Positions 1-35,948 of a stretch of DNA of 35,948 nt are shown here, one piece after another. Position 1 is the first letter of the stretch. Each line of letters opens with the position of its first letter. The stretch is from Bacteriovorax stolpii (GTDB lineage Bacteria; Bdellovibrionota; Bacteriovoracia; Bacteriovoracales; Bacteriovoracaceae), in NCBI GenBank assembly GCA_945860895.1, contig CAMASK010000024.1, positions 1 through 35,948 of the forward strand. Reading direction: 5' to 3'. The notes beneath the pieces were generated by a model. The model worked only from the letters and a program-made list of their open reading frames with translations, was not told the origin of the DNA and did not search any database. The position numbers were made by a program, and so were the translations under genes.

Positions 1-176
1 GGTGCGGCGAGTCCAATCCCTGGGGCGTGATACATAGTAAAAAGCATATCCTTCACTAAGTGTTCAAGATCTTTAGTAAAATCAGTCACTGGTTCGGCTG
101 CCCTGGAAAGGATCGGATCAGGATAGGTAACAATAGAGAGGTGTTCACCTTTAAGCTTATAATTTTCCAAATTCAT
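1..176 (-). CDS. def: Peptide deformylase (N-terminal part, cut by window edge)
   Basis: This enzyme removes the formyl group from the initiator methionine of new proteins in the cytoplasm. The reading frame starts at the ATG at 176 and runs off the left edge, so only about 58 residues are visible. They begin MNLENYKLKGEHLSIVTYPD and include the usual N-terminal features: an LxIVTYPDPIL-type opening and, at the window edge, GIGLAAP, which is motif I (GxGLAAxQ) of the family. The metal-binding EGCLS and HEXDH motifs lie outside the window. It sits 30 bases downstream of the LPS permease gene on the same strand and is probably co-transcribed with it. The identification rests on motif I plus the conserved N-terminus and is fairly secure. 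Confidence 0.88.
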   Translation of the reverse strand, partial: MNLENYKLKGEHLSIVTYPDPILSRAAEPVTDFTKDLEHLVKDMLFTMYHAPGIGLAA

Positions 177-206
177 GATGCATTTATAGCATAAGCGATG
201 GTGAAA

Positions 207-1301
207 TTAAATTGAGAGTTTTCGATTCTTAAAAAACGTCAAAACTACAAAACTAAAGAATAAAAAGGGAACAGTTCCAGTAGCTAGCCAGGGAGAAACT
301 GTGCCATTGTTCCCAAAAGCGACCGCAGAACTGTAAAGAACCCAAAAAGCAATGGTAATTAAGAGTGTTTGGACGACATTTTTCCCGAAAGAGCTTGAGC
401 GGCGATTAGGATTAAAAATAGTGGATACTGGCAGAAGTGCAAAGACTAGACAGATAAAGCTTAGAAAGATTTTATTCAGTAAAATAATTTTGTATTCACT
501 GACGTTAATCCCTGTTTTAGAAAGCCTGTTAACGAATTGAGATAGCTTAAAATAAGATAAAGTAGTTAAGTCAGCTTCAAATTCATCAAAATCTTCAGGT
601 ATTTCTTTTAATAAAATTTCCTGTTCCGCTTGCATAGTTTGTACTGGAAAAATCATATCATCGAGATGAGAAACTTCAGTTACGTTTTTTAATAACCAAC
701 TACCATTTTTAATAAAGCTTGCTGATTGCGACTTAATAATTTTGACGGCTTTATGACTTTCATCAAAAAAATAAATTTCTAATTCTTTAAGTAAAGAATT
801 GGATCGATCAAAATAACTAAATGAGGCAAAATAATTATGTGATTTATACCAAAATTTCCCTCCCTCTAACGAACTGCGGGTCAAGTAGCGTCCTTCGGAA
901 GTTCGACTCTTGCGAATTTCCTGTCGCTTGACCGAATTTGCCATTGGTTCAAGAAATCCGAGATTAAAAAACTGAAGACCCACAACAAAAAGGGCGCAGC
1001 TACCTATTAAAAGATATATTTTTGTATATGAATAACCTGCGGCAAGAATTGAAATTAATTCAGAGTGAGACTTGAGCCGATTTAAAGAAAAAAGTGAGGC
1101 GACTAGACAACAGATAGGAATCATTTTTCCCATGAGGTCTGGCATTTTAAGAATATATTCTAAAAAAATACGTGATACTTCTTTACCCTGTAGGAATCCA
1201 TTAATGAGATCGGTTGTGGTAATTAAAAGAAAGAGAACTACCAGTGCACCCACCAGGCTCTTAAACCACTCTTTTACAATTAAACCAGATAAAATCAACA
1301 T
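207..1301 (-). CDS. lptG: LptG/LptF-family LPS export permease
   Basis: This is an inner-membrane permease subunit of the Lpt system, which works with LptB to extract LPS and pass it to LptC/LptA. The 364-residue protein has the family architecture: about three N-terminal membrane segments (within residues 1-125), a periplasmic beta-rich domain (about 130-265) and about three C-terminal segments (270-360). The stretch after TM2, with SELISILAAGYS, matches the conserved SEL...aaG cytoplasmic motif and looks more like LptG than LptF, but only one paralogue is in the window, so the choice is uncertain. Its start overlaps the end of the upstream cysteine-rich gene by 7 bases, indicating translational coupling. 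def follows 30 bases downstream. Confidence 0.85.
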   Translation of the reverse strand: MLILSGLIVKEWFKSLVGALVVLFLLITTTDLINGFLQGKEVSRIFLEYILKMPDLMGKMIPICCLVASLFSLNRLKSHSELISILAAGYSYTKIYLLIGSCALFVVGLQFFNLGFLEPMANSVKRQEIRKSRTSEGRYLTRSSLEGGKFWYKSHNYFASFSYFDRSNSLLKELEIYFFDESHKAVKIIKSQSASFIKNGSWLLKNVTEVSHLDDMIFPVQTMQAEQEILLKEIPEDFDEFEADLTTLSYFKLSQFVNRLSKTGINVSEYKIILLNKIFLSFICLVFALLPVSTIFNPNRRSSSFGKNVVQTLLITIAFWVLYSSAVAFGNNGTVSPWLATGTVPFLFFSFVVLTFFKNRKLSI

Positions 1302-2020
1302 TTCTTAATGATAGCAGGAAGTATGATTTTTGAAAACACATGCAATGACGGTTTAATGAGAAGCGAAGAGATTGTTTTAAACCAAAAACTGTTTTGGTAT
1401 TTAGTTACCATCTCAGATGAAAATACATAATAGTGTTGAACAACTTGTTGACCCAAAGAATAACCCAATAACCAATCTTTAAATTCCCGGCATCGATTAG
1501 TCACGTGATGAGTTTCGCCATAACAAAATGTAACAATGTAACATTTTTTTGACTGAACATAAATTTGCTGATGGGCTTTTTTAAACGATTCGGGATTTTT
1601 GGAAACACTTTTTTTTAGATATTTTCGTACCATCTCGGAATTAACCACTTGATAAGGTTGATTTGCTGTAAAATGAACAAATTGTTCAAGGCATTTTTCT
1701 ACATTGTCCTGAAATTTTGGAACAGAATCATACATTCGTGCCATCTCGAAGAAGATATGGCTGATCATCATCGCTTCAGTTAATTCTTTTTTTGAATCAA
1801 ATTTATCTAATCGAAGTGAATAAATATCATTCACTTCTTTAACTTCGGCAATTACTTCCAGGTAGTCCATAAACTTTCTGATGGCATTGCCGTAATCACC
1901 TTTATCGAGAGATGTTTTTCCAAAACGTGCGATAGTTATACGATTTTCATAACGCTGATTCAGCTTGAGAAGTCTCTCTCGCTCATCACGATTGGCTTTA
2001 GTCGATTTGGTTTTGGGCAT
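1295..2020 (-). CDS. Unknown protein with C-terminal CFI-box-like cysteine motif
   Basis: No function is assigned. The 241-residue protein has a charged N-terminus without signal peptide and an alpha-helical, TPR-like middle (about 20-125). Residues 160-207 run CYIVTFCYGETHH, then CREFKDWLL, then QHYY and SSEMV. This follows the layout of the CFI-box domain (CFIATAAYG, then a LRxFRD stretch, then YYxxSP), which is usually found at the C-terminus of membrane-linked or secreted proteins of unknown role. A weakly hydrophobic tail (about 210-240) follows and ends in a cysteine. The stop overlaps the start of the LPS permease gene, so it is probably made with LptG. The domain match is by eye only. 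Confidence 0.7.
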   Translation of the reverse strand: MPKTKSTKANRDERERLLKLNQRYENRITIARFGKTSLDKGDYGNAIRKFMDYLEVIAEVKEVNDIYSLRLDKFDSKKELTEAMMISHIFFEMARMYDSVPKFQDNVEKCLEQFVHFTANQPYQVVNSEMVRKYLKKSVSKNPESFKKAHQQIYVQSKKCYIVTFCYGETHHVTNRCREFKDWLLGYSLGQQVVQHYYVFSSEMVTKYQNSFWFKTISSLLIKPSLHVFSKIILPAIIKKC

Positions 2021-2053
2021 ATACCTGCTTATCGGAAATTCTAAAGTGTTAGA

Positions 2054-2935
2054 TTAGAATTTAATGATAGCGGATAATGAGGTATCTACCAGTGTTTCAT
2101 CCTGGTAAATATAAGATTTTTTCATTTGTTCGGAGAATTTTTGAGCAAATTCCACACCTAATCTAGGACCAATCCATCCAACACCCCAACCATTTCCTTT
2201 GAATTCTGTGACATTGTCGTAGAACTTACCTGCGCGAAAGAAAAAATCGTCGAAAAGCTGGATTTGAAGTGCAGCTCGCCAGAGGTATTTTTTTGTTATG
2301 CCTCGAGAGAACTGAAAGCCAGTATCTCCAATGAAAGTTAATTTATCAGCGATAGAATACTGAAACCCTGCCAGCGCGCGTTCTTGCCCTGGTGTAGAAC
2401 GGGTCGGATCTACTATAAGCAAACCAAATATGGTCTTCTCATCAAGTATCTGGATGAGACCAATACTTGTCTGGTGATTAATTTCATGTTTTGTAGGTTT
2501 TGTATCTTCAAGGTATCTATAAGTTAGTCCAATTGAGGTTTTATCTCCCAACGGGGAAGCAGTATGGATTGAGAGTTGTTTTCTTTTATAGTCATTTTCG
2601 TCCTGAATTAGATAACTGATTCCACCTTTAACTGGACCAGAGTGGTCGGCCATAAAAAAACCCTGGGACTTATTGCGGCCGGCAAAGTCTTCAGAATTTA
2701 ATTCGCGATCATCACTTTCATGTCGCAGTGAAGTTGAATAAGATTGATAGGAAAAACTAGATCCATTAAAAAAGGCAGCTGTGGCTGGATTTAGTATGGC
2801 AGCTTCGGTAGAAAGAATGCTCGCAACACCAGCACCTGCTGTAGAATTAAGTCGTGTTGTTTGAAAATCTCTGATTTGAGCCCATGCTGACTGGCCTAAT
2901 AAGAATGTAATGACTAAAATATAAAGTTTCTTCAT
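2054..2935 (-). CDS. Outer-membrane beta-barrel protein (FadL/UPF0164-like)
   Basis: This is a predicted outer-membrane protein. I chose the ATG at 2935, not the upstream in-frame start at 3064, because it gives a clean signal peptide (MKKLYILVITFLLGQSAWAQ) and avoids running into galU on the opposite strand. The mature part of about 273 residues starts with a glycine/alanine-rich stretch containing NPATAAF, like the NPA region of FadL and UPF0164/PorV-type barrels. It then alternates short amphipathic strands and ends in a terminal phenylalanine (AIIKF), the usual signal for the Bam machinery. It is transcribed divergently from galU across about 43 bases. The substrate is unknown; it could be a transport barrel or a structural protein. 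Confidence 0.75.
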   Translation of the reverse strand: MKKLYILVITFLLGQSAWAQIRDFQTTRLNSTAGAGVASILSTEAAILNPATAAFFNGSSFSYQSYSTSLRHESDDRELNSEDFAGRNKSQGFFMADHSGPVKGGISYLIQDENDYKRKQLSIHTASPLGDKTSIGLTYRYLEDTKPTKHEINHQTSIGLIQILDEKTIFGLLIVDPTRSTPGQERALAGFQYSIADKLTFIGDTGFQFSRGITKKYLWRAALQIQLFDDFFFRAGKFYDNVTEFKGNGWGVGWIGPRLGVEFAQKFSEQMKKSYIYQDETLVDTSLSAIIKF

Positions 2936-2978
2936 ACAAAAAATGTAGAGAAAAAGAATCTCTAAAACAAGGGGATTT

Positions 2979-3863
2979 ATGAAAATCAAGAAAGCAATTA
3001 TACCAATTGCAGGTAAGGGCACTAGATTTCTTCCGGCAACTAAAGAAATTGCCAAAGAAATCATCCCTATTATTAACGTTCCTATGATCCATTATGTGGT
3101 CCAGGAAGCGGTTGAGGCAGGGATCGAACAAATTATTTTTGTAACTTCATCAGGAAAATTTTCGGTGGAGGATTATTTTGATAGAAACCAAGAGCTTGAA
3201 GCTTTTCTGGAGAGAAATAATAAAACCAAAGACCTGGAGCTGGTTAGACAAATTGGCATGATGGTCAATGTTACGGCCGTCAGACAAAAAGAACAATTGG
3301 GTCTGGGTCATGCAGTTCTAATGGCAAAAAATATGGTGGAAGGTGAGCCTTTTGCAGTTTTACTTGGGGATGATATTGTCGTGAACCCCGTTCCGGCCAT
3401 AAAGCAGTTAATGAATGTATCTCTCGCCAACGAATGCGCCAATGTCATTGGTGTTATGGAGGTTCCTAAAGAAGATACAGCCAAGTACGGTATTGTAAAG
3501 GGCGACATGATTGATGATCGCACTTTAAGAATGAATGGGATGGTTGAAAAACCAAAACCGGAAGAAGCTCCCACAAACCTTGCCACTCCTGGAAGATATA
3601 TTCTTACCCCAGACATTTTTGAGATTCTGGAAAAAATTCCACGCGGAGCTGGTAACGAATATCAATTAACAGATGCAATTAATATCCTTTGCCAGAGAAA
3701 AAATGTTCTCGCATACAAATTTTTCGGAGAAAGATTTGATACTGGAAATATTCATGGTTATTTGGATGCAACCATTGATTTTGCCCTCAAAGATCCTTTA
3801 TTTAGAGAAAAGTTTATTCAGTCTCTTCAATATCGAATTAAAAAATACGGAATTAATTTATGA
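2979..3863 (+). CDS. galU: UTP--glucose-1-phosphate uridylyltransferase
   Basis: GalU makes UDP-glucose from UTP and glucose-1-phosphate in the cytoplasm, supplying glycolipid, LPS and polysaccharide synthesis. The 294-residue length is normal for the family. The nucleotide-binding signature AGKGTRFLPATKE is at residues 11-23, followed by P-x-I-N-x-P-M-I-x-Y-V-V-x-E-A as in other GalU proteins. LLGDDI near residue 128 and EKPKPEEAP near 191 fit the metal- and sugar-binding regions. An AAGGGG ribosome binding site precedes the ATG. Its stop overlaps the next start in an ATGA junction, so galU, the exported protein and priA look like one transcription unit. Confidence 0.95.
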   Translation: MKIKKAIIPIAGKGTRFLPATKEIAKEIIPIINVPMIHYVVQEAVEAGIEQIIFVTSSGKFSVEDYFDRNQELEAFLERNNKTKDLELVRQIGMMVNVTAVRQKEQLGLGHAVLMAKNMVEGEPFAVLLGDDIVVNPVPAIKQLMNVSLANECANVIGVMEVPKEDTAKYGIVKGDMIDDRTLRMNGMVEKPKPEEAPTNLATPGRYILTPDIFEILEKIPRGAGNEYQLTDAINILCQRKNVLAYKFFGERFDTGNIHGYLDATIDFALKDPLFREKFIQSLQYRIKKYGINL

Positions 3864-4855
3864 TTAAAATTGTCCTGGTTTTCTTATGTTCATACTCTGT
3901 GGCATTTGCCTACATTCCGACAGTGGAGTCGCTTCTGCGCCACAGTTCTAATCCAGACATTAATTCTAACGGTATAGCCTTAACTTTTGTGGTTAAGAAA
4001 ATTGAAGCTGGTACAAAAAGCTCTGGAAGTGGAGATGCTTCTTTGTTGGCTGATTCTAAAACGGAAGATTTTTATAAGTTATATTTTAATAAAATAAACA
4101 ACGATATAATGAAAGTATCTCAAACACGTTATGCAAATAATTCATTTAGCGAAGGATCACTGCAAGAAAAAATCTATTATCCTAATTTTAGTCCTTATAC
4201 AATAAAAGGGGATTCGGAAAGTTCAGAGAAAGGCTTCTTTCAAGGTGTCCTTCGCTCAATAATTTTCAATGATGGTACTTTTTTAGTAAATTATCTTAAA
4301 TCCATGGGCATATCAGTAAAATTGAACAATGAAATAATCAACCGTGACAAGGTCGAGTATCTCGCTGCCTACAAGCAATATTTAATAGCAATTAATAAAG
4401 ACCGAACTATTAAAAAAACTGAAACAAATCCTTTACGACCTGAAGATCCTGCTGCTCGTGAAAAAGCAGAGAGAATTATGGCCGAGCCCATGTATGTTGA
4501 TCAAAAACAAGTGAAACTTTCACGCGAAGATGGAAATATGGCATGGCTTATAAGAGCCAATGATTTTGAGGCAGTAGTTTCATATCAAGAAAGAGAAATC
4601 CAGAAATTTAAATTTAAGTCACAATTTGGTGAATTCGAAATTATATGCAAAGATTACTGGCTTGCTAATGGAACCCACAGTGTACCCAGATCAATGGTAA
4701 TAAAAGACTTCAAAGGGGAAACGTTTCAAATTGAAATCACCAATCTCCGTCATTATTCCGAAAAAGAAGATGACTTGATAAAACGCTTAAAAAAATGGGA
4801 TGTGCTGCTTAAGGGTAAAGAATCGCTGGATCCGAAGCCACCATTTCTTTTATAG
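3860..4855 (+). CDS. Exported protein of unknown function
   Basis: I do not recognise this 331-residue protein. It has a signal peptide (MIKIVLVFLCSYSVAFA, likely cut before YIP) with no lipobox cysteine, so it is probably periplasmic or surface-exposed. The mature part is polar and mixed alpha/beta. The final 100 residues carry beta-strand-like stretches (EFEIICKDYWLAN, PRSMVIKDFKGETFQIEITN) resembling the style of lipoprotein-carrier-like domains, but there is no firm match. It is coupled to galU by a 4-base ATGA overlap and abuts priA, whose ATG follows its TAG directly. The context therefore gives an operon but no clear job. Confidence 0.7.
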   Translation: MIKIVLVFLCSYSVAFAYIPTVESLLRHSSNPDINSNGIALTFVVKKIEAGTKSSGSGDASLLADSKTEDFYKLYFNKINNDIMKVSQTRYANNSFSEGSLQEKIYYPNFSPYTIKGDSESSEKGFFQGVLRSIIFNDGTFLVNYLKSMGISVKLNNEIINRDKVEYLAAYKQYLIAINKDRTIKKTETNPLRPEDPAAREKAERIMAEPMYVDQKQVKLSREDGNMAWLIRANDFEAVVSYQEREIQKFKFKSQFGEFEIICKDYWLANGTHSVPRSMVIKDFKGETFQIEITNLRHYSEKEDDLIKRLKKWDVLLKGKESLDPKPPFLL

Positions 4856-6856
4856 ATGAAAGTAGCCAGAATCGCGGTTAATTATCCGCTCAAAAACTCA
4901 GGGCTCTTATATTTTTATGAGGGTGTTCTAGATCGAGGCCAGGTAGTTGAAGTTCCACTTGGAAAGCGAAAAGAGCTGGGCTGTGTTATTTCGAACGATG
5001 AATCTGGCTCTAAAGAATTTCAAACCACACCTAAAGAAAAAATAAAATTCATATTTAAGATTGTAGAAAATTCGAAGTTGGAAGAAAGTGAACTCCAGCT
5101 CTATGAGTGGATGTCGGCCTATTATCACTACAGTCTTGGACAGGTCATCTTCGATTGTCTTCCTCACACATTAAAAAGGCCAAGAAGCCTGGATGAAAAT
5201 ATTGGTGAAGGTAGAGATCTTGAATTTAGGCTTAATGAAAAACAGAAAAACACTGTCGAACAGATCAAAAAAAGTCTTGGAGATTTTAATCGTTTTCTCA
5301 TTCATGGTGTAACAGGTAGTGGAAAAACAGCAATCTACATGGACCTTATTAAAACAACACTTGCTAAAGGTCAGAGTGTTTTATTTTTATTGCCGGAAAT
5401 TAATCTTACGCCGCAATTTACAACAACTTTTGCAAAATATCTTGAAGGACGAATTTTTTCATATCACTCCGAACTTTCTGATTCACAAAAATTTTTAATC
5501 TGGCAGACCGCACGATCTGCATCTGAACCAATATTGATTTTAGGTGTGAGGAGTTCTGTTTTTATCCCTTTAAAGAATCTTGGATTAATAATTATTGATG
5601 AGGAACACGATACTTCCTTTAAACAGGATGATCGTTGTCCCTATAATGCAAGAGATGTTGCTACTAAAAAAGCACAGTTGCTCAAAATACCATTAGTTAT
5701 GGGATCAGCCACTCCTAGTCTTGAAAGTTTTTCTGCCTTTCATTCAGAAATGGGTAAAAAAAATCTTTTTGAATTGCGCGAAAGAGCGGGTAATGCATTT
5801 CTTCCCGCTATTGAATTAATCGATGCCAGAGAAAAATCCGAAAAAGAGCAGGACATATGGCCGTTGGTTCCAAAATCGATAACTGCTATTACTGAGGCAT
5901 TAAAAAGAAATGAGCAAGTTTTAGTTTTTGTAAATCGGCTGGGTTTTGCTAATTACATACAGTGCCGGGCCTGTGGTCATCAATTTAACTGTCCTAATTG
6001 TTCTATTTCTTTAAGGTATTACCGAAAGAAGAATATTCTAGCCTGTCATCATTGCGAATATAAAGAACCAATGCCAATTCAATGTCCTGAATGTCCCAGC
6101 ATGACTTTATCACAAAAGGGGTTTGGTACTGAGAAGGTTCACGATAATTTGGTTAAAATATTTCCTGATAAGGTCATTGAGCGTTTCGACCGTGATGAAA
6201 TTAAAAATTTCAAACAATTGGAAAAGCGATTACATGATTTTCACACAGGGAAAATTGATCTAATGGTTGGAACGCAAATGTTATCTAAAGGTCACAATTT
6301 TGAAAAAGTAAAATTAGTTTTAATTTTAGGTATTGATAGTCAGTTAAATTTTCCTGATTTTCGTTCTTCGGAAAGAGTTTACCAGACTCTAACTCAAGTG
6401 GCTGGACGTGCAGGACGATATTCCCAGGATGGAAAAGTTCTTATTCAGACTCTTAATCCTGATAATAGAATTTTTGAAATTGTTAAAACTCATGGTTTTA
6501 ATGATTTTTATTCTGATGAACTTAAAATCAGAGATCTTTGTGAATGCCCACCATTTAAACGGCTCGCAATGATTCATTTCTCTTCGCGTTTTCAGGATAA
6601 ATTAATCTCTCATGTAACTGAGCAAGTGGGCCCGATGTTGAGGTCGCTCATTACCTCAAACTTCAAGGAAGTGGTGATTCTCGGACCCCGACCTGCGCAC
6701 ATAGAAAAAAAATCCAACCAGTTTACTTGGTCAATATTATTAAAATCTTTAGATCTGACTCAGTTACATAACCTATTAAAAACATTCGAAATTAATAACA
6801 AATTCGTCAGTGGTATCACTTATAAGATAGATATTGATCCTTATACAATGGTCTAA
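4856..6856 (+). CDS. priA: Primosomal replication restart helicase PriA
   Basis: PriA recognises stalled forks and D-loops, unwinds the lagging strand with ATP and loads the replicative helicase. The 666-residue protein is slightly shorter than the usual ~730, mostly in the N-terminal DNA-binding part. Visible motifs include Walker A (HGVTGSGKTAIY), the DEEH Walker B box (IIDEEHDTSFKQDD) and GSATPSLES (motif III). The zinc-binding cluster reads CRACGHQFNCPNC, then CHHC, then CPEC. The C-terminal helicase motifs GTQMLSKGHNF and QVAGRAGR are also present. Its ATG directly follows the stop of the exported-protein gene, implying coupled translation. Confidence 0.96.
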   Translation: MKVARIAVNYPLKNSGLLYFYEGVLDRGQVVEVPLGKRKELGCVISNDESGSKEFQTTPKEKIKFIFKIVENSKLEESELQLYEWMSAYYHYSLGQVIFDCLPHTLKRPRSLDENIGEGRDLEFRLNEKQKNTVEQIKKSLGDFNRFLIHGVTGSGKTAIYMDLIKTTLAKGQSVLFLLPEINLTPQFTTTFAKYLEGRIFSYHSELSDSQKFLIWQTARSASEPILILGVRSSVFIPLKNLGLIIIDEEHDTSFKQDDRCPYNARDVATKKAQLLKIPLVMGSATPSLESFSAFHSEMGKKNLFELRERAGNAFLPAIELIDAREKSEKEQDIWPLVPKSITAITEALKRNEQVLVFVNRLGFANYIQCRACGHQFNCPNCSISLRYYRKKNILACHHCEYKEPMPIQCPECPSMTLSQKGFGTEKVHDNLVKIFPDKVIERFDRDEIKNFKQLEKRLHDFHTGKIDLMVGTQMLSKGHNFEKVKLVLILGIDSQLNFPDFRSSERVYQTLTQVAGRAGRYSQDGKVLIQTLNPDNRIFEIVKTHGFNDFYSDELKIRDLCECPPFKRLAMIHFSSRFQDKLISHVTEQVGPMLRSLITSNFKEVVILGPRPAHIEKKSNQFTWSILLKSLDLTQLHNLLKTFEINNKFVSGITYKIDIDPYTMV

Positions 6857-6865
6857 ACCTTTAAG

Positions 6866-6912
6866 TTTTCGTGAGTTCAGCCCGAAAAGAAGGTGAGTTA
6901 ACTCAACTTCTT
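6866..6912 (+). promoter_or_regulatory. Leader with 26-base near-palindrome ahead of the Q/N-rich gene
   Basis: Positions 6887-6912 form a near-perfect palindrome with 13-base arms (AAGAAGGTGAGTT against AACTCAACTTCTT, one mismatch). It lies immediately before the GAGG ribosome binding site at 6914-6917. A second, shorter inverted repeat (TTTTCG at 6866-6871, CGAAAA at 6883-6888) overlaps its edge. The hexamer TGAGTT occurs twice (6872-6877 and 6894-6899), and either copy could pair with AACTCA at 6900-6905. It could be an operator, an RNA hairpin acting on translation, or a weak terminator for priA; the downstream T run is short (three T). Confidence 0.5.
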
Positions 6913-6923
6913 TGAGGCGATAT

Positions 6924-8999
6924 ATGAAAAAGTTTTCTGCCATTATGCTGTCCCTATTAACTATTCCAGTATACGCGCAAAGTATTCTAGGAAGTTTACA
7001 GCAATATCAAAATGAAATTAAGCCCAAGGCAAATACCGCGGACACGGGAGAAAAATCCAACCAAAAAGTTGAACCGGTTGAAAAAGAAAATCAAAGCGTG
7101 ATGTGCACTGAAAAAGAGCAAACATCACTTCCATTGGCCTACATTACCGGTTTGATGATGGAAAAAGATGGCAAACTGGATATTCAACATGACTCTCGTA
7201 GTGGAAAGCTAACTATTAAGTCTCCTGATATGATTAGTAACTGCTCCTCCATGATTGAGTTTATGGCAGATGTTAAAATAAATGATGATGGGAAAAAGAT
7301 ATATTCAATTGAAGCCAAAATTAAAAAAGGCGAAAACTGTGTTGATGGTAAATGTACTTACTTGGTTGCCAAAGTTGAAAAGGGACAATTTAAAGATTTT
7401 GAAAAACTTCAAATGGCTCCCAATATGGTTGGTTTTGAGCAATGTCTTAAAGATGCTGGGGTAGTTAAAGATGGAAAAGTCGATACAGAGGCTATTTATC
7501 CTTCAACCATAAATGAAAAATTTAGCGGTTATAAAGAATCAGGTGAACTTCTCTTTTTATCACATGGTCCATCTTCAAGTTTAGTTCGACCTAAATATGG
7601 AACTAATTTTGTTGAAATTGATGAGTGTGATTATTTTGAAATAATCTCTGAGGATGGAATTGCTCTCCAATCTACAGAAGAAGAAGAAGCAGCGAGAATT
7701 CTGGCAGAAAAAGAAAAGATCAGAAATTGTGGTGAATATGAAAAAATTGCTGACTTCATTGAGCGCTATCAGGGTTACTCTGAAGATCTTAATGCTGTTA
7801 GAGATGCGCTTATTCTAGACGCAGTAAAAAAAGCAAACGCAAATATCGCAGCAGGTAAATACGGTGAGGAAGATTTAAAAGCTCTAGCCGATTTCGAAAA
7901 ATATGTTGTTCTACCTAAAATTGCCAAAGCTGAAGCTCTTTATCTTGAAGCCGAAGCTTTTCCAGAAGGTAGTTCTGAGCAAAAAACCCGCATTGATCAA
8001 ATGAAAGCCGTTACTTCACAGTTAAGTGGATACTTAAAAGCTCCCTTTCTAACTCCTGGCTTATTAACAAAGCTTGAAACAGATGGACTTTTTGATGATG
8101 CTTTAAAAGTACGCGGTATGGGTGAGTTAATTGTTAAATTTAATAGTGTAGGATTAAGCAACAATCAAATGTCTCCAAGTGCCGCACGATCTGAGGCAGC
8201 GATTATTACAGATAAATATAAAAAAGATCTGGTAGGTAAAAAAGAAAAGTTTGATATCACTCATGGTCAATCAGAAGGTTGCTTCGGAATGTCTTGCTCT
8301 GAGTACTATCGCCGAGAAGCTCAAAAGTATTCACAAAATATGCAGGTACGGACACAGAATTTCACACAAGCTATTTATGAAGAAAACGCTCGTATGCGGC
8401 AACCAACTGGTGCTTGCTATAAGCCATTTAGGAATGTGAATAGATGTATTCAGGAAGCTCAGGCCCGTATTCAGGAACTTCAGGCTCAAATGCAACACTT
8501 TAATGCCCAGGACGCTAAGTTCAGCGCTGAAGCCACAACAAAGTCTAAAGAGTATGCTGAGCTAGAAAAACAAGGTCGTGCTTACGTTGCTCGCCAGAAT
8601 GGAGAAGAACCTCCAGTTGAAGTACCTACGGCTAATAATACAAGTCCCACTCCAAGAACTGATGATAATAGCCAGGGTTATAATTTTGAATATCAAGGTT
8701 ATTCTCAGAATCAAATGCCCCAAAATAACCAGCAATATAATCAACAAATGTATCAACAGCCTCAGCAACAACAGTATTATAATCCATACTCGCAGTTCTC
8801 TCAGCCGCAGTATAACCAACAATACTCTGGTCAATTTAACATTGGAGCAAATTCTGGAATGGGCAACCAACAGCAAGTATATAATCAATATGGTGGTTAC
8901 CAACAGTACCAGCAACCAATGTATCAACAACAGCAAAACAACTATTGGTCAAATCCGTATCAGGCCATGGGCAATTACAATATGTATGGTAACCGTTAA
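6924..8999 (+). CDS. Large exported protein with Q/N/Y-rich prion-like C-terminal tail
   Basis: I do not recognise this protein. I chose the ATG at 6924 over an upstream TTG because GAGG sits 6 bases before it and it gives a good signal peptide (MKKFSAIMLSLLTIPVYAQ). The protein has 691 residues. The first third contains several cysteines (MCTEKEQ, NCSSM, NCVDGKC), suggesting disulfides outside the cytoplasm. The middle is helical and charged, with coiled-coil-like EEEEAARILAEKEK and AQARIQELQAQM segments. From about residue 585 the tail is low-complexity, dominated by Gln, Asn, Tyr, Pro, Ser and Gly. Such tails can mediate adhesion, aggregation or surface assembly; that role is inference. 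No downstream partner gene shares its strand. Confidence 0.75.
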   Translation: MKKFSAIMLSLLTIPVYAQSILGSLQQYQNEIKPKANTADTGEKSNQKVEPVEKENQSVMCTEKEQTSLPLAYITGLMMEKDGKLDIQHDSRSGKLTIKSPDMISNCSSMIEFMADVKINDDGKKIYSIEAKIKKGENCVDGKCTYLVAKVEKGQFKDFEKLQMAPNMVGFEQCLKDAGVVKDGKVDTEAIYPSTINEKFSGYKESGELLFLSHGPSSSLVRPKYGTNFVEIDECDYFEIISEDGIALQSTEEEEAARILAEKEKIRNCGEYEKIADFIERYQGYSEDLNAVRDALILDAVKKANANIAAGKYGEEDLKALADFEKYVVLPKIAKAEALYLEAEAFPEGSSEQKTRIDQMKAVTSQLSGYLKAPFLTPGLLTKLETDGLFDDALKVRGMGELIVKFNSVGLSNNQMSPSAARSEAAIITDKYKKDLVGKKEKFDITHGQSEGCFGMSCSEYYRREAQKYSQNMQVRTQNFTQAIYEENARMRQPTGACYKPFRNVNRCIQEAQARIQELQAQMQHFNAQDAKFSAEATTKSKEYAELEKQGRAYVARQNGEEPPVEVPTANNTSPTPRTDDNSQGYNFEYQGYSQNQMPQNNQQYNQQMYQQPQQQQYYNPYSQFSQPQYNQQYSGQFNIGANSGMGNQQQVYNQYGGYQQYQQPMYQQQQNNYWSNPYQAMGNYNMYGNR

Positions 9000-9030
9000 T
9001 AAGAACTAATTTTTTAATTGAATGGCAAAA

Positions 9031-9056
9031 AAAAGGCTCTCTTGCGAGAGCCTCAT
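9031..9056 (-). terminator. Rho-independent terminator of the porin gene
   Basis: The stem GGCTCTC (9035-9041) pairs with GAGAGCC (9046-9052) around a TTGC loop. Read on the minus strand, the hairpin is followed by a run of eight T. It lies just past the porin stop codon at 9062. Read on the plus strand it has no T run, so it mainly serves the minus-strand gene. Confidence 0.85.
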
Positions 9057-9061
9057 AAGAG

Positions 9062-10582
9062 TTAGAATTCTAATGTTGCTTTCAAACCGCCACCGTGAAC
9101 ATTTTTTAAACCTAGGTCTTTAGGTTCATTACTGAAGGCATAATAGTTGCCCACTTTCCAGTACCCATAATAACCACTGATAGTAACGTTTGGATTCCAT
9201 TTGTAATCAAATCCAAAATCCACTTCCAAACCAAGATCATCACTTTGATCTTTAGTGGCCGTGAAAGTGTAATTGTTTTCATGATGATAGGCGAGACCTT
9301 GCTTAGCCGTTTCCATGGCCGTTGCCATAATTAAAGCACCTTTCCAGACCCATTTATCAGTTTTGTAATGTCCGTTTAATTTATAGAATCTAGCATTGGT
9401 CATTGAAGAATCAAAAATACTGCGTCCACCTTCAGTGAAAGATGGATAGTTGTAGCGGAACATTAGGTCTGCAATTTGATAGTTAGGATGCAAATAAGCA
9501 GCTTCAAATTTGCCAGAAGATCCTTTGTCCCCGCTGATTTGGCCACCGGTGAAACCGAGATCCCATTTAGGATTCAGCTCGTACTTTGCTTCTAAGATAT
9601 AAGCATTGGCGGAAAGTTTGGAATTTCCTGTGCCATTTTTATAAATATCACCGTAGTCACCCGTTTGAAGAGAGGCTTCGAAGGCGACTTTTAGCTTGTT
9701 CCATTTTTTAGAAATGTAAGGCTCAATAACGGTAACTTTAGTTTTACCTCTATTGTTGGCCGCTTCCCCTGTTGGATTTGTGTTATCGTCTGAGTTATAA
9801 AGTGAATTCTTTGGCTCAGAAAATCTTTTAGCATAGAGTACACTTACTACCAGATCACGATTTTTATTATCATAAACAGCCGTTACACCCACTTCTCTAA
9901 CATCGAAATCACCTGCTGGTTTAGCGCCAACGGAACTATTATTATTTTTTTCATCATTGTAGCTTGAAATCTTCGCCCAATATGGAATCAAGCTAAAATT
10001 ACCAATTCTCATATCCGCTTCAATTCCGTCATACATTGTAAAAAAACGGTCCCAGGCATCATTCCCATTATCAAAAACAATTCCCATTCCGTAATGCTTA
10101 CTCATTCGACCTATCTTAACTAAAGCCGTATCAGCATAAAGCTCCATGTACATTTGGTTTACATTTAAGCCGCTTCTTTGAGCCGAAGAAGTGAAGAAGT
10201 AAGAATTGTTTGCAGAACCATCACGATTATTAGAAGAGTTATCCCCAGCAAATCCACCACGTATGTAGCCAGAAGAAAATTCGCCTTTTAGAGTCACTCC
10301 ATCATTAACGATAATTTGAGGATTTAATTTAAAAACATAAGTTTGAAAACTAGCATCACAGTCCCCGCTGATTCCCTGAGTCCCAGTTTGCCAATTGGGA
10401 GTTGGAATAGTGGTTGGTGGAATAGGAGCCGTAACATCATCCCCCGTACGACAGGTGTTATTGATCATATGAGTATCCACCCCAAAAACTCCGGTCCAAT
10501 CGATTGGAAGAGCTAAAGCCGAATTGATGCTTAGAGTAGAAATTAAAAGACTGCTTATTAATCGGAACCTTTTTACGGTCAC
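9062..10582 (-). CDS. Porin-like outer-membrane beta-barrel protein
   Basis: This is a predicted outer-membrane channel or surface barrel. I chose the GTG at 10582 because CAGGGAG lies just upstream and it opens a standard signal peptide (MTVKRFRLISSLLISTLSINSALA). The mature protein of about 480 residues begins LPIDWTGVFGVDTHM and consists of alternating aromatic-flanked strands (for example WDLGFTGGQISG and WNPNVTISGYYGYW). It ends in LKATLEF with a terminal phenylalanine, as barrels assembled by Bam do. Many Asn/Gly/Ser-rich loops suggest long external loops. It has its own strong terminator and no same-strand neighbour. The substrate cannot be told; it is divergent from the tRNA-Gln/prs unit. 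Confidence 0.8.
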   Translation of the reverse strand: MTVKRFRLISSLLISTLSINSALALPIDWTGVFGVDTHMINNTCRTGDDVTAPIPPTTIPTPNWQTGTQGISGDCDASFQTYVFKLNPQIIVNDGVTLKGEFSSGYIRGGFAGDNSSNNRDGSANNSYFFTSSAQRSGLNVNQMYMELYADTALVKIGRMSKHYGMGIVFDNGNDAWDRFFTMYDGIEADMRIGNFSLIPYWAKISSYNDEKNNNSSVGAKPAGDFDVREVGVTAVYDNKNRDLVVSVLYAKRFSEPKNSLYNSDDNTNPTGEAANNRGKTKVTVIEPYISKKWNKLKVAFEASLQTGDYGDIYKNGTGNSKLSANAYILEAKYELNPKWDLGFTGGQISGDKGSSGKFEAAYLHPNYQIADLMFRYNYPSFTEGGRSIFDSSMTNARFYKLNGHYKTDKWVWKGALIMATAMETAKQGLAYHHENNYTFTATKDQSDDLGLEVDFGFDYKWNPNVTISGYYGYWKVGNYYAFSNEPKDLGLKNVHGGGLKATLEF

Positions 10583-10689
10583 GGATGCTCCCTGGTACAA
10601 GAAAAAATATATTATCAAAACTCTATAAAATCCCTCGGGATGTGGAAAGCCCTGAGGAGCAAAAAAGTCCAAATCACATTCCGGATGAC

Positions 10690-10718
10690 TTGCAAAAAAG
10701 CATTAGGTAAACTATATT
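10690..10718 (+). promoter_or_regulatory. Sigma-70-type promoter for tRNA-Gln and prs
   Basis: A TTGCAA box at 10690-10695 and a TATATT box at 10713-10718 are separated by exactly 17 bases. Transcription would start near 10725, about 18 bases before the mature 5' end of the tRNA. This is the best housekeeping-type promoter I see in the window. Confidence 0.65.
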
Positions 10719-10742
10719 CACTGGACGTAAAAAGATCTCCGT

Positions 10743-10817
10743 AGGGGTGTCGACAAGTGGTAAGTCAGCAGATTTTGATTCTGCCATCCGTAGGTTCGAA
10801 CCCTGCCACCCCTACCA
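10743..10817 (+). tRNA. tRNA-Gln (anticodon TTG), CCA encoded
   Basis: The 75-base sequence folds as a full cloverleaf. The acceptor arms are AGGGGTG and CACCCCT. The anticodon stem GCAGA/TCTGC encloses the loop TTTTGAT, giving anticodon TTG, which reads CAA and, by wobble, CAG. The T arm GTAGG/CCTGC encloses TTCGAAC. Discriminator A and CCA are encoded at 10814-10817. Seven T follow directly, which may allow partial termination before prs, whose ribosome binding site begins only 13 bases after the tRNA. Confidence 0.95.
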
Positions 10818-10841
10818 CTTTTTTTCTTTAAGGAGTCCAGC

Positions 10842-11786
10842 GTGAGACGCATTGTTTTAGTCTCTGGTACCTCAAATCCTACTCTTTCAAAGAAAATTTC
10901 TGAATTTTTAGATGTTCCCCTTGTAAATCCTCAAATCAGACGCTTTGCGAATGGTGAAGTTTATTGTGAAATTGAAAAAAACGTCCGCGGCGCTGATGTT
11001 TTTGTTATTCAATCGACATGCGCTCCCGTAAATGAAAATTTAATGGAGCTCCTAATCATAATTGATGCTTTAAAAAGAGCTTCGGCCCTCTCAATCACCG
11101 CTGTCGTTCCGCATTATGGATACAGCCGCCAGGATCGTAAGAGTGCCCCACGAACTCCGATCACTGCTAAACTAGTGGCCGATATGATGACTGTTGCCGG
11201 TGCCAGCAGAGTTGTGACTATGGATCTCCATGCCGGACAGATTCAGGGCTTTTTCAATATTCCATTTGATAATATTTTCGCTTCACCCGTTCTTCTTGAT
11301 TACATCCAAAAAAATCTTAGTCGTGATAATTTGATCTGTGTTTCGCCAGATGCTGGTGGGGTAGAGCGTGTTCGTCATTTTGCTAAGAAATTAAATACTG
11401 AATTAGCCCTTATTGATAAACGCCGAACCGGTCCTAATGTGGCTGAGGCGATGAATGTAATCGGGGACGTAAAGGGTAAAGACTGCATTATCATTGACGA
11501 TATGATCGATACTGCGGGAACTCTAGTTCAAGCAGCCATGGCTCTTCGTAAGCATGGGGCGAATAAAATTTATGCAGCTGCCACTCATCCTGTATTTTCT
11601 GATCCTGCTATTTCCCGTCTTTCAGAATGTGTAGAACTAGAAGAAGTAATTATCACTGACACCATTCCGTTAAGCGCTGAAGGTAAAAAAGTACCTAAAA
11701 TAAAAGTAGTTTCTACTGCCGATATTCTTTCAAAAGCCATTCACCGAACATTTAATCATGATTCGGTAAGCTCACTCTTCATTTAA
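10842..11786 (+). CDS. prs: Ribose-phosphate pyrophosphokinase
   Basis: Prs makes PRPP from ribose-5-phosphate and ATP for nucleotide, histidine and tryptophan synthesis. The 314 residues match the family's ~315. The start is a GTG with AAGGAG (10830-10835) at good spacing. Visible features are RRFANGEVYCEI near the N-terminus, the ATP/metal stretch PHYGYSRQDRK, the MDLHAGQIQGFF region and the PRPP loop DDMIDTAGT near residue 220. The gene is preceded by tRNA-Gln, apparently on the same transcript, and is followed by pth after a single base. Confidence 0.96.
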   Translation: MRRIVLVSGTSNPTLSKKISEFLDVPLVNPQIRRFANGEVYCEIEKNVRGADVFVIQSTCAPVNENLMELLIIIDALKRASALSITAVVPHYGYSRQDRKSAPRTPITAKLVADMMTVAGASRVVTMDLHAGQIQGFFNIPFDNIFASPVLLDYIQKNLSRDNLICVSPDAGGVERVRHFAKKLNTELALIDKRRTGPNVAEAMNVIGDVKGKDCIIIDDMIDTAGTLVQAAMALRKHGANKIYAAATHPVFSDPAISRLSECVELEEVIITDTIPLSAEGKKVPKIKVVSTADILSKAIHRTFNHDSVSSLFI

Positions 11787-11787
11787 T

Positions 11788-12357
11788 ATGTTCCAGTTGG
11801 TAGTTGGGTTAGGAAATCTTGGTTCTGATTATGCGGCTACGAGACATAATATTGCCTGGCTTTTAATGGACCATACTCCAACATTCGGAAACGCTGTCTG
11901 GAAATCAAAATTTAAAGGTCTTTACTCTGAAGCAACTGTTAAAGGTCATAAATTTTATGGTCTAAAACCTCAAACTTTTATGAATTTATCAGGTGAATCT
12001 GTTCAGCCATTAGCCGCTTTTTTTAAAATAGCTCCTTCGCAAATTTTAGTTATTCACGACGAACTCGATATTCCTTTTGGACAGGTTCATTTTAAAATGG
12101 GTGGAGGTCTGGCCGGGCACAATGGATTAAAATCAATAGCCGCCTGTTTGGGAACAGATCAATTCGCTCGTATGCGAATTGGAATTGGAAGGCCTATTCA
12201 CGGAACTGTGGCTAATTACGTACTTAGCCCCTTCAGTAAAGATGAGCAGGGACAATTACCTTTGTTATTAGAGAAATTGCATGACCCCATGATTAGCTGT
12301 ATGGTAGACGGTCTAAACAAAGTCGGAATTTATAATAAGAAGAATCTTTTAGCTTAG
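11788..12357 (+). CDS. pth: Peptidyl-tRNA hydrolase
   Basis: Pth releases tRNA from peptidyl-tRNA that drops off ribosomes. The 189-residue protein keeps Asn10 in VVGLGNLG and the catalytic His20 in TRHNIAW. It also has IHDELDIPFG with the conserved Asp and GGGLAGHNGLKS with the conserved GHNG motif. Its ATG begins one base after the prs stop. The gene for the L25-family ribosomal protein (rplY/ctc), which often lies between prs and pth in other bacteria, is absent here. Confidence 0.96.
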   Translation: MFQLVVGLGNLGSDYAATRHNIAWLLMDHTPTFGNAVWKSKFKGLYSEATVKGHKFYGLKPQTFMNLSGESVQPLAAFFKIAPSQILVIHDELDIPFGQVHFKMGGGLAGHNGLKSIAACLGTDQFARMRIGIGRPIHGTVANYVLSPFSKDEQGQLPLLLEKLHDPMISCMVDGLNKVGIYNKKNLLA

Positions 12358-12367
12358 GAGTTATTTT

Positions 12368-13477
12368 ATGGGTATGAATTGTGGAATTGTAGGATTACCA
12401 AATGTTGGTAAATCGACTATTTTCTCCGCCCTGACTTCGGCACCTGCTGAAGCTGCCAATTACCCATTTTGTACAATTGAGCCAAACGTTGGTGTGGTTC
12501 ACGTACCAGATGTTCGTTTAGAAAAAATTGCCAAAATTGTTGGACCAGAAAAATTAATTCCTGCCATTACCGAGTTCGTTGATATTGCAGGCTTAGTGAA
12601 AGGTGCTTCTAAAGGTGAAGGACTTGGAAATCAATTCCTTGGTCACATTCGCCAAGTGGGAGCTATCTGTCATGTGGTTCGTTGTTTTGAAGATAACGAT
12701 ATTATTCACGTTGCTGGAAAAGTTGATCCTGCCTCAGACGTAGAAGTTATTAATATTGAGCTCGCCCTGGCTGATTTGGAATCTGTTACAAAAAGAATTC
12801 AAACTTTGGATAAATATCTAAAGTCACAGGACAAAAAAATTCAGGACAAAGCAAAGATTTCAAAACCAATTTTAGAAAGACTGGTAAAAGCTTTGGAAGA
12901 AGGCTTGCCTGCACGATCACTAGGTCTTGATCCAGATGAAGTTGAGGCTATCTCTGATATTCATTTAATCACGATGAAAAAGATGCTTTACGTTTGCAAC
13001 GTAGATGAAGCTAACCTTTTAGAAGAAAATATTCATGTTAAAAAAGTACGTGAAATTGCTGCTAAAGAAGGTGCTAGTGTTATTACTATTTGTGGAAAAA
13101 TTGAATCAGAGATTGCAGCTCTTGAATCAGAAGAAGAGAAAGAAGCTTTCCTAAAAGATATCGGAATTGAAGAATCCGGTTTATCTAAGATGATTAAAGC
13201 TGGTTATGACATGCTCGATATGTACACATACTTTACAGCTGGTGTTAAGGAAGTTCGTGCCTGGACGTTCCCTAAAGGATCAAAAGCTCCTCAGGCAGCA
13301 GGTGTAATCCATTCTGATTTTGAACGAGGATTCATTAAAGCAGAAGTTTATCACTGCAATGATCTATTCACCCTTGGTTCTGAAGCAAAAGTTAAAGAAG
13401 CTGGTAAATTTCGTATGGAAGGTAAAGAATACGAAGTTAAAGATGGTGATGTTATTCACTTCAAATTTAATGTTTAA
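12368..13477 (+). CDS. ychF: Redox-regulated GTPase/ATPase YchF (Obg family)
   Basis: YchF is an OLA1-type P-loop NTPase that prefers ATP and associates with ribosomes. The 369 residues include the P-loop GLPNVGKST at 9-17, the YPFCTIEPNVG switch region, DIAGLVKGASKGEGLGNQFL (G3) and the C-terminal TGS-like domain with FTAGVKEVRAWTF and SDFERGFIKAEV. AGGAG overlaps the pth stop and lies 7 bases before the ATG; a second ATG at 12374 is possible. The pth-ychF order is widely conserved. The 3' end overlaps the convergent slt gene by 11 bases, so no terminator separates them. Confidence 0.96.
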   Translation: MGMNCGIVGLPNVGKSTIFSALTSAPAEAANYPFCTIEPNVGVVHVPDVRLEKIAKIVGPEKLIPAITEFVDIAGLVKGASKGEGLGNQFLGHIRQVGAICHVVRCFEDNDIIHVAGKVDPASDVEVINIELALADLESVTKRIQTLDKYLKSQDKKIQDKAKISKPILERLVKALEEGLPARSLGLDPDEVEAISDIHLITMKKMLYVCNVDEANLLEENIHVKKVREIAAKEGASVITICGKIESEIAALESEEEKEAFLKDIGIEESGLSKMIKAGYDMLDMYTYFTAGVKEVRAWTFPKGSKAPQAAGVIHSDFERGFIKAEVYHCNDLFTLGSEAKVKEAGKFRMEGKEYEVKDGDVIHFKFNV

Positions 13478-15557
13478 AACCTAATCTCACGTCAAATATC
13501 TTGTTGGGCTCACTGGTATCAGTGAGCCCATTTTTCTCCATTAATAATTTATAGAAGAAAATATTCCTAAAAATTAATTTTACATAATTTCTAGTTTCAA
13601 GAAATGGAATACTTTCAATATTTTTTAAAATAGATGCATCAGAATCAAATAAATTTCCCTTCCATCTCTCAACCCTTGATTCACCGGCATTGTAAGCAGA
13701 AAGAACGTAGACGAGGTTCCCGTCATAGCGCTTAAGTAGACCCTTAAAGTATTGAGTCCCAATCTCAATGTTGGTAGCCGGATTTACTAAATGCTTGTCC
13801 CGTACAGAGCGTCTAAATCTTTTAGCGGTCATTGGCATCAATTGCATCAAACCACGTGCTCCGACAGGAGATCTGGCCAATGGATTAAAGACTGATTCCT
13901 GACGAATAAGAGAAAGAATAACAATTGGATCTAGGTTATCTTTTTTAAGAACTTTGGTTAGCTGTTCCAGATAAGGCTTAGGATAGAGAATTTCTAACAA
14001 GGTTCTGTTAAAGGTCACTTCTTTTTTATCTAAAATTTCGTAAAGATAACGAAAAGTAGAAAGATAATTTTGAGAACTAAGGATAATTTTAGCATTAACT
14101 AGATGAAGGTCGGAACGAGCTTCAATTTGTTTTTCTGAAGGCAAGGACACTACGAACTTCGGCATACTATGTAATTTAAGACGCCTCAGTTCCAGCTTCA
14201 TAAGACGTTGAGAATCAATTTTTGCCCAGGCTTTAAGTCTTACTAAAGAAGAAATAAAATCGGGATCCATCAGTTTAGGATCAAAAGAAAGAAAAGAATT
14301 ATTTTTGACGGTGTTTGCACTATAAAAATTTACTGCAGATGAATCCGGTTTTAAAATCTGAATTTTTTTAACTCCCATAATGGCATAAAAACTTAATGGG
14401 TGATTGATAATAATATCTTCATAATATCTAATCGCCTCTTTTGGTTCTTTAACCTCTTCAAACATAATCGCAATCCAAAATTTAAGACGTGGATCCGAAA
14501 TTTTTGCGCCAGATTTTAAGAGATCATATTTTTTCGCCAAAGCCAAAGCTTCCTTGAATTCATTTTGTGAGAGATACGTCCATAAATAGTAAAACAGAGC
14601 ATCTTCTTGAATTTCTTTATTGTTCTTTTTAATAATGTACTTAAAGATATCTCTGGATAAATCTTTAAATCCCGCTCTAAACACGGCTTTAGAAAAATCA
14701 TTTAAGCGATTAAGACAAAGTCCAACTGGAAGATGATCCTGGTTAAGTTCAAGATAATTTTTAAAAAAATTGAAATGCTCTTTTGCTTTTTCATCGCTTG
14801 GTTTGTTGTCCATAGATTTGTAACCAAGTTCAATTAATTTTCCAAATTCAGCATAAAAAACGTTCTGTGATTGAACGGTATTGAAGCCTTTGTCCTGAAT
14901 GAGCTTTGTGATCTTTTCATTAATAACGATGTCTTTAAGTACTTCCTGGGATGGAACAATCTGGTGCTGGACACTATAGGTTGTTACTTCCTGAGAAATC
15001 TTTTTTAGTATTTCAGGTTTTGAGGCTTGGGATTGAATAAAAATTGCAAAATTCTTTTTATTTTTTTTAGTTAAATAAAATTTTAAGTTTTGTTGAATAA
15101 ATTGTGTTGCATCCTCTGCAATGACGTTGTTTTTAGCAATATCCCTTGAAATAGCTTCGAGAGTCCTTTCTCGACAAAAATTTCCGGCAATTCTAAAGAG
15201 TGCTTTTTCTAGGGAAAAGTTTTCCTTTTTCTCTAAGTACTGTTTACACAAAATAATTAGATCCAAAGCTTGGGATTTATTTGAAATTTCTTTAATGGAG
15301 AGAAGCCATGGGATAAATGGAAAAAAGTGTTTAGATTTTTCAGTTTCTTTTATGATTTTTGATAAGAGATCTTTATTTATAGATCCTTTTTCTACGAGCT
15401 TTATTAAGTTAACCATGTGGTCACCTATAATGTGATCACCACGTTTAAGATTAAGGGAATCAGAGATCACAAAATGGTCATGATCTTGCTTATGAACAAC
15501 CAGGACTTGTCCCCAAGATGATAAGATGAATAGTTGTAAAATTAAGAAGAGCTTCAT
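13467..15557 (-). CDS. slt: Soluble lytic murein transglycosylase (Slt70-like)
   Basis: This is a periplasmic enzyme that cleaves the MurNAc-GlcNAc bond of peptidoglycan with formation of 1,6-anhydroMurNAc. The 696-residue protein has a signal peptide (MKLFLILQLFILSSWGQ), a long superhelical U-domain-like region of alpha-helical repeats (about 30-520) and a C-terminal GH23 domain. In that domain the catalytic glutamate is about residue 554 (LIRQESVFNP). It is followed by SPVGARGLMQLMP and AYNAGESRVERWKG, the other signature motifs. In a predator it could also act on prey walls, but nothing here distinguishes that from self wall turnover. It stands alone between ychF and a HAMP protein. Confidence 0.93.
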   Translation of the reverse strand: MKLFLILQLFILSSWGQVLVVHKQDHDHFVISDSLNLKRGDHIIGDHMVNLIKLVEKGSINKDLLSKIIKETEKSKHFFPFIPWLLSIKEISNKSQALDLIILCKQYLEKKENFSLEKALFRIAGNFCRERTLEAISRDIAKNNVIAEDATQFIQQNLKFYLTKKNKKNFAIFIQSQASKPEILKKISQEVTTYSVQHQIVPSQEVLKDIVINEKITKLIQDKGFNTVQSQNVFYAEFGKLIELGYKSMDNKPSDEKAKEHFNFFKNYLELNQDHLPVGLCLNRLNDFSKAVFRAGFKDLSRDIFKYIIKKNNKEIQEDALFYYLWTYLSQNEFKEALALAKKYDLLKSGAKISDPRLKFWIAIMFEEVKEPKEAIRYYEDIIINHPLSFYAIMGVKKIQILKPDSSAVNFYSANTVKNNSFLSFDPKLMDPDFISSLVRLKAWAKIDSQRLMKLELRRLKLHSMPKFVVSLPSEKQIEARSDLHLVNAKIILSSQNYLSTFRYLYEILDKKEVTFNRTLLEILYPKPYLEQLTKVLKKDNLDPIVILSLIRQESVFNPLARSPVGARGLMQLMPMTAKRFRRSVRDKHLVNPATNIEIGTQYFKGLLKRYDGNLVYVLSAYNAGESRVERWKGNLFDSDASILKNIESIPFLETRNYVKLIFRNIFFYKLLMEKNGLTDTSEPNKIFDVRLGFKH

Positions 15558-15627
15558 GGCCTCATGTCTTAGTCGCCCTCATGGAGACTAGTGAAAAGTA
15601 TAACAAATTTATAAGTTTTTACACGGA

Positions 15628-16203
15628 TTAATGGGCGTTTTTATATCGAGATTTGATATCGAGTAACCGACGAGAAATCTCTTCGAGAATTGGTTTCTTA
15701 TCGTCAGGAACTATGGGGACAAGATTTTCAATATAAAGTGCCACTTCATCTAAATAATGAAAATCTCTCTCTTGATTAAATGTTACTGTCTCGAGAAATA
15801 GGCTTACTTCCTCTGCAACATCATGGAAATGATCCCCGTCCCTGAAGCTTAGGGGAGTTATAGGTTCGCCTTCGCGAATTTTTGCAAGATGATTTTTTAA
15901 TTTGTGCATTGGTCCAGCAATTTTGTGAGTCAAAAAAATGAATAGAATAAAGACCATGGAAATAAAGATGAACTGAATAATTCCCAAAAAGATCAGAAGA
16001 TCATTCTGTGCTAATTTCATGTTATCTTGTAGGTTTGGGAATCTAGCCATCAGTTCAGTGAAAAAATCCATAAGAATAATTGGATAGATTAAGCTTGATA
16101 TAAAGATAATTGAAGAAACAATCAAGCTAAAGCTTAATTGAAATGAGGGATTAATGAGAAATATGGAACGTTTATAAAAAGCCAAAACTTTAATCCTATT
16201 CAA
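15628..16203 (-). CDS. Membrane protein with HAMP-like linker domain, no output domain
   Basis: This 191-residue protein has two membrane segments (about 20-45 and 67-92) separated by a short periplasmic loop. A HAMP-like segment follows (HKIAGPMHKLKNHLAKIREG, about 93-140) with the conserved proline and a glutamate-rich second helix. The remaining 50 residues are helical and contain no kinase, methyl-accepting or cyclase domain. Proteins of this size may regulate a partner through the HAMP helices; no partner is encoded next to it. It is divergent from the Mrp-type ATPase gene. The function is unknown. Confidence 0.7.
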   Translation of the reverse strand: MNRIKVLAFYKRSIFLINPSFQLSFSLIVSSIIFISSLIYPIILMDFFTELMARFPNLQDNMKLAQNDLLIFLGIIQFIFISMVFILFIFLTHKIAGPMHKLKNHLAKIREGEPITPLSFRDGDHFHDVAEEVSLFLETVTFNQERDFHYLDEVALYIENLVPIVPDDKKPILEEISRRLLDIKSRYKNAH

Positions 16204-16304
16204 GGTTTTACAACCATTCTAAAATGTTCTTGGAATTTGTACCAGATGGAAATAACTAGCATTTAATCCTTACTTTTATAGTCGGGATTTTAAAGGTAAA
16301 AAAC

Positions 16305-17477
16305 ATGATCAATGATATCAAGAATAGACTGAACCAAATCATTAATCCGGCTACTGGGAAGACCTTTGAATTTGAAAATCGTTGGCAACACATATCGATG
16401 GATGGTGAAAAATTATCTGCTGAATACAATCGAGATGGTATTTCACCAGCTGAAAAAAGAATTATTGAAGTTGAAATTCAAAAAGCTCTCTCAGGTTTGG
16501 TTGGTATTGATAATATGATGGTGAAAACAACTTCAACTCAATCTCAAGATGTATTCAAAGCTCTGGATAAGCAGGCTATCGCTCCTGAAGCATCACCACA
16601 AAGCCAACCCGCTCAAATAAAAGCCGGCCATGGAACAATTGATAAGAAAAAACCAGTTTTAGGCGTAAATAAAATTATTGCTATAGGTTCAGGTAAAGGT
16701 GGAGTAGGTAAATCCACATTCACTGCAAACCTGGCTATCAGTCTATCAAAACTTGGAAAAAAAGTTGGTGTGATTGATGCTGATATTTATGGACCTTCTT
16801 TACCTATGATATTTGGTAAAAGAGATGAAAAGCCGAGATCAAATTCTGAAAAGAAAATCATTCCCGTTGAATCATTTGGAATAAAATTCATGAGTTTTGG
16901 TTTTTTTATTAATGAACAAGATCCTGTCATTTGGCGAGGACCGATGTTGGGTGGAGTTTTAAACCAATTTCTTTTTGATGTGGATTGGTCTGGTCTTGAT
17001 TACTTGCTCATTGATTTGCCACCAGGAACAGGTGATATTCAACTTTCTATGATTCAAAATGCCCATGTCGATGGCGCTATTATCATTTCGACACCTCAAG
17101 ATATTGCCTTACTTGATGCAAAGAAAGGGGCAGAGATGTTTAAGAAACTTAATCTGCCAATTATTGGTATGGTTGAAAATATGAGTTCATTCATTTGTGG
17201 TAGCTGTGGAGCTGAACACTTTATTTTTGGAGAAGGTGGTGTTCAAAAAGCAGTTCAGCAACTTGAAATTGGTTTCTTGGGTAAAATTCCTTTAGAGTTA
17301 GAGCTTAGAACTGGTTCAGACAAAGGTTTGCCTTATATGGCCCAGGATATTTTTCAAGAACGTCCGGTTTGGAAAGCTTTTACTGAAATTGCCAATAAAG
17401 TAGATGCATTTTTTCTTCCAACGCCACTGGAACAAAAAGGTGGTTTTATTTCGAAAATTTTAGGTTTGAATAAATAA
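16305..17477 (+). CDS. mrp: Mrp/ApbC-family P-loop ATPase, Fe-S cluster carrier
   Basis: Mrp/NBP35 proteins carry or insert iron-sulfur clusters in the cytoplasm. The 390-residue protein has an N-terminal domain of about 75 residues in the position of the DUF59/MIP18 domain, but poorly conserved. A linker rich in Pro/Gln follows, then the ATPase core with the deviant Walker A GSGKGGVGKST at about 128-138, DADIYGPSLP, and LLIDLPPGTGD (Walker B region). The cluster-binding CGSC is near residue 298. It is followed without gap by the DUF4388-like gene, whose ATG comes straight after this stop. A clean ATG is used, although the upstream GGTAAAAAAC is a weak ribosome binding site. Confidence 0.92.
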   Translation: MINDIKNRLNQIINPATGKTFEFENRWQHISMDGEKLSAEYNRDGISPAEKRIIEVEIQKALSGLVGIDNMMVKTTSTQSQDVFKALDKQAIAPEASPQSQPAQIKAGHGTIDKKKPVLGVNKIIAIGSGKGGVGKSTFTANLAISLSKLGKKVGVIDADIYGPSLPMIFGKRDEKPRSNSEKKIIPVESFGIKFMSFGFFINEQDPVIWRGPMLGGVLNQFLFDVDWSGLDYLLIDLPPGTGDIQLSMIQNAHVDGAIIISTPQDIALLDAKKGAEMFKKLNLPIIGMVENMSSFICGSCGAEHFIFGEGGVQKAVQQLEIGFLGKIPLELELRTGSDKGLPYMAQDIFQERPVWKAFTEIANKVDAFFLPTPLEQKGGFISKILGLNK

Positions 17478-18047
17478 ATGGAAAAAGAGTTAAAAATCCT
17501 TTCGAGCATTGAAGAACAAGTAGCTGTTCAATTTACTGGAAAGGTAAACGTTCTTTCAAATTTTAATCGTCAGTACCTCGGTCATGTTTTATTTAAAAAT
17601 GGCGAGATTTATCAGGTAATTTTTAATCAGCTCAAAGGTCTTAAAGCTTTTTATCAACTCATTATTCAAGAATTTTCTCTACAATCTCATAGCTATATTG
17701 TGGAACCAGAAGTGGTAGAAGAAAAAGAACGACAAATTCATTACCCATATGCTGTGATAAAAAATAAAATGTCTGACGTTATTAAGCAATATCGTGATTC
17801 ACTTAAATATCGCCCTCCGGAAAATGTTAAAATCATGATTGATGCTGTTTTTTTTGAGGATAGTCTGCCCATAAGTCCTCAGGAATTTGATGTTCTGGCG
17901 ACCCTTACTGAATGGAATAACCCCTATGACATCTATCAGCATTGCCAGCTTTTAGACCATGAAATCACCTTGGCGCTGGTAAGTTTGCGAAAAAAGAACG
18001 CATTAAAGATCATCGCAGGACGCAATAAGCCTGATGACAGCCCTTGA
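17478..18047 (+). CDS. DUF4388-like protein of unknown function
   Basis: This 189-residue cytoplasmic protein opens with FTGKVNVLSNFNRQYLGHVL, then FKNGEIYQVIFNQLKGLKAFYQLI. This follows the DUF4388 pattern (GxL...G.L.l.dG.I..A...g..G..A) seen in PatA-like and other signalling proteins of delta-type bacteria. The C-terminal 60 residues resemble a winged-helix-like tail (PISPQEFDVLATLTEWN, then EITLALVSLRKKNAL). It is translated directly after the Mrp ATPase, which suggests a linked role, but no enzymatic motif is visible. It could be an adaptor or signalling protein. Confidence 0.6.
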   Translation: MEKELKILSSIEEQVAVQFTGKVNVLSNFNRQYLGHVLFKNGEIYQVIFNQLKGLKAFYQLIIQEFSLQSHSYIVEPEVVEEKERQIHYPYAVIKNKMSDVIKQYRDSLKYRPPENVKIMIDAVFFEDSLPISPQEFDVLATLTEWNNPYDIYQHCQLLDHEITLALVSLRKKNALKIIAGRNKPDDSP

Positions 18048-18089
18048 AAAAGCGGTAAAATAACTTAAATTTTTAATCCAGGGGTCTAT

Positions 18090-18281
18090 ATGAAATCTCA
18101 GAAACACAATCAGGGTGAACTCAAAGAGATCAAAGTTAAAATTGAAAAAGATGTAGCAGAAGATTTTGCCAAAATGGCAAAAAACACCAATATCTCTCTT
18201 GATGATTTGATTGTTATTGCAATGAAACGCTTTCGTTCCTCTCATGCAGATTATTTAAAAATTGTTCCATATGTAGAATAA
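18090..18281 (+). CDS. Small ribbon-helix-helix-like protein
   Basis: This 63-residue protein has a candidate RHH fold. A beta-strand-like start (ELKEIKVKIEKDVA) is followed by helix 1 (EDFAKMAKNTN), a short turn (ISLDD) and helix 2 (LIVIAMKRFRSSHADYL). AGGGG lies 5 bases upstream of the ATG, and a strong terminator begins 6 bases after the stop. If it is an RHH protein it would bind DNA as a dimer, and its partner could be the adjacent sigma-54-promoter region; both are inference. The length and composition also fit a small structural or antitoxin-like protein, but no toxin gene is next to it. Confidence 0.65.
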   Translation: MKSQKHNQGELKEIKVKIEKDVAEDFAKMAKNTNISLDDLIVIAMKRFRSSHADYLKIVPYVE

Positions 18282-18286
18282 ACAAG

Positions 18287-18308
18287 AAGCTCTTCGGGAG
18301 CTTTTTTT
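18287..18308 (+). terminator. Rho-independent terminator after the mrp operon
   Basis: The stem AAGCTC (18287-18292) pairs with GAGCTT (18298-18303) around TTCGG, and seven T follow (18302-18308). It ends the mrp, DUF4388-like and small-protein transcript. Confidence 0.85.
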
Positions 18309-18368
18309 GATCAAATTTTAAGTTATTTTCATTCTTAGCTAATCTTAGGCATTAATCAGTCAGAGTTG

Positions 18369-18451
18369 AGACAGCTTGTCTAAAATTCACTCACTCAGCG
18401 ATATAAATCGAAAAAGAATTAAACACCATTACTGTCAAAAATCTAGACAGT
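18369..18451 (+). promoter_or_regulatory. Candidate enhancer (UAS) pair for a sigma-54 activator
   Basis: Two inverted repeats share the TGTC/GACA half-site. The first is AGACAGCTTGTCT (18369-18381). The second is ACTGTC at 18431-18436 with GACAGT at 18446-18451. They lie about 165 and 95-115 bases upstream of the predicted start site, the usual range for enhancer-binding proteins. The half-site orientation and spacing differ between the two, so this is a candidate only. Confidence 0.4.
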
Positions 18452-18518
18452 GCTCAATAATATCTTCATTCTTTCGTTCAAAAACGCCGTAAATTCAAAT
18501 CCTTGATCTAGTCATAAC

Positions 18519-18534
18519 TGGCATCCTGATTGCT
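18519..18534 (+). promoter_or_regulatory. Sigma-54 (RpoN) -24/-12 promoter
   Basis: TGGCATCCTGATTGCT carries the invariant GG and GC exactly 10 bases apart and matches the wider TGGCA...TTGCW consensus. Transcription would start near 18546, about 20 bases before the ATG at 18566, leaving a short leader with AAGAGG. It should need an AAA+ activator such as the NtrC-type protein encoded later in the window. Confidence 0.8.
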
Positions 18535-18565
18535 CTATAAAAGAAAAAGCTTTCAAGAGGTATTT

Positions 18566-19378
18566 ATGAATTGGAACCAAAAATCTAAACAAATCTTAGC
18601 CGCATTATCCTTTGCTTTATTTGTCGTAACTGGGACTTATAATGCAGTGGTAATTAATTCAGAATCTTCTATCTCAGGCTCAGATGTCCGTTTTGCCAAA
18701 AGACTAGATGAAGTTTATGGAGTTGTGAAATCTGGTCGTGAAGTAGCTGCTTCAATTAAATGGCAAAAGCTTTCTGTAAAACAAATCTCTTCACTTAAAC
18801 CACAACTTTTACCTCAGCCATCTATAGTTACTCAGCCAATTAAAACTGATTCCGATTCCGTAGAAGTAGCTCAGGCAGCCGTTCAAGAAGAATTGAATTT
18901 AAATCTTACTGAAGTCATTAATCCTAAGAAATGGCAGCAGGGAATTAACAATTCTCAATTCTCCGGAAATTTAGTGACTAATAACGGTGTTATTGAATCC
19001 TTAAATGTATCACTTCCAAATGATGAAGGTGTTTCTGTGTCTTTCTCTGAAATGACTGGGAACGTTTTTGAATATGATTTTAATGGAGATCTTTATAGTG
19101 GAATGATGTATCAGGTAGATCAAAATGCTTATATGGTGACATTGACTAATGGTCCTCTGGAAGGAACCAGAATGAAATTTTCAGCAGATCTTCCACAACC
19201 TGAAGATGTCGTACCCCAAGAACTTGCTCAAAATGAAGCTCCAGTTGAACAATCTCCTGAAACAATTTTTCAATCAGAAATTCAAAATAATCCAGAACAG
19301 GATTTAAATTCACAAGAAGAAGGTTTAGCAGAGCAACAACAAGCGGGTTATAATTTTGAACTACAACAATCGACGTAG
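18566..19378 (+). CDS. Exported or membrane-anchored glutamine-rich protein under sigma-54 control
   Basis: I do not recognise this protein. The ATG at 18566 (270 residues) is preferred over an upstream TTG because AAGAGG precedes it and the sigma-54 promoter lies just before. Residues 10-28 are hydrophobic (QILAALSFALFVVTGTYNAV) and can serve as a signal anchor or peptide. A middle domain (about 125-215) looks beta-rich (FSGNLVTNNGVIESLNVSLP, VFEYDFNGDLYSGMMYQV). The tail from about 220 is rich in Gln/Glu/Asn and ends GYNFELQQST. It has its own promoter and terminator. Control by sigma-54 suggests a conditional envelope role, for example linked to motility, attachment or predatory phase; that is speculation. 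Confidence 0.75.
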   Translation: MNWNQKSKQILAALSFALFVVTGTYNAVVINSESSISGSDVRFAKRLDEVYGVVKSGREVAASIKWQKLSVKQISSLKPQLLPQPSIVTQPIKTDSDSVEVAQAAVQEELNLNLTEVINPKKWQQGINNSQFSGNLVTNNGVIESLNVSLPNDEGVSVSFSEMTGNVFEYDFNGDLYSGMMYQVDQNAYMVTLTNGPLEGTRMKFSADLPQPEDVVPQELAQNEAPVEQSPETIFQSEIQNNPEQDLNSQEEGLAEQQQAGYNFELQQST

Positions 19379-19410
19379 TTTGATAAAATTCTCATTAATC
19401 AATTTTCTTC

Positions 19411-19438
19411 AAAAAAGCCGGCTTTAAGCCGGCTTTTT
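19411..19438. terminator. Bidirectional terminator between convergent genes
   Basis: AAGCCGGC (19415-19422) pairs with GCCGGCTT (19428-19435) around TTTAA. Six A precede and five T close the hairpin, so it can stop both the glutamine-rich gene (plus) and etfA (minus). Confidence 0.9.
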
Positions 19439-19448
19439 AAAATTCAAA

Positions 19449-20411
19449 TTATTTTCCGAGAATTTTTTTGAATTCTTCAGTCATGATTGGAACAATAGTA
19501 AATAGATCACCAACAATGCCATAATCTGCTTTAGTGAAAATTGGAGCATCGGGATCAGTATTGATTGCTACGATAATTTTAGAAGTTCTCATACCAGCTA
19601 AATGTTGAATTGCACCAGAAACGCCGCAAGCTATGTATAACGAAGGAGCAACTGTTTTACCAGTTTGACCAACCTGCATAGCATGAGGAGCAAATCCAGA
19701 GTCTACAGCTGCACGACTAGCACCAACAGTTGCACCAATCACATCCGCCATTTGATTTAAAATAGCGAAGTTTTCAGCATTTTTCATAGCCCTGCCACCT
19801 GTAACGATGATGTTTGCTTCTGTTAAATCAACTTTTGTAGAAGTTGCCTTAATAATTTCCTTAATTGTTGCACGAATATCACCGGCATTGGCATTTACAT
19901 CATTTGCAGCACCGGCCCCTGCTGTTGGATTTGGAGTCATACCTAGAGCATTGGGACGAATTGAAATGAAGTGAGGCTTAGGACCTACTACTTCAACTTT
20001 AGCTAAACACTTGCCCGCAAATAGTGGACGAGTACCAGCGAAAGTTCCGCCTTCCATAATGAAATTTACAACATCAGAAGCAAGACCAGCATTAAATTTA
20101 GTTGCTAGACGTGGAAGAAGATCTTTACCCATAGAAGTAGCGCCACCAAAAACATAGTCGTAATTTTTAGACTTGATGAATTCAGCTAAGGCGTTGGCGT
20201 AACCTTCAGGAGAATATTTATCCAGATTGGCACCCTTAATCTTGTGAACGTTTTGGGCGCCACATTTTGCCAGAGCTGCAATTTGTTCAGTACCGATATC
20301 ACCAATTACTGCTACATCAGCAGATTGACCAGCAAGCTTGCCTAGTATTTCTAAAGTTACTGGCTTAACGTGACCATCATGAAGTTCAGTAAAAACTAAT
20401 ACATTCGCCAT
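19449..20411 (-). CDS. etfA: Electron transfer flavoprotein, alpha subunit
   Basis: EtfA pairs with EtfB and takes electrons from acyl-CoA dehydrogenases. The 320-residue protein starts MANVLVFTELHDGHVKPVTL as usual. Its C-terminal FAD domain contains GGRAMKNAENF, VGASRAAVDSGF, GQTGKTVAPSLYIACGVSGA and INTDPDAPIF, all family hallmarks. It follows etfB with a short gap and ends at the bidirectional terminator, so acyl-CoA dehydrogenase, etfB and etfA form one operon feeding fatty-acid-derived electrons to the respiratory chain. Confidence 0.96.
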   Translation of the reverse strand: MANVLVFTELHDGHVKPVTLEILGKLAGQSADVAVIGDIGTEQIAALAKCGAQNVHKIKGANLDKYSPEGYANALAEFIKSKNYDYVFGGATSMGKDLLPRLATKFNAGLASDVVNFIMEGGTFAGTRPLFAGKCLAKVEVVGPKPHFISIRPNALGMTPNPTAGAGAANDVNANAGDIRATIKEIIKATSTKVDLTEANIIVTGGRAMKNAENFAILNQMADVIGATVGASRAAVDSGFAPHAMQVGQTGKTVAPSLYIACGVSGAIQHLAGMRTSKIIVAINTDPDAPIFTKADYGIVGDLFTIVPIMTEEFKKILGK

Positions 20412-20435
20412 ATAAGATCCTTTACTTAAAAAAAA

Positions 20436-21224
20436 TTAAATTACTTTTGCTTCTGTACGAAGAAGACCTACTACCTGAGCGACAACTTCCTTTTGTTTAG
20501 CTGCATCAGTTGCATCAAACTTTTTCCCTGGTGGTTTTTCTGGTGGAAGTTTGAAGCCAGAATATTTAACTCTACGATCAGCATCAGAAACACCAACGTC
20601 ACCCAATGAATACTGGAGCATAGGTTTTTTCTTCGCTTTCATAATACCAGGTAGAGATGCATATCTTGGTGTATTAAGACCTTTGTTGGCTGCAAGTACA
20701 ACCGGCGTTGATACTTCATAAACTTCAAGAGCACCACCTTCAACTTCACGCTTAACTTTTATAGTGGTCCCTGATTGCTCAAAGCCCACAATAACTGAAA
20801 CTGAAGGAAAATTGAACATCTCTGCAAGAATCTGGGGAACTTGGAGAGCATCATCATCAATAGCTTGTTTACCTGTGAAAATGAGATCAGGTTTTTTACC
20901 ACTCTTATCAATAGCACCTTTTAAGGCCTTAGCGATTGAATAAGAATCCAGATTATCCGGAGCTTCTATCAAGGCTGCATCATCTGCCCCCATGGCCATA
21001 GCTGTACGAAGAGCCTCTGTATCTTTGACTGAACCCAAGCGGACTACTGTTACATTAGCAGCCGGATTTGAGGTTTTAATCAGAAGAGCTTGCTCAACTG
21101 CATACTCATCGTAAGGATTCATAATCCATTTAATTGAAGCTGTTTCAATGAAACTGCCATCACTTGTAGGAATGATTTTAGTCTCTGTGTCTGGAACTTG
21201 CTTCACGCACACAAAAATGTTCAT
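20436..21224 (-). CDS. etfB: Electron transfer flavoprotein, beta subunit
   Basis: EtfB forms the ETF heterodimer with EtfA and binds AMP. The ATG at 21224 is chosen over one 15 bases upstream because GGAG lies 9 bases before it and the protein then opens MNIFVCVKQVPDTETKI, the normal start. Its 262 residues include NPYDEYAVEQAL, LRTAMAMGADDAALIE (nucleotide-binding region) and VEGGALEVYEVSTPVV, the ETF-beta signature area. It lies 25 bases after the acyl-CoA dehydrogenase stop and directly before etfA. Confidence 0.95.
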   Translation of the reverse strand: MNIFVCVKQVPDTETKIIPTSDGSFIETASIKWIMNPYDEYAVEQALLIKTSNPAANVTVVRLGSVKDTEALRTAMAMGADDAALIEAPDNLDSYSIAKALKGAIDKSGKKPDLIFTGKQAIDDDALQVPQILAEMFNFPSVSVIVGFEQSGTTIKVKREVEGGALEVYEVSTPVVLAANKGLNTPRYASLPGIMKAKKKPMLQYSLGDVGVSDADRRVKYSGFKLPPEKPPGKKFDATDAAKQKEVVAQVVGLLRTEAKVI

Positions 21225-21249
21225 AGTATCAATCTCCATTTTAGAGTCA

Positions 21250-22386
21250 TTATTTTAATAGTTCACGGGCCATGACGAGACGCTGAATTTGAGATGTTCC
21301 TTCATAAATTTGAATGAGTTTTGCATCTCTCATTAACTTCTCTACAGGATACTCGCGAGAGTACCCGTAACCGCCATAAATTTGTACCGCATCTGTGGTA
21401 ATTTGCATACAAGAGTCAGAGGCAAAAGCTTTGGCATAAGAGGCAACTTCAGTATTTTTTTTGCCTTGATCACAAAGCCACGCTGCCTTGTGAACCAGAA
21501 GCCTGGCTGCTTCAATTTTCATTCCCATTTCTGCAATCATGAATTGCACAGCCTGATGTTTTGCGATTGGAACGCCAAATTGAATTCTTTCTTTAGAGTA
21601 TTGGATACTGAGATCCATTGCTCTTTGTGCTCCACCTAAGGCAGAGGAAGCGACTAAGGGACGCGAATGATCCAAAGTGCTCATGGCAATAGCCCAGCCT
21701 TCTCCCGGTTTACCTAACATGTTTTCTTTCGGAACTTTAACATTGTTAAATTTCACACCGCGAGTATCTGATGAACGGTGGCCCATTTTATCTTCTTTTT
21801 TGCCTAATTCAATTCCGGGAGTTTTCCCTTCAACCACTACTGCTGATATACCTTTGTGCTTTAGGGAAGAATCAATTGTTCCATAAACAACAAAAAGATC
21901 TGCGAAACCTGCATTAGTGATCCACATCTTATCACCATTAATAATCCAGTGATCTCCACCATCTTTAATTTGAGTTTTAATACCACTAGCATCTGAACCA
22001 TTTTCAGGTTCAGTTAAACAAAATGAAGCAATTTTAAACTGTTCAGTGAATGGTGTGAGAAATTTTTTCTTTTGTGCATCTGATCCGCCAATAACAATGG
22101 GAAGCAGAGCAAGGTCATTGGCCATGAAAGACGTATTCATACCCATGCAGCCATAGGCTAGGGCCTCACCTATTATAACTCCATCAACTCCGGAAAATCC
22201 TGAACCGCCATATTCAGCAGGGATACAGGAATTAATTAAACCAAGCTCCCAGGCTTTTTTGAAAATTTCTGCAGGAAATTTTCCATGTTCATCATACTCT
22301 TGAGCATGAGGAATCATTTCATTACGAGCAAATTTAAGAGCGAGATCGCGGATCTCAAGTTGGTCCGATGAAAGAGCAAAATCCAT
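21250..22386 (-). CDS. Acyl-CoA dehydrogenase
   Basis: This flavoprotein oxidises acyl-CoA to the enoyl-CoA in beta-oxidation and passes electrons to ETF. The 378-residue length is typical of short/medium-chain enzymes. Visible signatures are FCLTEPENGSDASG (substrate/FAD binding), WITNAGFADLFVVY, VQFMIAEMGMKIEAARLL and, near the C-terminus, IYEGTSQIQRLVMAREL with the catalytic glutamate. It heads the operon with etfB and etfA. The acyl chain preference cannot be read from the sequence. Confidence 0.95.
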   Translation of the reverse strand: MDFALSSDQLEIRDLALKFARNEMIPHAQEYDEHGKFPAEIFKKAWELGLINSCIPAEYGGSGFSGVDGVIIGEALAYGCMGMNTSFMANDLALLPIVIGGSDAQKKKFLTPFTEQFKIASFCLTEPENGSDASGIKTQIKDGGDHWIINGDKMWITNAGFADLFVVYGTIDSSLKHKGISAVVVEGKTPGIELGKKEDKMGHRSSDTRGVKFNNVKVPKENMLGKPGEGWAIAMSTLDHSRPLVASSALGGAQRAMDLSIQYSKERIQFGVPIAKHQAVQFMIAEMGMKIEAARLLVHKAAWLCDQGKKNTEVASYAKAFASDSCMQITTDAVQIYGGYGYSREYPVEKLMRDAKLIQIYEGTSQIQRLVMARELLK

Positions 22387-22406
22387 ATCTAATTCCTTGA
22401 TAATTG

Positions 22407-22865
22407 CTAGAGCGGAAAAGCATCAGTTTTGAATGACCTAGGCATTGTAAAACATTTTTCAATGGTTTTAAAGAACGGCAAGTCTTGGAGTGGTCGAATT
22501 ACAAAACTTCTTTCCATCCAGCGAGGATGTGGAATGTGCACTAACTTTGTGTGATGCGTTTGGAGGTCCCAAAAAATTATATCCATGTCAATTGTGCGTG
22601 GTCCTCGAGAAATATCACGGACCCTTCCCATGGATTTTTCAAAATCTAACAGATTTTCCATTACTTGATCAGGTAATAAATTTGGAATTCTGAATTCAAG
22701 AACCTGATTAAAAAAATCAGGCTGAAATTCATAATCCACTGCAGCTGACTTATATATTCTACTTTCAGCAATTAATTCATAATGCTGACTTAGAATTTTC
22801 TTCGCGAGTTGAAGAGAAAGTATAGAGTCATTAAGGTTAGATCCAGTTGCAATAATTAGAGACAT
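22407..22865 (-). CDS. folK: HPPK, 7,8-dihydro-6-hydroxymethylpterin pyrophosphokinase
   Basis: FolK transfers pyrophosphate from ATP to 6-hydroxymethyl-dihydropterin in folate synthesis. The 152 residues are normal. ATGSNLNDS at the N-terminus, FFNQVLEF in the middle, and RGPRTIDMDIIFWD with the ATP-binding and metal Asp residues are family hallmarks, followed by HPRWMERSFVIRPLQDL. The ATG overlaps the TAA stop of the small lipoprotein gene upstream by one base (TAATG), so translation is coupled. The unusual neighbour pairing is with outer-membrane genes, not other folate genes. Confidence 0.94.
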   Translation of the reverse strand: MSLIIATGSNLNDSILSLQLAKKILSQHYELIAESRIYKSAAVDYEFQPDFFNQVLEFRIPNLLPDQVMENLLDFEKSMGRVRDISRGPRTIDMDIIFWDLQTHHTKLVHIPHPRWMERSFVIRPLQDLPFFKTIEKCFTMPRSFKTDAFPL

Positions 22866-23038
22866 TATTTTTGCTTATTATCTTGCAGGGGTTGAGCAAG
22901 ATTAATGTCAGGATAATTCTCTATTACAGAGGGCAGAGTTGCATTTTTAGGCGATACTGGATCGCCTTTTACTCCACAAGCACTGGCGAGGAATAAAAAT
23001 AAAAAAACAATTTTAGAATTCAATGGCAAATCCCGCAT
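22865..23038 (-). CDS. Small LptM-like lipoprotein
   Basis: This 57-residue frame is too short for common gene-size cutoffs. From the ATG at 23038 it begins MRDLPLNSKIVFLFLFLASA and then has a lipobox cysteine followed by GVKGDPVSP. That C-G-x-K-G-x-P-x-x-P pattern after the lipid-attached cysteine is like LptM/YifL, small lipoproteins that help mature the LptD translocon. A TTG at 23023, with GGGA upstream, would give the more usual start MNSKIV and is also plausible. It overlaps the end of the upstream barrel gene by 11 to 26 bases and is joined to folK by TAATG. The call rests on pattern and size. Confidence 0.72.
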   Translation of the reverse strand: MRDLPLNSKIVFLFLFLASACGVKGDPVSPKNATLPSVIENYPDINLAQPLQDNKQK

Positions 23039-24002
23039 TCATGACATCAGTACCTAGATCTACTTTAATAAACCAACCAGGTACTAGTCTTCTCAATATT
23101 GTTACACCAAAAACAGGTCCGGATTTTTTTAATGCATCAACAGCGTTTAGTTCATCAGCATCCTGACTGGGACTAAGTCCACCTTTACCGGCATTTGGAC
23201 TTGAAATCGTATTAGTTTGAAACCCAATGTACGGCATAAAAAAAGTAAAAATAGGGCCTTTAAAATTATATTTAATTCTTCCAATAACCTGATTTACCAA
23301 TGTTTGACTGCCTTCAGCCGGGAAATTATCTATTAATGCTCTACCGTAGACGCCTTCTAGAAAATAGTTATCAGTGAACTGATATGCCCAGGATAATCCA
23401 AACATCGGAGTTTTAATTTTTTCGGCACCCCTTGCTTCAACATCTGTTGCTTCATGATAAGAGGCTTGAATAGAGACCAAATTATCTGGTTTAATGTGGC
23501 GATTTTTATTTTCATCAATAATTCCCAATTCATCGTCCGCAACCACATCCCCCGAAAAGAGATCGTCTTCAGACTTTATTTTGCCTTTGGCGACTTCTTC
23601 AGATTTAGTCTCACGCTTTTTTGTAAAAAATGAATCATCACCTTTCACCACCTGTATTTCTAGATCGCGTTTAAGTTTAGACCATTGTGAAATGGAGTAT
23701 ATTTTTAAAATTTTTATTCCGACTTGATTTTGGTGAACTTTTGCAACAATAGCTCTAGCTGCGAGTTGATCACCCAGTGCTAAGGAGACAAAATCCCCAG
23801 GACTAAGCTGTTGGTTATTATTTGTAAGAATAAATATTTTTTTTGAATTGGAAATAATTTTTATTGTCTCAGAAAAAGAGTCACTACTACCGGAAGTAGC
23901 TAAATTAAGATTTGCATCATCCACTAAGGATTGTGACCAAAGTTCGTTGGATAATCCAAGACATAGCAGCATATATATAAAATTCAATGATAGGTATTTC
24001 AT
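23013..24002 (-). CDS. Outer-membrane protein with soluble N-terminal domain and C-terminal barrel
   Basis: This 329-residue protein has a signal peptide (MKYLSLNFIYMLLCLGLSNELWSQ). A soluble domain follows (about 45-120), containing IFILTNNNQQLSPGDFVSLAL and ARAIVAKVHQNQVGIKILK, a small beta-rich unit I cannot name. Next is an acidic/lysine linker (120-165). The C-terminal half is strand-rich, with YQFTDNYFLEGVYGRALI, GRIKYNFKGPIFTFFMPYIG and the final GFAIEF, typical of an eight-stranded-type barrel. The last codons overlap the start of the small lipoprotein gene. A role in the envelope is likely, the substrate unknown. Confidence 0.75.
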   Translation of the reverse strand: MKYLSLNFIYMLLCLGLSNELWSQSLVDDANLNLATSGSSDSFSETIKIISNSKKIFILTNNNQQLSPGDFVSLALGDQLAARAIVAKVHQNQVGIKILKIYSISQWSKLKRDLEIQVVKGDDSFFTKKRETKSEEVAKGKIKSEDDLFSGDVVADDELGIIDENKNRHIKPDNLVSIQASYHEATDVEARGAEKIKTPMFGLSWAYQFTDNYFLEGVYGRALIDNFPAEGSQTLVNQVIGRIKYNFKGPIFTFFMPYIGFQTNTISSPNAGKGGLSPSQDADELNAVDALKKSGPVFGVTILRRLVPGWFIKVDLGTDVMNAGFAIEF

Positions 24003-24134
24003 TTTGTATTTTTATTCTAAGTAAATAACGCAACAACTTCAATGTACTCTAAAAAATAAAAGTTTGATCAATTGAGTCAAGCTTTGTGGTAAAATTCATA
24101 TTAACCTTTTTGCATGCAAATTCAGGAGACCCTC

Positions 24135-24809
24135 ATGTCGGATATGGCCTATCATCGCTTAAGCAGTGCAACGAATCCTATGTTCGTTGTTGTAGCTGGA
24201 AATATTGGAAGTGGAAAAACAACTCTTACAAAAAAACTATCCGAACGTTTGGGTTGGAAACCGCATTTTGAATCTGTTTCTGATAATCCATATCTAGCCG
24301 ACTTTTATACTGATATGAGTCGCTGGTCTTTTCCCTTGCAGGTCTATTTTCTGACTCATAGATTTAATACCCATAAGCAGATTGAAAATTCTCCTTCTTC
24401 AAGTATTCAAGATCGTTCTATCTACGAAGATGCAAATATTTTTGCCCGTGCTTTATTTGAGCAAGGTAACCTTGATCCTCGTGATTACGAAAATTATCGG
24501 ACACTTTTTGAGTCGATGATTCAATATTTAAATCCTCCTACCTTGATGATTTTTTTGAAACGCTCCGTTCCTAAGCTCCAAGAAAGAATTAAACAAAGAG
24601 GCCGAGATTACGAACAAGCCATCCCTTTGGATTATCTTACTAGTTTAAATAACTATTACGATGATTGGTACGCTAACTACAACATGGGTAAATCCCTTAT
24701 TGTAGATACTGATGAACTCGATTTTCTAGATAACGAAGAACATTTTGATCGCTTGGTTAAACGTATCTGGGATTCAATTGACCAAAAAGATATGTTTTTT
24801 TATTTTTAA
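24135..24809 (+). CDS. Deoxynucleoside kinase (dGK/dAK-type)
   Basis: The enzyme phosphorylates deoxynucleosides in salvage. I chose the ATG at 24135, not the one at 24114, because AGGAG lies at about 6 bases. The 224 residues contain the P-loop GNIGSGKTT (22-30), the catalytic/base-recognition motif IQDRSIYED and the LID arginine segment KQRGRDYEQAIPLDYL. These match the deoxyguanosine/deoxyadenosine kinase family. It is divergent from the barrel gene on the minus strand. Salvage of deoxynucleosides would suit a predator living on prey DNA, but that is context only. Confidence 0.93.
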   Translation: MSDMAYHRLSSATNPMFVVVAGNIGSGKTTLTKKLSERLGWKPHFESVSDNPYLADFYTDMSRWSFPLQVYFLTHRFNTHKQIENSPSSSIQDRSIYEDANIFARALFEQGNLDPRDYENYRTLFESMIQYLNPPTLMIFLKRSVPKLQERIKQRGRDYEQAIPLDYLTSLNNYYDDWYANYNMGKSLIVDTDELDFLDNEEHFDRLVKRIWDSIDQKDMFFYF

Positions 24810-24849
24810 AGTAGTCAGCATTTTTTTCCTCCTCGATCTAATAAGAGGA

Positions 24850-24855
24850 TATAAT
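24850..24855 (+). promoter_or_regulatory. Candidate -10 box upstream of the LysM gene
   Basis: A perfect TATAAT lies 35 bases before the ATG at 24891, but I find no convincing -35 at 16-18 bases. It may be a weak or alternative-sigma promoter. Confidence 0.35.
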
Positions 24856-24890
24856 ACACTATATCTGTGAGTCATTATCAGGGAGTGAAA

Positions 24891-25574
24891 ATGAAGCAAT
24901 TACCATGGCTGGTATTTTTAAGCTTGTGCTTAGCCAGTTGTTCTGGATCAAAATCTGCACAAACGGTCAGTCAAGAGACCCCACAAATAGAATTATCAGA
25001 TGCTGATGAATTCATTGAAAACCCCAATGAAGAACCTGCTGCCACTGAAGCTCCTACCACTGAATCACCTAACGAAGTTGTTATTAATGGAGAAGAAAAT
25101 GCATCTGAAGTATCCCCAGAAGCAGATTCAGCTCCTGTCATTACACAGGAAGTAGAACCAACTCCAGTCGTTACAAATGAAAATGATGCTGGTTCAGAAA
25201 AGATGTATTTAGTTAAAAAGAATGAAACCTTGATGATGATCGCTTTCAAACTTTATGGCAATTATGGAAAATGGAAAGAAATTGCAAATTACAATAGTGG
25301 TACACTTAAAGGCAGCACAATGGTTTCTGAAGGGATGAATTTGAAATACATCGCTCCCGCAGAAGAATTTGTATGGAACCCTGAAGGTTTACCTTATTTA
25401 ATTCGAACAGGTGATACTCTTGGAATCATTTCCACTTCTGTTTATCAAACATCAAGAAAATGGAAAATGATCTGGGAAAACAATCGTCCCTTAATTAAAG
25501 ATCCTAATAAGATTTTTGCAGGTTTCACCCTCTATTACCTAGAAAACGGTCGTGACGTCGCAGCTGAAATGTAG
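24891..25574 (+). CDS. Lipoprotein with two LysM-like domains
   Basis: This is a lipoprotein expected to bind peptidoglycan. The ATG at 24891 has GGGAG upstream and gives MKQLPWLVFLSLCLASC with the lipidated Cys17. The protein has 227 residues: signal, a long Pro/Glu/Thr/Val-rich linker (18-102), one LysM at about 105-153 (YLVKKNETLMMIAFKLYGNY...), and a second LysM-like unit at 168-217 (YLIRTGDTLGIISTSVY...). The linker would let the LysM domains reach the wall from the outer membrane. It lies upstream of the M48-like gene, separated by a terminator hairpin. Confidence 0.9.
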   Translation: MKQLPWLVFLSLCLASCSGSKSAQTVSQETPQIELSDADEFIENPNEEPAATEAPTTESPNEVVINGEENASEVSPEADSAPVITQEVEPTPVVTNENDAGSEKMYLVKKNETLMMIAFKLYGNYGKWKEIANYNSGTLKGSTMVSEGMNLKYIAPAEEFVWNPEGLPYLIRTGDTLGIISTSVYQTSRKWKMIWENNRPLIKDPNKIFAGFTLYYLENGRDVAAEM

Positions 25575-26394
25575 TCCTTATTCACTCTTAAAATGTAAGA
25601 AACCCCTGCGTTTAGCGGGGGTTTTCTGTTTTTTATTTATTTTCTTATTTTCATCTTGTTCTGGTGTAATTATTCCGGTCAGGTCAGGGCGTAGTAAAAA
25701 TCTAGCTTCAGAATATAAAGAAATCACCCCACATGACTATGAAGATCATCTGGCGTCGCTAAAGCAGCCCTTTCTTGCAGATCAGGATACGAAAATTTAT
25801 AAAACAAATGAGTCAACTAAGAAGTATATTCAAAATTTATTACTTGAAATTATTTCGAACAACGAAATATTTTTTAAAAAATTGAAGCAAGCTACTGTGA
25901 CAATTATTGATAGTGAATCGCCTCTTCATTTTTCCTTACCAAAAGGTGAATTATTTCTATCACGAGGATTAATCACAAAGTACCTAAAAAATGAAAGTAT
26001 GCTTGTGTGTGTTCTATCTTATGAATTAGTTAGAAGCGAAAAACTGCTTTATCCAAAACAAACATTTGTTCCCATCGGGTATATTACTCTTGAAAGAATG
26101 ATAAATCTGAACAGACTTAGTTTAGATGAAAAAATGGAAGTCCATAAATGGGCCCATCATATTACGATAAGAAGTGGATTTGATGGTGAATATTATTTAT
26201 CCTGGTTACAGGTCCAGAATAGAAATACTGCTGACTTTATTTTGCAAGTGGGGGATGCTACTCAAATAACAAGAGAAGAATCCTTATTTAAATCTTTTTT
26301 AATCAATTCAACCCATGAAGAACAGGTTATATCAAAAAAGAACTCATCTAAAAGTTTTTATACATTTATCAACAGCATACGGGACGTTTTATGA
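25552..26394 (+). CDS. M48-like lipoprotein lacking the zinc-protease active site
   Basis: Start uncertain: GTG 25552 (280 residues, overlapping the LysM gene by 23 bases) or a CTG at 25606, which would give a compact lipoprotein signal ending in LFSSC. The middle follows the M48 protease plan: PLHFSLPKGELFLSRGLITKYL matches the PNAFALPGGxIxVTxGLL strand-helix, then VLSYELVRSEK sits where HEXXH should be. The family's E-A-D helix appears as EVHKWAHHITIRSGFDGEYYL. Both zinc histidines are replaced (Tyr157 and Arg161), and no motif replaces them. I therefore infer no metalloprotease activity; it may act as a chaperone or adaptor. Its TGA overlaps the amgK ATG (ATGA). Confidence 0.68.
   Translation: MTSQLKCSPYSLLKCKKPLRLAGVFCFLFIFLFSSCSGVIIPVRSGRSKNLASEYKEITPHDYEDHLASLKQPFLADQDTKIYKTNESTKKYIQNLLLEIISNNEIFFKKLKQATVTIIDSESPLHFSLPKGELFLSRGLITKYLKNESMLVCVLSYELVRSEKLLYPKQTFVPIGYITLERMINLNRLSLDEKMEVHKWAHHITIRSGFDGEYYLSWLQVQNRNTADFILQVGDATQITREESLFKSFLINSTHEEQVISKKNSSKSFYTFINSIRDVL
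25600..25635 (+). terminator. Terminator-like hairpin inside the start of the M48-like gene
   Basis: AAACCCCTGC (25600-25609) pairs with GCGGGGGTTT (25615-25624) around GTTTA, a 10-pair stem with one T.G pair. T-rich sequence including six T follows. It lies just after the LysM gene and within the signal-peptide region of the next frame. Confidence 0.75.
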
Positions 26395-27422
26395 AACCAG
26401 AACAAACAGAAAGATTTTTTATTGAAGAGTTATTCAACAAAACTCAGGATAAAAATATTCTTAAAGAAGAGAAACTCGAAGAGGTTGATAAATTAACGGG
26501 AGATGCCTCAACTCGTAGATATTACAGAATTTTTACAAACCGTGATAGCTATGTCGTTTGCCTGGACAATCCTTTCGATGAAGAGATAGAAAAACATCCT
26601 TTTATGTCAGTTCAACAATTTCTGGAACAAAATCATGTTCGCGTGCCAGAAATTATGGATCACAATTTATCACGTGGTTATTTATTAGAAGAAGATTTAG
26701 GTAACGAAACGTTGCTTCAAAAACTTTCTGCAACAACTAGCACAGAGGAAGAATTTAGAGTTTATAAAGTAATTATTGATCAACTTCTTGAACTCCATCG
26801 CATACCTCAGTCAAAAGTAATAAACCCCAATCTGTTTAAGTTAAAATTTGATCATCAGAAATTTATGGATGAAACTCTTTTTACTTTCAAATATTTTTTC
26901 AATTTCTTTAATAAATGCCAGGATGAAGATTTGTTGAAAGGTCTTGAAGCTGAATTTGAACCAATTATGAAAAGATTAGCGGAACAGAAAATGGTTATTA
27001 CTCATCGTGATTTCCATTCGCGTAATATAATGGTTAAAAAAGGTAAATATATTTTTATTGATTTTCAAGATGCAAGATGGGGTATTCCTCAATACGATTT
27101 AGTTTCATTGCTTGAGGATTGTTATTACGACTTAAAAGAAGAAAATCGTCAAAAATTAAAACGTTATTATTTCGACAATCTAGATCCTGCCATTCATGGA
27201 CAAAAGACCTACGAAGAATTTGAGTCTCTTTACCAGGATATGCTTATTCAAAGGGTCTTTAAAGCAGTTGGAAGCTTTTGTTATATTTATAATTGGCGTA
27301 AAGATGATCGATATTTAAAATACATTGGATTTGCTATGGAAAAAATCCGCAAGACCATGATGGATAATCCTAAGTATACGAATCTTCAAAAACTACTTTT
27401 TCAAAATTATTATGCAAATTGA
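26391..27422 (+). CDS. amgK: AmgK-like anomeric MurNAc/GlcNAc kinase
   Basis: AmgK phosphorylates free MurNAc/GlcNAc at the anomeric position, feeding UDP-MurNAc through MurU and bypassing early cell-wall synthesis. The 343-residue protein has the aminoglycoside-phosphotransferase fold. It shows GDASTRRYYRI (37-47, nucleotide loop), the catalytic loop ITHRDFHSRNIMV with Asp207 and Asn212, and the metal motif IDFQDARWG with Asp224. The paired nucleotidyltransferase directly downstream, overlapping by 11 bases, makes AmgK much more likely than an antibiotic kinase. The ATGA junction with the M48-like gene couples their translation. Confidence 0.85.
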   Translation: MKPEQTERFFIEELFNKTQDKNILKEEKLEEVDKLTGDASTRRYYRIFTNRDSYVVCLDNPFDEEIEKHPFMSVQQFLEQNHVRVPEIMDHNLSRGYLLEEDLGNETLLQKLSATTSTEEEFRVYKVIIDQLLELHRIPQSKVINPNLFKLKFDHQKFMDETLFTFKYFFNFFNKCQDEDLLKGLEAEFEPIMKRLAEQKMVITHRDFHSRNIMVKKGKYIFIDFQDARWGIPQYDLVSLLEDCYYDLKEENRQKLKRYYFDNLDPAIHGQKTYEEFESLYQDMLIQRVFKAVGSFCYIYNWRKDDRYLKYIGFAMEKIRKTMMDNPKYTNLQKLLFQNYYAN

Positions 27423-28365
27423 TCATTGTTTAATTCTAGCAGCTGGTTTTGGAACTCGCATGGGTATCATTGGTCAGAAACTTCCAAAAGTATTGTGGCC
27501 AGTTTTCGAAAAAAGCTTACTTGAGCTTCAGGTTGCGTATGCTCGTTCTCTTGGTTGTAAAAATATTTACATAAATCTACACTACATGGGAGAAGAAATT
27601 GAAAAGTATTGCAAAGAAAAATCAGCTTTTGAAGATGTGATTTTTCTTTGGGAAAAACCAGAAATATTGGACATAGGGGGCGCTGTTCACAACCTCGCAG
27701 CGAGAGAAGAAGTTAAATACCGTGGAAAACTTCTGGTTTTAAATGCAGATCAATTTTTTTATATAAAAAAAGAAGAGTTGGAAAAACACCTCATTCCTTT
27801 CAAAAAATCACCAGCCGTTCTTTTTAGTTATTGGGTAAACTCTAACCTTGGTTACAATGGTTTAAACATCAATGAGAACAGGTTGGTTACGGCGATTACT
27901 AAAAATAGAGATCTCTTATCCGATTCTAAAGTCGAGACCTATACAGGAATTTCTTATATCGACTTGACGCAATTAAAACCACAAAAAGGTGTAAGTGCCT
28001 TTTTTGAAAGTGTCTGTCCATTTATAGAAAAAGATATCCCTGTAATTCTCCTTCAAAAAGTTGATTATTGGGATTTTGGGACATTGAAGCGTTTCTGGGA
28101 AAGTTCTTTCCGAATTTTAGAGACCTATACAAAAAATTCGAATCACCCTTTTTTAAGATTTTTAGTGACTGAAAGAGCATTAAAAACGTGGAAGATTGAT
28201 CTTATTAAAATTTCATATAATGCATCTTCATCAAGGATTATTAATCTTGCCTCTGAAAAACTGGAAGCTGATAGCGGAACTGCAATATTTATAACGTCGG
28301 CTAAGATTAAAAAATCATCTTTGCCGTTGATTTACTGGAATGATTTAAGTGAAGAGATTAAGTAA
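27412..28365 (+). CDS. murU: MurU-like MurNAc-1-phosphate uridylyltransferase
   Basis: MurU makes UDP-MurNAc from MurNAc-1-phosphate and UTP. This 317-residue protein has the sugar-nucleotidyltransferase signature LAAGFGTRMGIIGQKLPKVLWP (positions 9-30) with GxGTRM and the LPK lysine, then VLNADQFFY for the metal-binding Asp and VDYWDFGT near residue 220. It is longer than typical MurU (~220-240) by a C-terminal extension of about 80 residues (from about 230). Pairing with amgK supports the call. A different sugar-1-phosphate uridylyl- or thymidylyltransferase is possible. Its 3' end overlaps the ferredoxin gene by 8 bases on the opposite strand. Confidence 0.83.
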   Translation: MQIDHCLILAAGFGTRMGIIGQKLPKVLWPVFEKSLLELQVAYARSLGCKNIYINLHYMGEEIEKYCKEKSAFEDVIFLWEKPEILDIGGAVHNLAAREEVKYRGKLLVLNADQFFYIKKEELEKHLIPFKKSPAVLFSYWVNSNLGYNGLNINENRLVTAITKNRDLLSDSKVETYTGISYIDLTQLKPQKGVSAFFESVCPFIEKDIPVILLQKVDYWDFGTLKRFWESSFRILETYTKNSNHPFLRFLVTERALKTWKIDLIKISYNASSSRIINLASEKLEADSGTAIFITSAKIKKSSLPLIYWNDLSEEIK

Positions 28366-28546
28366 TCCTTTTTTCTTTAATGCAATCTACCGGACACACT
28401 TCAATGCAAAGTCCACAGATGGTACAGCTCCATGTGTCAATTAAATATTCAGCGCCATTACTAATAACCGCATTTTCTGGACAAACCATTTTGCAGTTAT
28501 CACAGGCAATGCAGATAGAAGAAATTTCGAGTATTATTTGAGACAT
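28358..28546 (-). CDS. Small 2[4Fe-4S] ferredoxin
   Basis: This 62-residue electron carrier has two cluster motifs: Cys12-x2-Cys15-x2-Cys18-x3-Cys22-Pro and Cys41-x2-Cys44-x2-Cys47-x3-Cys51-Pro. I chose the ATG at 28546 over a TTG at 28564. A TATAAT on the minus strand (forward 28553-28558) lies only 7 bases before this ATG, so the mRNA may be leaderless. It is alone on its strand between the plus-strand murU and PilZ genes, and nothing nearby identifies its redox partner. Confidence 0.92.
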   Translation of the reverse strand: MSQIILEISSICIACDNCKMVCPENAVISNGAEYLIDTWSCTICGLCIEVCPVDCIKEKRIT

Positions 28547-28571
28547 AAGATTATTATAGGGCAAATTTGAT

Positions 28572-29303
28572 ATGGAACAATTGAAAGTAAAAAAAAAAGA
28601 TGGCCTGGCAATAAATATGGTCCTATTCCTGGGCCTTACATATATTTTTCTTTATCTCCAATACGCCTATAGACATCACTTATCACCTTTTTCTATCGCT
28701 TATCTTCAAAAGAGCATTGAACTTTTCTGGTATGCACTAATCCCTCTTGCAATAACTGCAAGACTCGTTTGGCGTCATCATCATTGGTCTCTTCCTGCCT
28801 ATGCTTTTTGTATTTCCTTGGTGAGCTATAAAGTAATTGAAGGTTTGTTTATTGAATTTAATAAGATAATCGTTATCGCCCTTTTCTGTTTTCTAGTGAT
28901 TGCTTATTTTCTATATCAGCTTTTCCATTATTACCTTTCCTTGGCGAGTCTTAATGCTAATTACTCTTCATTTGACTTGTTTACACCACTATTAAAGACC
29001 ATTGATTGCCAAATTAGTGCTGAGGGTTCTCAGTACCAAGGTTTTCTTACCAATTGGGATGATGAAGGCTGTTTTATTAAATTAAAACAGGCGCTTTCTG
29101 TCTCGGACGACAAAGTTTTAATTACGATCCACTTTAAAGGCAGGAGTTTTGAACAAGAAGGGGAAGTTGTTGCTCACTCTATTGATTTAACTGGCATTGG
29201 AATAAAATTTGGTAAAACCCCTAAGGGATTAAATGTTTTCAATTGGGCTGAGTTCGATGAGCTTATCCATGAATTGGGTTTTAAACCAGAAAGGCTTAGA
29301 TGA
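28572..29303 (+). CDS. Membrane protein with C-terminal PilZ domain
   Basis: This protein is likely a c-di-GMP receptor tethered to the inner membrane. The 243 residues have about four membrane segments (14-34, 50-64, 74-92, 97-118), then a cytoplasmic PilZ-like domain (about 140-235). That domain has LTNWDDEGCFIKLKQ and SIDLTGIGIKF, the latter corresponding to the (D/N)xSxxG ligand motif with Thr for Ser. The RxxxR element that binds c-di-GMP is not clear, so ligand binding is uncertain. The start lies 25 bases from the divergent ferredoxin ATG. The stop overlaps the next lipoprotein start by 4 bases (ATGA). Confidence 0.75.
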   Translation: MEQLKVKKKDGLAINMVLFLGLTYIFLYLQYAYRHHLSPFSIAYLQKSIELFWYALIPLAITARLVWRHHHWSLPAYAFCISLVSYKVIEGLFIEFNKIIVIALFCFLVIAYFLYQLFHYYLSLASLNANYSSFDLFTPLLKTIDCQISAEGSQYQGFLTNWDDEGCFIKLKQALSVSDDKVLITIHFKGRSFEQEGEVVAHSIDLTGIGIKFGKTPKGLNVFNWAEFDELIHELGFKPERLR

Positions 29304-29740
29304 AAGTTTTATCTCTACTCGCTTTATTTCTTCTCGCTTCTTGTATTAAAGATGATTTAAGTCCTGAAGGCGCTCTAAAGGATTTCGTTGAATCCAGGAT
29401 TGGCAAGGTTGTAGAAAGAGAGTTTGTTCTCGAACGTACAACTGGTAAAATGTTTCAAAGCTTTGAAAACATGTCCGATGAGGATTTTCAAAAATTTGCA
29501 GACATGAGAAATATTAAGACTGAAAGCTTCAAAGTACTGTCTAAATCGTGCCAGGAAAAAAAATGCTTTTTAACTTATTCAATAGCTTACCTCACTAAAG
29601 AAAATGACAAGACTACCTTTACTTCTGAAGTAAAGAAAATCGCGGAACTCGTTCAAGTCGAAAACAAGTGGTTGATTGCTGATGTCAGCAATATCAAAAC
29701 TTACCATGAGAGTCTTGAACCCATTAATCCGCTAGAATAA
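29300..29740 (+). CDS. Lipoprotein of unknown function
   Basis: The 146-residue protein has a lipoprotein signal (MKVLSLLALFLLASC, lipid on Cys15). The mature domain is about 130 residues, contains a Cys pair (SCQEKKCF) that could form a disulfide, and alternates strands (TYSIAYLTKEN, ENKWLIADVSNI). The shape resembles small NTF2-like or DUF4878-type lipoproteins, but I cannot name it. It is translationally coupled to the PilZ protein and precedes another unknown gene with 23 bases between the stop and the next ATG. Confidence 0.72.
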   Translation: MKVLSLLALFLLASCIKDDLSPEGALKDFVESRIGKVVEREFVLERTTGKMFQSFENMSDEDFQKFADMRNIKTESFKVLSKSCQEKKCFLTYSIAYLTKENDKTTFTSEVKKIAELVQVENKWLIADVSNIKTYHESLEPINPLE

Positions 29741-29763
29741 AGCTGAGAGAGTTGGGACTACTT

Positions 29764-30186
29764 ATGTCAAATAAACACTTTGTTTCTTTTTTACTGGATG
29801 AAACTTTGAAACTTCAAAAAAGTGGAGAGGTTGAATTATCCAGCCTTGAGTTAAAGTTAAAAGATTACAGACTAAGCTTTCTAAAAGGTGAATTCATTCC
29901 TCAAACACAAATTCTAAGATTTGCCACTCCATTTGGTAACTTGGATATTCCTGTTAACTGGTCGATATTCTCTGTTGAAAATTCCCTGACCCGGTATACG
30001 TTGTTGGAAGCTAAAAATGATGTGGATAATTTCCTTCTCATTATTAAAGCCGCATGGAAAATCCCAATCGAAAAACTACTAATAACTCATGATGATGGTT
30101 TTTGTTATATGGTCGGTTTAAAGGCTGGTGAGGATGTTCACTTGCATGATCTGATTCATCCTCAAGAATGGCTTAAAATAGCTTAA
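29764..30186 (+). CDS. Unknown cytoplasmic protein
   Basis: I do not recognise this 140-residue protein. The ATG at 29764 is chosen over an upstream TTG because a GGGA lies about 7 bases before it. There is no signal peptide or membrane segment. It is a mixed alpha/beta protein with a conserved-looking C-terminal half (FLLIIKAAWKIPIEKLL, then GFCYMVGLKAGEDVHLHDL). It is last in the PilZ operon, and a strong bidirectional terminator follows. The function is unknown. Confidence 0.65.
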   Translation: MSNKHFVSFLLDETLKLQKSGEVELSSLELKLKDYRLSFLKGEFIPQTQILRFATPFGNLDIPVNWSIFSVENSLTRYTLLEAKNDVDNFLLIIKAAWKIPIEKLLITHDDGFCYMVGLKAGEDVHLHDLIHPQEWLKIA

Positions 30187-30220
30187 AAAAAAGCCCGCTC
30201 TAAATAAAGCGGGCTTTTTT
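30187..30220. terminator. Bidirectional terminator between the PilZ operon and nfo
   Basis: AAGCCCGCT (30191-30199) pairs with AGCGGGCTT (30208-30216) around an 8-base loop, with A-rich 5' and T-rich 3' flanks. It can end transcription of both converging genes. Confidence 0.9.
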
Positions 30221-30240
30221 GATTAAAACCTGAATTCGAA

Positions 30241-31077
30241 TTATAAAGCGATGTAGTACTGCTTTAACATAGCTGCATCTACTTCCAGATTTGGAGAGTT
30301 ACAAACTACGTATCCACGGCAGTCCATATCTTTTAAGGCTTTCATTAAATCTTTCCAGTTAAACTTTGATTTCTCAAGGTTAAGATGCTTTAAATCACCC
30401 TTTGAGTTTGAACTGATGCCAGAAATATGAATGTGCATTTCTTCAAGAGATTTAGGACCGAGTTCATTCTTTAATGTTTCAAGCGTTTCGCAGAAACCTT
30501 TATAGTCATTTACTGAACCAGTGCGAGCATACAAGTGTGAAAAATCCATGCATGGTTTGCAGCTATTTACTGATTTTGAAAGACTAATCAATTCTTCCAG
30601 AGAACCAAATTGAGATGTCTTTCCAGTGAGTTCCGGACGAAGTTCAATTTCAATATCAAGACGAGATAAACGCTCTTCAATTACGTTTAAAGACTTTTCA
30701 ACTAAATCAAAAACATCATATGGAGAATCTTTCATGTAGAAAGCAGCATGGAATGTCATTGATTCGGCACCACATAAATCAGAGATTTTAGCAGTTTGAA
30801 TGATGCGCTCTACTGATGAGTCAATTTTATCTTGCTCACGAGCGTTTAAGTTAATGTAGTAAGGACCATGAGAAGTAAGAGGAACTCCTAGTTCATAAGA
30901 CACTTTACGAAGTGCTGATGAAACTTCTTCCTTCATACGCACACCATGAGCGAACTCAAGCTGCATGCAATCCAAACTCAATTCGTGAATGCGTTTCACG
31001 CCTTCAACTGGATTGTTTTTCTTGGCAGTGCTATTAGGAACGCCGGCAGTGCCAAATAATAGACGATCAAAAGCCAT
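30241..31077 (-). CDS. nfo: Endonuclease IV-like (Nfo family) protein with a changed metal ligand
   Basis: Endonuclease IV cleaves DNA at abasic sites using a three-zinc centre in a TIM barrel. The 278-residue protein shows TSHGPYYINL, MTFHAAFY, IELRPELTGK, CMDFSHLYAR and MHIHISGI, which fit the zinc-ligand positions of the family (archaeal-type version). The expected final Glu of an ESP-like motif is Asn here (VVCNSPNLE), confirmed by an AAC codon. The enzyme may thus have altered metal binding or activity. It follows the BFD-like gene on the same strand. Alternative: a non-nuclease member of the same TIM-barrel superfamily. Confidence 0.8.
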   Translation of the reverse strand: MAFDRLLFGTAGVPNSTAKKNNPVEGVKRIHELSLDCMQLEFAHGVRMKEEVSSALRKVSYELGVPLTSHGPYYINLNAREQDKIDSSVERIIQTAKISDLCGAESMTFHAAFYMKDSPYDVFDLVEKSLNVIEERLSRLDIEIELRPELTGKTSQFGSLEELISLSKSVNSCKPCMDFSHLYARTGSVNDYKGFCETLETLKNELGPKSLEEMHIHISGISSNSKGDLKHLNLEKSKFNWKDLMKALKDMDCRGYVVCNSPNLEVDAAMLKQYYIAL

Positions 31078-31092
31078 TAGAAACCCCTCTGA

Positions 31093-31332
31093 CTAAAATA
31101 TCTTATTCACCCAAGTATTAATTCGTTTTAAGCATCCCTGACAACCCTGCCCGAGACCAAAGTTCTCTTGCATAATCATCAGATCAAAAGTGCCTTGTGA
31201 TTTACAAGCCTCTCGAATGTCGGCCACGTTAACACAAAAGCATTCACAAATGAGAATTTCATCATCAAGTTTTTCAGTGTTTGAAATTAATTCACACACT
31301 TGATCAATCTGACTTAGAAATTCTTTATCCAT
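31093..31332 (-). CDS. BFD-like [2Fe-2S] protein
   Basis: This 79-residue protein has a bacterioferritin-associated-ferredoxin-type pattern. A C-x-C (Cys31/Cys33, with Cys29 extra) is followed by Val-Asn-Val-Ala-Asp-Ile, then Cys64-x2-Cys67 some 30 residues later. It also has the typical GLGQGCQGC. The ATG at 31332 is preferred over a TTG at 31359. Unlike Bfd, an N-terminal helix of about 25 residues precedes the domain. No bacterioferritin gene is adjacent; the Nfo-like gene is next on the same strand. Confidence 0.78.
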   Translation of the reverse strand: MDKEFLSQIDQVCELISNTEKLDDEILICECFCVNVADIREACKSQGTFDLMIMQENFGLGQGCQGCLKRINTWVNKIF

Positions 31333-31513
31333 GTCTGACTCTGTCACTCTGCAAAACAACTCTCAAAAATTTAAAAAAGAGTTATCGGTTTATAGTCCTA
31401 AGGGCCATTTATGTCCATGAGAAAGCCTTAAGGGTGTAATAAAGTAATGCAAATAAGATTTATGAAATGGTAAACTACTGGTAACTCCGTATTATTTTAA
31501 GGCTTTACGAAAC

Positions 31514-32335
31514 ATGCGCGTGACCACATTTATAATCTTTATAACCTGTTTATTAAGCCTGTTGCTATGGGTGTTTCTAAGTGGGGCTTTATATTTTTTT
31601 GGATTAGTTGTCCTCATATTTTTCCTCATAATAACGATAGGTTACACTGACACAGCAATTCTTTTCTTCATGGGTGCACGTGAAATTAAAAGTCGAGATG
31701 AACATCAGTTTCATGCATCGGCAATGCAAGAAGCCTATAAGTTAGCTGTTCCATTGCCCAATCTCTATTTTTACAATGGTGCCCTTGAGCGAGCTTTTAT
31801 ATTACAGAGCGGTAAAAGTATCAGTCTGATTTTTAGTAAAAATCTCTTAGAGATCTGTACCAAGGATGAACTCTCAGCAATATGCTTTGAACTTTTGCTT
31901 CAGGCTAGAGTGAATATGGCCAGTAAACGAACAAAGGTCATGTTCGTTGTTGGATTGTTTTCATGGCTGTCTCATTCAGTATTAGGCCTTTTAATAAACA
32001 TCATTCCCGTCAAAGAAATCAGGCAGAGTTTGATGTGGTTCATGTATTACTTTCTTCAACCTTGGGTTGAGGTCATATTTAAAGCCACTTTAGGTGAAAA
32101 ATATTTTAGAAAGCTGGAATCTCTGATGAAGAAATACCCTTTTGAAAATGAACTTTTAATGAAATTTGGTTCTAAACTTAGAAAACGAGATGATATATAT
32201 TCACTTGCAAGTCGAAAAATTATTGAGTTCTCATCTTTAAGTAAGAATCGCCATTATCAAAATATCATTACCCTTGAGTTTTTACCCCATGAATGGGATT
32301 TGATTTTTGATTCCAGAATGGAGGCACGTGCTTAA
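31514..32335 (+). CDS. HtpX-like membrane protein lacking the HEXXH active site
   Basis: This 273-residue protein follows the HtpX (M48) plan. It has two N-terminal membrane segments (5-20, 23-44), a cytoplasmic domain, a third segment at about 141-162 and a fourth at about 172-190. MGAREIKSRDEHQFHA and YKLAVPLPNLYFYNG match the HtpX regions before the active site. The HEXXH position after KDELSAI reads FELLL (125-129), so both zinc histidines are absent. It is probably an inactive homologue that could sense or hold membrane proteins. It overlaps the downstream sensor kinase by 8 bases (GTG start), implying a functional link. Confidence 0.7.
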   Translation: MRVTTFIIFITCLLSLLLWVFLSGALYFFGLVVLIFFLIITIGYTDTAILFFMGAREIKSRDEHQFHASAMQEAYKLAVPLPNLYFYNGALERAFILQSGKSISLIFSKNLLEICTKDELSAICFELLLQARVNMASKRTKVMFVVGLFSWLSHSVLGLLINIIPVKEIRQSLMWFMYYFLQPWVEVIFKATLGEKYFRKLESLMKKYPFENELLMKFGSKLRKRDDIYSLASRKIIEFSSLSKNRHYQNIITLEFLPHEWDLIFDSRMEARA

Positions 32336-34199
32336 TAAATTCAAATCAATTGAATTTTCAAAGTTTGCACCACTATTGGTGACGTTAGCCTTTATTTTAA
32401 TTTTGATTCAATATTCTTTTTATCCTCTGGAATCGATATTTTTTGATTTCTGGGTGAAGAATGATATCTCATCTAAAAGCTTCAAAAACCCAATCGTCCT
32501 GATTACTATGGATGAAGAAAGTGATCAGTTTCTAGGGGAAACTTACCCCTACACTTACGCTTCCCATAATCGATTAATGAATCGTTTGGTGGTGGATAAT
32601 CCTGCTATTATAAATTATTTTGTATCCCTACTCGAACCTGATTCTGAGGTTGAAGCAAGATATCAGACTGAATTCTATGAATCGATTAAAAATTTTTCTC
32701 CGGCTTCTGATCGTTTTAAATTTGGAACAGAGATTGATAACTTTGGTGAGCAAATTCCTCCCGAGGGCTTAAGAGAAATAGACTATCATTTGGGCCAACT
32801 CTACAAAGATCAGCAAATTTTTTCGAAAGATGAGGTAGTAAGAAGAGCGATTCTTAATATTTCTGGTGAAGATTCATTGCATTTGTGGACTGCTAAAAAA
32901 TTTAGAGAATTAAAAAAACAAGCCGTCCTTGATGCCACTGCCTATAAAGGCGCTTATTATAATTCAGAAGCAGATGCCAATTTTGCGCTTTTTAAATTTT
33001 CTGGGAACCCATTAACAACCGAAACCATTGTAATTCCTTTTCATCGAGTCGTTGTAGGAAATTTTCCAACAGGTTTTTTTAAGGATAAAATTGTACTTAT
33101 TGGTCCCCAGTATTTATCCAACACGAATGATTTTATTTTAACTCCCTTTGAAAAAGAGAATGCGCGAACTCCTAAATTGATGGTTCATGCACATGTCATA
33201 GAAGCTTTAATCGCGGAAAAAACAATTTTTGATATTAAAGATTCCTATACCAAAATTGCTTCGATCTTAATCGCGATTATATTGTCCTATGTTATTTCTC
33301 GAGTTCAGCCCGTTAAGGGGCTAATGATTACAATTTTTTTAATTATTGGAATTTTATTAATAAGCTATCTTGCTTTTATTTCCTTTGGTTGGTGGATTAA
33401 GTTATCTCACCTAGTACTAAGTATTTTCGTAGTTTACTACATATGGGTACCATTCAGAGCGATTGAAGAGTATCAAACAAGGTATGCGATTCAGGAAGAA
33501 ACAAAGTTATTGAAGCAAGTTGATAATTTAAAACAAAACTTTATATCTTTAATGAGTCATGATTTAAAAACACCCGTGGCTAAAATCGCTGGTATTGCTG
33601 ATATTTTAAAAATTAAATTTAATAACAGTACTGAACAAAATGAGCTTATTGATAATGTCGTTCACTCGACCAAAGAATTAAATGATTTCATTAATAGTAT
33701 TTTAGATTTAACTAAAATCGAATCCCAGAATTTGACCTTGCGGAAAGAATCTAAGGATATGAATAAGATTATTGAGGGGATTGTCGAAAAACTGGAATTT
33801 GAAGCTAGCAATAAACAAATGAGGATTGAATCAGATCTTTCACCGCTCTATCCCATTCAGATAGATACTGTACTAATGAACAGGGTTATTTCAAACCTTA
33901 TTGAGAATGCTATCAAGTACGCTGGGAGAGAGAAAACCATCTGGATTAAAACTTGGGATGACATTGATTGGGTTTATATTGAAATTCGCGATAATGGTTT
34001 GGGTATAGGACCAGATGATCTAACCCATATTTTTGATAAATTTTATCGGGTGAAGAATGATTCTACCCATGCAATTAAAGGCTCTGGTTTAGGCCTTTAT
34101 CTGGTAAAATATTTTATCGAGCTTCACAATGGGGTCATTAATGCAGCCTCTAAGTTAGGTGAGGGAACGTCGTTTATAATAAAGCTAAAGAATGAATAG
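32328..34199 (+). CDS. CHASE2-domain sensor histidine kinase
   Basis: This is an inner-membrane sensor. I chose the GTG at 32328 (GGAGG upstream, only 3 bases away; overlapping the HtpX-like gene) over a TTG at 32307. The 623 residues have one N-terminal membrane helix (about 15-33) and a large extracytoplasmic CHASE2 domain (about 35-295) ending in FKDKIVLIGPQ and KLMVHAHVIEALI. Three membrane helices (310-375) follow, then a HisKA with phosphorylatable His at about 411 (SLMSHDLKTPVAKI). The HATPase has N-box NLIENAIKYA, DNGLGIG and GSGLGLYL. Its partner is the sigma-54 regulator just downstream. Confidence 0.92.
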   Translation: MLNKFKSIEFSKFAPLLVTLAFILILIQYSFYPLESIFFDFWVKNDISSKSFKNPIVLITMDEESDQFLGETYPYTYASHNRLMNRLVVDNPAIINYFVSLLEPDSEVEARYQTEFYESIKNFSPASDRFKFGTEIDNFGEQIPPEGLREIDYHLGQLYKDQQIFSKDEVVRRAILNISGEDSLHLWTAKKFRELKKQAVLDATAYKGAYYNSEADANFALFKFSGNPLTTETIVIPFHRVVVGNFPTGFFKDKIVLIGPQYLSNTNDFILTPFEKENARTPKLMVHAHVIEALIAEKTIFDIKDSYTKIASILIAIILSYVISRVQPVKGLMITIFLIIGILLISYLAFISFGWWIKLSHLVLSIFVVYYIWVPFRAIEEYQTRYAIQEETKLLKQVDNLKQNFISLMSHDLKTPVAKIAGIADILKIKFNNSTEQNELIDNVVHSTKELNDFINSILDLTKIESQNLTLRKESKDMNKIIEGIVEKLEFEASNKQMRIESDLSPLYPIQIDTVLMNRVISNLIENAIKYAGREKTIWIKTWDDIDWVYIEIRDNGLGIGPDDLTHIFDKFYRVKNDSTHAIKGSGLGLYLVKYFIELHNGVINAASKLGEGTSFIIKLKNE

Positions 34200-34208
34200 G
34201 AGCCGTCG

Positions 34209-35714
34209 ATGCATAAGGTTTTAGTTGTAGATGATGATAAAGTTCTTCAGCAATCAGTGAAGCAAGCTCTAGAATACCATCACTTTGCAGTAGAAGTCGC
34301 TGACAATGGAAAGGAAGCTGTTAAAAAGGTTTATGGCCAGAAATATGATCTGGTTGTTATGGATGTTAACATGCCAGAGATGGATGGAATTCAAGCCTTA
34401 ACTGAAATTAAAAAACATGATCCTTCTGTCATTGTCTTAATTCTTACCGCTTATTCAAATGTTACCGATGCCGTAAAAGCAGTGAAGGAAGGAGCTTATA
34501 ACTATCTGGAAAAGCCGATAACTTCAGAAAACTTAGTGGCACTCATTAAGCGCGCTCTTAAGGCACGTTCAATGGTAGAGACTCTCACATTTTCATCCCC
34601 GACACTTTCTATTGGCGAAACATCTACTTCCAAAGATAAGTTTGTTGGCGAATCAAATGCCATGAAAAAAGTGTTTGATGTTATTTCTAAACTTGCGAAG
34701 GTAAATACTCCTGTTTTAATTCGTGGAGAGTCTGGTACTGGGAAGGAATTGGTAGCGAAAGCCATTCACTACAATTCGCCCAGAAAAGACGAAAAATTTG
34801 TTACAATTAATTGTGGCGCAATTTCAGAAAATTTAATTGAGTCAGAATTATTTGGGCATGAAAAAGGTGCTTTTACTGGCGCTGATCAAAGGAAAATAGG
34901 AAAATTTCAATTTGCAGAAGGTGGAACTATCTTTCTGGATGAAATTGGTGATATTTCAGCTGGAATGCAGGTTAAGTTACTACGTGTATTGCAGGAAAAA
35001 ACTTTTATGCCGGTTGGTTCAAACCGTGAAATTAAAGTTGATGTTCGAATTATTGCTGCTTCTCACAAGCCATTTGAAGAAATGATTAAGGATGGTTCCT
35101 TCCGAGAGGACTTATTTTATCGATTAAATGTTCTTCCCGTTTATCTTCCTCCATTAAGAGAAAGAAAAACGGATATTCCTCATTTAGTTAATCACTATAT
35201 CAATTACTTTAATAATGTTCACAATCTTAGAGTTGGTGGAGCAGAACCTGAAGCTTTGGAAGTTTTAACTAATTATTCCTGGCCGGGAAATATTAGAGAA
35301 CTGAGAAACATCATTGAGCATTGTTTCATTATGGAAGCTTCTGACATGATTCACGTGAATTCATTACCAGCCATCGTTTTTAAAGACCAGAAGAAGTCGG
35401 AAGCTAAAGATCTTGGTGCAACAGACAGCGTAATTGATCTTACAGATATTCAAAACTCAGTACTTGATGCCCCTTCGGCTAAATCGCCAGTTGCGGGTAA
35501 CGAAGTGCATTTCTCTTTTGGGACTAAAGTTGGAGATGGCGGAAAACTTGATTTTGCCATTGCCAAAGACCTCTTTGAGAAGGAATTTATAGTTCAAGCC
35601 TTAAAAATTAATAAAGGCAGAATTAACCAGACGGCGCTCAACGCAAATATACCGAAAAAAACTCTTTTGAGAAAAATCGAGAAATATGAAATTGTGCCGA
35701 AAGATTACTACTAG
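34209..35714 (+). CDS. NtrC-type sigma-54-dependent response regulator
   Basis: This regulator activates sigma-54 promoters when phosphorylated by the kinase. The 501-residue protein has a receiver domain (1-120) with phospho-Asp52 ([12 protein letters not shown]). The AAA+ domain (about 143-370) has Walker [19 protein letters not shown] (the sigma-54 contact loop) and Walker [10 protein letters not shown] variable linker follows, then a C-terminal Fis-type helix-turn-helix ([24 protein letters not shown]). It has AGGAG before the ATG and lies 9 bases after the kinase stop. It is followed 8 bases later by lspA, so lspA may share the operon. Confidence 0.96.
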
Positions 35715-35722
35715 GATTTAAT

Positions 35723-35948
35723 ATGGCTCGCTTCTGGTCTTTATGTTTGGCAATGGCCACTTTGATTATTGCGGATCAGCTAACCAAGGGTGCAATTCAA
35801 TCAAACTTATTTTATGGGCAATCCATTCCAGTAATAGATGGCTTCTTCAGTATTGCGTATGTTAAAAATACCGGAGCAGCTTTTGGTTTTGGAGCTGATG
35901 CCAATGAGATCTTCAGGATTGGAATGTTTCTCATATTACCAGTTATCT
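35723..35948 (+). CDS. lspA: Lipoprotein signal peptidase II (N-terminal part, cut by window edge)
   Basis: LspA cleaves lipoprotein signal peptides after lipidation in the inner membrane. About 75 residues are visible, opening [20 protein letters not shown] with the family's DQxTK segment ([10 protein letters not shown]). It then shows [18 protein letters not shown], matching the conserved NxGxAFG region. The catalytic Asp residues of the C-terminal half lie outside. The ATG at 35723 follows the regulator stop by 8 bases with an AGGA site. Placement behind the kinase/regulator genes may give shared expression. Confidence 0.9.

Follow-up and report, generated by a model that had tools for sequence, protein, structure and literature searches.

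Genetic context of the promoter

The window, by which we mean the whole stretch of DNA analysed here (35,948 nucleotides), is contig C24 of a 2.79-Mb Bacteriovorax stolpii genome assembled in 129 contigs. The species belongs to the Bdellovibrionota, a phylum noted for predatory bacteria. Our analysis centres on a gene for a 270-aa protein, hereafter the target, and on the DNA immediately upstream of it, which contains the following features:

18090 to 18283, + strand: 63-aa open reading frame (MKSQKHNQGELKEIKVKIEKDVAEDFAK...) upstream of the promoter, as read from the DNA
18377 to 18393, + strand: predicted weaker enhancer site, UAS B (TGTCTAAAATTCACTCA), agreeing with the 17-bp palindrome TGTCTAAANTTTAGACA at 13 of 16 positions
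18433 to 18449, + strand: predicted main enhancer site, UAS A (TGTCAAAAATCTAGACA), agreeing with TGTCTAAANTTTAGACA at 14 of 16 positions
18493 to 18505, + strand: tentative IHF-like site (ATTCAAATCCTTG), lying between enhancer and promoter and agreeing with the consensus at 8 of 9 positions
18519 to 18534, + strand: sigma-54 -24/-12 element (TGGCATCCTGATTGCT), exact consensus match, with GG at 18520-18521 and GC at 18532-18533
18545, + strand: start of transcription as predicted from standard sigma-54 geometry, 12 nt past the C of the -12 element
18555 to 18560, + strand: Shine-Dalgarno-like AAGAGG, predicted, before the ATG at 18566
18566 to 19378, + strand: target gene, 270 aa, with relatives in 58 of 145 genomes

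The 63-aa open reading frame ends at a hairpin with a run of T residues (18284-18310), which separates it from the promoter; DNA resembling this open reading frame region is also seen upstream of several target orthologs. Elsewhere in the window, a tRNA gene (10743-10814) is the sole Rfam match, and positions 6912-8999 encode a 695-aa protein that looks exported, has a C-terminal tail rich in Q, N and Y, and matches no Pfam family.

The comparison set for the target, for the composite sites described below and for activator domains consisted of 145 related genomes. Within the genus there are usually two target paralogs per genome, and most of the homologs found in named records belong to metagenome assemblies of Bacteriovoracaceae (Bacteriovorax, Halobacteriovorax). 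The target matched no Pfam or PHROG family and had no significant PDB sequence match. Its structural model (mean pLDDT 69) consists of a hydrophobic helix (residues 6-31), a linker, a confidently modelled beta-domain (approximately residues 110-207) and a disordered Q/E-rich C-terminal tail, and the best Foldseek matches, to lipocalins and fatty-acid-binding proteins, were suggestive but not significant (E 0.016, TM-scores below 0.45). The target had been described in a first-pass annotation of this DNA as an exported, glutamine-rich protein; “glutamine-rich” is true of the disordered tail alone. Because the N-terminal hydrophobic helix has no clear cleavage site, the protein is as likely to be membrane-anchored as secreted. 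We read the target as an exported or membrane-anchored beta-domain protein, and our guess is that it acts as a periplasmic, membrane-anchored binding or scaffold protein.

The -24/-12 element is conserved upstream of target homologs

The TGGCA-N6-TTGCT element reported by the first-pass annotation is present exactly as described, at 18519-18534. Exact TGGCAN6TTGCW sites are enriched in the genome, since the pattern occurs 22 times and the same pattern read backwards occurs 3 times. (Seventeen of the 22 lie on the + strand of their contigs, which exceeds random contig orientation and may be chance.) To assess conservation, we extracted the upstream DNA of 64 target homologs, both orthologs and paralogs, with usable starts. 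Fifty-nine of them carry the pattern TGG[CT][AC]N6[TA]TGC[ATC] approximately 38-61 bp upstream of the start codon, a range that is shifted slightly by three starts that were set by default, and homologs with as little as ~25-30% protein identity still carry the element. Among the five exceptions, L076 does carry the site, and a composite match with it, but its start was wrongly placed, L085 and L097 have near-miss elements, and L094 and L099 are divergent short paralogs. The target paralog in the same genome (C111) has a sigma-54 site of its own, TGGCATTCGGCTTGCT.

Because the -12 GC is at 18532-18533, transcription is expected to start near 18545, leaving ~21 nt to the ATG at 18566, in agreement with the 20-base leader proposed previously. 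The genome contains a single copy of rpoN (E=6e-62). The locus has a consensus -24/-12 element and a helically phased palindrome upstream, in a genome with rpoN and competent activators; judged from sequence, the 18369-18566 promoter holds up and amounts to more than an isolated match to the consensus.

A 17-bp palindrome forms the putative enhancer

The first-pass annotation had also placed two inverted repeats built from TGTC and GACA upstream of the promoter. Most target orthologs have the palindrome TGTCTAAANTTTAGACA upstream, and the commonest distance to the -24 element is 57-71 bp. Among homologs, the best palindrome score within 200 bp upstream averaged 13.5 of 16, versus 9.7 in dinucleotide shuffles, and only ~0.2% of shuffled regions reached a best score of at least 13. 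There are indeed two sites in the window, but the repeat unit and the boundaries of the first site had to be redrawn. The second repeat as originally drawn, CTGTCAAAAATCTAGACAG (18432-18450), is real and conserved, and its 17-bp core, at 14 of 16, is UAS A. The first, GACAGCTTGTC (18370-18380), exists as a string, but its order, GACA-N3-TGTC, is the reverse of the conserved form. We dropped GACAGCTTGTC as an operator: it is not conserved and is a chance string at the edge of UAS B, the left half-site of which is the right half, TGTC, of GACAGCTTGTC.

UAS A ends 69 bp before TGGC, and the same spacing class (68-71 bp) occurs at unrelated promoters of the regulon in this genome. It is not the best copy in the genome, scoring 14 of 16 versus 15 to 16 of 16 at other promoters. 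UAS B lies 56 bp upstream of UAS A; a second palindrome matching at 12 or more of 16 positions is present in 8 of 58 orthologous promoters, versus 0.8 expected.

Positional profiles over unrelated promoters give TGTC(T)A as the half-site and reveal a weak position-specific signal 18 bp downstream of the palindrome (mean score 5.5-6.2 versus ~4.4), which suggests weak tandem dimer sites at that position, not clear in the window itself. An IHF-like site between enhancer and promoter is proposed tentatively: IHF-type matches are modestly enriched in regulon promoters (23 versus ~9 expected) and number 15 in ortholog promoters versus ~6.5 expected, and many lie ~26-30 bp before TGGC. A weak element ~14-17 bp before TGGC is likewise tentative.

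Palindrome and promoter recur at helically phased distances

The annotation had further suggested a genome scan for sigma-54 sites accompanied by the same half-sites. We defined a composite pattern, TGTC-N9-GACA-N45..75-TGGC-N7-TTGC, and found that it recurs both in this genome and in relatives: it is present in 79 of the 145 related genomes, with ~1 match in the reversed-pattern control, an enrichment of ~145 to 1. In 79 promoters, the distance from palindrome to TGGC falls into three clusters (46-52, 55-62 and 66-75 bp) with peaks at 49, 58 and 69 bp, and the best-fitting period is 10.5 bp (Rayleigh p ~5e-12). Helical phasing, here across one and two turns, is a requirement of an enhancer-binding protein that acts by DNA looping, and a 10.5-bp spacing period is what would be expected of such an activator.

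The composite site mostly marks genes for exported proteins

In this genome, the composite pattern precedes the target gene and three others, which encode a subtilase (C1), a secreted peptide of 61 aa (C13) and an exported protein of 653 aa (C26); a palindrome variant (13 of 16) also lies 46 bp from the sigma-54 site of a gene for a 176-aa exported protein (C16). Most of the other exact sigma-54 sites in the genome have no palindrome, as expected if its reader is one activator among several. Several of these palindrome-less sites (L005, L006, L011, L017, L018) precede lipoprotein genes, and the one at L011 precedes a gene resembling that of a flagellar rod protein; activators other than the palindrome's reader therefore also serve envelope genes.

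Across the comparison set, we compiled 80 regulon loci from ~50 genomes and read 79 of the downstream proteins. These represent ~40 unrelated families, so homology of the genes does not explain conservation of the site. A crude test classes 63 of the 79 as exported, versus 58 of 140 neighbouring open reading frames (p=3e-8), and a few of the remainder are also exported, judged by eye. Pfam domains among them include subtilase, metallophosphoesterase, phospholipase-D-like and alkaline-phosphatase-superfamily domains. The promoter, the enhancer, their helical phasing, the regulon and its exported targets all come directly from these computations. Taken together, the sites point to what appears to be a regulon conserved across Bacteriovorax-like bacteria (Bacteriovoracaceae), in which many exported-protein genes would be activated through a shared site.

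Several features of individual loci deserve mention. A family of ~60-aa secreted peptides ranks among the two most frequent at the loci read (e.g. MRHLLIITILASLFSGMAFAAESKTDCPMMREMNRR...), encoded at L156, L159, L165, L173, L183, L184, L189 and L198, each with a composite promoter. The chief non-exported member is a ~970-aa cytosolic protein (L162, L167, L169, L178, L196, L217) whose N terminus holds a class III aminotransferase domain (PF00202) and whose long remainder has no Pfam match. Genome G098, in which the DNA-binding domain of activator L053 (described below) is absent, carries composite sites in which the core is instead TGTCCGAATTTCGGACA; these may represent a related operator that a different activator recognises.

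Which activator reads the palindrome

The window itself encodes, 15 kb from the promoter, a candidate activator and its probable partner:

32307 to 34199, + strand: probable partner sensor kinase, with a CHASE2 extracytoplasmic domain, HisKA and HATPase (Pfam)
34209 to 35714, + strand: candidate activator L053, 501 aa, with a receiver domain, a sigma-54 AAA+ domain (GAFTGA) and a Fis-type DNA-binding domain

The genome encodes ten clear PF00158 proteins, six of which have a GAFTGA or GSFTGA loop. In L053, PF00072 and PF00158 score well above cut-off and HTH_8 falls just below it (E=3e-4, 20.9 bits, cut-off 22), so that the 34209-35714 protein has the receiver, GAFTGA-containing AAA+ domain and Fis-type helix-turn-helix of an NtrC-class enhancer-binding response regulator. 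The CHASE2 kinase gene ends ~10 bp before the activator gene. L053 is 75-95% identical across the 30 best orthologous loci, and in 29 of these the same kinase directly precedes the activator; a contig end interrupts the remaining one. A plausible consequence of this pairing is that the kinase gives the pathway an extracytoplasmic input.

Proximity offered no clue to the activator at other loci. A clear NtrC-type activator gene was found near none of the 80 regulon loci, two of which have weak receiver-like matches nearby, and autoregulation or adjacency was dropped as a guide. Instead, we compared the six activators through their C-terminal DNA-binding domains, searching each domain against the 145 genomes. 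The domains of L055, L057 and L058 are kept in the genus alone or only weakly beyond it, too narrowly for a family-wide operator, and these three were rejected. The domains of L053, L054 and L056 are widespread; that of L053 shows 86-95% identity among members of the genus and, for the most part, ~69-89% elsewhere in the family. Presence of the composite site is associated with presence of the L053 domain (75/46/4/20 genomes with both, domain only, site only and neither; Fisher p=7e-5, phylogeny ignored), and outside the family the association gives p=0.04, again with phylogeny ignored. Many genomes thus have the L053 activator without a strict composite site. The four with sites and no L053 domain are G007, a genus member (76% complete) with good consensus sites in which no activator domain was detected, and three genomes whose palindromes score 8-12 of 16.

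The same promoter and enhancer could instead be served by a GSFTGA protein encoded on C3 (L054) or on C10 (L056), the DNA-binding domains of which are conserved across the phylum and could therefore support a family-wide regulon. We consider this assignment unlikely, if the strongest of the alternatives. Across the 145 genomes, neither domain was associated with presence of the site (p=0.73 for L054 and p=0.19 for L056, phylogeny ignored), six genomes with sites yielded no match to L056, and both proteins are present in genomes without any consensus site. One such genome is G050, a family member (99% complete) that has no strong L053-domain match, no sites and no target, and that keeps L054 and L056. 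Among the six functional enhancer-binding proteins, only L053 combines a sufficiently wide distribution with a presence that follows that of the sites, and this correlation makes it the most likely regulator, in support of the first-pass annotation, which had named the NtrC-type protein at 34209-35714 as a candidate; the argument from co-occurrence is correlative, and it is in this sense that we infer the identity of the palindrome's binder.

We weighed two further explanations. Many dimeric repressors, too, typically have sites that are 17-bp palindromes with a central N, and the site could belong to a repressor or other non-sigma-54 regulator and lie upstream of sigma-54 promoters by chance. 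This is highly improbable, given that palindrome and -24/-12 element are helically phased at 46-75 bp, distances typical of enhancers, at dozens of unrelated promoters; a repressor needs no helical phasing with the -24 element. Finally, although -24/-12-like sites with one mismatch are no commoner in the window than in shuffles and palindromes with mismatches are common, a chance TGGCAN6TTGCT combined with chance TGTC and GACA strings in AT-rich DNA is ruled out by conservation in orthologs and paralogs together with the composite control.

A model for regulation by L053 and the CHASE2 kinase

We regard as probable a model in which the target is transcribed from an enhancer-dependent sigma-54 promoter, controlled by the window's 34209-35714 protein and CHASE2 kinase as part of a family-wide exported-protein regulon. 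Sigma-54 RNA polymerase would wait in a closed complex on TGGCATCCTGATTGCT, while a dimer of the NtrC-class response regulator L053 would bind UAS A and a second dimer the weaker copy 56 bp further upstream. The adjacent CHASE2 histidine kinase, sensing something outside the cytoplasm, would control the regulator, which once phosphorylated would form a hexamer, loop the DNA and open the promoter by ATP hydrolysis. Like the identity of the binder, the nature of the signal and the role of the target protein are our inference.

In its broadest form, the proposal is that the CHASE2-kinase/response-regulator pair commands a lineage-wide, almost wholly exported regulon through sigma-54 and TGTCTAAANTTTAGACA, as a previously undescribed master switch of the secretome; we place the chances of this about evenly. 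If it is true, subtilases, phosphoesterases, phospholipase-D-like proteins, lipoproteins and tiny secreted peptides would form one regulon, which new secreted genes would keep joining by gaining a TGTCTAAANTTTAGACA-type site. Regulation in predatory Bdellovibrionota is poorly known. With a defined operator, a spacing rule and one leading candidate for the regulator, the idea of a sigma-54 secretome regulon is open to direct experiment. The composite site also lists candidate secreted proteins independently of function, many of them without a known domain. The first-pass annotation proved right in its main points; beyond it, the analysis contributes the correct operator, the spacing rule, the exported-protein regulon and the elimination of rivals.

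Comparison with known systems

Pilin regulation of the PilR type also pairs an NtrC-class activator with sigma-54, and Pseudomonas pilA is reported to have TGTC repeats upstream. Among the regulon targets read, we recognised neither pilin nor pil genes, and the system in the window differs in the CHASE2 domain of the activator's partner kinase.

Sigma-54 regulons are known as such; this one appears to be undescribed. In the parts concerned, the survey by Francke et al. (2011, PMC3162934) assigns envelope and surface functions to sigma-54 promoters, and it shares with our results the general theme of sigma-54 and the bacterial exterior; those passages do not describe this enhancer or regulon, and the main text does not mention Bdellovibrio. 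In the attack phase of Bdellovibrio bacteriovorus, a predatory relative, surface proteins and proteases are likewise under a global switch, but there two thirds of the promoters have a FliA (sigma-28) motif and the remaining third yielded no strong motif (Karunker et al. 2013, PMC3627812), whereas the switch described here would use sigma-54. RpoN (bd0843) is known in B. bacteriovorus (PMC3464611). In the open-licence literature, we found no paper on its RpoN regulon in that species, and work on sigma-54 regulation in Bdellovibrionota does not describe the present regulon.

A further close likeness is to GlrR (QseF)/GlrK of enterobacteria, which acts with sigma-54 on glmY, glmZ and rpoE: both systems have a response-regulator activator, sigma-54 promoters, a palindromic TGTC...GACA enhancer and a link to the cell envelope. 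GlrK is not known to have a CHASE2 domain, which the partner kinase here does have. Of the six activators, L053 has the DNA-binding domain that most resembles that of GlrR, which together with GlrR's TGTC...GACA operator speaks further for L053 as the palindrome's reader, yet this domain scores higher with AtoC than with GlrR, and L053 was rejected as a GlrR orthologue, with 368.6 bits against the NCBIfam GlrR model (cut-off 763) and an operator spacer of 9 rather than 10. GlrR binds TGTC-N10-GACA (PMC4987338, PMC8745638), whereas the conserved palindrome in the window has a 9-bp spacer, with core TAAANTTTA. The E. coli GlrR operon holds qseG and glmY, both absent here. The targets differ as well: small RNAs and rpoE in the case of GlrR, and dozens of exported proteins in the regulon described here.
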